This document shows, one piece after another, positions 1 through 49,955 of a DNA stretch of 49,955 nt. Position 1 is the first letter of the stretch; the number at the start of each line of letters is the position of its first letter. Under the pieces are notes generated by a model. It did no database searches and was not told where the DNA came from. It saw only the letters and a list, made by a program, of their open reading frames with translations. The position numbers and the translations under genes were made by a program. The stretch comes from a virus: IMG/VR virus record IMGVR_UViG_3300046674_000333, positions 1 to 49,955 of that record. One strand, given 5' to 3'.

Positions 1-165
1 CGCTCCCGTGGCCGCACCGCCCGAGCCTGGGGGGCCTGAGGGCGGTGGGCCGGTCTGTGTACAGCGCAAATACTCTGGTGCAGCCTTGCCGCTGGGAAGG
101 TCCAGTAAGCGCCTTCACTCGAACGTGTGCTCTATTCCACACGGGCGTACGGCAAGAGTCGAACA

Positions 166-195
166 TTGATCAACAAATGTACGGTCGACGATACA
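166..195 (+). promoter_or_regulatory. candidate promoter of the first XRE gene
   Basis: A -35-like TTGATC at 166-171 and a -10-like GATACA at 190-195 are separated by 18 bases, about 35 bases ahead of the GTG start at 230. Seen by eye only. Bases 1-165 hold no other feature I can support. Confidence 0.35.
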
Positions 196-229
196 GACAG
201 TCGATCATGATCGGGTCAGCGTTGACCGG

Positions 230-457
230 GTGCCAGTCCCGCCGTCACCCCGAGTCCTCGCCGCCCGGCGAGCTGTAGGCGACCGCATCCGAGCCGCACG
301 CCTCCACGCGAACATGACGCAGGAGAACCTCGCCGAGCGCGCCGGCCTCGACCGGCAGAGCATCAACCGCATCGAGCAGGGCCACGCGAGCCCCATCCTC
401 GACACCCTCATCCGCATCGCCGACGCACTACACGTGCCGCTCCGCGACCTCGTCTAG
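230..457 (+). CDS. small XRE-family helix-turn-helix regulator
   Basis: A 75-aa protein that is almost entirely one Cro/C1-type HTH domain (residues about 18-74), with the family pattern MTQENLAERAGLDRQSINRI near residue 29 followed by EQG and a third helix. Such stand-alone HTH proteins bind operators as dimers. The GTG start at 230 is the first in frame and places the domain at the N-terminus. No partner gene is adjacent: the next supported gene is over 600 bases away on the other strand. It lies outside the prophage end proposed near 4.1 kb, so it is probably a chromosomal accessory regulator. Target unknown. Confidence 0.8.
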   Translation: MPVPPSPRVLAARRAVGDRIRAARLHANMTQENLAERAGLDRQSINRIEQGHASPILDTLIRIADALHVPLRDLV

Positions 458-1076
458 CGAGGCAACGCCGCTAAGTGTCCGCAGGAGCGGAGTGCGCGAG
501 CACTCGACGCCCTGAGGTGAGCATGCGCGACACCAGCGTGGGCCTGTCGCCCGGCTCTCGCGCTCTGACGATGCATGTCGGACCTCCTGAATTGAACTCC
601 CGGCGGTGGCGGGGTCCGGGCCGCCGCCGGGAAGTGGACCACTGATCAGCATTCAAATGCATAAATCTACGCAGTGGAAGCTTGTCGGGTACATCAGTGT
701 TGGCTGTTCCGATCGCGCCCGTGTGAAGCGCTTACAACCCGTTGACCTCTGGGTATGAGTTCGGGCGGCGGCACCCCTCGCCCATCACGCCGCCGCCTGC
801 CCACACCCCTTGGCAACAGGTGCGGGAGTTCGCAGCGGCCGCCCCGCAGTGCTGAGTGCAGGGCGGCCGCCCACCCGCCGCCGGACAGGGCAGTACGGCG
901 GCGGGGGTCTAGGGGTGAACGCTGCCGGCCTCCGCCTGCCGGGGAACACAATCGCTGTGCAGGTTGACCACCGGCCCGACTCCGGATGCGGTGTGCATCG
1001 GCTCACGCACGAGCACCTGGTCCTTGGCGATCGGCTTTTTGCAGAGCCAGCAACGTGTCACAGTTCTGGTCCTTCT
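458..1076. other. 620-base stretch without a convincing gene
   Basis: Several short open frames exist on both strands but all have arginine/proline-rich compositions typical of GC-rich shadow frames and none has a recognisable domain or clear ribosome binding site. The one structural element I see is the hairpin at 835-870. Confidence 0.5.
835..870. terminator. perfect GC-rich inverted repeat, possible terminator
   Basis: GCGGCCGCCC at 835-844 is exactly reverse-complementary to GGGCGGCCGC at 861-870 (10 bp, 16-base loop). It has no T-tract, as is common for actinobacterial terminators. It lies downstream of the minus-strand gene ending at 1077 but 200 bases away, so the assignment is tentative. 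Confidence 0.4.
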
Positions 1077-1313
1077 TTAGGGCCCGTCGCGGCACAGAGG
1101 CCCTGGGGTCAAGAGCGGTAACGCCGAGGCCTGCACTGGACGGTCGGCGGCACACCCCGGACAGGCGTACACCTCGACGTCGAGGACATGGGCGCCGAGC
1201 CGGCCGCGGGCAATGCCTGCACTGACAGCGCCATGCGTCAGGACGCGGGCGCACCAGCAACAGGACCGGCCTGCGTACTGCTCGGCGGTGAGTTCGAAGG
1301 CTGGCGGGATCAT
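1077..1313 (-). CDS. small CxxC-pair (zinc-binding-like) protein
   Basis: A 78-aa protein with cysteines at 18, 19 and 21 (CCWC) and a second pair at 51/54 (CPGC), the spacing of a small treble-clef or ribbon zinc site. I chose the ATG at 1313 because it is preceded by GAGG at proper distance; a longer frame upstream is arginine-rich and unlikely to be translated. It follows the 158-aa gene (1372-1848) on the same strand with 58 bases between, so they may be cotranscribed. Function unknown. Confidence 0.6.
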   Translation of the reverse strand: MIPPAFELTAEQYAGRSCCWCARVLTHGAVSAGIARGRLGAHVLDVEVYACPGCAADRPVQASALPLLTPGPLCRDGP

Positions 1314-1371
1314 GGCCACCTCGTGGTCTTGCAGGTGCGGTTGCCTTCGTGGCGACAACCGCCGCAGGGAC

Positions 1372-1848
1372 TTAGTCCTGCGGCATCTGTTCACGGCCAG
1401 CGACGACGAGCGTGGCGGCCGCGGTGAGGTCGCACAGGTCGTCGCTATGGCGGGGCGCTACGACCCAGTACGGGTACGGCGGTGCGATGCAGTCGACGCG
1501 CGGGACGCCGACGTAGTGGCCGACCGCCAGGCACGGCGCCTCGGCCTCGTGGTTCCAGGCCAGCCCGTCATGCCACGCGATGAGCGCGTAGTAGGTGCCG
1601 ATGCCACGCCCATCATGGAGGACAGGACCCTCCAGCAGCTCGGCGAGAAAGGCGGAGACCTGCTCTCGGCCTGCGCTACCAGCGGCGGCGTGGACCAGGT
1701 CGCCGGGCAGGCGGATCGCGGCGAGGCGCCCGCCCATCGGCAGCATCGCCAGGCCGTGGGTTCTCCACTCGGCGATGGCCTGGCTCGGCACGGGGTGCTC
1801 CCGCGCAAGCCATTCTGTGATCAATCTGTCCTGCGTCCCGGTTTCCAC
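1372..1848 (-). CDS. unrecognised soluble 158-aa protein
   Basis: Starts at a GTG (1848) preceded by AAGGGGA. The protein has normal amino-acid composition with no membrane segment or signal peptide and no motif I recognise. It contains a short hydrophobic/aromatic stretch (PPYPYWVVAP) near residue 123. It lies downstream of the XRE-TPR regulator on the same strand with a 110-base gap that holds an 18-base palindrome. No function is proposed. Confidence 0.65.
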   Translation of the reverse strand: METGTQDRLITEWLAREHPVPSQAIAEWRTHGLAMLPMGGRLAAIRLPGDLVHAAAGSAGREQVSAFLAELLEGPVLHDGRGIGTYYALIAWHDGLAWNHEAEAPCLAVGHYVGVPRVDCIAPPYPYWVVAPRHSDDLCDLTAAATLVVAGREQMPQD

Positions 1849-1916
1849 CAGATGTCCCCTTGTGTAGCCATTGTTCGGGCCGTGAGACCAGCATGACGAC
1901 TGGCAAGGGGCTTAGT

Positions 1917-1934
1917 TGTCACTCTTCAGTGACA
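1917..1934. repeat. 18-base perfect palindrome
   Basis: TGTCACT (1917-1923) and AGTGACA (1928-1934) are perfect reverse complements around CTTC. It lies between the XRE-TPR gene (ends 1958) and the start of the 158-aa gene (1848), so it could be an operator for the latter or a short hairpin. Confidence 0.45.
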
Positions 1935-1957
1935 CTCGGTGGCCGGGAGCGTGACAC

Positions 1958-3136
1958 CTACAGACCGACCCACGACGCCATGCTCCCCAAGCTGTCGGGC
2001 GCACGGCGCTGGTGATGCACGAGGCCCTCGATCGTTACCCGAGCCGCCGGGTGATAGCGCGTCTGCTGCGGCGCCAGTTCCCGGGCTGCGAGCATCGACT
2101 TCAGCGCCGCTTCGCACCGGCCGATCTCCATCTCCGAGCGGGCTCGATCGATCAGGAAGTGTGCCCGCCGCGACGTCGCCCACGTGGCCGGTAGCTTCAC
2201 CTTCCGGGCCCGCTCGACGGCTTCCCCGAACTGGTGCTGCTCGGCAAGCGCGGACACATGATGTACCGCCACATTCGCCGGGCCAAAGCTCAACCAGTGA
2301 ACTTCCGATACATCGCCAGTCCGCTTTGCGATGCGCTTCGCCTTGGCGAGATGCGTGTCCACAGTGCTGCTGTCACCAGCCCTAGCCGCGATCACCGTTG
2401 CGCCAAGGTGCAGTTGCCCGGCTACTGCGAGCGATTCAGTGGTTTCCTCCGCCTGCTCCAGCACGCGGTGCCCAGCGGCCACGAGCCGCAGTCCAATGGT
2501 GTGCTCACCCTCGCGGTGGTAGACGAGTCCTCGCATGTACTGGCGTACCGCGGCCAGCAGCGGATCGGAGGCGCGCTGTGCTGCCCAGTCCATGCGGTCG
2601 AGGGCAATCGTCGATAGGTCGTAGAAGCCAAGCTTCACGGCGACGTCGTGGGCTGTGCGGTACACGGAGGCGAGCGCCTGCCACAGTTCCGTGGACGGGT
2701 GCCGGTGCCCAGCGGTGGTCAGCTCGGTGATCAACCGGGGTAGTTCCTTGGCCGCAGCGTTGAGCTGTGCTGCGCGCACGCGCTTGCACAACTCGGCCGC
2801 GCTCGCCACGAGTTCGCCTGTAGAGCGCGGCGTCAGATCGGGATCCGCACCCAGGTCGTACAGGTCGAGGGACTCGCGGATCGGGCGGATCAGCCCGGCG
2901 AGGCGATCCTGTTGTAACTCGGTCATGTATGGCTGTCCTGTCAGGGCAGTGACGTCGATGTGCATCGCCCTGGCGCAGGCCGCAACGAAATCGAGGGTGG
3001 CGGTCTTGTGGCCGCGCTCGACCTGATGCAGAAGGCTGTACGAGAAGGGGATCAGCATCGCTAGGCCCCGCTGGGTGAGGCCCGCAATCTTGCGCTGCTC
3101 CGCGATCCGTACCCCTACGTGCCGCTCTCCGGGCAT
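1958..3136 (-). CDS. XRE-family regulator with TPR-like C-terminal region
   Basis: A 392-aa protein. Residues about 8-60 form a Cro/C1 HTH (IAEQRKIAGLTQRGLAML, then QVERGHKTA). The rest is an all-helical, alanine/leucine-rich region with repeated helix pairs, as in the TPR-bearing XRE regulators that are abundant in streptomycetes, where the C-terminal part senses a ligand or peptide. The ATG at 3136 has GGAGG about 10 bases upstream. It is divergent from the flavoprotein gene at 3269, with 132 bases between for shared control, which suggests the regulator acts on that gene. Ligand unknown. Confidence 0.85.
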   Translation of the reverse strand: MPGERHVGVRIAEQRKIAGLTQRGLAMLIPFSYSLLHQVERGHKTATLDFVAACARAMHIDVTALTGQPYMTELQQDRLAGLIRPIRESLDLYDLGADPDLTPRSTGELVASAAELCKRVRAAQLNAAAKELPRLITELTTAGHRHPSTELWQALASVYRTAHDVAVKLGFYDLSTIALDRMDWAAQRASDPLLAAVRQYMRGLVYHREGEHTIGLRLVAAGHRVLEQAEETTESLAVAGQLHLGATVIAARAGDSSTVDTHLAKAKRIAKRTGDVSEVHWLSFGPANVAVHHVSALAEQHQFGEAVERARKVKLPATWATSRRAHFLIDRARSEMEIGRCEAALKSMLAARELAPQQTRYHPAARVTIEGLVHHQRRAPDSLGSMASWVGL

Positions 3137-3268
3137 ACTGGAACCTCCGCTCCCTGCTCACCACTTGGAACGGTACCCGCGCCAGATGCGCAGGACTTCA
3201 CGAACGCCCCCATCCGGCCAGGCTGGGGGCACTTGCATGTGATCGGCCGGGAGGGGTTGGGTGAGGCC
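3137..3268. promoter_or_regulatory. divergent promoter region
   Basis: A 132-base intergenic space between the XRE-TPR regulator (minus) and the flavoprotein gene (plus). Both promoters must lie here or just inside the genes. I cannot pick out convincing hexamers or a strong palindrome. Confidence 0.4.
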
Positions 3269-3814
3269 ATGACCTCACGGACCCTGTACCTGTTCGCGTC
3301 CGCCGCCCCTCCTGTGGCCGACATCGCGGTGGTGGTCGAGCGAGCACAAGCAGACGGTTGGGACGTGTGCCTCGGGTTGACGCCGACGGCGGCCCTGTGG
3401 CTCGAAGACAGCCTCACCGGTCTCGCCGCCCTCACCGGGCACCCGGTGCGCAGCGAGTACAAGCTGCCCGGCGAGCAGGACGCCTGGCCGAAGGCAGACG
3501 TCATCCTGTTCGCGCCGGCCACCTTCAACTCGATCAACTCGTGGGCCGCAGGCTTCACGTCATCCTTCGTCGTGGGCGTCGTCGCCGAGGCGATCGGCAA
3601 GGAGATCCCGACCGTGGCGATGCCATGCGTGAACGAGGCGTACGCCAAGCACCGGGCACTGGACCGGAGCATCGCCGACCTGCGCGAGCAGGGTGTCACC
3701 GTCCTGTACGGGGAGGGCGGGTTCGTGCCGAATCCTGCGGGGACCGGTAAGCCGACGGCCTATCCCTGGGACGCGGCGCTCGCAGCTGCGCGCGGGCTCG
3801 TCGAGCGGGCATGA
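3269..3814 (+). CDS. flavoprotein of the HFCD / PPC-decarboxylase-like fold
   Basis: A 181-aa protein matching the flavoprotein (HFCD) pattern: an N-terminal Rossmann strand (TLYLFASAAP), the central ADVILFAPATFNSINSWAAG stretch that corresponds to the substrate and FMN-contacting APAT/ASANT region, and MPCVNEAYAKH where PPC decarboxylases have a PxMNxxM motif. Family members bind FMN and decarboxylate cysteine-like groups; this one is shorter than CoaBC and lacks its synthetase half. The ATG at 3269 is chosen over an in-frame start at 3119 because the earlier part overlaps the divergent promoter region. Substrate unknown. Confidence 0.8.
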   Translation: MTSRTLYLFASAAPPVADIAVVVERAQADGWDVCLGLTPTAALWLEDSLTGLAALTGHPVRSEYKLPGEQDAWPKADVILFAPATFNSINSWAAGFTSSFVVGVVAEAIGKEIPTVAMPCVNEAYAKHRALDRSIADLREQGVTVLYGEGGFVPNPAGTGKPTAYPWDAALAAARGLVERA

Positions 3815-3819
3815 CGAAA

Positions 3820-3851
3820 CGGCCCCCACCGCCCGAAGGCGATGAGGGCCG
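3820..3851 (+). terminator. two-part hairpin after the flavoprotein gene
   Basis: CGGCCC (3820-3825) pairs with GGGCCG (3846-3851), and inside it CGCC (3830-3833) pairs with GGCG (3838-3841) across a CGAA tetraloop. It begins 6 bases after the stop codon at 3814, so it is a good candidate terminator. Confidence 0.6.
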
Positions 3852-3916
3852 AAACGTGATGTGCGTGTCCTGGAATGTTCTGGCCCCAGATTCACGCCTG
3901 GCCTACGGTCCTGCCT

Positions 3917-4357
3917 GTGTCCGCCATCCCAGCGCCCAGACCCCCGCGCTCCGCAGACGAACTCAACGACGAGATTCGACACCTCATGCTCCGCTCCGGA
4001 GGATGGCTATCCGCCACCCACCGCACCGAGTACGAACGGCTCATCACCGCATGGGCGATCGCCGTGCGCGCCGACTCGGATATTGCCGACGCTGAGGATC
4101 AAGAGCAGCCGCCGACGGAGGCGCATCGTCCGAAGGCGACGGCTCCGGGGACGTCCCCGCCCTGCGGCACACCAGCGCATCCGGGTCATCGGCCGGCGCC
4201 TGCCAGCTGTAGCCGTCCGGACACTGCGTCGTCCCGTCAGCCCCGTCATGGCCATCCTTCCCGTCCGATCCGGCCAGGCCCTGAGGCCCCGCCGGACCGG
4301 GCTCGCCCTGCGGACCGGGCGGCCCTGCCTCCCCATTCACCCCGGCCGCGCCGGTAG
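3917..4357 (+). CDS. chromosomal small gene running into the prophage end
   Basis: From a GTG at 3917 the frame encodes about 60 residues of credible helical protein ([20 protein letters not shown], then [14 protein letters not shown]), followed after about base 4100 by proline/arginine-rich sequence that is only the antisense of the phage collagen-like gene. The frame does not meet a stop until 4357. I infer that the true 3' end was replaced when the prophage inserted. TACGGT lies 8 bases before the GTG and no ribosome binding site is visible, so a leaderless transcript is possible. Function unknown; the real protein is probably about 60-70 aa. Confidence 0.5.
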
Positions 4358-4721
4358 GGCCCGGTGAGCCGACTCCGGCAGCACCGTCCGCGCCGTCGGA
4401 CCCAGCTCGGCCCGGCGACCCAGACGGCCCCGGGGAACCTGGCGCGCCTTCACCCCCGGTCGACCCGGTGGGCCCGCGAGGCCCAGTGACCGATCGGCCC
4501 GACTCGCCCCGGGACCCGGGCGGGCCCGCGACAGGCTTGCCGCCGAGCTGCTGTACCTGTCGGGCGAGGAGGTCTCGCGCGTCGTTCGCGGCGCGCAGGT
4601 CGTGCGACAGGCTCTGCATCGTCACGACGAGGAACGCGAATGCGGCGAGCCCTGCAGCCGCCACAAGGGCGTACAGGAGATCACTGCGACGGCGGAGAGC
4701 GCCCGCGCTCGTGTGCCTCAC
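4044..4721 (-). CDS. membrane-anchored collagen-like repeat protein
   Basis: A 225-aa protein with an N-terminal transmembrane segment (about residues 16-34), a short coiled-coil-like stretch, then some 35 Gly-X-Y triplets (about residues 63-165) rich in GPxG, ending in a [19 protein letters not shown] cap with two cysteines. Collagen-like triplets form trimeric stalks in phage and bacterial proteins. The ATG at 4721 overlaps the stop of the coiled-coil/TM gene (ATGA). It closes the lysis cassette. The final residues after about DPQRRQY appear to come from chromosomal DNA, so the native C-terminus probably differs by a few residues. Role unknown; a cell-surface or lysis-accessory role is a guess. 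Confidence 0.75.
4070..4130. other. proposed prophage/chromosome junction (att region)
   Basis: Credible coding on the plus strand (host-like gene) fades to the right of about 4100, and credible coding on the minus strand (collagen-like phage gene) fades to the left of about 4080. The last 10-18 residues of the collagen-like protein are antisense to the host-like gene. This is where an attachment-site core would lie. Its sister copy is outside the window, so the core cannot be defined here. Confidence 0.45.
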
Positions 4722-5065
4722 GCGCCCGCCCCCCTCGCGCTGAGGTACACGGTCAGGAGCAGGAGCAGCACGGGAGCGACCAGCGCGGTGAAGATCAAGC
4801 GACGGTCCCCCGCGCGACGATCCGCGATGCGCTGCTCCGCGTCACGGTGTGCGCGGGCCTCCTGATCCCGGGCCTCCTCGATGCCCTTGATCCGCTCAGT
4901 CAGCAGCTTGATCGTCTCGTCGCGGGCCAGCTGCTCCAGCTGGTACCGCTCCATGCTGACCTTGCTGTCGAGGCGCGTGCCCAACTCCCGCATGTCCTCT
5001 TTGAGATCCTGGCGGACATCCTCCAGGCGCCGCATCACCTCGCCGAGGGTCGGGTCATCGGGCAC
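4718..5065 (-). CDS. coiled-coil protein with C-terminal membrane anchor (lysis cassette)
   Basis: A 115-aa protein: residues about 5-95 are charged and helical with heptad character (coiled coil), and residues about 90-110 form one transmembrane segment ([19 protein letters not shown]). GTG start at 5065 with CGGAGA 6 bases upstream. Located between holin and collagen-like gene. Tail-anchored coiled-coil proteins of this size next to holins are common in actinophages and may be second holins or spanin-like helpers; this role is inferred from position only. Confidence 0.7.
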
Positions 5066-5097
5066 GCGCGTCTCCGATCAGTGTGCAATGGAGGAGG

Positions 5098-5355
5098 TCA
5101 GACGCCCTTGGCGAGCGACGCCGAGTTCGTGGCGCCGAAGGCTCTGGCGACGAAACCCTTCAGGAGGGAACCCGCCGCAGCGATACCGGCCGCGCCCACC
5201 GTTTCCCAGAACGAGGCGTGGAACATGTCGGCGGGCCCGGCCGCTACGGCGACGCCGCCTGCGGCGACGACGAACGTTGCGAGGGCGCGCTCGGCGAGGT
5301 CGCGGGCATATGCCTTGCTGGTCTTCACGACGTTGGAGAGGTTGATCTCAGACAT
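5098..5355 (-). CDS. holin (r1t-like, two membrane segments)
   Basis: An 85-aa protein with two hydrophobic helices (about residues 24-40 and 50-68) separated by a short polar loop, plus a charged N-terminus, matching class II holins such as the r1t family. The ATG at 5355 has GAAGGAG 8 bases upstream; an earlier in-frame start would lack this. It lies 2 bases after the 76-aa gene and near the endolysin, as expected. It would form membrane pores that release the amidase or trigger lysis. Confidence 0.75.
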   Translation of the reverse strand: MSEINLSNVVKTSKAYARDLAERALATFVVAAGGVAVAAGPADMFHASFWETVGAAGIAAAGSLLKGFVARAFGATNSASLAKGV

Positions 5356-5357
5356 GG

Positions 5358-5588
5358 TTAGGACTCCTTCGGGAGAGTGGCCCACACGAAGCGCGTTGCG
5401 CCCGGGTGGCCGTGGACGAATTCGGCGTGCTCCAGCGACTCCCAGAACACGGTGGACGGGCGCTCACCGCGCCAGCGGATAGAGACGGTGTCATCGGGCC
5501 ACACGACGCCGTCCGCGACGGTTCCGGTGCCGGAGATCCCGGAGACGTCGACGTCGCGTTCGAGAGTGAACAGGCGAGACGCAGACAT
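5358..5588 (-). CDS. unrecognised 76-aa protein between endolysin and holin
   Basis: A soluble acidic protein with a Trp-rich core (VVWPDDTVSIRWRG) and no membrane segment. The ATG at 5588 has GAGAGG upstream. It sits in the lysis operon, 10 bases after the endolysin stop. Similar small proteins occur at this position in Streptomyces phages, but I know no function. Confidence 0.65.
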   Translation of the reverse strand: MSASRLFTLERDVDVSGISGTGTVADGVVWPDDTVSIRWRGERPSTVFWESLEHAEFVHGHPGATRFVWATLPKES

Positions 5589-5598
5589 GGCAGGCCTC

Positions 5599-6408
5599 TC
5601 AGGCGGCGACGGTGAAGCCGTGCCGGACGCCGAGTCGGGTCAGGGAGTCGTGGCCGGGGACGCCATCTGCGGCCTTGCCGGTGTACGAACCGCCGGCCTT
5701 GCTGCGCTGCCACTTGCCGTAGCTCGTCACGAACGACGTGCCGAGCGAGCCGTCGACCCACTTCTTCGCGAGGAGTCCTTCCGCGTACAGGGCCTGTTCG
5801 ACGAGGAGGGCTTCGGCCTTGTACGTGGTGTGGCCCTGCGCGCCCTTGGTGTCGGCGGCGACCGCGGCGGTGATGTGCTTGAGGGACACGGACTTGGTCG
5901 CGGGCGCCGAGGTTCCGGCGAGCACCTGCGCACGCGCGATGATCTTCGACCGCTGGCCCTTGCGGAGATCACCGGGGCAGGCAGTGTGCCCGCCCCACGA
6001 GGAGCCGCCGGCACCGTGATAGGTCAGGCCGTGTTTCGTGGTGGAGTCGACGGCGGTGAGCGGCCACCCGAACTCGCCGTGACCCCACGCGTAGATCTTG
6101 GCGACGCCCTCGATCTGCTCGGTGGTCAGCGGCTCCGACGGGTGGCCCTCTGTTTCGACGCTCGCGTAGTACGGGTTACCGGCCGCCTGCGCCCACGCGT
6201 AGTCGGTGCCGGTGTTCACGTACTGCTCGATGGTCCCCTTCTTCGAGACCCAGAAGTCCGAAGACGCCTGCGAGGACGGGTTGTTGAACCAGCCGAACGG
6301 CGAGTTGTTCCCGGCCTGCACATGCAGCGCAAGACCTCTGCGCTCGCGCGTGCCCTTCGGATGAACGTTGACGACAGGGCGCCAGATCGCGCCGGGCATA
6401 CGGGCCAT
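5599..6408 (-). CDS. endolysin, N-acetylmuramoyl-L-alanine amidase (Amidase_2/PGRP fold)
   Basis: A 269-aa protein. Residues about 10-155 form the zinc amidase: H29 in LALHVQAG, H131 in LTYHG and C144 in HTACPG are the likely zinc ligands, with H141 close by. Amidase_2 enzymes cut the bond between N-acetylmuramate and L-alanine. Residues about 172-269 form a separate C-terminal module with a Trp/Gly-rich segment ending PGHDSLTRLGVRHGF, probably for cell-wall binding. ATG at 6408 follows GAGGAGG. No signal peptide is visible, so export would rely on the downstream holin. Confidence 0.9.
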   Translation of the reverse strand: MARMPGAIWRPVVNVHPKGTRERRGLALHVQAGNNSPFGWFNNPSSQASSDFWVSKKGTIEQYVNTGTDYAWAQAAGNPYYASVETEGHPSEPLTTEQIEGVAKIYAWGHGEFGWPLTAVDSTTKHGLTYHGAGGSSWGGHTACPGDLRKGQRSKIIARAQVLAGTSAPATKSVSLKHITAAVAADTKGAQGHTTYKAEALLVEQALYAEGLLAKKWVDGSLGTSFVTSYGKWQRSKAGGSYTGKAADGVPGHDSLTRLGVRHGFTVAA

Positions 6409-6419
6409 GGGTGCCTCCT

Positions 6420-6644
6420 CTACAGGTTGCTGGTGGTGGTGATCTCGAAGCGAGTCAGGGCCGTCGACACCGAGTCGTTGTCTTTGGCGAGGAGCTCGCG
6501 GATCCCGGCCAGTACGGAGTCCGTCGTGTGACCGGCCACAGGCCCGCCGGCGCCCTCCTCGATACGGATGGACAAGACGAACCCGGTCTCGTCGGGCCCG
6601 GACCCGGTGAGCCGGTAGTACGGGTACGGCATCTGTTCAGCCAT
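6420..6644 (-). CDS. small 74-aa protein downstream of the tail genes
   Basis: Contains PYPYYRLTGSGPDETGFVLS and a hydrophilic C-terminus; no membrane segment. The ATG at 6644 is preceded by TAGGAGG. It lies between the last tail protein and the endolysin, tightly spaced with both, so it belongs to the late operon. It may be a small virion or tail-associated protein; no family recognised. Confidence 0.65.
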   Translation of the reverse strand: MAEQMPYPYYRLTGSGPDETGFVLSIRIEEGAGGPVAGHTTDSVLAGIRELLAKDNDSVSTALTRFEITTTSNL

Positions 6645-6653
6645 GAGTGCCTC

Positions 6654-7175
6654 CTAGGCGAGACGTCTGAGGTGGAGTGAGGACCCTGCGCCGAGGCGGG
6701 TGGCAGTCGCGTTGCTGGTGACCTGGGCCCACTGGAGGGCGAGAGTCCCGGCGCTGGTGGTGGTGACGACGCCCTCCTCGATCGCGGCGCACTGGTTGGT
6801 GGCCGAGTCGCGGGTGCCGTAGGTGACGGACGTGGTGACGGCGTGGACGCCCCACCGGCCGGTGCCGCCCGCTGATGTGCCGGAGAGGGAGACTCCTTGG
6901 TCGGGGCCGATCGCCGAGCGCAGTCCGCTCGCCCCGCTGGGGATGGTCCACATCGTTTTGAAGCGGGCGAGGTCGAGCGCGGCATAGTGCAGGTAAAAGC
7001 ACACGTGGTAGGTGGCGTTGGCCTCCAGCGCCACGGTGAGATCCGGGTCATCGGCGAACGTGGTGGCGGCCGCACGGTCGGTGTTCACCGTCTTCCACAT
7101 CGTCTGCGGCAGCATCGACATCAGGAGCCCGGACGTGATGCGGGTCCCGGCCGGGATGGTGGGGTACTGGGCCAT
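6654..7175 (-). CDS. tail-tip or receptor-binding-region protein
   Basis: A 173-aa protein beginning MAQYPTIPAGTRITSGLLMS, a pattern common at the N-terminus of Streptomyces phage tail proteins located after the large minor tail protein. The rest is beta-rich with many Thr, Ser and Gly residues and no membrane segment. The ATG at 7175 has TAGGAGA upstream; the frame stays open far upstream (to 9236) only as a shadow of the minor tail gene. Its position next to the lysis module fits an adhesin or tail-fibre subunit. Confidence 0.7.
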   Translation of the reverse strand: MAQYPTIPAGTRITSGLLMSMLPQTMWKTVNTDRAAATTFADDPDLTVALEANATYHVCFYLHYAALDLARFKTMWTIPSGASGLRSAIGPDQGVSLSGTSAGGTGRWGVHAVTTSVTYGTRDSATNQCAAIEEGVVTTTSAGTLALQWAQVTSNATATRLGAGSSLHLRRLA

Positions 7176-7183
7176 GGCGTCTC

Positions 7184-10100
7184 CTACAGGGCGACGATCG
7201 CGGGCGTCGCGAGGCGCACGTCCGCGCCCGCGGCTTGGGCTTTCACGACGCCGTTGACGGAGCGCGTGACGGTGCAGGTCTGCGGCGTGACGATCTCGAA
7301 GTTGTCGAACAGCAGCTGCGGGTTCACGTTGGTGTTGCCGACGAACCCGGACGCAGTGACGCCGACCGCGCCGGCCGCGATCGTGCCGCTGCTCACGGTC
7401 TGCTCGAACGCCCACACCGCGGGCTCGACGGCGGCCGTCGGCCACACCCGCATGCGGATGCGGTGGCCGTCGACACGGACCCGCATCTCGAAGGTGTCGC
7501 CGGGCGCATAGCTGTACGGCAGCTGCGGGTTCGCCCCCAGCTGCGTCGTGTCGCGGGTGATGGACACGTACACCTCGCCGCCGGTCGCGAAGTGCACCCG
7601 GGCCCGGTAGTAGTTCGAGCCGTCCACGTAGCGGAGCAGTACGCCCGGCACCATCGAGGCGCCCGTCGAGACCTGCGCGGCGGACACGCGGACGCGAACC
7701 TCGCAGTCGCCGAGTGCCGGTACGAGGTGCTGGAACCGGACGTTGGAGACGGTCGCGTTGGGGATGGTGACGATGCCGCGTGAGCCGTCGGCCGACCTCT
7801 CGGAAGCCGAGCCGCCGGGCAGCGTCCACGCCTGCCCGGAGTCCGCGGTCCCCCAGCCGCCCGACACCGTGCGGGTGAAGGTGTCCCGCCCCGTGCTGGC
7901 CGAGGTCTGTGTGATCGACACGCCCCACGCGAACCACGTCTGTGCCACCGACGGGGTACCTCCGTGCCGGGCCCGCATCGACGCGCGTGAGGCGTTGGCC
8001 GGCGCGGTGAACGTCTGCTGCAGAAACGTCCATTGGCCCGCCGGAACTGCGAAGCCGACCCCGGCGAACCCCGTCGACAGGTACGAGCCCGCCGCGTTGG
8101 CCCAGTCGACGCACGGCTGCAAGTCGGACCATCCGCCGGGGCTGTAGAACCAGCCCGACACGGTGTATGGCACGCCCGGGACGATGCTGCCCACCGGGGT
8201 GAGCGCGCACGTGGCGCCGCCGCTTGCCGTGACACCATCCGGCACGATGAACAGGGAGCCCTTGCCGAGAGGGTGGACGAACGCCGTGGACCACGAGGCG
8301 CCCGCACCCTGCCCGGTCCAGCCGGTGACGCTCGTGTCGAAATACGCGTTGCTGTTCAGCGTCGACCCGGGGCCGTCGAGCCGGACCAGCTCGCCGCCGA
8401 TACGGACGTTGACGGGCGTGTCTTTCGCGGCCGCCGACCACACCTGCCCGGTTGTCGTGTGGACGAGCGCGGTCGTCTGCGTGGACGTCATGGCCGCGCC
8501 GAGCACGGCCCCATCGGTGTCCGTCCACGAGGTGGCCGTCGACGGTAGCGACGTGTCCGTGGTTGCGACGGTCCATGGCGAGGCGGGCGAACCGATGAAC
8601 GTCATGGTCCACTCGGTGGATGCGATCGTCTCGGTGGCGCCTTGGAGGATGACGTCGATGCCGTCGGGCGGTAGCCAGGCGGGTGTGTTCGTGACGGTGA
8701 TCCGGTCGCCCACGGTCAGGGCGGAAGCGGCGTCGGCAAGCGCGTAGTTGCGTGCCAAGTTGATGGGAATGGAGGGGTAGCGGGGCTCGTCCACGGTGCC
8801 CAGGTGGACCGCCCACGAGGCGATGTCGGGGAGTTGGTCGTCCGTGAAGACGTTGATCGTGCTGGCCTGGTCGTACTTGCCGACGCCAGCGGGGGCGTCC
8901 TGGATGGACAGGGTGCCGGTCGACTGGACAGCGCGAGCGCTGGAGCCGTTCGTGCGCGAGACAGTGATGTCGTTGACGATGGTCTGGTCGTCGGTCACTG
9001 GCTGGAGACCGGGCACAAGATGCTGCTTGTAGTCGAGGACCAGCTTCGGGGCCTGGTTGTAGAGCGCGGTCCGGGTGCGGTAGTTGAGGCGAGCCTCGAT
9101 CCGCGACTCGTAGATCATGCCGCCGTCCGCGTCCGCGCACTCGTCCAGCAGGTCGAGGAGCCGCCCGCGGGGTTGCGGGCCCATGGCGGCGCCCCCTGAG
9201 CCGAGCAGCACGGACGAGACGCCCTCCTCGGCACACAGCCGTGCGAACCGCGTGTGCGCAGCCTCGCCGGGGAAACCCCTCTCCGCGTTGCTATAGATGG
9301 TGGTGGACGCCGATGAGAAGACGCCGAGGTGCCCGACCCTCATTCCGGCGGCGTCCGGGCCGAAGGTGCTGGTCACCCCTGTGACAGCGCCACTCGTCCC
9401 CGCGAGCAGGTAGTCCGCACCGAAACCCTGGTTTGTAGTCAGGTTCCGCCACCCGAAGTGGATCGTCGTAGACCCGCTGGACTCCGAAGCGGTGATGTCC
9501 ATCCGCACCCAGCCCCCGTAGAACTGGGTCGGCGTGAAGTTGAACAAGATCGTGGCCCCGCCGTCCGAGTCCACCGCGGTGAGACGGACGTTGCCCGGGA
9601 AGGTCTGCGCGAGATACGTGCGGGCTGCCGTGCCCGACGTGGTGATTTGCAACAGCGTCGTCGAGATCGACGGACCCGCATCGGCGTCGAACAGGCACGT
9701 CGTCGTCCACTGGCCCGTGGACGTCGTCGCAGGCACGATCGCCTGCATGGATGCCGTCGACGCGAGAGCCGGCAGCGGGGCCGACCCAGCGAGCGTGTCG
9801 TCACTGGCGAACGTGAACCCGCTGACGCGCATCGGCGCCACCCCGGGCAGTGGCGAGTACGCGCTCGTCGCGCCGGCGTCTTCCTCCATCGGCCAGTACC
9901 CGAGGACCGACGGGTCCGAGGTGACGCGGCGGCGCAGCGTGGATTGCAGCGGGCTCTTGCGCTGGTCGATGCGGCGCAGGATCCCGGACGCCTCGATGGA
10001 GACCCACGCGTCCTGGCCGCCCTCGGTCCACTGCGGAGGCCACGTGGACACCTCGCCGACGAACCGGCCGGTGCCGTTGACCGATACCCGCAGCAGCGTG

Positions 10101-10333
10101 TTGCGGCCGATCTTCCCGTACAGCGGCGAGATCGGGTTGCCCGGCGTGTACCGGGCGTCGCGGTTGCGGAGCGTCAAGCGGCACGAGCCCGGCTCAGGCT
10201 GCCCGGACTCTGCGCGCCGCCCCCGCGTGATAGTGATCTTGTCGCCGTAGCGGACATCGCTGGTGATGTTCTGCCATGCGCCGTCGTAGAACATCTCCAC
10301 CGTGAAGGAGAGCGGAGTCTGCGGAAACACCAC
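7184..10333 (-). CDS. large minor tail protein (host-interaction)
   Basis: A 1049-aa protein. Residues about 1-130 carry the VEMFYDGAWQNITSDVRYGD and ITITRGRR/LTLRNRD features of Streptomyces phage tail-tip proteins. A LamG/concanavalin-like region follows (about 145-360, containing LGYWPMEEDAG), and two further carbohydrate-binding-like beta domains occupy about 665-820 and 830-1010 (NSNAYFDTSVTGWTGQGAG; DTFTRTVSGGWG). This build suggests attachment to cell-surface sugars. GTG start at 10333, one base after the tape measure stop. Confidence 0.85.
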   Translation of the reverse strand: MVFPQTPLSFTVEMFYDGAWQNITSDVRYGDKITITRGRRAESGQPEPGSCRLTLRNRDARYTPGNPISPLYGKIGRNTLLRVSVNGTGRFVGEVSTWPPQWTEGGQDAWVSIEASGILRRIDQRKSPLQSTLRRRVTSDPSVLGYWPMEEDAGATSAYSPLPGVAPMRVSGFTFASDDTLAGSAPLPALASTASMQAIVPATTSTGQWTTTCLFDADAGPSISTTLLQITTSGTAARTYLAQTFPGNVRLTAVDSDGGATILFNFTPTQFYGGWVRMDITASESSGSTTIHFGWRNLTTNQGFGADYLLAGTSGAVTGVTSTFGPDAAGMRVGHLGVFSSASTTIYSNAERGFPGEAAHTRFARLCAEEGVSSVLLGSGGAAMGPQPRGRLLDLLDECADADGGMIYESRIEARLNYRTRTALYNQAPKLVLDYKQHLVPGLQPVTDDQTIVNDITVSRTNGSSARAVQSTGTLSIQDAPAGVGKYDQASTINVFTDDQLPDIASWAVHLGTVDEPRYPSIPINLARNYALADAASALTVGDRITVTNTPAWLPPDGIDVILQGATETIASTEWTMTFIGSPASPWTVATTDTSLPSTATSWTDTDGAVLGAAMTSTQTTALVHTTTGQVWSAAAKDTPVNVRIGGELVRLDGPGSTLNSNAYFDTSVTGWTGQGAGASWSTAFVHPLGKGSLFIVPDGVTASGGATCALTPVGSIVPGVPYTVSGWFYSPGGWSDLQPCVDWANAAGSYLSTGFAGVGFAVPAGQWTFLQQTFTAPANASRASMRARHGGTPSVAQTWFAWGVSITQTSASTGRDTFTRTVSGGWGTADSGQAWTLPGGSASERSADGSRGIVTIPNATVSNVRFQHLVPALGDCEVRVRVSAAQVSTGASMVPGVLLRYVDGSNYYRARVHFATGGEVYVSITRDTTQLGANPQLPYSYAPGDTFEMRVRVDGHRIRMRVWPTAAVEPAVWAFEQTVSSGTIAAGAVGVTASGFVGNTNVNPQLLFDNFEIVTPQTCTVTRSVNGVVKAQAAGADVRLATPAIVAL

Positions 10334-10334
10334 G

Positions 10335-13300
10335 TCAGCTCACCCCCAGCGCACGCTGCACGTTGCCGCCGGCCACACGGCGCACCTCGCCGCGCAGCGG
10401 GTCTACCAGCACCCGGGCGAGGGTCTGCCCGTCAAGCTGAAGTACGACCGTCATCGGGCCACCGGAGCCGCCGCTCTCAGCTGCCATGCGGCGGGATGTG
10501 TGCGCCGGGTACACCCGAGAGCCGTACGGCAGACGGGCCAGCTCGGGCCCCTGTTCGCCCACCCACGTGAGTCCGCCGCGCGCGCCGCCCGACGCCGCAC
10601 CGATGATGCCGCCCGTGGCCTTGCCGCCGATCGCCCGCTTCAGGGAACGCTCGATCGCCGAGGCGAGCTTGTCCATGCTCTTTTCCAGCTTGGTCTGCTG
10701 TTTGGTCAGCACGCTGACGAGGGCCTGCGACGCTTTGATCTGCGATCCGTACACCGCGTCGCTCGTCGTCGCCCCGGCCGCCTTCGCGCTGCTTCCGATC
10801 TGCGACTGAAGCTTGTTCAGGCTGGTGACCTCCGACTTCGAGGCGCCCATCAGCGCGCCCGCGGTCTCCAGGCCGCCGCCGTCGATGCCTGCCTCGGCGA
10901 TCTGCTGGATCAGCGCGGACGACAGGCCCTTCTTCTTCAGCCCGGCCAGCGACCCGGCGAACGCCGACGCCTTGTCCCTGCTCGCGGTCAGCCCGGACAT
11001 GATCGTCTTGACGGTGGTCGGGCCGCTGTCGCTGCCCGCACCCTTCGTGATGTTCGCCGAGGACAGCACGCTCGACTTCACCGAGTCGGCGAGCTGCGAC
11101 GCGGCGTTCTTCAGGTCGGACAACTTCGACTTGGCCTTGTCGAGCTGGTCGTTGACCTTGGTCAGCGCCCGCTCCTGGCTGATCAGCCTTTTGCCGTAGG
11201 AGTCGAGCATCCGCAGGAGGCTCCGCTCCTGCCCACCGTGAGTCGACTTCTGGATCGTGGACCGCCACTGATTCAAGGCGGACACGAGCGGGCCGATCGA
11301 CTCCGGCCGGGCCAGGGAGTTGCGGACCTCCGTATTCTGGTAGCCCGCCTTCGTCCCGAAATGGCTGATCGTCAGGTCACCGCGCGCGGCGCTCCTGGCC
11401 TCACGCTCGGCCTTAGCCTGCGCAGCTGCCCGCTGCTGCGCCTTGGTGGGGCCGCCCTTCGCGAACCCAGCGAGCTTCAGCCGCCCGCCGTTGAGCGCGT
11501 CGAGGAGCGGCACCCCGTACTTCCGTACCGCGCTGGCCTGGACGACGAACTCGGTGTTGCTGACCATGCCGGTCGCGCCCGAGCCGAACGCAGCGAGGAT
11601 GCTGTCGCTCGTCCCCGAGCCGGGCCCGTTGACGTAGCCGCCATTGGGGATGGACTGGACGTCGCCGCCGGTCGCGTACTTACGGATCGGACCGCCGAAC
11701 GCACTGAAGTTCTCCGCCTGCTTCCGCAGTGCGTCAGCCGTGGTCGACGGGCCCGACCGGATCGTCTGCATCACGGTGCGCTTGACCGTCGTGATCGTGA
11801 TCGTCTTGCCCGACAGCCGGTCGCGGGCGCCCTGCACGCTCCGAATGTTGGACAGAGCCGTACCGGTCTTCGCGGTAACACTGACCCGCCCGTCGGGCAA
11901 CCGGCGCACCTTGAAGCCGACCGACTCCAGCGCCTTAATCGCGCTGCCGGACAGCGTCTTGACCGTGACCGTCGTCGACTTGGGATGCTTCTTAATCGCG
12001 GAGATAACCGAGTTGAGGCCAGCGACCGCGTCCTCGGTCTCCATCTTGATCATCGTCTTCTTGGACGACGGGATCTTCATGATCTCGCCCGCGAGCTGCC
12101 GCGCCTGCGACTTGTTCAGGCCCATCGCCTGAGCACTCGCGATGAACGCCTCACGACCGCGGGAGTAGATCCCGTTGACGCGCTCCCATGACGCCCCAGA
12201 ATCCCGCGCGCTGGTCGCCGCGTCCTTCGTCTTCGTCGCGAGATCCTGAAGCGCCGTCGCTGCCGCTTGCGCTTTCGGGCTGTTGAGGTCGAGCTGCCCG
12301 CCGACCATGTTCAGCGCGCCCGCGTTCTCCCGAGCCGCCTTCTGCGCAGCATCGATGGATGCCTCGAAGCCGACCATCCCGCCGAGCGCGGCCCGGTTCA
12401 CGTCGTTCAGAGCCTCAATGCTCTGCCTCAGTCCATCCGCCGACGCTTTCTGCGAAGAGAGCTTCTCCGACGTGGCCTGCGCCTGCGCACCGAAGACGCC
12501 CATGCTCTCGGCCGCCAACTGCTGCTCGAAGGCTTGGTCGGCGAGGGCGCTCCTGTAGCCGTCGAGCTTCCCCTTCAGCTCACCCGACGACATGCCCTGC
12601 TTCTTCATGGCCGCAGCGATGTGATCGAAGGCCGCCGCCGCGAGGTCGCCCTTGCCGCCCTTAACCAGGTTCGCGAGGGCCTCATCGACCCCGTCGAGGT
12701 CTTCCTTCGCCTCCTTGACCGGCGTCGAGTCCATGCCGATCAGTGACGTAAGGAACTGCTGCACACCCTCCGCGTTCGACGGCCTGGCCAGCGTGCGGAG
12801 CGAGTCGGCCAGTCCACCCAAATCTTTCCCGAACGCCCTCGCGGCCTCGCCGCTGACCTTGCCTGAGGTGCCGAGCTTGCCCAACGATGTAGTCAGCCGG
12901 TCCACATCCGGCGGCGCGGACTTCCCGATCGACGCCAGCTTCGACAGCACGACCACCGCAGCCGTGATCCCGGCAACGACGACCGTCGCCCGGGCAGCGA
13001 CCCCCAGCGTGAGGAACGCGGCGCGCAACCCAGCGATGCCGCCGCCAGCCGCGATAGACGCAGCGCGCAGGGTGCCGAGGTTGGTGGCCAGTCCGGTGAC
13101 ACCGCCGCCGACCGCAGCCAGCCCGACCCCGGCCAGCTTGATCAGCTTGAAAGCGGTGTACACCTGGAGCAAATTCGTGAGGAGCCCGGTTGGGACGGCG
13201 CTCACCAGCTGCGCGAACGCGTTGACCACCGTGAGCATCCCGGGCCCGGCCTGCGACGCAGCATCGAGGACGTGGAGCAGTGCCTCACCGAGCGCCTGCA

Positions 13301-14102
13301 TCGTCTCGCGGACCGCAGGCCCGTTCTCCCGCGCGTACTGCATGACCTCGGTGAATGGGCCCGACGCGTTGCCGCTGGACAGGACACGGAGAAAGTGGAC
13401 GACACCGTCGGTCGCCTTATCAAGACTACGGTCCGTGAAGTCCGAGAAGGTCTGCGCCAGCCGGTCGAAACCCGGCGAGGCGACCGCGCCGCCCGCGATC
13501 GTCGTCAGCCGGGTCAGCTCCCGCGATGCCGAGATCGTCAACGACGACATCTTCGGCAGGAGCACCGTGGCGACCTGGAGCCCCTGCTCGACCGGCTTCA
13601 TCGTGAAGCCCGCCATGCGGTCGGACCACGACTTGAACGTGTCGCTGAGCACCATGTACGACCCGGCCGCGCGTTGCGTGGCCTTCGGCATGTCGTTCAT
13701 CTGCCGCTGGTACTCGGCCTGCTTCTTGATCGAAGCCTCGGACATGGCGCCGGACTTCTTGACCTCGTCCTCGTACGCCTTGTGTGCCTTCGCCGCCTCG
13801 GTGATCGTGCTGATCTGCGGCACCACCGCGGCAGTGAACGCGATCGCGGCAGCGCCTGCCGCGCCGAGACCGGCCGCGATCGGCGCCGCCTGTGCCGCCA
13901 CCGGGATCAGCGCCGGAGCGAGAGAGATGAGCGTGGACTTCAGTCCGATGTTCGCCTTCTGGAACTCGTTCGACGCGCGCGTCATGGCGCTCGCGTCGGA
14001 GGCGAAGCGGCCGCGCATGTCCCGGACACGGCCGTTGATGTCCCGGAATCCCGCGGCCGTCTGATCGCCGACGCGCACGGTGATCGTGATGTCATCAGAC
14101 AT
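10335..14102 (-). CDS. tail tape measure protein
   Basis: A 1255-aa protein and the longest gene in the window. It begins with a TMP-type N-terminus (VRDMRGRFASDASAMTRA), has hydrophobic segments at about 57-95 and 310-385 that would act at DNA injection, long Ala/Lys-rich helical stretches, and a conserved-looking C-terminal block (ATGGIIGAASGGARGGLTWV then EQGPELARLPYGSRVYP). Tape measure proteins set tail length; at about 0.15 nm per residue this predicts a tail of roughly 190 nm (inference). It starts 8 bases inside the end of the frameshifted chaperone frame. Confidence 0.95.
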   Translation of the reverse strand: MSDDITITVRVGDQTAAGFRDINGRVRDMRGRFASDASAMTRASNEFQKANIGLKSTLISLAPALIPVAAQAAPIAAGLGAAGAAAIAFTAAVVPQISTITEAAKAHKAYEDEVKKSGAMSEASIKKQAEYQRQMNDMPKATQRAAGSYMVLSDTFKSWSDRMAGFTMKPVEQGLQVATVLLPKMSSLTISASRELTRLTTIAGGAVASPGFDRLAQTFSDFTDRSLDKATDGVVHFLRVLSSGNASGPFTEVMQYARENGPAVRETMQALGEALLHVLDAASQAGPGMLTVVNAFAQLVSAVPTGLLTNLLQVYTAFKLIKLAGVGLAAVGGGVTGLATNLGTLRAASIAAGGGIAGLRAAFLTLGVAARATVVVAGITAAVVVLSKLASIGKSAPPDVDRLTTSLGKLGTSGKVSGEAARAFGKDLGGLADSLRTLARPSNAEGVQQFLTSLIGMDSTPVKEAKEDLDGVDEALANLVKGGKGDLAAAAFDHIAAAMKKQGMSSGELKGKLDGYRSALADQAFEQQLAAESMGVFGAQAQATSEKLSSQKASADGLRQSIEALNDVNRAALGGMVGFEASIDAAQKAARENAGALNMVGGQLDLNSPKAQAAATALQDLATKTKDAATSARDSGASWERVNGIYSRGREAFIASAQAMGLNKSQARQLAGEIMKIPSSKKTMIKMETEDAVAGLNSVISAIKKHPKSTTVTVKTLSGSAIKALESVGFKVRRLPDGRVSVTAKTGTALSNIRSVQGARDRLSGKTITITTVKRTVMQTIRSGPSTTADALRKQAENFSAFGGPIRKYATGGDVQSIPNGGYVNGPGSGTSDSILAAFGSGATGMVSNTEFVVQASAVRKYGVPLLDALNGGRLKLAGFAKGGPTKAQQRAAAQAKAEREARSAARGDLTISHFGTKAGYQNTEVRNSLARPESIGPLVSALNQWRSTIQKSTHGGQERSLLRMLDSYGKRLISQERALTKVNDQLDKAKSKLSDLKNAASQLADSVKSSVLSSANITKGAGSDSGPTTVKTIMSGLTASRDKASAFAGSLAGLKKKGLSSALIQQIAEAGIDGGGLETAGALMGASKSEVTSLNKLQSQIGSSAKAAGATTSDAVYGSQIKASQALVSVLTKQQTKLEKSMDKLASAIERSLKRAIGGKATGGIIGAASGGARGGLTWVGEQGPELARLPYGSRVYPAHTSRRMAAESGGSGGPMTVVLQLDGQTLARVLVDPLRGEVRRVAGGNVQRALGVS

Positions 14103-14645
14103 GGCTCACCTCCGGGTCCGGGTCATCGGGGGTGCCGAGGTCGACGATGCGGAGCATCCGCAGAAGTTCGGGGTCCTCGGCGTATAGCTGTGAGGGAAGG
14201 CAGTGGAACCGCTCGCACAGCGCCAGCACTGTGCGAGCGTGGGTCAGCTCGCCAGGCTCTCGGAGGGGACGTCCATGGGAATCGACGCCTCCAGGGACGG
14301 CACGCCATCGGGTGAGGCGCTGTCCAAAGGGGCGGGCACTCCGTTGATGGCGTCCGTCCACGCGCGGATGACCTTGTTGTTCAGGTCGGGTTCGAGGCCG
14401 AGGATGGAGTCGAGCGTGAGCGGCAGGGTCTCGCCGTTGTCGCCCTCGATGTTCCACTCGACGAGGCGGTCTGCGTAGGTGCGCAGCATGCCGTTCACGG
14501 CGTCCTCGCTGCCGTCTTCGCGTGCGGTCTCGATGCCGAGCGTCTGCCCGGTGTTCAGGCCGCGCAGCTTGACGACGAGGCCGTCGAGGTCCGGGTCTCC
14601 CTCGAACTTCAACTCATAGATCTTCTTCTTCGGCTTGAAGCCCAC
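14095..14645 (-). CDS. tail assembly chaperone, -1 frameshift fusion product (GT-type)
   Basis: The upstream frame (14645 down to 14325, 107 codons) joins the overlapping -1 frame (14325 to 14095, 76 codons plus stop) through the heptamer C CCT TTG, giving a predicted 183-aa product. The second part contains ALCERFHCLPSQLYAEDPEL, typical of the T half of lambda-like G/GT chaperones. GT proteins bind the tape measure and tail tube during assembly. The downstream frame has no ribosome binding site of its own and directly abuts the tape measure gene, as expected for this pair. Confidence 0.85.
14244..14645 (-). CDS. tail assembly chaperone, unshifted product (G-type)
   Basis: A 133-aa acidic protein starting at the GTG at 14645 (GAGAGG upstream). 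It begins with KPKKKIYELKFEGDPDLDGL and continues with LRGLNTGQTLGIETA, the usual N-terminal fold of siphophage tail chaperones, and ends at a stop in 14244-14246. It would be the major product; a minority of ribosomes slip at 14325-14331 to give the longer form. It lies between the tail-tube-like gene and the tape measure gene. Confidence 0.85.
   Translation of the reverse strand: MGFKPKKKIYELKFEGDPDLDGLVVKLRGLNTGQTLGIETAREDGSEDAVNGMLRTYADRLVEWNIEGDNGETLPLTLDSILGLEPDLNNKVIRAWTDAINGVPAPLDSASPDGVPSLEASIPMDVPSESLAS
14325..14331 (-). promoter_or_regulatory. -1 ribosomal slippery heptamer CCCTTTG
   Basis: On the minus strand the zero-frame codons are CCT TTG preceded by C, so the heptamer fits X XXY YYZ exactly (C CCT TTG). 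A one-base backward slip re-pairs as CCC TTT and enters the open -1 frame, continuing GGA CAG CGC. It is in the overlap of the two chaperone frames. Confidence 0.85.
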
Positions 14646-14657
14646 GGCCGTTGCCTC

Positions 14658-15065
14658 TCAGGTCCAGGTCGGGACGGTGCCGTCGGCGAGGACGCCAGGC
14701 ACAGCCCACGTGAGTTCGCCCGAGTCCGAGCGCGACAGCGGATAGTCCGTGAACAGGCACTCGTTGGTCAGGGTCTGGCCTGACACTGCGAGCGTCACCG
14801 TGCGTGGGACGCTCGTGGACGGGATGGTCTTCCACACGTCGTGCGCCTGGTTGGTCGCGTCGTTGAACACGCCATTCAAGGTGACGCTGAAGTCCGCGAG
14901 GAGGAGGATCCGCTCCATGGCCGACTTGTCGATACCGGTCACGTCCTGCACTGCGCGCGGCGTCGCGAACTGAAGATTCGTCACATCGTTCTTGATCGCC
15001 CGGGGTGTGCCGGCCGCGTCATCGACGCTGCACGTGGTCCACCCGAGGCCGCTCTCCTTGGCCAT
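14658..15065 (-). CDS. tail tube / major tail-like protein (short paralogue)
   Basis: A 135-aa protein. It shares with the upstream 257-aa protein the motif TGIDKSAxER, then an F followed by QAH, KT, P-T, and a late RxDSGEL/F-AV segment, so the two are paralogues. ATG at 15065 with AGAAGGAGG upstream. It is directly upstream of the tail chaperones, where the major tail protein gene usually lies, so this copy is a good tail-tube candidate. Confidence 0.75.
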   Translation of the reverse strand: MAKESGLGWTTCSVDDAAGTPRAIKNDVTNLQFATPRAVQDVTGIDKSAMERILLLADFSVTLNGVFNDATNQAHDVWKTIPSTSVPRTVTLAVSGQTLTNECLFTDYPLSRSDSGELTWAVPGVLADGTVPTWT

Positions 15066-15067
15066 GG

Positions 15068-15505
15068 TCAGCCCTCCTTCTGCTGGTCGACGAGGCGGAG
15101 TTGGTGCTCGCCGAAGTCTTCGACCCAGTCAGCGGGGCGCTGGTGGGTGCGGGTGTTGCCGGTGGGGTTGCCGCGCCAGTCGCCGTCGCGGACGACGTAG
15201 ACCTCCGGCCGGGTCCTGTGCTCGGCGAAGCAGCGCTGGCCGGACTCGAACCGGAACACGGTGAGTCCGGCCCCGGTCTTCGTCTCGCGGAACGTGCGCC
15301 GGGACTGCGTGCGGACGTACGCCGCCTGCTGCGCGCCGAGTTCGGTCCGCTCGTCGACGGTCGACTCCCACCCGCGCAGCCACGCCGCGCAGCCGACCTG
15401 CTGGCAGGCAGCGACGAGCGATGTGTCCCGCGGGCTGGTGATGCTGTACGTCTGGTACGCCCCGGGGGCGAGGAGCATCCGGTCGACTCGGTTCATCTGC
15501 TGCAT
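15068..15505 (-). CDS. unrecognised 145-aa phage protein between the two tail-tube paralogues
   Basis: Begins MQQMNRVDRMLLAPGAYQTY and continues with CQQVGCAAWLRGWES and a C-terminal HQRPADWVEDFGEHQLR. It has a mix of charged and aromatic residues, three to four cysteines and no membrane segment. The ATG at 15505 overlaps the previous stop (TGATG). Similar small proteins occur in this position in actinophages; a tail completion or virion role is inferred from context only. Confidence 0.65.
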   Translation of the reverse strand: MQQMNRVDRMLLAPGAYQTYSITSPRDTSLVAACQQVGCAAWLRGWESTVDERTELGAQQAAYVRTQSRRTFRETKTGAGLTVFRFESGQRCFAEHRTRPEVYVVRDGDWRGNPTGNTRTHQRPADWVEDFGEHQLRLVDQQKEG

Positions 15506-16278
15506 CAGAAGGCCACCGCCACGTCGTTGCGGACCGCGCTCACGGCGAACACGGCGTTGGTGAAGGTGCCGGTCGTCACCGCGCGGAGGTACCGCTCGAC
15601 GGTCTGGCCGCGCGCGGTCTCGATGCGCTGCGCGCCCACGCCGGTCGCCGCGGTGAAGGAGCCGCCGACCACGTCGGTCCACGTGTCGCCGACGCCGTTG
15701 TCGCTGGACTCCTGGAGCTTCACGGTCACCGAGGTCCCGGTGAACGCGAATACGTGCAGATACGCCTGAAGGCCGAACAGCGAGGCACCGTTGAACAGGG
15801 GCGGCGAACCAACCCCGAAGTCGACCGAGGAGCCGTTCCCCGCCACGGTGTCCGTGCGCTTGCCCGCGGTCAGGGAGCGGCCCCACTCCAGGCCGTAACC
15901 GTTCGCGGCGGCCTCGACGGCGAACTTGAACTCCCCGCTGTCGCCCCGCTGCCCGTCGTAGTTGAGCTGCTTGGCGACGATGTTCGCCGACGCCCCGCCG
16001 AGCGCGGTGCCGCGGAAGTAGGCGGCCACCACGTCCGTCGTGGGCAGCGTCTTGAGGCGGGCGTGTGCCTGGTCAGGCAGCGTGCCCGGGTTGAAGAACG
16101 CCGTCATCTGGAGACGGCCGTCCCGGATGCCGCCCCGGCGCTCGGGGGCGCTCTTGTCGATGCCGGTCATCTCCAGGGCGGCCGGGCCCCCGCCCACGTT
16201 GCCGAGCGCGTTGATGTCGCCGGACAGGTCATAGCCCGCGATGTACAACGCGTCACCGAGACCGGACTGCTTTCCCAT
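15505..16278 (-). CDS. major tail protein-like (long paralogue)
   Basis: A 257-aa protein with GGxxGAL-type N-terminus, the TGIDKSAPER motif at about residue 38, QAHxRLKTLPTTD, and GDSGEFKFAVEAAANG. These are the same landmarks found in the 135-aa protein at 14658, but here followed by an extra C-terminal beta-rich domain (about residues 150-257, TDTVAGNGSSVDFGVG onward) like those carried by some tail-tube proteins. ATG at 16278 follows GGAGGAGG; its start overlaps the upstream stop (TAATG). Confidence 0.75.
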   Translation of the reverse strand: MGKQSGLGDALYIAGYDLSGDINALGNVGGGPAALEMTGIDKSAPERRGGIRDGRLQMTAFFNPGTLPDQAHARLKTLPTTDVVAAYFRGTALGGASANIVAKQLNYDGQRGDSGEFKFAVEAAANGYGLEWGRSLTAGKRTDTVAGNGSSVDFGVGSPPLFNGASLFGLQAYLHVFAFTGTSVTVKLQESSDNGVGDTWTDVVGGSFTAATGVGAQRIETARGQTVERYLRAVTTGTFTNAVFAVSAVRNDVAVAF

Positions 16279-16727
16279 TACGGGGCCTCCTCCCACAGGT
16301 CGTTGACGATCAGAGGCACGGAGATCGTGAAGACTCGGAAGGTCGCCGAGTCCTGTTCGAGGTAGCCCGCCCGCGCGGACAGGGCGACGCCGTGCGCGCC
16401 GCGGATATCGATCTGTCGGACCTTGCCGCCGAGGGTGAAGTCGCCGCAGTACGCCGCGTACAGGTCCGACATCGCGGCCATGAGGTTGCGGTCGATTGCG
16501 TCCTCGGGCTCGGACAGGGGCGAGTACAGACGGACCATGACGAGCACGCGGGCCGTGGTCGACGCGAGACCCGACGAGTTGACAGGGGTGACGGAGTCCA
16601 CCCACGCGGCGGCCGTCAGCCCGCCCGTGGTCGGTGCGCTCTTGGGCTCGCTGCCGTTGACCCGCTCGAACCAGCCGGACGCGTTAGCGTGGGACTCGAC
16701 GCCGTCGAGGATGCCGAGGACGTCCAT
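16278..16727 (-). CDS. head-tail joining / tail terminator-like protein
   Basis: A 149-aa protein (MDVLGILDGVESHANASGW start) with alternating beta strands (VLVMVRLYSP, FRVFTISVPLIVND) and a central helix with EDAIDRNLMAAMSDLYAAY, the layout of tail terminator proteins that cap the tube. ATG at 16727 overlaps the preceding stop. It sits between the HK97-gp10-like gene and the tail-tube paralogue, the usual terminator position. Confidence 0.65.
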   Translation of the reverse strand: MDVLGILDGVESHANASGWFERVNGSEPKSAPTTGGLTAAAWVDSVTPVNSSGLASTTARVLVMVRLYSPLSEPEDAIDRNLMAAMSDLYAAYCGDFTLGGKVRQIDIRGAHGVALSARAGYLEQDSATFRVFTISVPLIVNDLWEEAP

Positions 16728-17101
16728 CACATCCTCCCCACGTACCGGCGGAGGAGCCGCTCGGCCACGGACTGCTTGCGGGCGCGCAGCCGCTCGACCG
16801 CACGCCGCCAGTGCTCGTAGCCCTTGAACCGGGTCACCGGGAAGTTCCGCGAGCCGAGCCCAGCCAGCCACGGCCCGTAGACCACGCCCTGGTCCGTGAC
16901 GATGTGCCCACGTTCGACCGTGATCCGGGACTCGTAGTAGCCGGTCGGGTGCTTGAGGACCTTGTGCAGCTCCTCGCGGACGATCTCGACACCGGTCTCT
17001 GCGAGGTCCCGCTCCAGCCGGTCCACGTACGCGGATGCGGCGGCCCGGGCCCGACCGTCGAAGATGGGCCCTCGGCTGCTGACGTCGATCGATACAGCCA
17101 T
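16727..17101 (-). CDS. HK97 gp10-like head-tail protein
   Basis: A 124-aa basic protein with a helical N-terminal half (ARAAASAYVDRLERDLAETG), a hinge TGYYESRITVERG and a strand-rich section ending in an arginine-rich helix. This is the layout of the HK97 gp10/phage minor-capsid family that closes the head-tail connector. It lies between the connector (17105) and terminator-like gene, with one-base overlap to the latter. Confidence 0.65.
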   Translation of the reverse strand: MAVSIDVSSRGPIFDGRARAAASAYVDRLERDLAETGVEIVREELHKVLKHPTGYYESRITVERGHIVTDQGVVYGPWLAGLGSRNFPVTRFKGYEHWRRAVERLRARKQSVAERLLRRYVGRM

Positions 17102-17104
17102 GAG

Positions 17105-18157
17105 TTACACCGCCCGCGATCGGGCCTTGCGGCCATGAGCGGTGTACGTGTCGTCGCGGATCGCGGCCAGCCCCCGGCCGGCCGCCTCGCGCGTGCCCTC
17201 GCCGGATCCGACAGTCCGGGCGTACCCGGCGGCGCCCTGGAGCAAGTTCGTCGTGGCCTGCGCGATGGTCAGCTCGTTGACGAGCGCGGGCGGGTCCCAG
17301 CGCACGACCGAGCCCCCGGCCGTGTGCGCGGCCGCGGTGGTGCCGAGCATGCCGCGGCGCAGGCGCAGCGAACGCGGCGCGTAGACAGGCGTGGCGGCGT
17401 CGTGCGCAGCGATCGTCGAACCGTCTGCGGCACGACGCACGATCAGCGTGTTGCCCGCGATCTCGTCGACCTTGCAGCGCTCGCCGTCGACGAGGATCAA
17501 CTCGCCCTCGGCGAAAGCGCTGCCGTCGGCGACCGGGATCGTGGTCGTCTTCATCTGTGCGTCGACCGGCGCGGTGAGGGTCTGCCCGGTGGTGGCCATC
17601 GAGCGGGCGGTCACGGTGACGCGCTCGTCGTCGAGGCGGAGGACGCTGCCGACGCCGACAGTGGCCGACGTGAGCGCGTCCACGGTGAGCGTGGTCGCCC
17701 CGCTGGTGATGCCGCCGTGGGTGCCGAGGGTGGTCTCGTCGTTGCGGTAGCCGAACAGGCCGGTGACGGTGATGTCCCGCTGTGAGGTGGGGCCGCCGCC
17801 GAACGTGGCGTTGCTGCCGATGTTCAGCTCGATGTGTGTGTACGGCGGTTCGTCGCGGCCGTCGGAGCGGCGGAGGAGCACGTCCTCCAGGTCGAGCGGC
17901 CGGCCACCGGACGTGAGGGAGGTGAGCGAGATCAGCTCGTTGTCGTCGAGCCACAACCGCCATGCGGCGGCGCCCTGCCCGTTGGGCCAGTCCCACGAGC
18001 GGGACGCCTGCTCGGGGTAGAAGCGCCGGTGGCACAGCCCTTCAACTGCCGTCGATGCGGCGCCGATCGCACGGTCGATCTTGCTGTTGGCGCGTGCGGT
18101 CTCCTTCGCGTCGAGGGCGTCCTTCACGTCCTCACGCGTCGCGTACCAGATACTCAC
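17105..18157 (-). CDS. head-tail connector (adaptor) with inserted beta domains
   Basis: A 350-aa protein. Residues about 1-60 form the helical adaptor pattern (YATREDVKDALDAKETARAN, DRAIGAASTAVEGLCHRRF). The rest is Gly/Thr-rich and beta-like with repeated ITSGATTLTVDA and TTTIPVADGSAF type segments, then a helical C-terminus (TIAQATTNLLQGAAGYARTV). Adaptors dock under the portal; this one is longer than the usual 100-120 aa, apparently because of the inserted beta modules, as seen in other actinophages. Confidence 0.7.
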   Translation of the reverse strand: MSIWYATREDVKDALDAKETARANSKIDRAIGAASTAVEGLCHRRFYPEQASRSWDWPNGQGAAAWRLWLDDNELISLTSLTSGGRPLDLEDVLLRRSDGRDEPPYTHIELNIGSNATFGGGPTSQRDITVTGLFGYRNDETTLGTHGGITSGATTLTVDALTSATVGVGSVLRLDDERVTVTARSMATTGQTLTAPVDAQMKTTTIPVADGSAFAEGELILVDGERCKVDEIAGNTLIVRRAADGSTIAAHDAATPVYAPRSLRLRRGMLGTTAAAHTAGGSVVRWDPPALVNELTIAQATTNLLQGAAGYARTVGSGEGTREAAGRGLAAIRDDTYTAHGRKARSRAV

Positions 18158-18195
18158 CCCTGCTCACCTCCTCTCTTGTTCGGTGTGGTTCACGG

Positions 18196-18561
18196 TCAGC
18201 GCTTGTCAGCAGCCGACGTACCGGCCGTCTGGTCGCCATCCGTCGTTGGGGCAGTAGGGGTGTCCGTCTGGTCCTTGCCGGAGCGGCTCGCCGTCTTGCG
18301 GGCACGCGACGGGGTCTGCGTCCCGCTCGGCTCGGGCGAGGTCTCCGGCTTCTCCGACGATGTCTCGGAGCTGCTCCCAAGAGATGACTCCTCACCTCCC
18401 TCGTCCTCGGCGTGCTCGTTGGACGGGCCTCCGTGCACGGTGACCTTGGCCATGTCGTCCTCGCTTCCTTCCTCGACGCGTACGGCACAGCCGCACTGCG
18501 GGCAGACGGGGGCGCCGACCGCATAGAGGGCCGTGCAGTCAGCGCACTTCCACAGGGCCAT
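18196..18561 (-). CDS. zinc-ribbon protein with long disordered acidic tail
   Basis: A 121-aa protein: CADCTALYAVGAPVCPQCG at residues 5-23 gives two CxxC knuckles, followed by a Ser/Glu/Thr/Lys-rich tail (about residues 40-121) with no order. ATG at 18561. It lies between the putative head decoration gene and connector; similar small zinc-ribbon head-module proteins are frequent in Streptomyces phages, role unknown. Confidence 0.65.
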   Translation of the reverse strand: MALWKCADCTALYAVGAPVCPQCGCAVRVEEGSEDDMAKVTVHGGPSNEHAEDEGGEESSLGSSSETSSEKPETSPEPSGTQTPSRARKTASRSGKDQTDTPTAPTTDGDQTAGTSAADKR

Positions 18562-18562
18562 G

Positions 18563-19000
18563 TCAGGCCCCGGTCGCCGGGAGGTTCGCCGGGGCGCGCT
18601 GCGCGGTGAGGTCACGGGTGAGCGCGGTGACGGTGCCCGCGCCGGTCGACGTGAGCTTCACGTACCGGTAGCCGTCCGACAGCGACGTCCCCTCGACCTC
18701 GATCACGGCCGCGTTCTGCGTGGCCGCGGCGGCCGTGGTGACGGTCGCGCCCGCAGCCTGCGTGCGCCGGGTCCACGCGTCGGAGCCGTTGCCGGTGTTC
18801 GTGTGGTACTCGCTGATCGAGGCAAGGTTCTGTGCGCCCGTGCCCGCCGAGTCCTTCGCCTCCTGGAGCGTGTAGACGTCGCCCACCGCGCCTGTGAGGA
18901 AGCAGGAGAACGTGACGCCGGCCGCGCCCCTCAGCCCGATCCATACGCCGTCGGCGGCGGGGGTGATGTTGACCAGTCGGCCGAGTGCTCTCTGTGACAT
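18563..19000 (-). CDS. probable virion protein (head decoration candidate)
   Basis: A 145-aa, Ala/Thr/Gly-rich, beta-predicted protein containing GVTFSCFLTGAVGDVYTL and SDGYRYVKLTSTGAGTV. ATG at 19000 with ACAGGAG 8 bases upstream; a start farther up lacks support. It follows the capsid gene by 96 bases, where decoration or head-stabilising proteins are commonly encoded. No family recognised with certainty. Confidence 0.6.
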   Translation of the reverse strand: MSQRALGRLVNITPAADGVWIGLRGAAGVTFSCFLTGAVGDVYTLQEAKDSAGTGAQNLASISEYHTNTGNGSDAWTRRTQAAGATVTTAAAATQNAAVIEVEGTSLSDGYRYVKLTSTGAGTVTALTRDLTAQRAPANLPATGA

Positions 19001-19096
19001 GGGAATTGCTCCTGTCTGGGGTTGCCGCCGGGGCGACACTGCCGGGTCGGGTGGTAGCCGCCGCCGGGGTGTGAATGCCGGCGGCGGCCGGGGAGG

Positions 19097-20470
19097 TCAG
19101 AGCAGCTCAACGAACGGGGAGAGCGTGGCGGAGCTGCCGTTCTGCGGGGTGATGGCGGACTGGAGCCACGGGCGGCCGTCGACGCGCTGAATGATCCGGA
19201 ACGTCGTCTTGTCGGCGCCGAACTGGTAGTCGGTGGACGAGTCCGCGGTCATGGTCTGCCGGTCGCCAACGAGGTAGTACGACAGGTCGGTGAAGGCGAG
19301 GTCGCCGCGGGAGCCGAGGACGCCGCCCTTCTCGGTGATGATCAGCGGGCGGCCGAAGATGGACATCGGGAACGGGCCCGCCGCGTTGACGACGAACACG
19401 CTGTTGCCGCCCGTGCCGACACTGAGGGACATCTGGAGCAGCTCGGGCAGAGCGTCCGGGGAGCAGGTCCACACGCCGCGCGACAGCGACGACGGCAGCA
19501 TCCGGGCGACCATCTTGACGATGTCGACGTACCCGATCTTGTTGGAGTTCGCGCGGGTCACGGTGACCGCCGCGGCGTTCCCGGCGCCGCGGAAGCCGAG
19601 CGGCTCACCGGTACCGGAGCCCGCCATGAACTTGGCGTCCTCCTCGAACGCGAGGGCCTGCGGCCACAGGCGCTCCAGGAGTGCGGCGAAGCTGGTGATG
19701 GAGTCCTGGAGCAGCTCGTTCGGAACCGCCGACAGGCCGGTGAGCTTCTTCGCGTCCAGCGTGATGCGGCCGAACTTCGGGGACGCGTCCTGAAGCGGCG
19801 CACCCTCCTCACCCCAGTAGGCGATCATGCCGCCGAACACGGAGCCCGCGTTCGTCGAGCTGTCGATCATCGGGAAGGGGACGCGCGCTGACTCCATCGG
19901 CACGACGGTGGCCAGCGGCCGGACGACGGACTGTTCGAGCGCGATCTCCATGAGGTTGGAGCGCAGCGTCTCGGGGACGAGGAACCCGCCGTCGGCCGGG
20001 GAGACGCTGCTCGCTGCGTTGCGCAGTGCACCGAGCTTCTCTGCGTCCGCCTTGGGGTTCTTGTGCCAGATGTTGCGGATGTAGTCGATGCCGTCGCTGA
20101 AATACTGGTCGACGGCGGCACCAGGCGCGGACGCGTTGTGCGCGGTGCCCTGCCGGTGCGTGGTCAGCATGTTCGCGCCGCCGCGACGGGCCTGCGGGTC
20201 GAGGTCGAGACGCTTGATCGCCTTGCGGGCGTCCTTGTCCTTCGCGTCGAAACCGTTGTCGCGGAGCATCTGCGCGAACTGGCGCTGCGTCTCCTCGGCC
20301 ACGAGCTTGTTCAGCTCCGTGCCGTCGCCCTGCTGCTGCTCGGCGTAGGCGTCCATGAACTCTCGGGTGGAGTCCGCCGACGCGAAGATCTCCTTGCGCT
20401 TCGCCGTGTCGGCGAGCATCTCCGCCAGCTCGTCACTGTTGCGCGGGACGGTCTTCGTGGGTGTTGCCAC
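19097..20470 (-). CDS. major capsid protein (HK97 fold)
   Basis: A 457-aa protein. Residues about 1-130 are helical and charged (EQQQGDGTELNKLVAEETQR), as in the cleaved delta/scaffold domain. From about residue 150 it reads as an HK97-type phage_capsid: DGGFLVPETLRSNLMEIALE, SVVRPLATVVPM, GWxEEGAP-like YWGEEGAPLQDASPKFG, AVPNELLQDS and FMAGSGTGEPLGF. Start is a GTG (20470) with GAAGGAGG upstream; an open frame further up has no ribosome binding site and overlaps the protease stop. It follows the ClpP-type protease, as usual. Confidence 0.95.
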   Translation of the reverse strand: MATPTKTVPRNSDELAEMLADTAKRKEIFASADSTREFMDAYAEQQQGDGTELNKLVAEETQRQFAQMLRDNGFDAKDKDARKAIKRLDLDPQARRGGANMLTTHRQGTAHNASAPGAAVDQYFSDGIDYIRNIWHKNPKADAEKLGALRNAASSVSPADGGFLVPETLRSNLMEIALEQSVVRPLATVVPMESARVPFPMIDSSTNAGSVFGGMIAYWGEEGAPLQDASPKFGRITLDAKKLTGLSAVPNELLQDSITSFAALLERLWPQALAFEEDAKFMAGSGTGEPLGFRGAGNAAAVTVTRANSNKIGYVDIVKMVARMLPSSLSRGVWTCSPDALPELLQMSLSVGTGGNSVFVVNAAGPFPMSIFGRPLIITEKGGVLGSRGDLAFTDLSYYLVGDRQTMTADSSTDYQFGADKTTFRIIQRVDGRPWLQSAITPQNGSSATLSPFVELL

Positions 20471-20481
20471 TGGTGCCTCCT

Positions 20482-21546
20482 TCAGGCAGACGTCGCCGCG
20501 CTGGACGACGAGTCGGGGTCGACAAGGTGGGAGAGATCGGCCGACCAGTCGTCTGCCGGTTCGGTGGTGAGGTGAGCGAGGTCGGTCGACCACCCGTCGG
20601 CTGGGTCCGGCTCGATGCCTGCCTCAGGCTCGACAGGCTGGTCCGGCTCAGTGGCGGGATCTTCGGCGGGCGGGCTCTGGTTCTTGGCGACCGCGCGACG
20701 AATCATGGCGACGATCTCCTCGCCGACGGTGTCGCCAAGCGCGGCCGTCAGTACGACCCGCTGCGACTTGTCCTCGCGGGCAGCGGGCGGCGGGCCAGGC
20801 TTCGGCCGCTCCGGTTGGACCGGACCCGTGTAGCCGTACGCGGCGAGGTCCCAGGCACGCGCCATGTCCGGCTCGTCCTGCTCCGGCTGCTCGACGGGCT
20901 CGCCCGTACGCGGCGTGGCCAGGGCCTCATCCGCGAGGCCGGCCGCGACCGCATCCTCCGGCAGATACCAGGACTCCGCGCGCATGGCCTCGCGCCACTG
21001 CTCCCGGGTGCCGCCGGCGCGGGCCGCGTAGGCGTCGGCGATGTTGTCGCTGATGAGCGCGAGGAGCTTGCCCATCTCCTCCATGTCGGCCGCGTTGCCC
21101 AGGCACACCCCGGACGCGTCGTGGATCATCAGCATCGCGTTGGGTGCCATCTCGACCCGGTCACCCGCCATAGCGATCACCGAAGCGATCGATGCGGCGA
21201 CGCTGTCCACCTGGATCACGACGTTCGCCGGGTGGGAGCGGAGCGCGTTAGCGATGGCGATGCCCTCGAACACCGAGCCACCCGGCGAGTTGATGCGCAC
21301 GCGCAGGTTCGGAGAGGTGACCCCGCGCAGGTCCGCGATGAACATGTCGGCGGTCGCGCCGTACCAGCCGCCGATCTCGTCATAGAGCAGGATCTCGGCC
21401 TCGTCCGGGTCCGCAGCGTTCGTGATGCGGTACCAGGACTGCGCCTCGATGCCGTGCTCGGCACGGAGCTTGCCAGCCTGCTCGCGCTGCCGGGCAACGA
21501 ACCCGGCCGCAGCGGCGGGCAGTGTGAGCCCCGGGATTCCGGTCAT
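20482..21546 (-). CDS. ClpP-type prohead (head maturation) protease
   Basis: A 354-aa protein. Residues about 30-215 are the ClpP fold: INSPGGSVFEGIAIANALR, then S119 in DSVAASIASVIAMAG as catalytic serine and H142 in LMIHDASG as catalytic histidine; the acidic third residue is probably in ISDNIADAY. It would cleave capsid delta domains during maturation. The C-terminal 130 residues are Pro/Glu/Asp-rich and end in a near-repeat (WSTDLAHL, then WSADLSHL), which may be a docking or scaffold tail. Its start overlaps the portal stop (ATGA). Confidence 0.9.
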   Translation of the reverse strand: MTGIPGLTLPAAAAGFVARQREQAGKLRAEHGIEAQSWYRITNAADPDEAEILLYDEIGGWYGATADMFIADLRGVTSPNLRVRINSPGGSVFEGIAIANALRSHPANVVIQVDSVAASIASVIAMAGDRVEMAPNAMLMIHDASGVCLGNAADMEEMGKLLALISDNIADAYAARAGGTREQWREAMRAESWYLPEDAVAAGLADEALATPRTGEPVEQPEQDEPDMARAWDLAAYGYTGPVQPERPKPGPPPAAREDKSQRVVLTAALGDTVGEEIVAMIRRAVAKNQSPPAEDPATEPDQPVEPEAGIEPDPADGWSTDLAHLTTEPADDWSADLSHLVDPDSSSSAATSA

Positions 21547-23120
21547 TCGCCCTCACCCTTCCGGCCGCGCTTGACGACCTTGCAGCGGCACGCATTGCCG
21601 TACTGGACTCCCTCGCAGCGCACGTAGCCCTCGCCCTCGGGGTAGTCCTCGTATGCCTGCTGCCGGTTCTTGTAGGTCTTGCCGTTGTTCTCGCGGCACG
21701 GGCTGCACGTGTTGTCGTCGTCCTCCGCGACGACCACCCAGCGCTGCGCCGCCTCGATCTCGTCGGCGGCCCACCCGGGGGGCGTCCAGCGGTTCGAGGG
21801 CTGCACGGCCGGCGCACCGGATCCCGCAGGCAGATCGAAGCCGAGCATGGGCAGGATCAACGGTGCGGTGGATGGGGCGCCCTGGACGATGTCCACGAGC
21901 AGCTGCTCCTCCGGTGTCCGCGATCCCATCTCGGGGAGATCGACGGTGGAGAGGATGTCGCCCGGCGCCCATCCGGCGTTCTTGAGGGTGGAGGCGGCGA
22001 GCGCCTTCTTCTGGATGACGTTCGCCGTGGCCTCGATGTCCTCGGGGACGGGGCTGACGAAGTCGAATTCCAGGCCGCGCGTGGTGGCCCCGTACATGGG
22101 GAGCAGCCTCGTGTTGAGCATCTCCCGCACGCGCTCCAGGCGCGGCTGGATTAGCCAGCGAGCGAAGACGTAGGCGGCGGCCTCGGCGTTCGCCCGGTTC
22201 ACGTCATCCGTGCTGCCGAGCATGGGCTTCGGGAAGCCGAACGCCTCACGGATGATCTCTCTGTTGACGCCGCGCAGCTCGGTGAACTGCATGTCTCGCA
22301 TGCTGTATTTCCGGTCGACCCACTTCAGGCCGCCCTCCAGGACTGCGACGCGGTGGGCGTTGGAGACGCCGCGGTGCTGCTCGCTCCAGCGGGTGCGGAA
22401 CTCGCTGAACTCGTCGTCGCTCAGGCGGCGGTCGACCTCGACGACACCGCCCGGCTCGGCCGAGTTCCGGAAGAAGTTGGCGTTCCACTCGGCGCTCGCA
22501 CGGGTGGCGTCGATGTCCATGAGGATCGTCTGCACGACACCCATGCCCCGGTACGGGTCGAGCGGGTTCGGCCTTCGCAGGCTGATGACCTCGTCCACGC
22601 CGAGCGGGACACGCTCGCCGGCCGGGCCGCGGTAGATGAAGCCGAGGAGGAAGTCGTCCGGGTCAGGGACCGGCTCCATGCGGTCCGGGCGCACCGGCCA
22701 GAGTTCCAACGGCAGGCTGACGTTCTCGTGGTGGGCGATCACCCACCACTGCTCGCCCGTCAACTCCTCGTGCTGCTGCGCGCTCTCGCGGAACGCGGGC
22801 CCGGTCATGTGCGCGTTGGGCCTGTTCCACAGGTCGAGCGCGGCGTGGGAGGTGACCTCGACGCGGTCCTCATCACGGCCTGACGGAGCGGAGCGGTAGA
22901 GCTTCCACTCGACGCCGGCGTACGTGGTGCAGATGCGGTCGACGATCGCGTACAGGGTGGACGAGCCGCCCATGGCGCGCATCTGCGCCTCTTGGCCGGC
23001 GGGGCGGAGGAGGCCGGAGCCGAGTCCGGCGCGGCCGGTGGTGGGGGCGAAGGGGACGGGGGCGCGGTTGACGATGCCGGTGGCTGCTGAGGCGAGGGAG
23101 CCGAGGAGCGTTCTGCCCAC
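21543..23120 (-). CDS. portal protein fused to a MuF-like zinc tail
   Basis: A 525-aa protein. Residues about 40-400 follow the HK97/SPP1 portal plan (DLWNRPNAHMTGPAFRES, QQHEELTGEQWWVIA, NPLDPYRGMGVVQTIL, EAFGFPKPMLGSTDDVNRAN). Residues about 465-513 carry C472, C475, C502, C511 and C513 in a TCSPCRENNGKTY...CRC pattern found at the C-terminus of MuF-type minor head proteins, so the portal and MuF tail are one chain. GTG start at 23120 with GGGAGGTGA upstream. Portal rings form the DNA gate at the head vertex. Confidence 0.9.
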   Translation of the reverse strand: MGRTLLGSLASAATGIVNRAPVPFAPTTGRAGLGSGLLRPAGQEAQMRAMGGSSTLYAIVDRICTTYAGVEWKLYRSAPSGRDEDRVEVTSHAALDLWNRPNAHMTGPAFRESAQQHEELTGEQWWVIAHHENVSLPLELWPVRPDRMEPVPDPDDFLLGFIYRGPAGERVPLGVDEVISLRRPNPLDPYRGMGVVQTILMDIDATRASAEWNANFFRNSAEPGGVVEVDRRLSDDEFSEFRTRWSEQHRGVSNAHRVAVLEGGLKWVDRKYSMRDMQFTELRGVNREIIREAFGFPKPMLGSTDDVNRANAEAAAYVFARWLIQPRLERVREMLNTRLLPMYGATTRGLEFDFVSPVPEDIEATANVIQKKALAASTLKNAGWAPGDILSTVDLPEMGSRTPEEQLLVDIVQGAPSTAPLILPMLGFDLPAGSGAPAVQPSNRWTPPGWAADEIEAAQRWVVVAEDDDNTCSPCRENNGKTYKNRQQAYEDYPEGEGYVRCEGVQYGNACRCKVVKRGRKGEGE

Positions 23121-23137
23121 CGGTCACCTCCCTCGCG

Positions 23138-23311
23138 TCAGTCGCCGCCGTCAACCCACCACTGCATGACGAACAGGGATGCCCCGGCGGTGATCAGACC
23201 GATCCCGATGCCAAAGATATTCCATGTTCCCGCTGTGATGAGTGTAAATCCTCCTGTCAACATGGACTGAGACCGCAAATCTTTCAGCTTCGAGGGATCG
23301 AACCGCCTCAT
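23138..23311 (-). CDS. small membrane protein between terminase and portal
   Basis: A 57-aa protein: a basic N-terminus (MRRFDPSKLKDLRSQS) followed by about 30 hydrophobic residues (TLITAGTWNIFGIGIGLITA) that could span the membrane once or as a hairpin. ATG at 23311 overlaps the terminase stop (TGATG). The gene is noticeably less GC-rich than its neighbours. Function unknown. Confidence 0.6.
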   Translation of the reverse strand: MRRFDPSKLKDLRSQSMLTGGFTLITAGTWNIFGIGIGLITAGASLFVMQWWVDGGD

Positions 23312-24648
23312 CACACCCACCTCATCCGGGGCCGCCCACCGAGATCCAGTTCGGCGACCATGTACCTGCCCGCATCCATCCCGTGATCGTTCACCTTCAG
23401 CGGCACCTCCGGCGACGTCCCGCCCGGCTTCACCGCCCACACGTAGCCCGTGACCTCCTCCTCGGTGGAACACGGCTTCTTCGCCTCATCAAGCTCTGTG
23501 TCCCGCTCGACCAGCGCGCCGCGCACGATGAACAGCCGCGCCCGCCCGTCGCCCGCCACCTTCAACCGCGTCTGCACCGCCTGGATCCCCGGGCTGACGC
23601 TCTTGTTCGCCGCCACCGTCGACAGCTCCAGGTGCTTCTCCAGCGTGGCCCGGTCCTCCGCGTCGTGGTCGCAGATCACCGCGCGCGGCCGCGGCTCCCG
23701 CCACTGCCCCGACGGGTAGACCATCAGCGCCCGCGCCTGCCGCGCCACATCCTCGACCAGGCGCCGCGTGTGGTAGATCTCCCGGTACAGGAACAGCCGG
23801 CCGTCAGGGTCCTCGGCCCACCACTGCACCACCATGGGGTTGGTGAACCCGAAGTCGACGGCCATCCACCTCGTCCACTCGTGCGGGATCGTGAACGGGT
23901 CGACCAGGTGCACGGCCTCGTCGAACTCGCCGTAAATGAGGCCCTCGGCCGCCGCCCACGTCCCGTCGCGGAGGCGAGCCTTGCGGACGCCGGTGAGCGC
24001 GTCGAGCTTGGCCAGGTAGGCGCGGCCCACCTCGGTGGGGGTCCCGTCGGCCCGCATGTAGGCGGGGTTGTCGATGTGCCGGGAGACGAGCATCCGCGCG
24101 GCGCCCTGGTCGCAGCGCTGCTTGATCCAGTGCGTGGGGGCGGACGGGTTGCAGGCGCCCATCTGCTGCTGCCACGACAGCTTCCCGTTCCGCAGGCGCG
24201 TACCGACGGACTCCCAGTCGTCGAGGGTGAGTTCGGTCGCCTCGTCACCGAAGACCAAGTCGTACTCGGCGGACATAATCTTCGCGGGTTTGTCCATCCC
24301 CGCAACGTCGATCTTCGCGCCGTTCGAGTACCGGTACCCCGGAGCTTCGCGGGGCGAGCCGCCGAACCAGGTGACGATGCCGCGCGCGAGCGCGTCGGGG
24401 ATGACCTTCTTCTCCCACGTGACCAGCGTGGTCGAGCCGAGGCTGACCGCGGTCTTGCGGAAGATCAGGCCGCGCATGTCCGGGTTGTGCAGCGCGGCCA
24501 GGTGCAGGCGGAACAGACAGGCGAGAGACTTGCCGGTGCCCGCCGGCCCCGCCATGAACACTTCGGACTCGCGCGCCTTGAATAGCGCTTGAGCTGCGCC
24601 CCGCGGTTCGTAGCGGACGACCGCGTCACGGTCGAGCGCGGTCGTCAC
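23311..24648 (-). CDS. terL: terminase large subunit
   Basis: A 445-aa protein with ATPase Walker A GPAGTGKS (residues 34-41), Walker B LVFGDEATE (131-139, D135/E136) and a C-terminal RNase H-like nuclease with acidic candidates in MAVDFGFTNP, VICDHDAEDRATLEKH and NDHGMDAGRY. It translocates and cuts phage DNA at the portal. GTG start (24648) overlaps the stop of the 57-aa gene (GTGA). Length is normal for the family. Confidence 0.95.
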   Translation of the reverse strand: MTTALDRDAVVRYEPRGAAQALFKARESEVFMAGPAGTGKSLACLFRLHLAALHNPDMRGLIFRKTAVSLGSTTLVTWEKKVIPDALARGIVTWFGGSPREAPGYRYSNGAKIDVAGMDKPAKIMSAEYDLVFGDEATELTLDDWESVGTRLRNGKLSWQQQMGACNPSAPTHWIKQRCDQGAARMLVSRHIDNPAYMRADGTPTEVGRAYLAKLDALTGVRKARLRDGTWAAAEGLIYGEFDEAVHLVDPFTIPHEWTRWMAVDFGFTNPMVVQWWAEDPDGRLFLYREIYHTRRLVEDVARQARALMVYPSGQWREPRPRAVICDHDAEDRATLEKHLELSTVAANKSVSPGIQAVQTRLKVAGDGRARLFIVRGALVERDTELDEAKKPCSTEEEVTGYVWAVKPGGTSPEVPLKVNDHGMDAGRYMVAELDLGGRPRMRWV

Positions 24649-24818
24649 GTGCGGTCCGTGGGTGCGGGAGTCGGTGTGCTGCTCGGGAACCTTGGGAAGG
24701 GCGGGCCCGTCGGCGTGACCCGGTCGCGCGCAGCAAGGGGCCGAGACTCCATGGTGAGGATGAGCAGCTCGGCGTCGAGGTACAGGTTGTCGATCGTCGT
24801 GGGGGGCGGCTCGCTCAT
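24645..24818 (-). CDS. tiny gene between terminase subunits
   Basis: A 57-aa protein with a short hydrophobic helix (IDNLYLDAELLILTMES) and a Pro/Thr-rich disordered tail. Its ATG overlaps the small-terminase stop (ATGA) and its stop overlaps the large-terminase GTG (GTGA), so it is translationally coupled on both sides. No family recognised; it could be a small terminase accessory or only a coupling reading frame. Confidence 0.6.
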   Translation of the reverse strand: MSEPPPTTIDNLYLDAELLILTMESRPLAARDRVTPTGPPFPRFPSSTPTPAPTDRT

Positions 24819-25369
24819 GTCAGGTCCGCGGGGTCGACGCCGACGACCTCGTACCGGACGGCCCCGCTGACGTTGACCTTCTGCTCGGCGTCGAGGCCGT
24901 GCAGCTTCCGGTACGACGCGCGAATCCGGAGAGCGGTCTCGATGGCCTGGAGCTTGGGCCCGGAGTCCTTCAACGGCTTCTCCTCGCCCGACTCCGGGTC
25001 GAGCATGGTGACGACCTTGCCGTGCGAGACGACGACGTGGTTCGCCTCGATGACCTCCAGGGCCATCACGTACAGGTCGTCGAGCTGCCCGGACTCGGCG
25101 GCGATCAGCTTCTCGACGGCCGGCCGGGCGACATCCGCCTTCGCCGCCTGTACGGCGCGCCACGCGCTGCCCTTGTCGATGCCGAGCTGCTCGCCGATCT
25201 GTGCGTACGTGAGTCTCTGCGCCCGGAGTTCGGCGGCGCGGGCGTCGCGCTGGACGGTGGTCATGCTGCGTTCGAAGCTGCCACGTCCGTTGCGTTGGCG
25301 GTCGTCCGAGTGGGGTTCCGGCGCCGGGCCCTTGTCGGGGTCGGCCGGGGCCGGGTCGTCGGTGTTCAT
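24815..25369 (-). CDS. terS: terminase small subunit
   Basis: A 184-aa protein with an N-terminal disordered segment, a helix-turn-helix (residues about 50-75, LTYAQIGEQLGIDKGSAWRA) and a helical dimer/oligomer region with DLYVMALEVIEANH and ETALRIRASYRKLHGLDAEQ. This is typical of phage small terminases, which bind the packaging site and load the large subunit. It is the first gene of the head module; no packaging site could be assigned. Confidence 0.8.
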   Translation of the reverse strand: MNTDDPAPADPDKGPAPEPHSDDRQRNGRGSFERSMTTVQRDARAAELRAQRLTYAQIGEQLGIDKGSAWRAVQAAKADVARPAVEKLIAAESGQLDDLYVMALEVIEANHVVVSHGKVVTMLDPESGEEKPLKDSGPKLQAIETALRIRASYRKLHGLDAEQKVNVSGAVRYEVVGVDPADLT

Positions 25370-25469
25370 GCTTCGTGATGATACGGGCGGTGTCCATCGC
25401 GAACCATGATGAGACGAGACACGGGACAGCCCGCCCCGTGTCAGGGGGCGGGTTGCTCCGGTGGGTGCG

Positions 25470-25880
25470 CTACTGACCGCGCCAGTCCGCGAGGGCCCCT
25501 GCGATGACCTCGCCGTTGGTCAAGGTGCCGTCTTCGTTGAAGTCGTTCCACATCTCGTACAGCCAAGCGGCGAACGGCTCGGCGCTGTAGCGCGGCAGCT
25601 CGCTAGCGTCGATGACGTACGCGCGGATCATGGCCTCGGCCACCGGCTGGACTTCGGGCCGCTCGTCGAGGTCGGTGCCGGACTCGGCGAGGGCGTCGGG
25701 GTTCAGCTTGTCCATGCTGGTCTCCTCGGTGACGGGGAGCCACGGGCAACCGGGGCGGCGGTAGATGACCGTCAAGTGTGGCTTGTCGGAAGCGAGTTCC
25801 GTGGCGGTGTCCTGGCTGTCGCAGGAGACGGTGTCACCGTTGGTGGTGCGGACAGCCCAGTCGAGTTCGGTGCTCGGCAT
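25470..25880 (-). CDS. unrecognised acidic 136-aa protein
   Basis: Starts MPSTELDWAVRTTNGDTVSC and contains EMWNDFNEDGTLTNGEVIAG, a stretch resembling an EF-hand-like acidic loop by composition only. No membrane segment. It lies between the DUF6011-like gene and the small terminase, on the same strand. No function proposed. Confidence 0.65.
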   Translation of the reverse strand: MPSTELDWAVRTTNGDTVSCDSQDTATELASDKPHLTVIYRRPGCPWLPVTEETSMDKLNPDALAESGTDLDERPEVQPVAEAMIRAYVIDASELPRYSAEPFAAWLYEMWNDFNEDGTLTNGEVIAGALADWRGQ

Positions 25881-25898
25881 GGTGGTTCTCCTCGTGGG

Positions 25899-26240
25899 TC
25901 AGGCGGCGAGCAGGAGGCGGGCGGCGAGCTGGTGGTAGCAGCGGCTGCCCTTCAGGCCGGCGGGGCAGGTGCAGGCGCTGGGGGCCGAGCGGTAGGTCTC
26001 GGTGCCGTCGGTGGAGACGGCGAGGAAGACGACCGAGCGGAGGGGGATGATCGCGGCGTCGGCGATCAACTCGCGGGCGCTGGCGATCTGGTGGGGCTTG
26101 TAGTCGCTGGTGTCGACGGCGGCGGCGCGGATGTGGCGGGCGCAGGTGGGGCCGTAGCCGGTGGCGGTGGAGCGGGCGGAGGTGAGGGTGCGGCCGCAGC
26201 GGAGGCAGTTGGTGTGCTGGTGGGTGGTGGTGTTCTGCAT
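25899..26240 (-). CDS. two-zinc-site protein, DUF6011-like head and SWIM-like tail
   Basis: A 113-aa protein. Residues about 12-32 (CLRCGRTLTSARSTATGYGP, then TCARH) match the DUF6011 zinc pattern common in actinophages; residues about 86-110 (CTCPAGLKGSRCYHQLAARL) fit the CxC..CxH SWIM zinc motif, which can bind DNA or protein. The ATG at 26240 is chosen because a longer frame enters the palindromic control region. Divergent from the plus-strand gene at 26342. Confidence 0.75.
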   Translation of the reverse strand: MQNTTTHQHTNCLRCGRTLTSARSTATGYGPTCARHIRAAAVDTSDYKPHQIASARELIADAAIIPLRSVVFLAVSTDGTETYRSAPSACTCPAGLKGSRCYHQLAARLLLAA

Positions 26241-26260
26241 TGCTGCCCCCTCGTTCGTAA

Positions 26261-26304
26261 CCTTGTGGGTACACAGTAAACGGAAACCGTGTACCCACAC
26301 AAGG
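26261..26304. promoter_or_regulatory. palindromic operator / bidirectional control region
   Basis: CCTT-GTGGGTACAC (26261-26274) faces GTGTACCCACACAAGG (26289-26304): a perfect 10-bp arm GTGGGTACAC/GTGTACCCAC with CCTT/AAGG flanks offset by 2 bases. GAAACCGTGT recurs directly at 26283 and 26316. A minus-strand promoter TTGTGT (26297-26302) / TACTGT (26273-26278), spacer 18, lies inside the palindrome and would serve the gene at 26240. Confidence 0.65.
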
Positions 26305-26341
26305 GGTTGCGCCAAAGAAACCGTGTGGGAACATGAGAGGC

Positions 26342-26593
26342 ATGGCCGATGACCCCTCAGACCACACGTTCAGCACCAAGTTCCGCATCCCGCGCAGCAT
26401 GTGGAACGCCTACGGAACAGCCGCAAAGCGAGCGGGAGTCGACCGCAGCGCAGACCTCGTCGACCACGTCCGCGACTTCATCCGCACCCACGGCAACGAG
26501 CAGGAACTCGCCGAGCTGGAAGCCGCCGAGCAGGAGCTCGCCGAGCGCCGCGCACGCAAGGGCGGCCGGCCGAAGAAGGGGACGAGCGCGTGA
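26342..26593 (+). CDS. small DNA-binding-like protein (RHH/Arc-type candidate)
   Basis: An 83-aa protein with a beta-strand-like start (TFSTKFRIPRSMWNAYGTAA), a helix pair (GVDRSADLVDHVRDFIRTHG), then a charged coiled-coil-like helix and a basic tail RRARKGGRPKKG. The FRIP-strand plus two helices suggests a ribbon-helix-helix protein. The first gene of a two-gene plus-strand unit opposite to the main phage operons, behind a palindromic operator it may control. ATG at 26342; an in-frame ATG at 26333 is also possible. Confidence 0.65.
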   Translation: MADDPSDHTFSTKFRIPRSMWNAYGTAAKRAGVDRSADLVDHVRDFIRTHGNEQELAELEAAEQELAERRARKGGRPKKGTSA

Positions 26594-26910
26594 GTGGGGA
26601 GGACCTCGATGCTCACATTGAATTTGGGCGGAAGATGTTGCGGCAATCCTACGAAACGGGCATGGCTCAGCGGTTTCCTTCGCAGACGCGGACGCTCGCC
26701 GAGATGTTGGAGACGCTTGAGGGCGCGCGCGCCGCAGGCCCGCCCGCTGATCCGCGCTGGGAGTGGGTCGAGATTCCAGTCGGCGGTGGCCCGTCCGAGT
26801 GGGTCAAGGGCGCATGTCGGCACCTTGCTCCCGTCGAAGTGCGCAGCTCGGTGACGGACGAATTGCTTGCGCACCTCTGCCCAGACTGCGACGAGCAGCT
26901 CCCGGCGTGA
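26590..26910 (+). CDS. second gene of the plus-strand pair, zinc-like C-terminus
   Basis: A 106-aa protein starting at GTG 26590, overlapping the previous stop (GTGA). It contains EFGRKMLRQSYETGMAQRFP, a Trp-rich middle and a C-terminal CRHLAPVEVRSS ... CPDCDEQL with H/C residues that could hold one zinc. Cotranscribed with the DNA-binding-like gene and closed by the terminator at 26913. No known function. Confidence 0.6.
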   Translation: MSGEDLDAHIEFGRKMLRQSYETGMAQRFPSQTRTLAEMLETLEGARAAGPPADPRWEWVEIPVGGGPSEWVKGACRHLAPVEVRSSVTDELLAHLCPDCDEQLPA

Positions 26911-26912
26911 CG

Positions 26913-26946
26913 GCGGCCCCGCCCGGAACACTCCAGGCGGGGCCGC
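26913..26946. terminator. perfect bidirectional hairpin between convergent genes
   Basis: GCGGCCCCGCC (26913-26923) and GGCGGGGCCGC (26936-26946): 11 perfect base pairs with a 12-base loop, placed between the end of the plus-strand pair (26910) and the end of the minus-strand lipoprotein gene (26960). It would terminate both. Confidence 0.8.
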
Positions 26947-26959
26947 ACGCGCACGACGA

Positions 26960-27376
26960 TCAGTACTCGCCGGCTGCCCTCAGCTCCTTCGTCACCTGCG
27001 CCCGAAGCTTCGGGCAATACGCCTTGACACCCATCACGAGCAGCTCGTTCGCCTCGCCCTTCTCCGTCCCCCAGTCGCTGCCGAACGGATAGAGCGCAGC
27101 ACCCTGATCATCAAAGATGTAGTCGACGCTGTGCTCCGCCTTCAGCTCCTTGCACCACTGCGGCGGGAACTCGATGAGGTCGCCGTCGGCTGGCGCTCCG
27201 TCATCCCAGCTCGCGAAGTGGGTGTTGTGCACGGAGTCGAGGAAGTCCTCGGACGGTGTGATCTTGGAGGCGGCGGACGGTTTGCTGTCGGTTCCGCTGT
27301 CCGAGTTGGAGCAGCCGGCGGTGGCGGCGATGAGTAGTGCCACGGCTATGCCGGTGACGGTGGTGCGGCGGTGCAT
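26960..27376 (-). CDS. secreted lipoprotein, DUF732-like
   Basis: A 138-aa protein with a short positive N-terminus (MHRRTT), hydrophobic core and a lipobox-like TAGC with C22 as the lipidated cysteine, followed by a Ser/Asp-rich linker. The mature part has FLDSVHNTHFASWDD and two cysteines (QWCKEL, AYCPKL), resembling DUF732, an actinobacterial secreted family. The ATG at 27376 is preceded by GGGGGG. Phage lipoproteins are known to block superinfection in other systems; here that is only an inference from its placement in the accessory island. Bordered by terminators on both sides, it may be transcribed alone in the lysogen. Confidence 0.75.
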   Translation of the reverse strand: MHRRTTVTGIAVALLIAATAGCSNSDSGTDSKPSAASKITPSEDFLDSVHNTHFASWDDGAPADGDLIEFPPQWCKELKAEHSVDYIFDDQGAALYPFGSDWGTEKGEANELLVMGVKAYCPKLRAQVTKELRAAGEY

Positions 27377-27464
27377 GATCCCCCCCAGGGTTCGTGGTGT
27401 TCCGGGGCATGATGCGTCGCGCGGTGCCGTCTGTGCTGCGCCTTGTCCGTGTTGTGACATGAGG

Positions 27465-27500
27465 CAGCCCCGCCGCACCGGGGGGTGTACGACGGGGCTG
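27465..27500 (-). terminator. hairpin after the 47-aa gene
   Basis: CAGCCCCG (27465-27472) pairs with CGGGGCTG (27493-27500), with a 20-base loop containing CCGGGGGG. It lies 37 bases downstream of the minus-strand gene ending at 27537 and upstream of the lipoprotein start. Confidence 0.55.
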
Positions 27501-27536
27501 TCTGCCGGGCGCTACCCGGCGTGAACCTTGAGTGTG

Positions 27537-27680
27537 TCAGCTCTGCTTCTTCTTCTCGCCGGGAACCGGCTTCTTCTCCTCCGGGTACCAACCGCCCCGC
27601 GATGACTGGTACGTCGTGCTGTGCTCGTCTTTCGGTGAGCCCTTTGCGTACCGGGTGGGGAAGTTCTTCGGCAGTGCCAT
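27537..27680 (-). CDS. small 47-aa basic protein
   Basis: Reads MALPKNFPTRYAKGSP near the start, with a middle QSSRGGWYPEEKK and lysine-rich end, stop at 27537. The ATG at 27680 has CAGGAG 8 bases upstream and codon choice is normal. It stands between hairpins at 27465 and 27717, so probably has its own transcript or a read-through. No family recognised. Confidence 0.6.
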   Translation of the reverse strand: MALPKNFPTRYAKGSPKDEHSTTYQSSRGGWYPEEKKPVPGEKKKQS

Positions 27681-27716
27681 GATGGCGCTCCTGTCTCGTG
27701 TGATCGGGATGGGGAA

Positions 27717-27757
27717 CCGGGGCGGCCGGCTAGCTGCCAGGCGGGCGGCCGCCCCGG
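27717..27757 (-). terminator. perfect 12-bp hairpin
   Basis: CCGGGGCGGCCG (27717-27728) is exactly complementary to CGGCCGCCCCGG (27746-27757), 17-base loop. It begins 11 bases beyond the stop of the membrane/winged-helix gene (27768) and would end the operon that runs from about 31.2 kb. Confidence 0.75.
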
Positions 27758-27767
27758 GGTCTGGGTG

Positions 27768-28463
27768 TCAGCTCTTGGGCTGCTTCTGCTTGGCGGCGTC
27801 GAAGAGTCGGTCGACGAGGTCGCTGACCTGAGAGCGGCGTTCCTGGGTCTCGGCGTGGTCGCGGATCAGCGTTCCGGCCTGGCCGATGGCCTCTACACTC
27901 AACCCCTTCTGAGAGGGGTCCTCGTCGCCGTTGTTGGCGTTGGTGTTGTTGGCTGACCTGCAACAACAACCGTCACCGTGCTCCTCGCTCTCGACAGAAG
28001 GGGCGGGCGGAATGTCCTCGTGATGTACGCCCGGCCCATTGCCGGTAGGGGCGCGGACACCCGACCGGACCCGGACGCCCGCGGCCTTCAACAGAGCGCG
28101 AACGGCTTTCGTGTCGGCGGCGCCGAGCGGCTTCAAGAGTGTCGTCAAGAGCACGTGATGCCCGCCCTCGCCGAGCGTGCGGAGCGCCTCGCCGACGTCC
28201 GGCGGCTCCTGCTCCTCGGGCACCTCGTCGTCGCTGCGCCGCTTCCTGGCCCACGCCGCGGCCCGCTGTACGGCCACGGTCACGATCACTCCGGTCACGA
28301 AGTACGCGACGTAGGGGAAGGCGAGCAGGATCGCCCGAACACCGATCACCACGGCCCCCGCCAGGATCAGCGCCACGACGGCGCCCGCGACCCTGCTCGG
28401 CGGCCCTTCCTCGGTCTCTGGGGCCTCGGTCTCGACGTCCGTGGCGGTGATCTCGTCGCTCAT
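27768..28463 (-). CDS. membrane protein with winged-helix-like cytosolic domain
   Basis: A 231-aa protein: acidic N-terminus, two transmembrane helices (about residues 26-68, VVALILAGAVVIGVRAILLA and YVAYFVTGVIVTVAVQ), then a compact domain (about 90-155, DVGEALRTLGEGGHHVLLTT, ADTKAVRALLKAAGVRVRSG, GNGPGVHHEDIP) with the helix-helix-wing order of winged-helix DNA-binding proteins seen in actinomycete plasmids and phages. Near the end it has CCC and a Asn-rich stretch. ATG at 28463 overlaps the previous stop (TGATG). May tether DNA to the membrane (inference). Confidence 0.65.
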   Translation of the reverse strand: MSDEITATDVETEAPETEEGPPSRVAGAVVALILAGAVVIGVRAILLAFPYVAYFVTGVIVTVAVQRAAAWARKRRSDDEVPEEQEPPDVGEALRTLGEGGHHVLLTTLLKPLGAADTKAVRALLKAAGVRVRSGVRAPTGNGPGVHHEDIPPAPSVESEEHGDGCCCRSANNTNANNGDEDPSQKGLSVEAIGQAGTLIRDHAETQERRSQVSDLVDRLFDAAKQKQPKS

Positions 28464-28972
28464 CACACGGCCCCGTACACGGTGTCGCCGAGCCAGTTCG
28501 CGGCCTGCGCGATCGGGACGGCGGCGAGGCCGGCCACGCCCGCGCTGGTGCCGAGGCAGATGCCGCACCAGGCACCCCACTTGAGCCCTGAGCCGTAGCG
28601 GGACGACTTCTTGATCGCGACGATGATGACCACGGTGAGGATGAGGACGATGCCGCCGCCGGTCTGCGTGAGCGGGATGTAGGCGGTCCCGGAAGACTGC
28701 TGGCCGGTCTGTCCCCCTACGCCCCAGACGAGGGCGACGTCCCCCAGCCAGTTCGTCATCCACAGTGCGGTCTTGGCGGCCCAGCCGATGAGTCCGCCGA
28801 CGCCGAGAGTGACGAGGACGCCGTACGCCCACGACAGGAGGAACGGCAGGAGCGTCCCGATCTGCCGCATTGGGTCGTTGCGGAGGGTTTTGGAGCCGGG
28901 CCACCACTGCACGATGGCTGCGGCGAGGATGCAGATGCCGACGGTGACACCGCCGATGGTCACGTAGTTCAC
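28463..28972 (-). CDS. four-helix integral membrane protein
   Basis: A 169-aa protein with about four transmembrane segments (GVTVGICILAAAIVQWW; LLSWAYGVLVTLGVGGLIGW; GIVLILTVVIIVAI; GICLGTSAGVAGLAAVPIA) and a polar loop GGQTGQQSSGT. GTG start at 28972 just after the stop of the 56-aa membrane gene. It resembles in layout the small Spd/Tra-type membrane proteins of Streptomyces conjugative plasmids, but I cannot assign a family. Confidence 0.6.
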   Translation of the reverse strand: MNYVTIGGVTVGICILAAAIVQWWPGSKTLRNDPMRQIGTLLPFLLSWAYGVLVTLGVGGLIGWAAKTALWMTNWLGDVALVWGVGGQTGQQSSGTAYIPLTQTGGGIVLILTVVIIVAIKKSSRYGSGLKWGAWCGICLGTSAGVAGLAAVPIAQAANWLGDTVYGAV

Positions 28973-28979
28973 GGGGTTC

Positions 28980-29150
28980 CTAGCGGGTGAGGGCCATGCC
29001 GAGCGCGGCGAGGGCGAGTACGCAGACGGTGGTGGCGCTGACGGGCGCGGCGTAGAAAAGCCGGTGGCGGCGGGGCGCGATAGTGCATAGGCCCAGGAGC
29101 CCGATCACGGCTGCGGTGGGGAAGAGCACGGTGAGCACGGCTACTCCCAT
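28980..29150 (-). CDS. 56-aa two-helix membrane protein
   Basis: MGVAVLTVLFPTAAVIGLLG starts the first membrane helix; after PRRHRLFY a second helix (SATTVCVLALAALGMAL) ends the protein. ATG at 29150 overlaps by 10 bases the previous gene. Too short for a known domain; part of the membrane cassette. Confidence 0.55.
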   Translation of the reverse strand: MGVAVLTVLFPTAAVIGLLGLCTIAPRRHRLFYAAPVSATTVCVLALAALGMALTR

Positions 29151-29332
29151 CGCAGGGTGTCGGAGGCGAAGTAGGCGTCCCAGGACCAGGCGGCGGGCGT
29201 GTAGCCGGGCGGGAGGTCTGCGGCCGGCGGGAGCGCGGGGAGCTGCTCGGCGTCGGGGCCTACGCCGCGTTCGCGGAGCAGCGCGCGTATGCCGAGCTCG
29301 GCCGCGTCGGGGCGATGGCGGGTGGCGGTCAT
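29141..29332 (-). CDS. 63-aa soluble protein of the membrane cassette
   Basis: Begins MTATRHRPDAAELGIRALLR, with a proline-rich linker and a WSWDAYFASDTLRWE end. ATG at 29332 overlaps the stop of the large membrane/HTH protein (ATGA). Likely translated by coupling. Function unknown. Confidence 0.6.
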   Translation of the reverse strand: MTATRHRPDAAELGIRALLRERGVGPDAEQLPALPPAADLPPGYTPAAWSWDAYFASDTLRWE

Positions 29333-30840
29333 GGGGTGGGCCTCTCGGCGAGGGCGTCGCGTACCCGCTCGGCGCGTGCCTGGCCGATGCGGAGTTCGGC
29401 CTTGAGTACGCGGATCGAGACGGGCTGGTTGTTGTGGGTACGCCTGTACTCGGCGTCGAGTACGCGGGCGCGGCCGAGGAGCGGGTCCGTACCCGGCGGT
29501 GTACTCGGGGCGGGTACGGACTCTTCGTTGCGGGCCCGCGCGCGTTCCTCGGTGGCCCGGCGCTTGATGAAGTCGAGGGGGTCTTCGAGCGGTTCGTCGG
29601 GCACGCGGGCGTGTACCTGGGTACGGGTGCGCTCGGCCGCAAGTACGGGTTCGGGTGCGCGTACCTCGGGGTGTACCTCGGGCATGTCGGTGAGGTCGAG
29701 TTCGAGCGTCGCGGCTGGTGGAGGCGCGGGTACGTCGTCGGGTACCGGCTCAGGTACGGCGGTGAGCTCGGGGCGCTCGGGTGCGGTCGGCGTGATGCTT
29801 TCGGGCACGCCCCACTTGTCTGCGCGTAGTGCGAGACCGGCCTGCGCCTCGGACACGGGTACGCCGTACTCGGTGCACAGCACGGCCAGTTCGGCACGGT
29901 CCGCTACGGGGTGCGCGCGGTGCACGGACTGGATCGCCTCGATCGGATCCATCCGGCGGAGCTGCTCCCCGGTCACGCCGAGCGGGGTACGCGGGTACGC
30001 CTCGGGTACGGGCTGCTGTACCCACGGGGAGACGACGGGTACGGTCCGCAGCTCTGCGGCGCTGCGCCGCCCGGCAAGCTGCTGCATCAGGGTGTGGCGC
30101 TGCTCGCCGTTCGTGGCCGCGCCGGAGCGGGCCAGCGCGGCGGCGAGCCGGGCCTTGCCCCACGGGCTGAGCCATCGGCGCGCGCCGAGGCGTACAGCGC
30201 GCGCGGTCGCCCGGTCGCGGGTGATCTGCTCCGCGGTACGGTCCCGCGTCGCGAGCCCCACGTACGACAGGAGCCGCTCGCGCAGCTCCCGGCCGATCAT
30301 CGGGAGCAGCCCGGAGGACAGCGCGGCCGGGCGGGCGACGCGGATCTCCAGGCCCATGGCCAGGTGCCAGAGCATGCCGGCCATGACGGGGCCGATGACG
30401 GCGCGGACGGTGCCGCCGAGGATGCCTGACTCGGTGTAGCAGGGGATGACGAGGACGGCCGTGATCAGCCACATGAGGACGCCGGGGACACCGGGTGTTC
30501 CGGCCGACTTCTCGGTGGTGGTGGCGTGCTTGTTGGCGCGGGCCATGACGCCGCACGCCATGAGTGCGACCTCGGCGGCGGCGAACATCACCAGGCGCTC
30601 GGTGGAGTCCGCCATGTCGAGCCGGTGCTTGGCGAACCGCCAGCTCGTGTCACCCGAGTACGCGGTGCACACGAGCGCGCCGGCGGCCGCCATGAGCACG
30701 GCAGTGGGCGGGCGGCGCAGAGAGCGAATGCCCTTTGTTGCGCCCCACGATGCGACGCCGACGAGGGCCATAGCGGCCGCCATGATGGTGGCGGCCGGCC
30801 AGGGGTTGGCGACCGCCCACGGGGTGAGCTGGTCAATCAC
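29329..30840 (-). CDS. multi-pass membrane protein with C-terminal HTH-like domain
   Basis: A 503-aa protein. Residues about 10-165 hold five hydrophobic helices; then MIGRELRERLLSYVGL and ITRDRATARAVRLGARRWLS, a long Pro/Glu/Val-rich linker, and at about 455-500 a helix-turn-helix-like end (VLDAEYRRTHNNQPVSIRVL followed by KAELRIGQARAERVRDAL). This combination of membrane domain, linker and C-terminal HTH recalls DUF2637/Spd-associated proteins of actinomycete plasmids and prophages. I place the start at GTG 30840 (TGGAG upstream), because a frame start at 30978 would overlap the zinc-ribbon gene. Possible membrane-bound DNA tether. Confidence 0.7.
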   Translation of the reverse strand: MIDQLTPWAVANPWPAATIMAAAMALVGVASWGATKGIRSLRRPPTAVLMAAAGALVCTAYSGDTSWRFAKHRLDMADSTERLVMFAAAEVALMACGVMARANKHATTTEKSAGTPGVPGVLMWLITAVLVIPCYTESGILGGTVRAVIGPVMAGMLWHLAMGLEIRVARPAALSSGLLPMIGRELRERLLSYVGLATRDRTAEQITRDRATARAVRLGARRWLSPWGKARLAAALARSGAATNGEQRHTLMQQLAGRRSAAELRTVPVVSPWVQQPVPEAYPRTPLGVTGEQLRRMDPIEAIQSVHRAHPVADRAELAVLCTEYGVPVSEAQAGLALRADKWGVPESITPTAPERPELTAVPEPVPDDVPAPPPAATLELDLTDMPEVHPEVRAPEPVLAAERTRTQVHARVPDEPLEDPLDFIKRRATEERARARNEESVPAPSTPPGTDPLLGRARVLDAEYRRTHNNQPVSIRVLKAELRIGQARAERVRDALAERPTP

Positions 30841-30910
30841 GGTGACTCCAGGAAGGGAGAAGACCGGGCCCCGCTCGGGGGATTTGGCGGGACCCGGCCG
30901 GTCTGGTGGT

Positions 30911-31027
30911 TCAGCGGGCGCGGCGCGTGCTGCTGGCCGGGGCGACGCCGGGGATGAACCAGGCGCCGCATCCGCCACAGACGAACTTGTCGCCCTGGAA
31001 CTCCATGGGCTTTCCGCAGCAGGTCAC
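30911..31027 (-). CDS. tiny zinc-ribbon protein (38 aa)
   Basis: VTCCGKPMEFQGDKFVCGGC: cysteines 3, 4, 17 and 20 make a two-knuckle ribbon, followed by a hydrophobic GAWFIPGVAP and basic end. GTG start at 31027 overlaps the previous stop (GTGA). Such mini zinc ribbons are widespread in actinophages; role unknown. Confidence 0.6.
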   Translation of the reverse strand: MTCCGKPMEFQGDKFVCGGCGAWFIPGVAPASSTRRAR

Positions 31028-31224
31028 CGGCTGCGTGCCTGCTCGTTGCCGTGGGCGCCGGTGATGGCGAGCTGGTCGCGCGCGGCACCAGCGGCGGCCG
31101 ACTGTTCGCCGGGGGTGCGCAGGTCGTTCTTGCACGCCTGGACGGTGGCGGGTTCGTCGATGATCCGGTTGCCGCTCGTCGGGGTACTGGGCTGCGGGGT
31201 GGACTGATCGGTACGCTCGGGCAT
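31024..31224 (-). CDS. 66-aa hydrophilic protein, first gene of the membrane cassette
   Basis: MPERTDQSTPQPSTPTSGNR at the N-terminus is disordered; the middle ATVQACKNDLRTPGEQSAAA is helical. ATG at 31224, divergent from the plus-strand gene at 31388 and next to the TGTAGGGG palindrome, so it likely starts the minus operon to 27768. No family recognised. Confidence 0.55.
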   Translation of the reverse strand: MPERTDQSTPQPSTPTSGNRIIDEPATVQACKNDLRTPGEQSAAAGAARDQLAITGAHGNEQARSR

Positions 31225-31330
31225 GCCTGCCTCTTCGTGGAGTTGAAGGTGGGCGCCCCCGGCTCATATGGCGTTCCAGCGCCGGGCCGGGGGCTTTGTG
31301 CATCAGTGACTGCGGAGCCACTTCCAGCAC

Positions 31331-31351
31331 TGTAGGGGAACCCCCTACACT
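31331..31351. promoter_or_regulatory. operator palindrome overlapping a -10 box
   Basis: TGTAGGGG (31331-31338) and CCCCTACA (31342-31349) are perfect reverse complements around AAC. TACACT at 31346-31351 fits the actinobacterial -10 consensus TAnnnT for the plus-strand gene starting at 31388, so a protein bound here would block it. Divergent minus gene starts at 31224. Confidence 0.65.
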
Positions 31352-31387
31352 TGCGCCAGTGGCCCGCCCAGAGAGAAGGGGCCGGGT

Positions 31388-31681
31388 GTGACCGAGGAGG
31401 CGCAGCGGGTGTTCGACGCCATCGAGGCTTTGAAGGAGATCGCCGACCCGACTGAGAGAGCGCGCGCACTCGGCGAGGTGCTGAAGGCGATGCCGGCGCG
31501 GAGTAAGGACCTGAAGGAGGCCCGGCAGGCTGCGGTGGGCGAGATGTTGGCGAGGCCTGATGCGTCGCTGCGCACCGTGGGGGCCGAGCTGAGCATCAGC
31601 TTCAGCACGGTGCAGGACATCATGAAGGGCTACTCGGGGTCGGGCTCGAAGCGGCCGAAGAAGAGCGATCCGGAGGCGTAG
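31388..31681 (+). CDS. small helix-turn-helix protein
   Basis: A 97-aa protein: helical N-terminal part (EEAQRVFDAIEALKEIADPT), then KEARQAAVGEMLARP and an HTH-like segment SLRTVGAELSISFSTVQDIM at about residues 60-79, with a basic tail. GTG start at 31388, GAAGGGG upstream. It probably binds the adjacent TGTAGGGG palindrome and regulates itself and the divergent cassette (inference). Confidence 0.7.
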   Translation: MTEEAQRVFDAIEALKEIADPTERARALGEVLKAMPARSKDLKEARQAAVGEMLARPDASLRTVGAELSISFSTVQDIMKGYSGSGSKRPKKSDPEA

Positions 31682-31683
31682 CA

Positions 31684-32088
31684 GTGAATGATCTCGTGCG
31701 GTGGCTTGGCGAGCAGCTCGAAGAGGACGAGCGGATAGCCAAGCGTGCGGTACCGGGCCCGTGGCGTCATGAGCCGGATCGCCCCGACCCTCCACTCGGT
31801 ACGCCTGGTTCCGAGGAGGCGATCTACGCAGGACCTATCGGGCCGAGCGAGGCGCGGATTGCGGGAACGGGTATGCCCGGTGACCGGCAGAGCTACCTCA
31901 ACGCCGTGCACATCGCCGAGCATGATCCAGAGCGCGTGTTCAACGAGATCACCTTCAAGTGCAAGCTGCACGCCTGGGCCCTCAACTCGCTCCGCCGTGA
32001 AGCACCTGATCAGGTCGAGAAGGTCATCCGCCTCATCGCTGAGACGTACAGGCATCGGCCTGGCTACCGATACGAGTGGCGGCCGTAG
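31684..32088 (+). CDS. DUF6221-like protein (plus-strand copy)
   Basis: A 134-aa protein with the features of an actinobacterial family usually called DUF6221: N-terminal DLVRWLGEQLEEDERIAKRA, a Trp/Arg patch, HIAEHDPERVFNEITFKCKL and a C-terminal YRHRPGYRYEWRP. Two bases after the HTH gene, so cotranscribed. A second, diverged copy lies at 33404 on the minus strand. Function unknown; common in phages and mobile elements. Confidence 0.7.
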   Translation: MNDLVRWLGEQLEEDERIAKRAVPGPWRHEPDRPDPPLGTPGSEEAIYAGPIGPSEARIAGTGMPGDRQSYLNAVHIAEHDPERVFNEITFKCKLHAWALNSLRREAPDQVEKVIRLIAETYRHRPGYRYEWRP

Positions 32089-32101
32089 CCGCACACGACT
32101 G

Positions 32102-32127
32102 AGCCCCCGACCGTCAGGCCGGGGGCT
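32102..32127. terminator. bidirectional hairpin
   Basis: AGCCCCCG (32102-32109) pairs perfectly with CGGGGGCT (32120-32127), loop of 10 bases. It sits 13 bases after the plus-strand stop (32088) and 14 bases before the end of the minus-strand zinc gene (32142). Confidence 0.75.
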
Positions 32128-32141
32128 TCGTCATGCTTGGG

Positions 32142-32300
32142 TTACTGCTTCGGCCACTGGTCGTGGTTGTGGCTGCACTTGGACGGCCACGCGCACTTCT
32201 GGCAGTGCTTGCATTCGACCCTCTGGCTGTCAGCGCCCATCGGGGTGCCGCAGTCGGCGCACCGCTTGATAGTGCTCTCGACTGGCGTGGTCTGCTCCAT
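32142..32300 (-). CDS. 52-aa multi-cysteine zinc protein
   Basis: MEQTTPVESTIKRCADCGTP, then VECKHCQKCAWPSKCSHNHD: C14, C17, C30, C33, C36 and C42 plus histidines suggest two small zinc sites. ATG at 32300 has AAAGGAGA at an ideal distance, one of the best ribosome binding sites in the island. Function unknown. Confidence 0.7.
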   Translation of the reverse strand: MEQTTPVESTIKRCADCGTPMGADSQRVECKHCQKCAWPSKCSHNHDQWPKQ

Positions 32301-32442
32301 CAATCTCCTTTGTGCTGGCCGCGGCCAATCCGCGGCGGCTCTTGAGAGACGTACGGAGGGTGCGGAGGGTTGTAGCCGCCGCGGCGCCCCGCCTGGAGCA
32401 GCCTGGCGTGCTCCTGATCGGTGGCCGGGCGACGCTGGGGAC

Positions 32443-32658
32443 ATGGCCGCGTCCACACCCGTAGTGATCTACCCGCCCGACGAGGCCGGCGCCCGCCGGG
32501 TCCGCATCGACGGCAGCATCCTCGGCCTGGCCTACTCCGTCCGTGATGTGGCCGCGTTCATGCAGGAGGCGGGCTTGCAGTCGTTCGATGAGATGGATGT
32601 CGCCCGGTCGCCGTTGATCGAGTGGCGTGGGGGCGGGCCGGAGGTCTGGACGCACTAA
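32443..32658 (+). CDS. 71-aa unrecognised plus-strand protein
   Basis: Starts MAASTPVVIYPPDEAGARRV and continues with VRIDGSILGLAYSVRDVAAF and a Trp-containing end. A strand-strand-helix pattern, no membrane segment. It has GTGG/GGGG-rich upstream sequence and no clear ribosome binding site. Short proteins of this type occur in streptomycete mobile elements; I know no function. Confidence 0.55.
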   Translation: MAASTPVVIYPPDEAGARRVRIDGSILGLAYSVRDVAAFMQEAGLQSFDEMDVARSPLIEWRGGGPEVWTH

Positions 32659-32745
32659 ATCAGGCGCGCGAGGGGGCCTGCGACGCGAGGTTCGCCAAGA
32701 GATCGCGGCCGATGGCCGGGCCCGGCTCGCGGCCGTCAAGTAGGG

Positions 32746-33246
32746 TCACGTGTCCTGATCCGCTGGCTGCACACCCTGATTGATGTGACGCACGAACCAT
32801 TCCATCAGGGCGCTCAGTAGGTCAGAAAGCTTAGCGATCAGGTCACCAAGATCCTCCTTGGATAGAGGATCGAAGCGAGGCATCTGCTTGCCCTTCGTGA
32901 ACCGCATCGCCTGATAGGCCGGCTCAAGCGGGTTGCTCTGGTCCTCCGACCAAGCTCCATGGACATACCCGTGACGCCGGTCGAGAAGGGGCCTGACCTG
33001 CCTGAGAAGAGCATCGAGTTTCTCCTGCTCTTCCTCGGTGACCCGGGGATTGGCTTTCGCGAGATCGCCTATCAGTTTCGTCGCGGCCTCTGCTCGGGCG
33101 CCGTGGACCCAGAGGTACGCGTAGGGGCTCTCAGAGAGGTGTACTGCGATCATCTGAAGGCGGAGCTCCATGTCTGCTGCTACGCGCACCATGATCCCTA
33201 GGCACGCGTACAGTTCCATGTCGTCTCTGTCTATGCCGTTGGTCAT
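32746..33246 (-). CDS. HEPN-like alpha-helical protein (candidate defence/moron gene)
   Basis: A 166-aa all-helical protein of lower GC than its surroundings. It has CLGIMVRVAADMELRLQMIA, then at residues 91-96 R-H-G-Y-V-H, an Rx4H motif within RRHGYVHGAW, the kind of site used by HEPN ribonucleases. A charged KANPRVTEEEQEKLDALLRQ region precedes it. HEPN proteins often act in abortive infection or toxin systems; here identification rests on the motif and helix pattern only. Stands alone with neighbours on both sides unrelated. Confidence 0.6.
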   Translation of the reverse strand: MTNGIDRDDMELYACLGIMVRVAADMELRLQMIAVHLSESPYAYLWVHGARAEAATKLIGDLAKANPRVTEEEQEKLDALLRQVRPLLDRRHGYVHGAWSEDQSNPLEPAYQAMRFTKGKQMPRFDPLSKEDLGDLIAKLSDLLSALMEWFVRHINQGVQPADQDT

Positions 33247-33337
33247 CAGCTGAGCGTGGCAGAGCTACGGGCTTCCGTCCTGTGCTTTACCCCGGCGGCA
33301 CCAAATCGCGGCTCACGTCGGCGGCGGTCACCCTCGT

Positions 33338-33370
33338 CGGCCCGCCGCACCCATCGGGGACGGCGGGCCG
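33338..33370 (-). terminator. perfect hairpin downstream of the minus DUF6221 gene
   Basis: CGGCCCGCCG (33338-33347) and CGGCGGGCCG (33361-33370), 10 perfect base pairs, 13-base loop, 34 bases after the stop at 33404. Bases 33247-33403 hold no gene. Confidence 0.65.
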
Positions 33371-33403
33371 CGTGCTGCTCAGGGCTGTGCGCTGCGCTGG
33401 TGT

Positions 33404-33958
33404 CTACGGCCGCCAGTTGGGCCCACGCAGCGCGGCCGGCACATCCCTCATGGCGGTGCGCGCGGGTAGCTGCCCTGTGATCAGGTACCGGGCCCACGCG
33501 TCTGGGTTGAGCGCAGGCCCGGCCGACATCTGTGCACGCTGCGGCGGCTCCGGCCGGTCGAGCTCGGCGAGGATCTCCGGTGTCAGTCCGTGGGCGTGCG
33601 CGACGGCGAGCAGGATCGGGCAGTCGTTGATGTTGTCGGTGACCCAGTCGTCGCAGATCCCGGCGGTGCCACAGCCGTCGCACCCTGTGCTGTACCCGTC
33701 GTCGACGGCGGCGTGGATGGCGAGGATCTGGCAGTCGGCTTCGCAGCGGCGCAGCACGGCGCCCGGGTCGTGCAGCGCGATGTGCACGCCGGCGGGGTCG
33801 TCGCGCCCGAGGTGCGCGACGGTGCCAGCGTTGGCGTCATCGCGGATCTCGCCGCACATGTGGTCGTAGTGCCAGTGTGGACTTGGGTGTTGGGGCGCGC
33901 GTGCGATGCGTTCGGCACGGGCGACCTGCTCGGTGATCCAGTCGTGGAGGTCAGGCAT
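33404..33958 (-). CDS. DUF6221-like protein (minus-strand copy, extended)
   Basis: A 184-aa protein with the same plan as the plus-strand copy at 31684: LHDWITEQVARAERIAR at the N-terminus, HIALHDPGAVLRRCEADCQI in the middle. It then adds a CDGCGTAGICDDW cysteine cluster and a C-terminal extension. ATG at 33958. It is the last gene of the small operon starting near 35.9 kb. Confidence 0.7.
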   Translation of the reverse strand: MPDLHDWITEQVARAERIARAPQHPSPHWHYDHMCGEIRDDANAGTVAHLGRDDPAGVHIALHDPGAVLRRCEADCQILAIHAAVDDGYSTGCDGCGTAGICDDWVTDNINDCPILLAVAHAHGLTPEILAELDRPEPPQRAQMSAGPALNPDAWARYLITGQLPARTAMRDVPAALRGPNWRP

Positions 33959-34088
33959 CGGGCGCTCCTCTCCGGTAGCGCCGGGTGATCCGGTTGACGA
34001 CATCGCAGTACCGGGCGAAGGCGACAGCCAGCCAGGGCAGGGCGAGGAACAGGCCGGCGATTTCGGCGAGCAGCAGCAGAGGCGGCAC
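33951..34088 (-). CDS. 45-aa membrane peptide
   Basis: GTG at 34088 preceded by GGAGAGC; PPLLLLAEIAGLFLALPWLA forms one transmembrane helix followed by a basic tail (NRITRRYRRGAPDA). The stop overlaps the DUF6221 start by 8 bases. Function unknown. Confidence 0.55.
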   Translation of the reverse strand: MPPLLLLAEIAGLFLALPWLAVAFARYCDVVNRITRRYRRGAPDA

Positions 34089-34090
34089 GG

Positions 34091-34414
34091 TCAGCTCTCC
34101 GTCCGGGGTGAGGCGGGTGCGCCGTAAACGGGCCAGTCGGCCGGCGGCTCGACGACGAGCGGCACGGCCCGCTGCTCCCGCAGGGTCTTGCCGTCGTGGA
34201 ACGGGTCGGCCTGGACGCGACCCTCGTCGTTGCGGAGGTTGGCCACGTAGTGGATGACGCGGCCGTCGGGGGTGTCCTCGATCGTCATGTCGGCGTCGAC
34301 GGGTACGTCGTCCGGCTCGATGCCGTTGGCGCGCAGCCACTCCTGCACGGCGGGAACGCGGCCTTGGGCGATGTGCAGGTTCCACAGGGCGGCGTTCGAG
34401 ATGAGGCGGATCAC
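34091..34414 (-). CDS. unrecognised 107-aa protein
   Basis: Begins MIRLISNAALWNLHIAQGRV with an amphipathic helix, followed by strands (DGRVIHYVANLRNDEGRVQA) and PLVVEPPADWPVYG. No membrane segment. Overlaps the upstream gene stop (ATGA) and lies 2 bases from the 45-aa gene. Function unknown. Confidence 0.65.
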   Translation of the reverse strand: MIRLISNAALWNLHIAQGRVPAVQEWLRANGIEPDDVPVDADMTIEDTPDGRVIHYVANLRNDEGRVQADPFHDGKTLREQRAVPLVVEPPADWPVYGAPASPRTES

Positions 34415-34854
34415 GACTGCTCCTTGATCGGGGTGGCGGGCTGCGTGTGTTCCTCGGCGACGTGCCGGTCGCGGGCGCGCTCGGCGGATTCGCGGGAGGA
34501 GTGGTCGAGGGAGAGCGCGCCGTCACAGGTGTCGGTGCCCCAGCATCGGAAGCACCAGGTGTGGTCTCCGCGGTCGGTGCGGTAGCGGTCGACGACGAGG
34601 GTGTCGTCCGGGTCGGCGGGCGGTGTGGGCTCGGTCGCTTGGGTCGCTGCCGGGGCGGGCTGCTCGGTGAGCGCGGTGCGCGCCATGGTGGAGGAGGCGC
34701 GGTAGCCGCGCTGCCAGTCGGTGACGTCGTCGTGGTCAACGACGCGTACGGCGGCGAGGGTCCGCTCGATGGCGGCCTCGGCTTGTTCGGCGCGCGTGTA
34801 CAGGGCGTCGAGTTGGTCGCTGTTCATGGCGTCCAGCGGGATGCGCTCGATCAT
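34411..34854 (-). CDS. 147-aa protein with helical N-terminus and CxxC-type patch
   Basis: N-terminal LDALYTRAEQAEAAIERTLA is helical; after a Pro/Thr-rich linker there is TWCFRCWGTDTCDGALSLDH, a cysteine/histidine-rich patch able to bind zinc. ATG at 34854 overlaps the previous stop. Similar proteins are frequent in Streptomyces phage early regions, role unknown. Confidence 0.65.
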   Translation of the reverse strand: MIERIPLDAMNSDQLDALYTRAEQAEAAIERTLAAVRVVDHDDVTDWQRGYRASSTMARTALTEQPAPAATQATEPTPPADPDDTLVVDRYRTDRGDHTWCFRCWGTDTCDGALSLDHSSRESAERARDRHVAEEHTQPATPIKEQS

Positions 34855-35255
34855 GCGGCGTTGCTCCTCGTCGTGCGGGTCGGGCAGGTGGGTGCGTGTT
34901 CGGCGCCGCGGTACACGAGGGCCTCGACGCAGCACGCGTGGACAAGGAGCGCGTCCTGGTCGGGTGGTCGCCGGCATTCAATGCCGTGGGCCTGGCCGCC
35001 GGAGTGCTCGGCGAACTGGCAGCACGAGCCGATGGCTTCGAGTTCCAGAGCGGCGCGTCTGGCGTTCTCGTGCCGGGTGAGGATCCAGCGGTGGTGTCGC
35101 CGTTCGCAGGCTGCGCACCAGGCGAGGAACGCGGCGCCGTACGCGGTGAGGCCGGAGTACAGCCACTGCCCTTGGGTGCTGGTCTGTACGGCGCAGAGGC
35201 CGAGGACGGTGGCGGCGGCGGTGCAGATGCGGGCGGTGCGGAGGCTGGGCGTCAT
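34851..35255 (-). CDS. 134-aa membrane protein with cysteine-rich tail
   Basis: Two hydrophobic helices near the N-terminus (ICTAAATVLGLCAVQTSTQG, GLTAYGAAFLAWCAACERR), followed by a helix ENARRAALELEAIGSCC and Cys/His residues. ATG at 35255 overlaps the 50-aa gene (ATGA). Function unknown. Confidence 0.65.
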   Translation of the reverse strand: MTPSLRTARICTAAATVLGLCAVQTSTQGQWLYSGLTAYGAAFLAWCAACERRHHRWILTRHENARRAALELEAIGSCCQFAEHSGGQAHGIECRRPPDQDALLVHACCVEALVYRGAEHAPTCPTRTTRSNAA

Positions 35256-35404
35256 AGGTAGCTCCCAACGGGGTGGATGTCGGTGATGCGGGCGTCGTAC
35301 GGGAGGCCTTGGCCGAGGAGGTCGGTGGGGAGGCGTGGGCCGCCGTCGAACTCGTCGTCGTCCCAGTCGGGTTCGTAGTCGAGGGCGAGCTGCTCGGCGG
35401 TCAT
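35252..35404 (-). CDS. 50-aa acidic protein
   Basis: MTAEQLALDYEPDWDDDEFD followed by a Gly/Pro linker, PTDLLGQGLPYDARI and a hydrophobic end. Highly acidic (DDDE), as in small DNA-mimic-like phage proteins, but no specific match. ATG at 35404. Good codon use and coupling with the next gene support it. Confidence 0.6.
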   Translation of the reverse strand: MTAEQLALDYEPDWDDDEFDGGPRLPTDLLGQGLPYDARITDIHPVGSYL

Positions 35405-35697
35405 CGACCACTACTCCGCGGGTAGTTGGGGCCCATGGAGAAATGGCTGCGCAACCTGCTGGCCCTGCTCGCAGGGTTCTTGTTCATGCTGTTGTTCCTT
35501 CGGTTCGTGACCCATGACTCGTGGGGGTTGGCTGCGGTCGAAGCCGGGGTGTGGGCAGTGGTCGTGTCGGTGGTGATGGGTGTGTGGATGTGGCGGACGA
35601 GCCAGCGGTAGAGGGTGCGCCCTGCCCACCGGATGGTGAGCAGGAGCGCGGAGGCGATCGGCCAGACGAACAGCGCGACGCCGAGGGAGCCGGCCAT
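35401..35697 (-). CDS. 98-aa membrane protein with basic tail
   Basis: MAGSLGVALFVWPIASALLL makes one N-terminal membrane helix, followed by a basic segment and a Thr-rich then Asn/Ser/Arg-rich tail. ATG at 35697 follows the upstream stop by one base, which favours this strand. Its second half overlaps an equally credible plus-strand membrane frame (35435-35611), so the exact C-terminus is uncertain. Confidence 0.5.
   Translation of the reverse strand: MAGSLGVALFVWPIASALLLTIRWAGRTLYRWLVRHIHTPITTDTTTAHTPASTAANPHESWVTNRRNNSMNKNPASRASRLRSHFSMGPNYPRSSGR
35435..35611 (+). CDS. alternative plus-strand membrane protein, antisense to 35401-35697
   Basis: From the ATG at 35435 the frame gives 58 aa: MEKWLRNLLALLAGFLFMLL, a second hydrophobic segment VWAVVVSVVMGVWMW and a short basic end. 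It has sensible composition but no clear ribosome binding site. Only one of the two strands may be real; I give this one less weight because it breaks an otherwise coupled minus operon. Confidence 0.3.
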   Translation: MEKWLRNLLALLAGFLFMLLFLRFVTHDSWGLAAVEAGVWAVVVSVVMGVWMWRTSQR

Positions 35698-35698
35698 G

Positions 35699-35899
35699 TC
35701 AGGCGGCCTCGTCGTACTCGACGGCGGTCTCCTCGGCGGTGCGCCGGCCGATGGTCGGCATCGCCCCGGTGACCGCGCTGGTGATGAGGACGACCGCGAG
35801 GACGAGGAGGGCGGCGCCGAGTGCGGTGGTGGCGGCGATGGTGAGGATGGCGCGGCCGATGGCCTCGGGCAGTGCCTCGGCGAAGTCGTGGATGATCAC
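35699..35899 (-). CDS. 66-aa membrane protein
   Basis: Begins VIIHDFAEALPEAIGRAILT, one long hydrophobic helix (TIAATTALGAALLVLAVVLI) and an acidic C-terminus (EETAVEYDEAA). GTG at 35899 overlaps the previous stop (GTGA). Function unknown. Confidence 0.6.
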   Translation of the reverse strand: MIIHDFAEALPEAIGRAILTIAATTALGAALLVLAVVLITSAVTGAMPTIGRRTAEETAVEYDEAA

Positions 35900-36846
35900 G
35901 GGCGCTGCTCCTCGGCCGGGCCGGTACAGGTGGTGGGTGCCTCGGTGCTGATCCGGTGGCCGAGCGGCAGCTCGAACGGGGTGCGGCCGCAGCATGGGGT
36001 GAGACCGGAGCCGTCCGGCGGGCAGCCGTGCACCACCTCGGCAGGAGGCCCCGCCTGCTGCGCCTCGTCGGCCATCTCGGGTCCGAGGGCGTCTTCCACC
36101 TGGTAGGTGTCGATGCTGCTCCAGCCCTTATCGATGGCCCGCTCGACGATGTCGCGGACGCCCTCCCACCGCTGGTGCTCCGCTTCGAGCACGGCGAGAC
36201 GCTCCGCCGTGCACGCGGGGTGCGGGTGGATCTCCTCGCCGTTCTCCTCGTAGCAGAGCCCGCAGTCGAGAAGCCGGGCCGGAGAGGTCTGCTGCGCCTC
36301 GTCGGCCTCCTTCGCCGCGCGCTCGGCCACGAACAGCCGCTTCAACAACCAGCGAGCCACCATGCGCACCTCGTCCTGCCCGCGCCCCGGAGCGGTGGAC
36401 AGCTCGTCCCATGCGGGGAAGTCGCCCTTGTGGAACCAGACCTGCGCGTCATGCAAGGCGCGGGCGAAGGCGTCCACGGTGATCAGTTCGCGCTTGGGCT
36501 GGCCTTCGTCGCTCATCTGGTCGGCGACTTCTTCGAGTTGGCTGATCGCTTCGTTCCAGCCGGTGCCGTACCAGATGGGTCCGGTGAGGGCGGTGCAGGA
36601 GATGTTGACGTTGCGGAGGTGGGAGATCGCTTCGCGGACGATGGTTCCGCGGTCGACGGGCGCGGGCTGACCGGCTGTCAATCGGGGCAACAGCCAGCGT
36701 GCCGCCTTCCGGTAGTCGTCCTGCAACTTCCCTGACAGGCGGCCGAGCTGCTGCCAGGTCGGGTGCTCGTCTCCGTACACGTGGACATCGGCGGCGCACA
36801 GCATGCGCGCCCACACTTCGATGGCGGGGGTCGGGTCGGTCGTCAT
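35896..36846 (-). CDS. 316-aa soluble protein, unrecognised, cysteine-containing C-terminus
   Basis: A mainly helical protein with two related-looking segments: LCAADVHVYGDEHPTWQQLG (then KAARWLLPRL) near residues 18-55, and LHDAQVWFHKGDFPAWDELS (then VARWLLKRL) near 130-170, suggesting an internal duplication. The C-terminus has several Cys (LDCGLCYEENG, PCCGRTPF). ATG at 36846. No family recognised. Confidence 0.65.
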   Translation of the reverse strand: MTTDPTPAIEVWARMLCAADVHVYGDEHPTWQQLGRLSGKLQDDYRKAARWLLPRLTAGQPAPVDRGTIVREAISHLRNVNISCTALTGPIWYGTGWNEAISQLEEVADQMSDEGQPKRELITVDAFARALHDAQVWFHKGDFPAWDELSTAPGRGQDEVRMVARWLLKRLFVAERAAKEADEAQQTSPARLLDCGLCYEENGEEIHPHPACTAERLAVLEAEHQRWEGVRDIVERAIDKGWSSIDTYQVEDALGPEMADEAQQAGPPAEVVHGCPPDGSGLTPCCGRTPFELPLGHRISTEAPTTCTGPAEEQRP

Positions 36847-36883
36847 GTCGTCTCCGGGGTGTCGTGTGGTGGACTGGGTGGTG

Positions 36884-36914
36884 CGGCCGCCCCGCATTGC
36901 CCGCGGGGCGGCCG
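36884..36914 (-). terminator. perfect 12-bp hairpin after the Lsr2-like gene
   Basis: CGGCCGCCCCGC (36884-36895) pairs exactly with GCGGGGCGGCCG (36903-36914), 7-base loop. It starts 9 bases beyond the stop at 36924 and separates early replication genes from the accessory operon. Confidence 0.8.
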
Positions 36915-36923
36915 TGCTGCTGC

Positions 36924-37481
36924 TCATCCGGCCTGCGGCAGTGCCTCGCGCCACGCGTCCAAGACGGTCTTCGGGACACGGCCACGCTCCGGGCAGTCGA
37001 CGCCGGCCTGCCGCGCCCAACCGCGCACGGCCGCCGGGTCGTAGTCCCGCTGCGCCTTGGCCTTCTTCTTCGGCGGCGCCAGCTCGGCCTCGCGCACACG
37101 GAGTTCGGCGAGGCGCTTCTCCAACTGCTCGGCCTCGGTGCCGATCGCGGTCAGCTCCTGCTCGGAGGCATGACGTCGGCGGAGGCCGGTGAGGGCGGCG
37201 CGGGCGCGCGCTGCCTGGTCGCGGATCGTGCTGTCGGTGTGGTCGTCGGCCCACTTGAGGAGCTGGCCGACGGGCAGGGCTTCCGGCGTCTTGAGGCGAA
37301 CGTCAGCAGCGTCCGTCAGCAACACGTCAGCGACGGGCGGGGCCGGGCGGAGGGCGGGTGCGGTGGTCATGGGCTTGTGGGGCCTTTCATCGGGGAGGGT
37401 GAGGCGGCCGTGCCGTGCGGTGTCGGGGCCGCCCTGGAGGTCGATCTCGTCGAGGAGCGCGCGGAATGCGGCGATGGTCAT
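36924..37481 (-). CDS. Lsr2-like nucleoid-associated protein
   Basis: A 185-aa protein. Residues about 146-180 (RDYDPAAVRGWARQAGVDCP, then ERGRVPKTVLDAWREA) match the Lsr2 C-terminal DNA-binding domain, including the RGR-like AT-hook core (ERGRVP). The middle (about 85-135) is a coiled coil (RDQAARARAALTGLRRRHAS, LEKRLAELRVREAEL). Lsr2 binds AT-rich DNA and silences foreign genes in actinobacteria; phage copies may compete with or mimic it. Start at 37481 overlaps the previous stop (ATGA); a second in-frame ATG at 37370 is possible. Confidence 0.75.
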   Translation of the reverse strand: MTIAAFRALLDEIDLQGGPDTARHGRLTLPDERPHKPMTTAPALRPAPPVADVLLTDAADVRLKTPEALPVGQLLKWADDHTDSTIRDQAARARAALTGLRRRHASEQELTAIGTEAEQLEKRLAELRVREAELAPPKKKAKAQRDYDPAAVRGWARQAGVDCPERGRVPKTVLDAWREALPQAG

Positions 37482-38005
37482 GCGCAGATGGCGCAGCGGT
37501 GGTCGGCGATCTCGGTGTCCTGGCAGCGGGAGATGCAGCCGCGGCAGTACGGGGTGTCGCGGTAGCGGGCCGGGCCGATGTACCGCTGGTCGTCCGGGTC
37601 GAACGGCGTCTGGCACTTCCCGCACGCGGTGGGCTGCTCCTCGGCAGGCTGCTCGTCGCGGATCGGCCACCACTTCTCGTGCGCCTCCTGCCTGCACACC
37701 GCGCACAGGCCGTCGTGCCCCGTCTTGGCCTCGCACTCGCGGCAGTCGGTCGTCGGCCGCTCCGGCGGTTCACCACCGTTCAGCACGGCGACGCAGGCCG
37801 GACACAGGCCATCGGGCAGGTCGTCGGCCCCGGGACGGGTCTCGGTGAGGTCGGCTTCGGGGACGACGGCCATGGCGTCACAGGCGGCGGGGACGAGGCC
37901 ACCGGGGGCCGGGTCGCCGAAGAAGGCGAAGAAGGCGAAGACGTGACGGTAGTTCGGGTCGGCGTCGGCGTAGGGGCTGTACGGGTTCGGGGCGATCTTT
38001 GGCAT
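37478..38005 (-). CDS. 175-aa multi-zinc-ribbon protein
   Basis: Contains CPACVAVLNGG, CRECEAKTGHDGLCAVCRQE, CGKCQTPFD and CRGCISRCQD with a final CAIC, i.e. about six CxxC knuckles that can build two or three zinc ribbons. ATG at 38005 with CGGAGA upstream. The gene lies between the helicase and the Lsr2-like gene, so a role in DNA metabolism is plausible but not shown. Confidence 0.7.
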   Translation of the reverse strand: MPKIAPNPYSPYADADPNYRHVFAFFAFFGDPAPGGLVPAACDAMAVVPEADLTETRPGADDLPDGLCPACVAVLNGGEPPERPTTDCRECEAKTGHDGLCAVCRQEAHEKWWPIRDEQPAEEQPTACGKCQTPFDPDDQRYIGPARYRDTPYCRGCISRCQDTEIADHRCAICA

Positions 38006-38082
38006 GGTGATCTCCGTTGCTCAGGCGTTCGGTTGGGGCGGGGGCTGTGCGCGCGGGCCGGGCTTAACCGGATGCGTGCGGG

Positions 38083-39891
38083 TCAGGCGGCGTCGTGTGG
38101 TGCGTTGCGTTGTTCTGGTGGGTGGCTGCCGGTGGCGGGGTCGCAGCCGAGGTGGGTGTCGTATCCGCGGTTGGCCCAGTCGGGGGTGATCGGCCGGTGG
38201 CAAATGGTGCATTCCGGGCCGTTGTGCACGGTGGTCTCGTGGTCCCCCGCGCTACCTCCCCCCGTCCTAGAGACGGGGCGGGGGGAGGGAGCTTGGGTGG
38301 GGACATCCCCCGAAGGTCCCCCCGATTGTGGGGGGATGTTTGACCTGGGGTTTTGGTCCGCTTCCCCGGAACTCCCCCCAAGATCCGGGGGAGTTGGTGT
38401 TTCAAGATCGCGGGGGAGGTTCGGGGGGAGGTCATTTCGGGCATCCTGCGCCTCGTCGAATGAGCCCCTCCGCTTACGCATCCGGACGGCTTCCTCGATC
38501 TTGTCCTTACGCATTTGGATCTTGTATTCGGCGCACCACTTGATGACTCGCGGGCTGCCCCACTCGACCGGCACCTTGGCCTTGTCGAGGACCGTGACGA
38601 GCCACTCTGGCGTGCCCGGCTCGATAACCGGGGGCCGCATGTCGAGGGACTCCAGCACAACCGAGGTGACCGGCCGGCCGTCCGGCTTCGTCTCCCCGTC
38701 GAGGGTGATGACCTTCAGCCCGAACTGAAGGTCGCCGCCCTCCTCATCGTCCTTCTGCTTGCCGACCTTCACCGTGACGACGATGTTCTTGGCGTTGTCG
38801 CCCTTCTTCGACACGTGCAGTTCGGATTGCAGGGCACCCTTGGCGGAGGAGCTGCCGCGGCCGTGCTCGCCGACGTGCCCGGTGTGGTGGATGACGAGAA
38901 CGCACGCGGCGGTGGCGGAGCGGAGTTGCTCCATGCGGTCGACGACGAGGCCCAGCTCCTTGGCGGAGTTCTCCTCGACGCCGACGCTGATACGGGCCTG
39001 CGTGTCGATGACGATCATCTGCGGTTGCAGGCGGCGCATTGCCTCGATGAGGGTGTCCCACTCGGGGCTCATCGCCTGGACGGGCCGGGGCAGGAACAGG
39101 ACGTCGGTCATCTTCAGCCCGTAGTGCTTCTCCCAGGCGCGGACGCGCTTGCGGATGCCGCGGGCGCCCTCGGCGACGAGGTAGACGACGGTGCCTTGCC
39201 GGACGTAGTGGCCGTGCCATGGCATGCCGGTGCCAACGTGTCCGGCGAGGTCGATGGTGGCGAACGACTTCATGTGTCCGGACGGCCCGACGATGCGGGC
39301 AAGGGAGTCGAGGTGCAGGAGGTCGCCGACAAGGGGTTCCAGCGTCGGCATGTTGTCGAGGCTGGAGGCGTCGAGGAGCTCGGCGAGGAGTGCGTCTGCG
39401 GGGTCGCCGGAGCGGCCGGCGGAGCGTTCCTTCTGCCGAGTGAGGTAGTCGTCGATGAACGTGACTGCGGCGCCGGGCTCGGCGTCGGGGGCGGTGGCCT
39501 GCTGCACGATGCGGCGGCCGAGGTCGGCCTCGGCGCGGAGGTCGGCGCCGCGGCGGACGAGCGTGGCGTGGTATTCGGCGTCGAGGAGCCAGTCGCCGAG
39601 TTGGCCGATGTAGCCGGTCCCGCCAGCGCGCGAGATTTCCTTCCGCTTCTCCAGCTCCAGGCGCAGGGTGAGAGGGCTGATCGGCTGCCCCTCGTCGTAG
39701 AGGTAGCCGAGTACGTCCCAGATCAGTTCGTGGGCTGGGAGCGCGAAGTCGCCGCGCTGGATGATGCCGCGAACTGCCGGGATCTTCTTGGGGTGTTGCA
39801 TGCAGTCGCCGAGGACGTACCGCTCGGCGTCGTGCTGTTCGGGGCCGAGCGGGTCCGCCTCGTCGCGCTGCATGTGGCGGACATTGCTCAC
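38083..39891 (-). CDS. replicative helicase/ATPase (DnaB-N plus RepA-like AAA)
   Basis: A 602-aa protein. Residues about 14-150 match the DnaB N-terminal domain (EQHDAERYVLGDCMQHPKKI; PISPLTLRLELEKR). Residues about 190-400 form a RecA/RepA-type ATPase with Walker A GPSGHMKS (202-209) and Walker B MIVIDTQ (D296), and VLVIHHTGH as likely sensor. The C-terminal third is a Pro/Gly/Ser-rich linker followed by a zinc-like ECTICHRPITPDW end. It would unwind DNA at the phage origin. GTG start 39891 with AGGAGA upstream. The low-complexity linker is encoded by the hairpin cluster at 38240-38440. Confidence 0.85.
   Translation of the reverse strand: MSNVRHMQRDEADPLGPEQHDAERYVLGDCMQHPKKIPAVRGIIQRGDFALPAHELIWDVLGYLYDEGQPISPLTLRLELEKRKEISRAGGTGYIGQLGDWLLDAEYHATLVRRGADLRAEADLGRRIVQQATAPDAEPGAAVTFIDDYLTRQKERSAGRSGDPADALLAELLDASSLDNMPTLEPLVGDLLHLDSLARIVGPSGHMKSFATIDLAGHVGTGMPWHGHYVRQGTVVYLVAEGARGIRKRVRAWEKHYGLKMTDVLFLPRPVQAMSPEWDTLIEAMRRLQPQMIVIDTQARISVGVEENSAKELGLVVDRMEQLRSATAACVLVIHHTGHVGEHGRGSSSAKGALQSELHVSKKGDNAKNIVVTVKVGKQKDDEEGGDLQFGLKVITLDGETKPDGRPVTSVVLESLDMRPPVIEPGTPEWLVTVLDKAKVPVEWGSPRVIKWCAEYKIQMRKDKIEEAVRMRKRRGSFDEAQDARNDLPPNLPRDLETPTPPDLGGSSGEADQNPRSNIPPQSGGPSGDVPTQAPSPRPVSRTGGGSAGDHETTVHNGPECTICHRPITPDWANRGYDTHLGCDPATGSHPPEQRNAPHDAA
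38240..38440. repeat. cluster of G/C-run inverted repeats, possible replication origin
   Basis: Within 200 bases of the helicase gene there are about a dozen runs of four to six C or G. They pair as hairpins, including AACTCCCCC/GGGGGAGTT (about 38370-38396), CCCCCC(GATTGT)GGGGGG and ACATCCCC/GGGGATGT (about 38313-38339), and CCTCCCCCC...GGGGGGAGG (38255-38288). Placement inside a replication gene recalls lambda ori within gene O. This is inference. Confidence 0.5.
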
Positions 39892-39903
39892 GGGCGGGTC
39901 TCC

Positions 39904-40227
39904 TCAGAACAGGGTGTCGTGCGCTGGTGATGCGGGCCGGACGGGTGGGGCCGTGCAGCGGTGTTCGGTGACGTGGGGGTGGGGGCAGTCGGGCGGGTGC
40001 CAGCGGTGAATCCACCGGAGTTCGTGGGCGCCGGTCCGTGAGGAGTGCAGGCACCAGATGAGCCGGTTGGGTTCGCGGGCCCTGGCCTGCTCGTCGGGGG
40101 TGAGCGGGGTGAGGTCCGCGGTGACCTGCACGGCGGCGCGGTGGCCGACGAGTTGCCGGTGGATGGGGGCCCGGCACGCGGGGCAGCGCTGGGGGGAAGT
40201 GCCGCCCCGCGGCCGGGCCCCGGTCAT
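39904..40227 (-). CDS. 107-aa zinc-like protein upstream of the helicase
   Basis: N-terminal CPACRAPIHRQL gives one CxxC; later WCLHSSRTGAHELRW, HRWHPPDCPHPHVTEHRC is rich in His and Cys. ATG at 40227 overlaps the DUF2303 stop (TGATG). It precedes the helicase by 12 bases. Role unknown. Confidence 0.65.
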   Translation of the reverse strand: MTGARPRGGTSPQRCPACRAPIHRQLVGHRAAVQVTADLTPLTPDEQARAREPNRLIWCLHSSRTGAHELRWIHRWHPPDCPHPHVTEHRCTAPPVRPASPAHDTLF

Positions 40228-41045
40228 CAGGCCGGCGTCCCGTTCATGACCGGCTGCTGGATCTGCTCGCCGATCGCCTTGACGACGTCGGCGAACGCGG
40301 TGCGCCGGATGTCGTCGGGACGTTCCAGCTTGTAGCCGAGCTGGAGCCCGTTGGCCCCGATCCGGTAGCGGAGGCGGGCGGTGAGCTTGTAGCCCTCACT
40401 CCCGTCGAACGGGACGAGGCCGATCGTGAACGTCTCCGGGACGGCCAACTGGCCCTTCTGCCCGGCCTTCGCGGTGCCGGTCTCGACGTACTGGAACTGC
40501 CGCTGCCCGCTGTTGAGCCGTTGCGCGGACTGGAACTCGACCTTGCTGGTCGCCTGGAACGACTGCGCGATCTCCAGCATCTCGGCCGAGGACGGTTCCA
40601 GAAGTTCGGGGAGGTGGTCCTCCAGGAACTCGGCGAACGTCTCCTGGTCCATGAGCTTGCCGTCGCGGGCGGTCCACTGCTTCCACGCCTCGGTCTCTCG
40701 GAGCGCGAGGTGCAGTCGGTGCCCGGACCAGCGGGCGGCGTCGGCCTGGTGGGCGTCGAGGACGGCGGTCACGGTGAGCCGGTCGGCGTCGGCGTACACC
40801 TCGCTGTCGTCGTCGGCGTGCTTCTCCCAGTAGGCGGTGAAGGAGGCGAAGTCGCGGACGGTGGTGGCGCCCTGCTTCCGCGGCGGCTGGCCGGTGTAGT
40901 CCGGGCCGGTGAGGTCGACCTTCTGCACGCCAGTCGAGGTGTGGAAGGCGTAGTACTTGCCGGGCTCCAGCTCGGCGGGCGGCGCAGTGCGGAGCGCGAC
41001 GTCGGCGATCGTCTGCGCCTCGTTGGTGGTGTCGGAGTAGGTCAT
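40227..41045 (-). CDS. DUF2303 (YfdQ-like) phage protein
   Basis: A 272-aa protein with landmarks of the DUF2303 family: GATTVRDFASFTAYWEKHAD, ETEAWKQWTARDGKLMDQET, EFLEDHLPELLEPSSAEML, and SVEFQSA-like KVEFQSAQRLNSGQRQFQYV. Members occur in many temperate phages near recombination genes; biochemical function is not established. ATG at 41045 has AAGGAC upstream. Confidence 0.85.
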   Translation of the reverse strand: MTYSDTTNEAQTIADVALRTAPPAELEPGKYYAFHTSTGVQKVDLTGPDYTGQPPRKQGATTVRDFASFTAYWEKHADDDSEVYADADRLTVTAVLDAHQADAARWSGHRLHLALRETEAWKQWTARDGKLMDQETFAEFLEDHLPELLEPSSAEMLEIAQSFQATSKVEFQSAQRLNSGQRQFQYVETGTAKAGQKGQLAVPETFTIGLVPFDGSEGYKLTARLRYRIGANGLQLGYKLERPDDIRRTAFADVVKAIGEQIQQPVMNGTPA

Positions 41046-41047
41046 GT

Positions 41048-41422
41048 TCAGGCGTCCTTGAAGGTCTGGTTGGCGGGGGCGGGGCGGAACTCGATGGACA
41101 TTTGCCGGGGGTCGTCGCGGACGGGGTTGCCGTCGTCGTCGAGGAAGTACAGCGACTTGACCGGGGTGGGCTTGGGGGCCTTCACCGCGGACTCGACGCC
41201 GATGGGCATCGGTGCGGACTCGACGCCGCTGGTGGGCGGTTCGACGACGAGAGTGATCCGCATCTCGCCCTTCTTGCCGTGGGTTTTCACGGCGTCGAGC
41301 AGGTCGTGGAACTCGCTGCTCAGCTCTTCGGCGGTGCGTCCGGCGAGGTGGCCGGCGAGGAACGCGGCGAGGTCGACGGTCTCGGTGATTTCGCCGGTGG
41401 TCTTGTCGGTCTTGGCGGTCAT
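41048..41422 (-). CDS. 124-aa acidic protein next to DUF2303
   Basis: Begins MTAKTDKTTGEITETVDLAA, then FLAGHLAGRTAEELSSEFHD (helical) and GEMRITLVVEPP, KSLYFLDDDGNPVRDDPRQM. ATG at 41422, AAGGAGC upstream. Proteins with this ending often accompany DUF2303 genes in actinophages; function unknown. Confidence 0.65.
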   Translation of the reverse strand: MTAKTDKTTGEITETVDLAAFLAGHLAGRTAEELSSEFHDLLDAVKTHGKKGEMRITLVVEPPTSGVESAPMPIGVESAVKAPKPTPVKSLYFLDDDGNPVRDDPRQMSIEFRPAPANQTFKDA

Positions 41423-41664
41423 GCGGCTTGTGCTCCTTGCGGGGTTGCGGTGGTGGCCGAGCAGCGGGCTGGGTGGTCTGTGCGGACGTTGGCGGCGAAC
41501 TCGCGGACGCGGGTGGCGCCGGTGACGGGGCCTTCGGGGGTGTGGCAGAGGAGGCATTCGAAGCGGGCCCATAGCGGTCGGCTGTACTTGATGGCGCCGG
41601 TCTCGCGGTCCTCGTAGCCCTGGCCGCCATCGATGGTGAGGATCGCGGTCACCACGAGCGTCAC
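41419..41664 (-). CDS. 81-aa small protein with one CxxC
   Basis: Starts GTG at 41664 (overlapping the WhiB stop as GTGA) with TLVVTAILTIDGGQGYEDRE, then FECLLCHTPEGP with a CxxC, and an Ala/Thr-rich end. Probably a one-zinc or redox-type fold; function unknown. Confidence 0.6.
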   Translation of the reverse strand: MTLVVTAILTIDGGQGYEDRETGAIKYSRPLWARFECLLCHTPEGPVTGATRVREFAANVRTDHPARCSATTATPQGAQAA

Positions 41665-41963
41665 GGGGTGACTCCGCGGCGGGAAAGGCGGCGCCAGACG
41701 GAGTACCGCTCCGGGCCGGTGAGGGCGGCGACGATGCCGTGCCGTCGGTCGGCGCCGATGCTGCCCTCGGCGCGGATGACGTCGTCGAGGCACGTCCGGT
41801 AGACGGGGCATCCGTGGCAGACAGCCTTGGCCTTCACCGTGTCCTCCGGCTTACGGCCGGGGAACATGGCGTCGGGGTCGTCGATGCAGGCGGCGAACTT
41901 GCGCCAGTTGTCAACGGTGGAGGTGCCGGGGGCGGCGATGCGGAAGGGGGTGCGGCGGATCAT
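41661..41963 (-). CDS. WhiB-family (Wbl) iron-sulfur regulator
   Basis: A 100-aa protein with the four Wbl cysteines C26, C49, C52 and C58 (C-x22-C-x2-C-x5-C), which hold a [4Fe-4S] cluster. The usual G-V/I-W-G-G turn is replaced by HGIVAALTGPER (about 75-86), followed by a basic end (WRRLSRRG). Wbl proteins bind the sigma factor region 4 and redirect transcription; phage versions such as TM4 gp49 are known to interfere with host WhiB function. ATG at 41963. Confidence 0.85.
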   Translation of the reverse strand: MIRRTPFRIAAPGTSTVDNWRKFAACIDDPDAMFPGRKPEDTVKAKAVCHGCPVYRTCLDDVIRAEGSIGADRRHGIVAALTGPERYSVWRRLSRRGVTP

Positions 41964-42532
41964 GCGGTCACCGCCTGACGCTCGGCGCGCTTGCGGATGA
42001 CCTTGCACTTCTCGCAGTACGCCACACCATTCGGCCCGTACCGACCGTGCGCGGCCTGGTCGTGGCCGTGGGCGCACAGCGGTTTCCGCTCGCTGCCGCC
42101 GGTCAGGTAGCGCAGCTGCTCGCGGTTGCGGCGGCGGCCGGCCTCGTCCTCGACGTGGTCCGGGGCCACGCAGTGCTGCATGCCGCAGTCGGCGATGGCG
42201 TACCCCTCGGCATCGCGGCCGGTGCGGATGCGGAAGGCGATCGCGGCCGGGCTGTAGGGCTGCTCCTTGTGCCGCATGACGGGGGTGCCGGATGCGGTGG
42301 CGCGCTCGCCGAGCCACTCGACGTGTCCGCCGTCGGTGGGCCGGGTCAGGCTGTGCCACTTCTCTTCGGCGGTGCGGGTCTGTTCGGCTGGTACGTAGTC
42401 GGGGAGGTCTAGTTCCCGGCGGATGCGGGCGACGCGGGCTTTGTCGCAGTGCAGTTCGCGGGCGATCCGCAGGTTGCTGTGGCCTTCGCCAAGGAGGGCG
42501 ATGATGTCGGCGCGGGTGGCTTTCTGGTTCAC
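41960..42532 (-). CDS. HTH protein with HNH-like/zinc C-terminal region
   Basis: A 190-aa protein. Residues about 5-40 form an HTH (ADIIALLGEGHSNLRIAREL, then HCDKARVARIRRELDLPDY). The centre has YAIADCGMQHCVAPDHVED, an HNH-like Cys/His pattern, and the end CxxC in YCEKCKVIRKRA. It may be a DNA-binding protein or degenerate endonuclease. GTG start at 42532 overlaps the RuvC-like stop. Exact role unclear. Confidence 0.65.
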   Translation of the reverse strand: MNQKATRADIIALLGEGHSNLRIARELHCDKARVARIRRELDLPDYVPAEQTRTAEEKWHSLTRPTDGGHVEWLGERATASGTPVMRHKEQPYSPAAIAFRIRTGRDAEGYAIADCGMQHCVAPDHVEDEAGRRRNREQLRYLTGGSERKPLCAHGHDQAAHGRYGPNGVAYCEKCKVIRKRAERQAVTA

Positions 42533-43152
42533 CGGGCCACCGCCACGGTGGCCGTGGGCCAGGTGACCCCGTCGAGCGCGCGGCGCTGCTGCTGCGGAAG
42601 GTCGAGCAGCGGGTAGCCCAGCCAGTCCAGGCCCATCGCGGCGAACACGGCGGCGTCTGCAGCGTCGTACTTGCCCGGCCCTTCGCACCAGATGCCGAGT
42701 TGCTCGACGACGAAGGAGCAGACCATGCCCTTGCAGATGCGGGCCCGCTTGTCGCGCGGGTACTCGCGTCCCGGGTTCGCCTTGCCAGTGGCGTAGGTGT
42801 AGCGAGACTGCGGGTTGACGACGGCGAAGGGGATGCCGTGGCGGTGGAGCTCGGTGGTGAGGACCCACCACAGGCCGGCGAGTTGGTGCACGGCGGACCC
42901 CTTGGCGCCGCGGGCGATGTCCTCGATGACGACGAGGTCGGCGGCCTTGGTGCGGTCGGCGACCTCGCGGCGGAGGTAGTCGATGCGGGCGTGGCCGGTG
43001 AGGCCGGCGTGGCGGATGGCGTCGGCCCAGTCGGCTCCGGCGATGCCGAGGCTGTTGAGGCTGGCGTCGATTCCGATGACGAGGGGCCGGGGCCCGGCCG
43101 CCGGGGTGGTGGCGGCCGGCGCCTCGGTCTCGAACAGGGTGGGTGCGCTCAC
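42529..43152 (-). CDS. RuvC-like Holliday-junction resolvase/nuclease
   Basis: A 207-aa protein with RNase H fold: VIGIDASLNSLGIAG (D29), VVIEDIA (E77) and YDAADAAVFAAMGLD (D163/D166) give the RuvC-type acidic triad. It would cut branched DNA before packaging or during recombination. GTG start at 43152 overlaps the previous stop. It clusters with DnaQ, ERF and YqaJ genes. Confidence 0.85.
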   Translation of the reverse strand: MSAPTLFETEAPAATTPAAGPRPLVIGIDASLNSLGIAGADWADAIRHAGLTGHARIDYLRREVADRTKAADLVVIEDIARGAKGSAVHQLAGLWWVLTTELHRHGIPFAVVNPQSRYTYATGKANPGREYPRDKRARICKGMVCSFVVEQLGIWCEGPGKYDAADAAVFAAMGLDWLGYPLLDLPQQQRRALDGVTWPTATVAVAR

Positions 43153-43379
43153 TGGGACTCCCCGGGTGAGGTGGTGCGGCAGGTCCAGCACGTGCGGGAC
43201 CCGTCGGTGTTCAGGGCGTGGGCGGTGGTGCGGCGGCAGCCGGGGCAGGACGCGAGTTCGGTGGCCGCGATCTGGCCGTTGGCGAGGAGCCGCTCGAACT
43301 CGGCGGAGGACGGCACGCAATGCGGGACGGCGCGGTGCCGGCCGGTGGGGTTGATGAGTCCGCGAACGGTGAGCTTCAC
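43149..43379 (-). CDS. 76-aa zinc-ribbon protein
   Basis: Has CPGCRRTTAHALNTDGSRTC followed by WTC, a clear CxxC/CxxC ribbon, after an N-terminal helical part (SSAEFERLLANGQIAATELA). GTG start at 43379. Located between DnaQ and RuvC-like genes, with 4-base overlaps on both sides. Function unknown. Confidence 0.65.
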   Translation of the reverse strand: MKLTVRGLINPTGRHRAVPHCVPSSAEFERLLANGQIAATELASCPGCRRTTAHALNTDGSRTCWTCRTTSPGESQ

Positions 43380-44107
43380 GACTCACCGCCCGTGCGCTGC
43401 GCGGGAATCAGCGGCCACTCGGTACGCACGCCGTCGGCCTGGTGCTCCTTGCCAGGCGTGCGCCGGAAGTAGTCCGCCAACCCCTCGGCCTGCTCGCGGG
43501 CCCACTCGATCTGCCAGGCGTGCAGGTCGGCGAGCGAGGCGCCACCGATCTTCGGTTTCTTGCTCGCGATCTTCCATGCGACCCGGCACGCGGCGATCGC
43601 GTCGGCGTCTGCCGAGTGCGCGCCGTCGATCCGGACCTCGTAGGTGCGGCAGAGGTCTTCGAGCTTGCGGCCGCCGCGCCGGAACTTGTCGACGGCCTTG
43701 TCGAGGACGCGCGGGTCGATGACGAGCAGCTCGTCGCCGACGATGTCGATGAGCGGCTGCACGCCGTGGCGGCGGGCTTCACGGTCCAACAGGGTGAAGT
43801 CGTACGGCGCGTTCATCGCGACGACCGGGACTCCGGAGACGGCGACCTTGGCGAGCGCGGCGACGACCTGCTCGACAACCTCGGCGGCCGGCCTGCCCTC
43901 GGCGCGGGCCTGCGCGGTGGTGATGCCGTGCACCGCGGCGGCGCCCTCGGGGATCTCGACGCCGGGGTCGGCGAGCCATGTGCCAGAGGCGGTGCCGTGT
44001 CCGCCGCCGCACTGGACGACGCAGGCGGTGACGATGCGGTCCTGCTCGACGTCGATGCCAGTTGTTTCCAGGTCGAAGCCGCACATGCGGCCGAGGTGCC
44101 AGCTCAT
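43376..44107 (-). CDS. DnaQ-like 3'-5' exonuclease (DEDDh)
   Basis: A 243-aa protein with D12 and E14 (GFDLETTG), D103 (NAPYDF) and H164/D169 (GAHSADADA), the DEDDh residues of DnaQ/epsilon-type exonucleases. It probably processes 3' DNA ends in phage recombination or replication; no polymerase gene lies nearby. ATG at 44107 overlaps the ERF stop (ATGA). Confidence 0.9.
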   Translation of the reverse strand: MSWHLGRMCGFDLETTGIDVEQDRIVTACVVQCGGGHGTASGTWLADPGVEIPEGAAAVHGITTAQARAEGRPAAEVVEQVVAALAKVAVSGVPVVAMNAPYDFTLLDREARRHGVQPLIDIVGDELLVIDPRVLDKAVDKFRRGGRKLEDLCRTYEVRIDGAHSADADAIAACRVAWKIASKKPKIGGASLADLHAWQIEWAREQAEGLADYFRRTPGKEHQADGVRTEWPLIPAQRTGGES

Positions 44108-44889
44108 GCGCCAACGCCCGTGCGCTCGCCGTAGATGCGGCGGCCGAGCTCGTCGAGGGACTCGGGCTCACCGGTCTCGTTGGCGACCTTGTTGTTGAGC
44201 ATCCGCAGGTTCGCCAGCTCGTAGCTGATCTGATGCAACCGGCCGGGCGACGTCTTCTTGTCGAGGATCTCGTCGCGGTACGACTCGGCGGAGCGGGCCG
44301 GTGCGTCGTTGCCGCGCTCGATCCGGTCGGCGTCCGGATCCTTGTCGTGTGTCGGGGTGAGCCCGAAGCCGAGGAGCAGCGTGCGCAGCGCGACTGACTG
44401 CGCCTTGGTCGTGGCCTTGTCGGCGGTGTCGAGGGCCTCGCCCATCGTCTGGAGAGTGAGCGTGTCACCCGTCGGCCCCATGATCGTCCAGGTGACGAGC
44501 ACGGAGCACTCCCGCATTTTGCTGCCGTTCTTGGTCGACTTCTCCCCGTAGGTGGCCTCGACCTTGGACGACATGATGTTGATGCCGTGCTTCAACGTGA
44601 CCGGGCCGAAGACGTTGACGACGGTGTCCACGCCGCGGAAGTTGAAAGTCGTCCCGGGGGCCTTATAGAGCTCGCCCTTGCCGATGGCGCGGATCTCGCG
44701 GCGTACCCGAAGCCACGCGACGCCGACGGGCACCATGTCCGGGTCGTCGTCGCCGGGCTCGTAGTCGGCCATCGGATCCGGCGCCGGGACGAACTCCTCA
44801 CCGGGCGGCATGTCCTCGTCCGGGCGGTCGTGCGATTCGGTGGGCAGGGTGCGGCCGGCTGCCGCGGCTGCGTTCTCGCGCAGTCCCAT
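44104..44889 (-). CDS. ERF-family single-strand annealing protein
   Basis: A 261-aa protein with ERF landmarks in order: FNFRGVDTVVNVFGPVTLKH-like start at about residue 82, hGINIMSSKVEATYGEKSTK, TWTIMGPTGDTLTLQTMGEA and LDTADKATTKAQSVALRTLL. The N-terminal 60 residues are acidic and disordered. ERF proteins anneal complementary single strands produced by a partner exonuclease; that partner is encoded directly upstream. ATG at 44889 overlaps the exonuclease stop (TGATG). Confidence 0.85.
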   Translation of the reverse strand: MGLRENAAAAAGRTLPTESHDRPDEDMPPGEEFVPAPDPMADYEPGDDDPDMVPVGVAWLRVRREIRAIGKGELYKAPGTTFNFRGVDTVVNVFGPVTLKHGINIMSSKVEATYGEKSTKNGSKMRECSVLVTWTIMGPTGDTLTLQTMGEALDTADKATTKAQSVALRTLLLGFGLTPTHDKDPDADRIERGNDAPARSAESYRDEILDKKTSPGRLHQISYELANLRMLNNKVANETGEPESLDELGRRIYGERTGVGA

Positions 44890-45926
44890 CAGATGTCCCC
44901 CTTGTACTGCTTGGCGATGTCGATGCGTTCGGTCGGGTTCGGGGCCACGCATGCGGCGTAGGCGTCGGGCCAGTGCTCGGCGAGCTGCTCCAGGTCGACG
45001 CGCGGTGCGGCGTTGCTGGGCTCCAGGGAGTAGGCGCGTTCGCCGCCGATGAGGGCGGACTGGGCGTCGCCGAGCGCCGCGATCATCCGGGCCTTGGCCG
45101 CGGACTTGGCCTTCTTCTCGGCGGCTTCGGCGCGCTGGTGGCGGCCGTAGTCGTAGAGCGCGTCGAGGGCGTCGTCATGCCGGTCGACGTTCACGGCCCC
45201 GGAGCGGGTCGGGTGCAGGCGGCGAAACAGTCGGGTCAGGGCGTCGCCGTCACCGGTCGGCGGCGGCGGCACCTCGGCTTGGACGTGGTCGTTCCAGAAC
45301 CGGTCGACGGCGGTGGTGATGTCGGCCATCACGTCCGTGTACTGGTCGGCGCGGACGGTGCCCTGGTGGTACTCGTTGCCGCCGATCAGCACGGCGTAGT
45401 GCATGTGCTCGTAGCCGTTCACGACGATCTGCCACAGCACCTGTGCGAGGACGTCGTCCGGGGGTCCGGCGTGCCACTGCGCGCCCTTGAATGCCGAGCG
45501 GGTCTTGACCTCCAGCGCGCACGGGGCCTGCTCGTCCTCGGACAGCGGGCACTCGGTCACCCGGCGGTCGAGGGTGGTCATCCAGTGCGGGTGGTCCTGG
45601 TGGGCGACGAGTCCGACTCGCCGGATGACCGACCGGGACTGCATGGCCCAACGGCGGGCGACGGGTTCCTCCTGGACGGTGCCCCAGTAGGCGGCTTCGC
45701 CCGCGTCGTCGACGTCGTGGCCGGTCTTGTCGAGGTACACCTTCAGCGGCGGCGAGTAGTCGACGAGGCCGAGGATCGCGGGGACGTCGGAGGAGCCGAT
45801 GCCGGAGCGGCGGGCGGTGAGCCACGCCTCGCGGTCGGCGTCGGCGGAGAGGATGAGGCGGCCGGTCGGAGTGACCCGGCGGCCGGCGGCCGGGGCATCG
45901 GCCCCGGCCTGCGCGGTCGTCGTCAT
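44889..45926 (-). CDS. YqaJ-type viral recombinase exonuclease
   Basis: A 345-aa protein. Residues about 33-230 follow the lambda-exonuclease/YqaJ plan: R-SGIGSSDVPAILGL, E86/E87, D120 (TLDRRV), E139 and K141 in the LEVKT core, and AQVLWQ. The rest is charged and helical. It resects 5' strands so that ERF can anneal. ATG at 45926 overlaps the LuxR-type gene stop (ATGA). Confidence 0.9.
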   Translation of the reverse strand: MTTTAQAGADAPAAGRRVTPTGRLILSADADREAWLTARRSGIGSSDVPAILGLVDYSPPLKVYLDKTGHDVDDAGEAAYWGTVQEEPVARRWAMQSRSVIRRVGLVAHQDHPHWMTTLDRRVTECPLSEDEQAPCALEVKTRSAFKGAQWHAGPPDDVLAQVLWQIVVNGYEHMHYAVLIGGNEYHQGTVRADQYTDVMADITTAVDRFWNDHVQAEVPPPPTGDGDALTRLFRRLHPTRSGAVNVDRHDDALDALYDYGRHQRAEAAEKKAKSAAKARMIAALGDAQSALIGGERAYSLEPSNAAPRVDLEQLAEHWPDAYAACVAPNPTERIDIAKQYKGDI

Positions 45927-46279
45927 TCGATGACACCGCCCCTCGCCACGTCGAGGAGCCCAGCCCGGTAGCCGATATCGACCGCGTGCGCCGCGTTCGT
46001 CGCACCGAGCCGCTTGTAGATGCGGCGGCGGTGAGACTTCACGGTGTTCTCGGACAGGTACAGGCGGCGGGCGGTGTCCTCGCAGGACTCGCCCTCGGCG
46101 ACGCCGAGGAGGACCTCGAACATCATCGGCGTGAGCGGGCCCACCATGGGGGTCGCGGCCTTGCTGTTTGTGGCAGAGGCCATGTGACTGGCCAAGCGGG
46201 TGAGCTGCCCGGGACGTAGTGGGATTTGGTGGAGGCGTGCGGCGTTGGTCAGGTGGCTGCGGAGGGTTTCAGCGTTCAC
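45923..46279 (-). CDS. LuxR/GerE-type HTH protein
   Basis: A 118-aa protein with a GerE-type HTH at about residues 50-112: LTPMMFEVLLGVAEGESCED, TARRLYLSENTVKSHRRRIY and KRLGATNAAHAVDIGYRAGL. No receiver domain. GTG start at 46279. It heads the recombination/replication operon and likely regulates transcription in early infection; target unknown. Confidence 0.85.
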   Translation of the reverse strand: MNAETLRSHLTNAARLHQIPLRPGQLTRLASHMASATNSKAATPMVGPLTPMMFEVLLGVAEGESCEDTARRLYLSENTVKSHRRRIYKRLGATNAAHAVDIGYRAGLLDVARGGVIE

Positions 46280-46485
46280 TGGGTGCCGCCCTTCACCGCG
46301 GCGAGCGCCTCGGCCCAAGCGTGGTCAGCGGGCCAGGCCGCGCCGTACGCGGCCTCGGCCTTCGCCGCGATCTGGCGGGCCGCGTCCGGACCAACGCGGA
46401 CTTCACCGCGCTTGATCTGACCGAGGACGCGCTCGGTGTCGGCGGACTGCCGGATGTACCGGCTGTCGATGAGGCGGGTGCTCAT
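46276..46485 (-). CDS. 69-aa early protein
   Basis: MSTRLIDSRYIRQSADTERV, then QIKRGEVRVGPDAARQIAAK. Helical, basic and acidic patches, no membrane segment. ATG at 46485 overlaps the previous stop (ATGA). Function unknown. Confidence 0.6.
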   Translation of the reverse strand: MSTRLIDSRYIRQSADTERVLGQIKRGEVRVGPDAARQIAAKAEAAYGAAWPADHAWAEALAAVKGGTQ

Positions 46486-46718
46486 GAGCGGCCGTCCTCT
46501 CCGGCCGTGAGGCTGTAGACGTGGCGGCCATCGACCTCGGCGGCGGTGAGGTGGCCGTTCCGGGCCAGCGCCCGCAGGTCCTTGCACGCGGTCCGTCGGC
46601 CGTACGTCGGCCACGCGGATCCGGCGAGGAGCTGCTCGGCGAGCTGGGTGGTGACGGGGCGGCCGTGGCCCTCTATGGCGGCGAGGAGGTAGCCGCGGCG
46701 GGTGATCTGGTCAGCCAT
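46482..46718 (-). CDS. winged-helix-like small protein
   Basis: A 78-aa protein: RRGYLLAAIEGHGRPVTTQL, then LLAGSAWPTYGRRTACKDLR, LARNGHLTAAEVDGRHVYSL. The order helix-helix-recognition helix-wing fits a minimal winged helix. ATG at 46718, overlapping the previous gene by 8 bases. Possibly DNA-binding. Confidence 0.65.
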   Translation of the reverse strand: MADQITRRGYLLAAIEGHGRPVTTQLAEQLLAGSAWPTYGRRTACKDLRALARNGHLTAAEVDGRHVYSLTAGEDGRS

Positions 46719-47235
46719 GGGAGGCGCCGCCGTTCCGGGTGTTGAAGGTGTAGTGGTGGTGGTTCGGCTCGTCGTGCTCGACGAGGAGGCCGTCCGCATG
46801 GAGCTGCGCAAGGTCGCGGCGGGCGGTTGCGCGCCAGTCGGCGACGCCGTACGTGGCCTGATAGAGGGCCTGTGCGCGGCCGGTGGACCATTCGCCCTGG
46901 TAGTCGATGACGGCGCGGCGGAGGAGGGCGAGGCGGTTGCGGGTGCCGGCGCCGAGCGGTCCGGCGGGAGTGGCCGTCGCCGCCGGAGCGGTGGCCTTCT
47001 CCCCGTACTGCTCTGTCACGTCGGTCCAGCTCGACGGCCAGTCGTCACCCGGCTCCGCGTACGGGGACCACTTCGCGTCACCCTCGCCTCGGATCCATCC
47101 GAAGGCGACGGGCGCTCCGGTTTCAGGCTGAGCGGTGTGGGCTACGACGCGGAAGAGAGTCACGAGTTCGGGCGCAGTGAAGCCGCTGGCCTCGTAGGCG
47201 TAGATGTGGTCGGGCTCGAAGAAGTCGGCGCTCAT
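46711..47235 (-). CDS. 174-aa protein with C-terminal winged-helix-like domain
   Basis: N-terminal part (FTAPELVTLFRVVAHTAQPE, FGWIRGEGDAKWSPY) precedes a Pro/Ala linker and a C-terminal helical segment RNRLALLRRAVIDYQGEWST, YQATYGVADWRATARRDLAQ, LHADGLLVEHDEPNHHHYTF, a wHTH-like pattern related in layout to the adjacent 78-aa protein. ATG at 47235. Function unknown. Confidence 0.65.
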   Translation of the reverse strand: MSADFFEPDHIYAYEASGFTAPELVTLFRVVAHTAQPETGAPVAFGWIRGEGDAKWSPYAEPGDDWPSSWTDVTEQYGEKATAPAATATPAGPLGAGTRNRLALLRRAVIDYQGEWSTGRAQALYQATYGVADWRATARRDLAQLHADGLLVEHDEPNHHHYTFNTRNGGASHG

Positions 47236-47612
47236 GCGGCGGCACCGCCCTCGCGCTGAGCCGGGATCACCACGGCCGGGGCCGGAGCCGCGGCACGCAG
47301 CTGGTTGGCGAACCGCGCGACCTTGTCCCCGTACACCGGGATCTCGTAACCCACGCCCGAGCCGAGCCGCTCGACGAGGAGCTTCTCCGGGGCGTGCCCG
47401 TCGTACGAGCTGCTCGTACCGCGGTCCTCGGCGAACTCCATTAGGAGGTCGAGGAGTTCGGGGTCGTCGGCGATCGTCGTGATGGCGTGCTCGAAGTACG
47501 CCTCCAGGTCGAGGAGGACTCCGGCCGGGACGCGCCGCATGTAGATGGGGAACGGGCCGGTGATGGCGGGGCGGCGGAGGAGGCGGTGGAGGATCAAGCG
47601 GATGCGGTTCAT
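47232..47612 (-). CDS. 126-aa early protein
   Basis: Begins MNRIRLILHRLLRRPAITGP, then VPAGVLLDLEAYFEHAITTI and DDPELLDLLMEFAEDRGTSS. Helical, no clear membrane segment (the start is basic-amphipathic). ATG at 47612. Function unknown. Confidence 0.6.
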   Translation of the reverse strand: MNRIRLILHRLLRRPAITGPFPIYMRRVPAGVLLDLEAYFEHAITTIADDPELLDLLMEFAEDRGTSSSYDGHAPEKLLVERLGSGVGYEIPVYGDKVARFANQLRAAAPAPAVVIPAQREGGAAA

Positions 47613-47815
47613 CGGGTGGCCCCCGTCGGTGCGGTGAGGATGAGGAGGAGCGCGGCGGCCGTCAGCGCGGCACGCTCAGCGGCGGCGCGGGCGGTCTCCG
47701 GGGCCTCCCGGACGGCGCGGGGCACAAGGTGCTCGGCGTCGACGAGGAGGAAGAACGGGACCAGCGAGGCCGCGTAGGCGGACGTGGCAAGGCAGATCGC
47801 GGCGGGGCCAGTCAC
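47609..47815 (-). CDS. 68-aa two-helix membrane protein
   Basis: GTG at 47815. Hydrophobic stretches AAICLATSAYAASLVPFFLL near the N-terminus and ALTAAALLLILTAPT at the end flank a charged middle with EHLVPRAVREAPETARAA. Function unknown. Confidence 0.6.
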   Translation of the reverse strand: MTGPAAICLATSAYAASLVPFFLLVDAEHLVPRAVREAPETARAAAERAALTAAALLLILTAPTGATR

Positions 47816-48597
47816 GAGACACTGCCCGACTCGTCCTCGCTGAGGACCTGCGTCGGGGCGATCAGCGCCGTCAACCCATCCGTCGGCACCTCGTCAGCGA
47901 AGGCGATCAACGACGCAGGCACCGGGTCATTCCGATCCGGGTCCATCCGCTCGATCGCGTCGTCCCAGCCCTCACGCCAGTCCTCGCCGTACAGGCCGTC
48001 GTTGTCTGCCGACGCCCGCACCGTCGCCGCATCGCCAACTGCCTCACCCATGGCGTGCGTGGCAACGTCCTGCTGGAACCGCAGGTACACGGAGTCGTCG
48101 AGAACGGTTCGGAGGTACGCGTGGATCTGCGCGGTTGTCGCGGACCCCCGGTTCAGGACCGGGGCCTCCAGCTCGGCAACCCGAGCCTCAGCGTCGACCA
48201 GACGGCGCAGTACCGGGCCCATCCGCTCACCCATGAACGAGGTGAGGTTCATGCAGAACCAGTCCTCGCGCTGAGTGGTGTGGTCGTGCGCGAGTCGGTC
48301 TCGAACGGACTCGCCGAGCTGGACGAGGAGAGCGTCGGTCGCGGGCTTCGCATCACCGATCAGCGCGGCGACCTTGCTGCCGCTCTCCGGCCGCGGCTGC
48401 GGGCCCACCGGCATCGGCAGCGAGAACGCCTCACCCGCGATCCCGTGCTCGACCAACTCCGCGTACGTCGCCATGACGCCCTGCGGGCAGTCCTTCGGCG
48501 CACCCTCGATCGCGTACAGCGCCATCCCGAACCGGGTCTGCGGACGAAGCTTCCAGCACGTGCCGTCCGTCGTGTTCACCACGAGCGGGGCGCTCAT
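47812..48597 (-). CDS. 261-aa early phage protein
   Basis: Starts MSAPLVVNTTDGTCWKLRPQ, then RFGMALYAIEGAPKDCPQGV. The centre holds RRLVDAEARVAELEAPVL, a short coiled coil. No known motif; no membrane segment. ATG at 48597 overlaps the previous stop (ATGA). Proteins with this N-terminus are frequent in Streptomyces phages, function unknown. Confidence 0.65.
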   Translation of the reverse strand: MSAPLVVNTTDGTCWKLRPQTRFGMALYAIEGAPKDCPQGVMATYAELVEHGIAGEAFSLPMPVGPQPRPESGSKVAALIGDAKPATDALLVQLGESVRDRLAHDHTTQREDWFCMNLTSFMGERMGPVLRRLVDAEARVAELEAPVLNRGSATTAQIHAYLRTVLDDSVYLRFQQDVATHAMGEAVGDAATVRASADNDGLYGEDWREGWDDAIERMDPDRNDPVPASLIAFADEVPTDGLTALIAPTQVLSEDESGSVS

Positions 48598-48998
48598 GCC
48601 GACACCTCGTCCGCCGCCTGCTCCAGCACCGCAACCGCAGACTCCGTCGTACGCGACACCTCGTCGCCCCACTCATCCACGTGGGCCGCGAGCGCCCGCT
48701 CGTCCTCCCCGTACGGACCCTCACCCCGCACGATCAGCCGGTGCGCGAGAACGCGAACCGCGCCACGCGACTCGGCCGCCGGCCGATGCGGGTCACCCGT
48801 CACCGCGCAGTGCAGCGCAGCCACGATCGACATAGGCCGCTCGGTGTGCGGCGTGGTCAGGCGCCGGTCGAGCGCGTCCTTCACGAAGTCGCCCTGATGC
48901 AGGGAGTTCACGGCGAGGATCCGCGCGGCCCCCCGGAAGATCCGGGGCAGGGAGAGGAGTTCGCTGGCCGGCGGTCGATCGGTAAGGTAAGTGGTCAC
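48594..48998 (-). CDS. 134-aa early protein
   Basis: GTG start (48998) preceded by AGAGGTC. Contains SLPRIFRGAARILAVNSLHQ and FVKDALDRRLTTPHTERPMS. Mixed helix composition, no motif recognised. It opens the run of coupled genes down to 45.9 kb; a 92-base gap separates it from the next gene upstream. Confidence 0.6.
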   Translation of the reverse strand: MTTYLTDRPPASELLSLPRIFRGAARILAVNSLHQGDFVKDALDRRLTTPHTERPMSIVAALHCAVTGDPHRPAAESRGAVRVLAHRLIVRGEGPYGEDERALAAHVDEWGDEVSRTTESAVAVLEQAADEVSA

Positions 48999-49090
48999 CG
49001 GTGACCTCTGCTTTCTCTGTGGTTGAGGCGCCGTAGAGGGGTCGCCAGGCCGGGAAGCTGTGGCGGCCCTTCGGCGCGTTCAGGGGTGGA

Positions 49091-49273
49091 TCAGGCGGCG
49101 TCGGCGGCCGGAGCCTCAGCGACTCGGCGACGAACCGACGCGAACAGAGCGCTCAAACGCTGCGCGGCCTCAGCGCCCATCGGCGGGGCCTTGTCGGCGA
49201 AGCGGTCCAGCTCTGCGGCACCCGTGGCTCCGAACATCCGCTCGCTGTCGGCGAATCGGAACGGGGCCGTCAT
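49091..49273 (-). CDS. 60-aa early protein
   Basis: MTAPFRFADSERMFGATGAA, then AELDRFADKAPPMGAEAAQR and a basic helix SALFASVRRRVAEAP. ATG at 49273 overlaps the XRE gene stop (ATGA). Probably helical, function unknown. Confidence 0.6.
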   Translation of the reverse strand: MTAPFRFADSERMFGATGAAELDRFADKAPPMGAEAAQRLSALFASVRRRVAEAPAADAA

Positions 49274-49572
49274 GCCGGAACCGCCACGATGCAGTGCCCG
49301 AGAGGCGCTTCGTCGGGAGCCGGGTTGCTGCGGCCGGTGTGTTCCCACATGACAAGAAGGTCGACTCCAAGCCGTCTGGCAATTGCCAACGCCTCGTCGT
49401 GAGTGGCTGTTGAGCGCTCTCCCGACCGCAGGTGTCCGATCTTGCTGGGGTGACATCCGGCCGCCTTGGCAAGGTCGCGGACGCTGACGTCGCGGCCGTC
49501 GCCGGTGCGCTGCATCAGGCGAACCATGAGGTCAGCCGATACGAGCTGCATGGGGTTGGACTGGGGACGCAC
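49270..49572 (-). CDS. XRE-type HTH regulator, first gene of the leftward early operon
   Basis: A 100-aa protein with HTH at about residues 29-70: DVSVRDLAKAAGCHPSKIGH, LRSGERSTATHDEALAIAR. GTG start at 49572 preceded by GGAGGTGA. Its position, divergent from a second XRE gene across an operator-rich space, makes it the Cro-like partner of the lysis/lysogeny switch. Confidence 0.8.
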   Translation of the reverse strand: MRPQSNPMQLVSADLMVRLMQRTGDGRDVSVRDLAKAAGCHPSKIGHLRSGERSTATHDEALAIARRLGVDLLVMWEHTGRSNPAPDEAPLGHCIVAVPA

Positions 49573-49584
49573 GCGTTCACCTCC

Positions 49585-49795
49585 GTAGACGGTGTGTGCG
49601 TTTCCGTGAACAACACCGACAGTACACAGGGGTAGACGGCTTGTCTACGAAAACGCACAGCGTGCATATCTCGGTCATCACACCCTGGGGGGATGGCGCA
49701 CACGGGGTGTGTTCGTAGACACTGTGTGCTCAGGCGTGAACGGTTGTGCTGACTGACCTGGGACTTACCTCAACGGCACGCGTCGTAACGTAGAC
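49585..49795. promoter_or_regulatory. immunity control region with four GTAGAC repeats
   Basis: GTAGAC recurs in the same orientation at 49585, 49632, 49715 and 49790. The second is half of a perfect palindrome, GTAGAC-GGCTT-GTCTAC (49632-49648). Sites 1 and 3 continue as GGTGTGTGC and ACTGTGTGC. CACAC-GGG-GTGTG lies at 49699-49711. These are the likely operators of the phage repressor. Confidence 0.7.
49619..49647 (-). promoter_or_regulatory. candidate early leftward promoter inside the operator
   Basis: On the minus strand TAGACA (49647-49642) and TACTGT (49624-49619) are separated by exactly 17 bases, about 45 bases before the XRE start at 49572. The -35 box lies in the right arm of the palindrome, so repressor binding would block it. 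Confidence 0.55.
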
Positions 49796-49830
49796 ACCAA
49801 TCGTCACAAGACCTGGAGTGACCGGGCACA

Positions 49831-49955
49831 ATGAGCGCCATGACCGAGCAGCGAACCGACTTCAGCGACCTCGTGCGCTCTCGGCGCGCCGAACTGGGCA
49901 TCACCCTCCGGGAGCTAGAGGCGCGATCCATCGATCCGGAGACCGGGGAGCAGGC
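49831..49955 (+). CDS. XRE-type phage repressor candidate, partial (runs off the window)
   Basis: The first 41 codons read MSAMTEQRTDFSDLVRSRRA, then ELGITLRELEARSIDPETGE. LVRSRRAELGITLRELE is the start of a Cro/C1-type HTH. Divergent from the XRE gene at 49572, so it is the likely CI-like repressor. A -35-like TAGACA (49791-49796) and a -10-like TGGAGT (49814-49819) with 17-base spacing end 12 bases before the ATG, so a leaderless or near-leaderless transcript is possible; GGAG at 49815 could alternatively serve as ribosome binding site. Confidence 0.7.
   Translation, partial: MSAMTEQRTDFSDLVRSRRAELGITLRELEARSIDPETGEQ

Follow-up and report, generated by a model that had tools for sequence, protein, structure and literature searches.

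Why would a phage carry a cassette of membrane proteins, two of which have predicted DNA-binding-type domains? In order to answer this question, we analysed a 49,955-base IMG/VR virus record (the whole stretch is called the window here), in which terminase, portal and tail genes are present and seven tightly coupled genes occupy positions 27768-31224 of the minus strand. Their order is p66, zr38, p503, p63, a 56-aa protein with two transmembrane (TM) helices, p169 and p231; p503, the 56-aa protein, p169 and p231 are referred to as A, B, C and D. The features discussed are as follows.

31388..31681, plus strand: p97, HTH protein, divergent from the operon
31331..31349, no strand: candidate operator, a near-perfect palindrome (TGTAGGGGAACCCCCTACA) in the p97-p66 interval
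31024..31224, minus strand: p66, first gene of the operon; small, soluble
30911..31027, minus strand: zr38, 38 aa, zinc-ribbon-like, four Cys
29329..30840, minus strand: A (p503), 503 aa; examined by TM scan, family alignments, plasmid relatives and viral loci
29332..29487, minus strand: predicted FtsK gamma-like C-terminal domain of A (residues 452-503), from the tail-family profile
29141..29332, minus strand: p63, small, soluble
28980..29150, minus strand: B, 56 aa here and 52-56 aa in the family, two TM helices
28463..28972, minus strand: C (p169), 169 aa, multi-TM
27768..28463, minus strand: D (p231), 231 aa; two TM helices, predicted cytosolic winged helix, conserved C-terminal motif
27990..28211, minus strand: predicted winged-helix domain of D (residues 85-158), from AlphaFold model, structural matches and profile comparison
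23311..24648, minus strand: terminase large subunit (phrog_2, E 3.3e-33), same strand as the module and downstream of it

Results

Neighbouring genes of the cassette overlap by 1-10 nt or are separated by 7-nt gaps, with the exception of zr38 and p503, which lie 70 nt apart. Coding was supported by a GC3 of 0.85-0.92 in the larger genes and by pN/pS values of 0.40 for p503 (against its relative in locus L009), 0.35 for p169 and 0.53 for p231 (both against L010). zr38 and p63 are conserved in L009, but similarity there is too high for pN/pS. The initial annotation had described seven coupled genes for soluble and membrane proteins, and gene calls, GC3 and pN/pS bear this out. Near repeats inside the cassette were two-copy matches only and chance-like.

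The p66 motif 'NRIIDEPAT..AC' recurs in gp23 of the classical temperate phage VWB and in L010, and p63 is full-length in the window and L009 only. As for the zinc-ribbon member proposed earlier, zr38 has the appearance of one, with four cysteines in the pattern CC...CGGC, but a family search gave it no profile backing (no match; best Pfam E 0.17). Upstream, p97 weakly matches HTH_23 in Pfam. Of the 72 C-type loci, 26 have a p97-family gene divergent from the module and at a distance of 130-330 bp from its first gene, compared with 3/46 loci without detected C. The palindrome between p97 and p66 has no second copy in the window (2 strand matches, where 0.05 were expected), and a near-identical site occurs in L009/L065, L075, L080 and L084. 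p97 is probably the operon regulator. Kor proteins repress tra/spd, and by analogy p97 probably represses the operon.

The module recurs in phages, with its genes arranged A-B-C-D, and we found it at 72 loci, a count that includes some duplicates. C is its most conserved part, with 56-85% identity to the 27 relatives listed and 44 invariant columns; it matches PHROG 16379 (E 7.8e-21) and is present in 18/199 sampled Streptomyces genomes (9%), and a search of plasmids for C found none. Its AlphaFold model, built on 27 sequences, was poor (mean pLDDT 51.5). A B homologue lies immediately upstream of C at 36/38 loci by position, and one BLAST cluster holds 35. TerL was found in 19 C-type records, and in 19/19 of these A lies upstream on the same strand, 3.5-11 kb away. 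VWB carries the module as gp24-26. In mu1/6 an A-type gene directly precedes the terminase genes, and in Dubu and phiSASD1 such genes sit among replication and integrase genes. At the sequence level, this is a module that recurs in Streptomyces phages just before the packaging genes and resembles plasmid DNA-spreading machinery without its motor.

Lipoprotein genes are often found 3' of the module. In record G059, a phrog_2 match near 6.6 kb was considered as terminase and rejected; PHROGs places TerL at L147:17478-19103.

The TM scan predicted four helices in p503, at residues ~16-165, and the linker at ~346-452 is 21% Pro and 21% Asp+Glu. When a family profile of the last 52 residues (452-503) was compared with the PDB, the best five matches were all FtsK gamma domains (2j5p, E 3.9e-4; 5dcf, 1.8e-3; 2ius, 7.4e-3; 2j5o and 2ve8, 0.04). 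Since p503 alone gave no match to Pfam FtsK_gamma at E<=1 and its relatives matched weakly (2/25 and 1/42 A-family members in two sets), we call the tail gamma-like, at the profile level. A has an FtsK-like build minus the ATPase: four predicted TM helices, a long Pro-rich and acidic linker, and a gamma-type domain for which DNA reading is predicted.

A-type proteins were found at 80 viral loci. Of 100 distinct A proteins, 46 carry the gamma-like tail, and an HTH-like tail of another kind ends most of the rest, so membrane parts and DNA-reading parts are exchanged independently of each other. The membrane part varies as well. Membership in DUF2637, to which the initial annotation had pointed, was not found for p503 (no match to PF10935 at E<=1); 8/25 module A proteins of other phages do match it (best 2.2e-40), and DUF2637 proteins stand at p503's position in OnionKnight (gp57, 1.1e-14) and VWB (gp24, 1.2e-35). 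The bridge between p503 and DUF2637 runs through pSCL3 (L015) only. An NCBIfam search with A returned nothing useful. Some RefSeq A proteins are labelled excisionase; the label probably reflects the HTH tail alone (PHROG 733).

The AlphaFold model of D has a mean pLDDT of 73, rising to about 87-92 across residues 100-150, and in residues 85-158 three helices lead into a beta hairpin (helix-helix-helix-strand-strand). VIA-align matched this domain to the winged helices of Rex, DtxR/IdeR, MepR and LexA with Z 5.3-6.3 over 50-75 residues, for which a common fold may suffice. Foldseek gave no match at E<=0.001, and FtsK/TraB structures were absent among the matches listed. A profile of the D2 group, compared with the C-termini of TraB-like translocases, scored 93%, with reversed and unrelated-HTH controls at <=1.1%. 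D matches PHROG 34550 (E 1.1e-16); a search of genome contigs for D found none, and most of the relatives closest by C have a D that is missing the winged helix. The earlier proposal of a DNA-binding-type fold near residues 90-155 of this protein agrees with the model, and with the tail of p503 the cassette has two membrane proteins with predicted domains of this type.

We then looked at motors. No FtsK/TraB motor (PF01580, P-loop RecA-like) was found in the window, in A or in D. PF01580 was found in 0/30 further C-bearing records searched as whole contigs, whereas 8/8 records selected as A plus a large ATPase carried an FtsK/TraB motor with the same A, a contrast between FtsK and C that is post hoc and drawn from loci that are not independent. 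Three of the eight are phages, in which A, the motor and the terminase follow one another within 6.0-6.3 kb, and their motors match pIJ101 TraB at 3e-14. As judged from these gene contents, a plasmid-type DNA pump replaces part of the module set in some phages.

Relatives of p503 are found on plasmids of Streptomyces, Kitasatospora and mycobacteria. On an S. canus plasmid, one occupies the SpdB2 slot, behind an SpdB1-like gene and a TraB that is 55% identical to pJV1 TraB. There was no direct similarity between the p503 family and pJV1 SpdB2 (0.4%, hhalign) or pIJ101 SpdB (0.3%). Phage A proteins of the DUF2637 type reached 60% against pJV1 SpdB2, with weak similarity for the phage A set as a whole, and the A protein of L025 is 30% identical to pIJ101 SpdB (E 0.001). 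The likeness to Streptomyces spread/transfer regions noted at the outset thus holds at the family level, through the plasmid relatives, the S. canus SpdB2 slot, the TraB-like neighbours in phages and the DUF2637 equivalents, but not for p503 by DUF2637 or SpdB similarity, nor for the window by a TraB/FtsK gene.

In a scan of the window for a DNA target, no 8-mer repeat stood out, and KOPS-type motifs gave no clear signal. The sequence GACCCGGA, which we take to be the pSVH1 TRS sequence, shows a 12:1 strand bias in the window. Because its copies inside genes are all in frame and it ranks 317/1164 against codon shuffles, the bias is explained by codon usage, and we rejected it as a TRS-like signal.

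Discussion

From the computed architecture, gene order, pre-terminase position, family ties and absence of a motor, we infer DNA binding, tethering and distribution, and tentatively propose that the cassette may encode a membrane complex handling double-stranded DNA, a motorless relative of the Spd/TraB apparatus. A and D would bind phage DNA so as to keep it at the membrane or septum; D would contribute a further winged helix anchored in the membrane, like those at the C-termini of TraB-like pumps, and B and C would be the small integral partners. The complex could serve the distribution or persistence of the phage genome across the compartments of the hyphae, perhaps with an FtsK-type motor borrowed from the host; where other phages encode a TraB-like motor of their own, that motor would do the distribution directly. 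This reading is favoured by the tail profile of A, the predicted winged helix of D with its profile likeness to TraB-like C-termini, the conserved gene order, the exchange of tails among A proteins, the p503 relatives in the SpdB2 slot and the motor contrast between records. Speaking against it are the lack of a motor in the window, the absence of DUF2637 and of direct SpdB similarity in p503, the target scan with no TRS- or KOPS-like repeats beyond what codon usage explains, a C for which no plasmid relative is known and whose model is poor, and the missing winged helix in the D of most of the relatives closest by C.

Exclusion is a rather unlikely explanation, though a serious one. A complex made by the lysogen would block injected phage DNA or conjugating plasmids, either by capture at the membrane or by look-alike interference with TraB/Spd, where a motorless copy could be dominant-negative. 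The divergent regulator and candidate operator suit expression in a lysogen, the frequent lipoprotein genes behind the module recall exclusion loci, and swapped DNA-reading tails would fit an arms race. However, in some phages an intact TraB-like motor accompanies this A at the corresponding position, a pairing that suits DNA movement over blocking, and known exclusion proteins seldom require a domain that reads DNA.

We also consider a bolder form of the proposed DNA-handling function, namely that temperate Streptomyces phages move or distribute their genomes from one mycelial compartment to another without virions, in the form of naked double-stranded DNA and by interchangeable means: a TraB-like motor, or a motorless A-B-C-D set reading phage DNA and borrowing FtsK/TraB from the host or a co-resident element. 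This we regard as doubtful.

An aid to packaging, in which A and D would dock the replicated DNA of the phage at the membrane and hand it to the terminase, appears improbable. The constant position of A upstream of TerL and the arrangement in mu1/6 argue for it, as does the FtsK gamma domain fused to the small terminase in the Bacillus phages Sam46 and Sam112 (PMC8190038). Against it, the A-type genes of Dubu and phiSASD1 lie elsewhere, this arm of Streptomyces temperate phages can hold many non-packaging genes, and the module has a separate regulator. Least probable are membrane-bound transcription regulators, or lysogenic conversion, with A and D sensing a membrane signal and regulating host or phage genes: the TM plus HTH architecture, the many HTH types among A proteins and the excisionase label fit, but a tail of gamma type is the kind of DNA reader that translocases have, the relatives are found grouped with tra/spd genes and with TraB-like motors, and the label probably stems from the tail.

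The module provides a family-level frame for genes annotated as hypothetical, membrane protein or excisionase, and its motorless relatives of Spd/TraB, being natural, should aid in working out the roles of Spd proteins. It also bears on what the stand-alone FtsK gamma genes reported from phages do (PMC8190038). As a laboratory phage with the whole module, VWB offers a way to test whether phages handle DNA at the membrane in the plasmid manner when their host is multicellular and septate.

VWB is also among the closest points of comparison. Its gp24 corresponds to A, with the same tail type as p503 and a different membrane part (DUF2637 against the p503 type), gp25 to C (3.3e-12) and gp26 to D (1.9e-56), so that the module is complete and upstream of the terminase; for gp25 and gp26, the start given in the annotation seems to be placed too far upstream. 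The module genes were therefore already in a published genome, where they stand without a function, and the initial view that no phage system of this composition had been described needs amending to that extent; the titles and abstracts surveyed gave no known function for gp24-26.

Plasmid SpdB2 proteins (pJV1, pSVH1, SLP2) share with p503 a multi-TM N-terminus and a soluble, predicted DNA-binding tail, a likeness of architecture alone. In pSVH1, SpdB2 is a membrane protein that forms oligomers, binds DNA and makes contact with TraB, and spdB2 has a stabilising effect on SLP2 (PMC4170104). Spd systems accompany a traB translocase gene, whereas the window and the 30 C-type records have none; since p503 also lacks DUF2637, the cassette is, by profile and gene content, not an Spd system by membership. 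The tail of A resembles the gamma domain of FtsK/SpoIIIE, whose ATPase motor is missing from A, D and the window, and the tail of D resembles, by profile, the C-terminus of TraB translocases, whose motor is likewise missing from the window. The small terminase of Sam46/Sam112 has, like A, a gamma domain without the FtsK motor, but it is a soluble packaging protein, whereas A is a membrane protein.

Results

The window is a GC-rich virus record of 49,955 bases, from a Streptomyces-type siphophage or prophage. Genes for terminase, portal and tail proteins, for lysis and for replication were called in it, almost all of them on the minus strand; no tRNA was found anywhere in it. The initial annotation had described a membrane cassette, and this was correct: we recovered it as seven coupled genes, with the early arm on one side and the terminase on the other. 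Their coding status has the support of GC3 and of pN/pS, which stayed below 1 in every case with enough change for testing. The cassette and other features are as follows:

1 to about 4600: two HTH regulators and a flavoprotein-like gene, with the look of host chromosome
25899-26240, minus strand: 113-aa protein matching DUF6011 (1e-12) and, weakly, a SWIM zinc finger, near the terminase and common to several of these phages
26960-27376, minus strand: 138-aa lipoprotein-like gene directly after the module
27537-27680, minus strand: Lys-rich 47-aa protein downstream of D, with relatives in the same place in phage OnionKnight and in the fetched loci L009, L030, L034 and L043
27768-31224, minus strand: the seven-gene module, core order A (p503), B (a small two-TM protein), C (p169), D (p231)

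The gene content of the first stretch suggests that a prophage boundary is nearby. Small lipoproteins of differing kind were seen behind the module in OnionKnight (gp62), in loci L011 and L012, and in others.

Viral contigs, Streptomyces genomes and OnionKnight all yielded relatives in a search with C; plasmids yielded none. C is strongly conserved (56-85% identity to 27 relatives, 44 invariant columns), and 18 of the 199 Streptomyces genomes sampled carry it. Around 38 loci, gene calling gave a constant order A, B, C, D, with B (47-59 aa) present in 36 and a D-position gene of 90 aa or more in 35; of 25 A proteins, 8 belonged to DUF2637, and others were p503-type. The p503-family search added 80 viral loci, in many of which a more distantly related C lies two or three genes further down, and over both search sets C was detectable in 72 loci, some being the same contig fetched twice. 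In the classical temperate phage VWB the module is gp23-gp26. The annotated starts of VWB gp25 and gp26 (L151:17668-19508) lie far upstream of the likely ones, and the N-terminal extensions that result are rich in Arg and look like out-of-frame sequence.

A terminase was detected in 19 C-type records (those with a C gene), and in every one of them A is upstream of the large subunit, TerL, on the same strand and at a distance of 3.5-11 kb; the isolated phages OnionKnight and mu1/6 agree. The A-type gene of phages Dubu and phiSASD1 is elsewhere, and no module was seen around it. Of the 72 C-type loci, 26 have a divergent small HTH protein of the p97 family at 130-330 bp from the first gene, as against 3 of 46 others. 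Between p97 and p66, the first gene of the operon, lies a near-perfect palindrome, which recurs beside the regulator in several relatives.

The 503-aa A protein has four hydrophobic helices within its first 165 residues, followed by a conserved soluble region, a linker (21% Pro, 21% acidic) and a short conserved tail. It gave no good match to Pfam, PHROG or NCBIfam models. We then built a tail profile from 17 members of the family, including VWB gp24, using about 50 residues at the C-terminal end. Its top five matches in the PDB were all FtsK gamma domains (E 3.9e-4, 1.8e-3, 7.4e-3, 0.039 and 0.04), and the alignment, DPLlerAr...RpaSIraLKaeLRIGQkRAqRIrdaL in A against DPLFDQAVQ...[26 protein letters not shown] in FtsK gamma, was convincing by eye. 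This tail is the DNA-binding-like region proposed earlier for residues 450-503. Among 100 distinct A proteins the tail is gamma-like in 46, and the others, judged largely by eye, are mostly MerR/excisionase-like, homeodomain-like or other HTH-like. Read from these sequences, A tails are swapped between family members; exchangeable DNA readers with constant membrane partners are consistent with a system that needs to recognise particular DNA. RefSeq labels the DUF2637 membrane proteins of Dubu (L152:5932-6693) and phiSASD1 (L153:5932-6702) as excisionase, a label that probably derives from the HTH tail alone (PHROG 733). In six loci (L035, L036, L037, L038, L041 and L049) a soluble HTH-like protein of 100-131 aa replaces A while B, C and D are kept, as if the DNA reader had been detached from the membrane.

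For the 231-aa D protein, AlphaFold with 31 sequences predicted TM helices at 24-48 and 50-79 and, at about 85-158, a winged helix (pLDDT about 87-92 over residues 100-150), which gives the DNA-binding-like domain suspected there a predicted fold. VIA-align matched it to the winged helices of Rex, DtxR/IdeR, MepR and LexA (Z 5-6); for this model such matches establish fold, not function. Three subgroups of D have tails related to one another (hhalign 96-98%), and for the largest the relationship extends to TraB-like translocases, at their C-termini (93%, E 2.7e-7; reversed and unrelated HTH profiles at most 1.1%). The TraB link of the window's D runs through this other subgroup, because its own reached only 27% directly. 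Short D proteins (about 110-130 aa), found in many phages, keep the TM pair without the winged helix. Many D C-termini, long or short (alignments A5 and A9), have a His-rich end such as GMLIYkTAPPDRPNHTHIHI or IrDPAETHRHH. Two findings had been named beforehand as counting against the initial annotation: tails without any DNA-binding fold, or a cassette missing from all related prophages and without fitness effect. Neither was obtained, since both tails belong to DNA-binding folds or families and related phages commonly carry the cassette.

The FtsK/SpoIIIE motor family PF01580 was absent from the window, from the other C-type virus records of the same search save one sub-threshold match (the L029 record), and from 30 further C-type records. 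It matched in 8 of 8 other p503-type records, which had been chosen for the large P-loop ORF behind A; the difference between 8/8 and 0/30 (Fisher 2e-8) is a post hoc contrast among related loci. Another six records that also have a large ORF behind A did not reach PF01580. Three of the eight motor records are clear phages with TerL, two with a recognised tape-measure protein, and in each the TraB-like gene sits between A and TerL. The motor profile matched pIJ101 TraB at 3e-14. The locus thus seems to exist in two forms, one combining A with a motor and the other a motorless A-B-C-D.

Relatives of p503 also occur on 31 plasmid records, for the most part from Streptomyces. The S. canus plasmid NZ_CP108819 has the order GntR, traA, traB, a 175-aa gene, p503 relative. 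Its TraB is 55% identical to that of pJV1, and the 175-aa protein shares its N-terminus (40% over 30 residues) with the first gene after pJV1 traB, SpdB1. As these two neighbouring genes match, the p503 relative occupies the slot that SpdB2 has in pJV1, where the record lists the spd genes as hypothetical; direct similarity between p503 and SpdB2 was not detectable. The third gene after pJV1 traB (L155:1778-2221, 147 aa, SpdB3 position) matched the membrane domain of Pycsar effectors, PycTM, at 1.6e-14, a match that connects a gene for plasmid spread with a family of defence effectors.

Discussion

Architecture and neighbourhood suggest a membrane body made of B and C, at which phage DNA would be held by A and D. 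The outcome would be improved distribution or retention of phage DNA in septate mycelium, perhaps using a host FtsK-type motor. All steps past DNA binding are ones that we infer, and the main rival explanation is that the module excludes other DNA.

With regard to known systems, A is laid out like FtsK minus its ATPase part. Kor proteins control tra/spd operons, and the arrangement of p97 and its palindrome recalls this control; KorA and KorB have been described for pIJ101 (PMC4170104). In pSVH1, SpdB2 is a membrane protein that forms oligomers, binds DNA and makes contact with TraB; SLP2 is stabilised by spdB2 (PMC4170104). Of the likeness to Streptomyces plasmid spread regions first noted for this cassette, membership did not hold, there being no traB, p503 not belonging to DUF2637 and sequence comparison of A with defined Spd proteins giving a mixed result, but the build did: the module is not an Spd system by membership, yet it is built like one.
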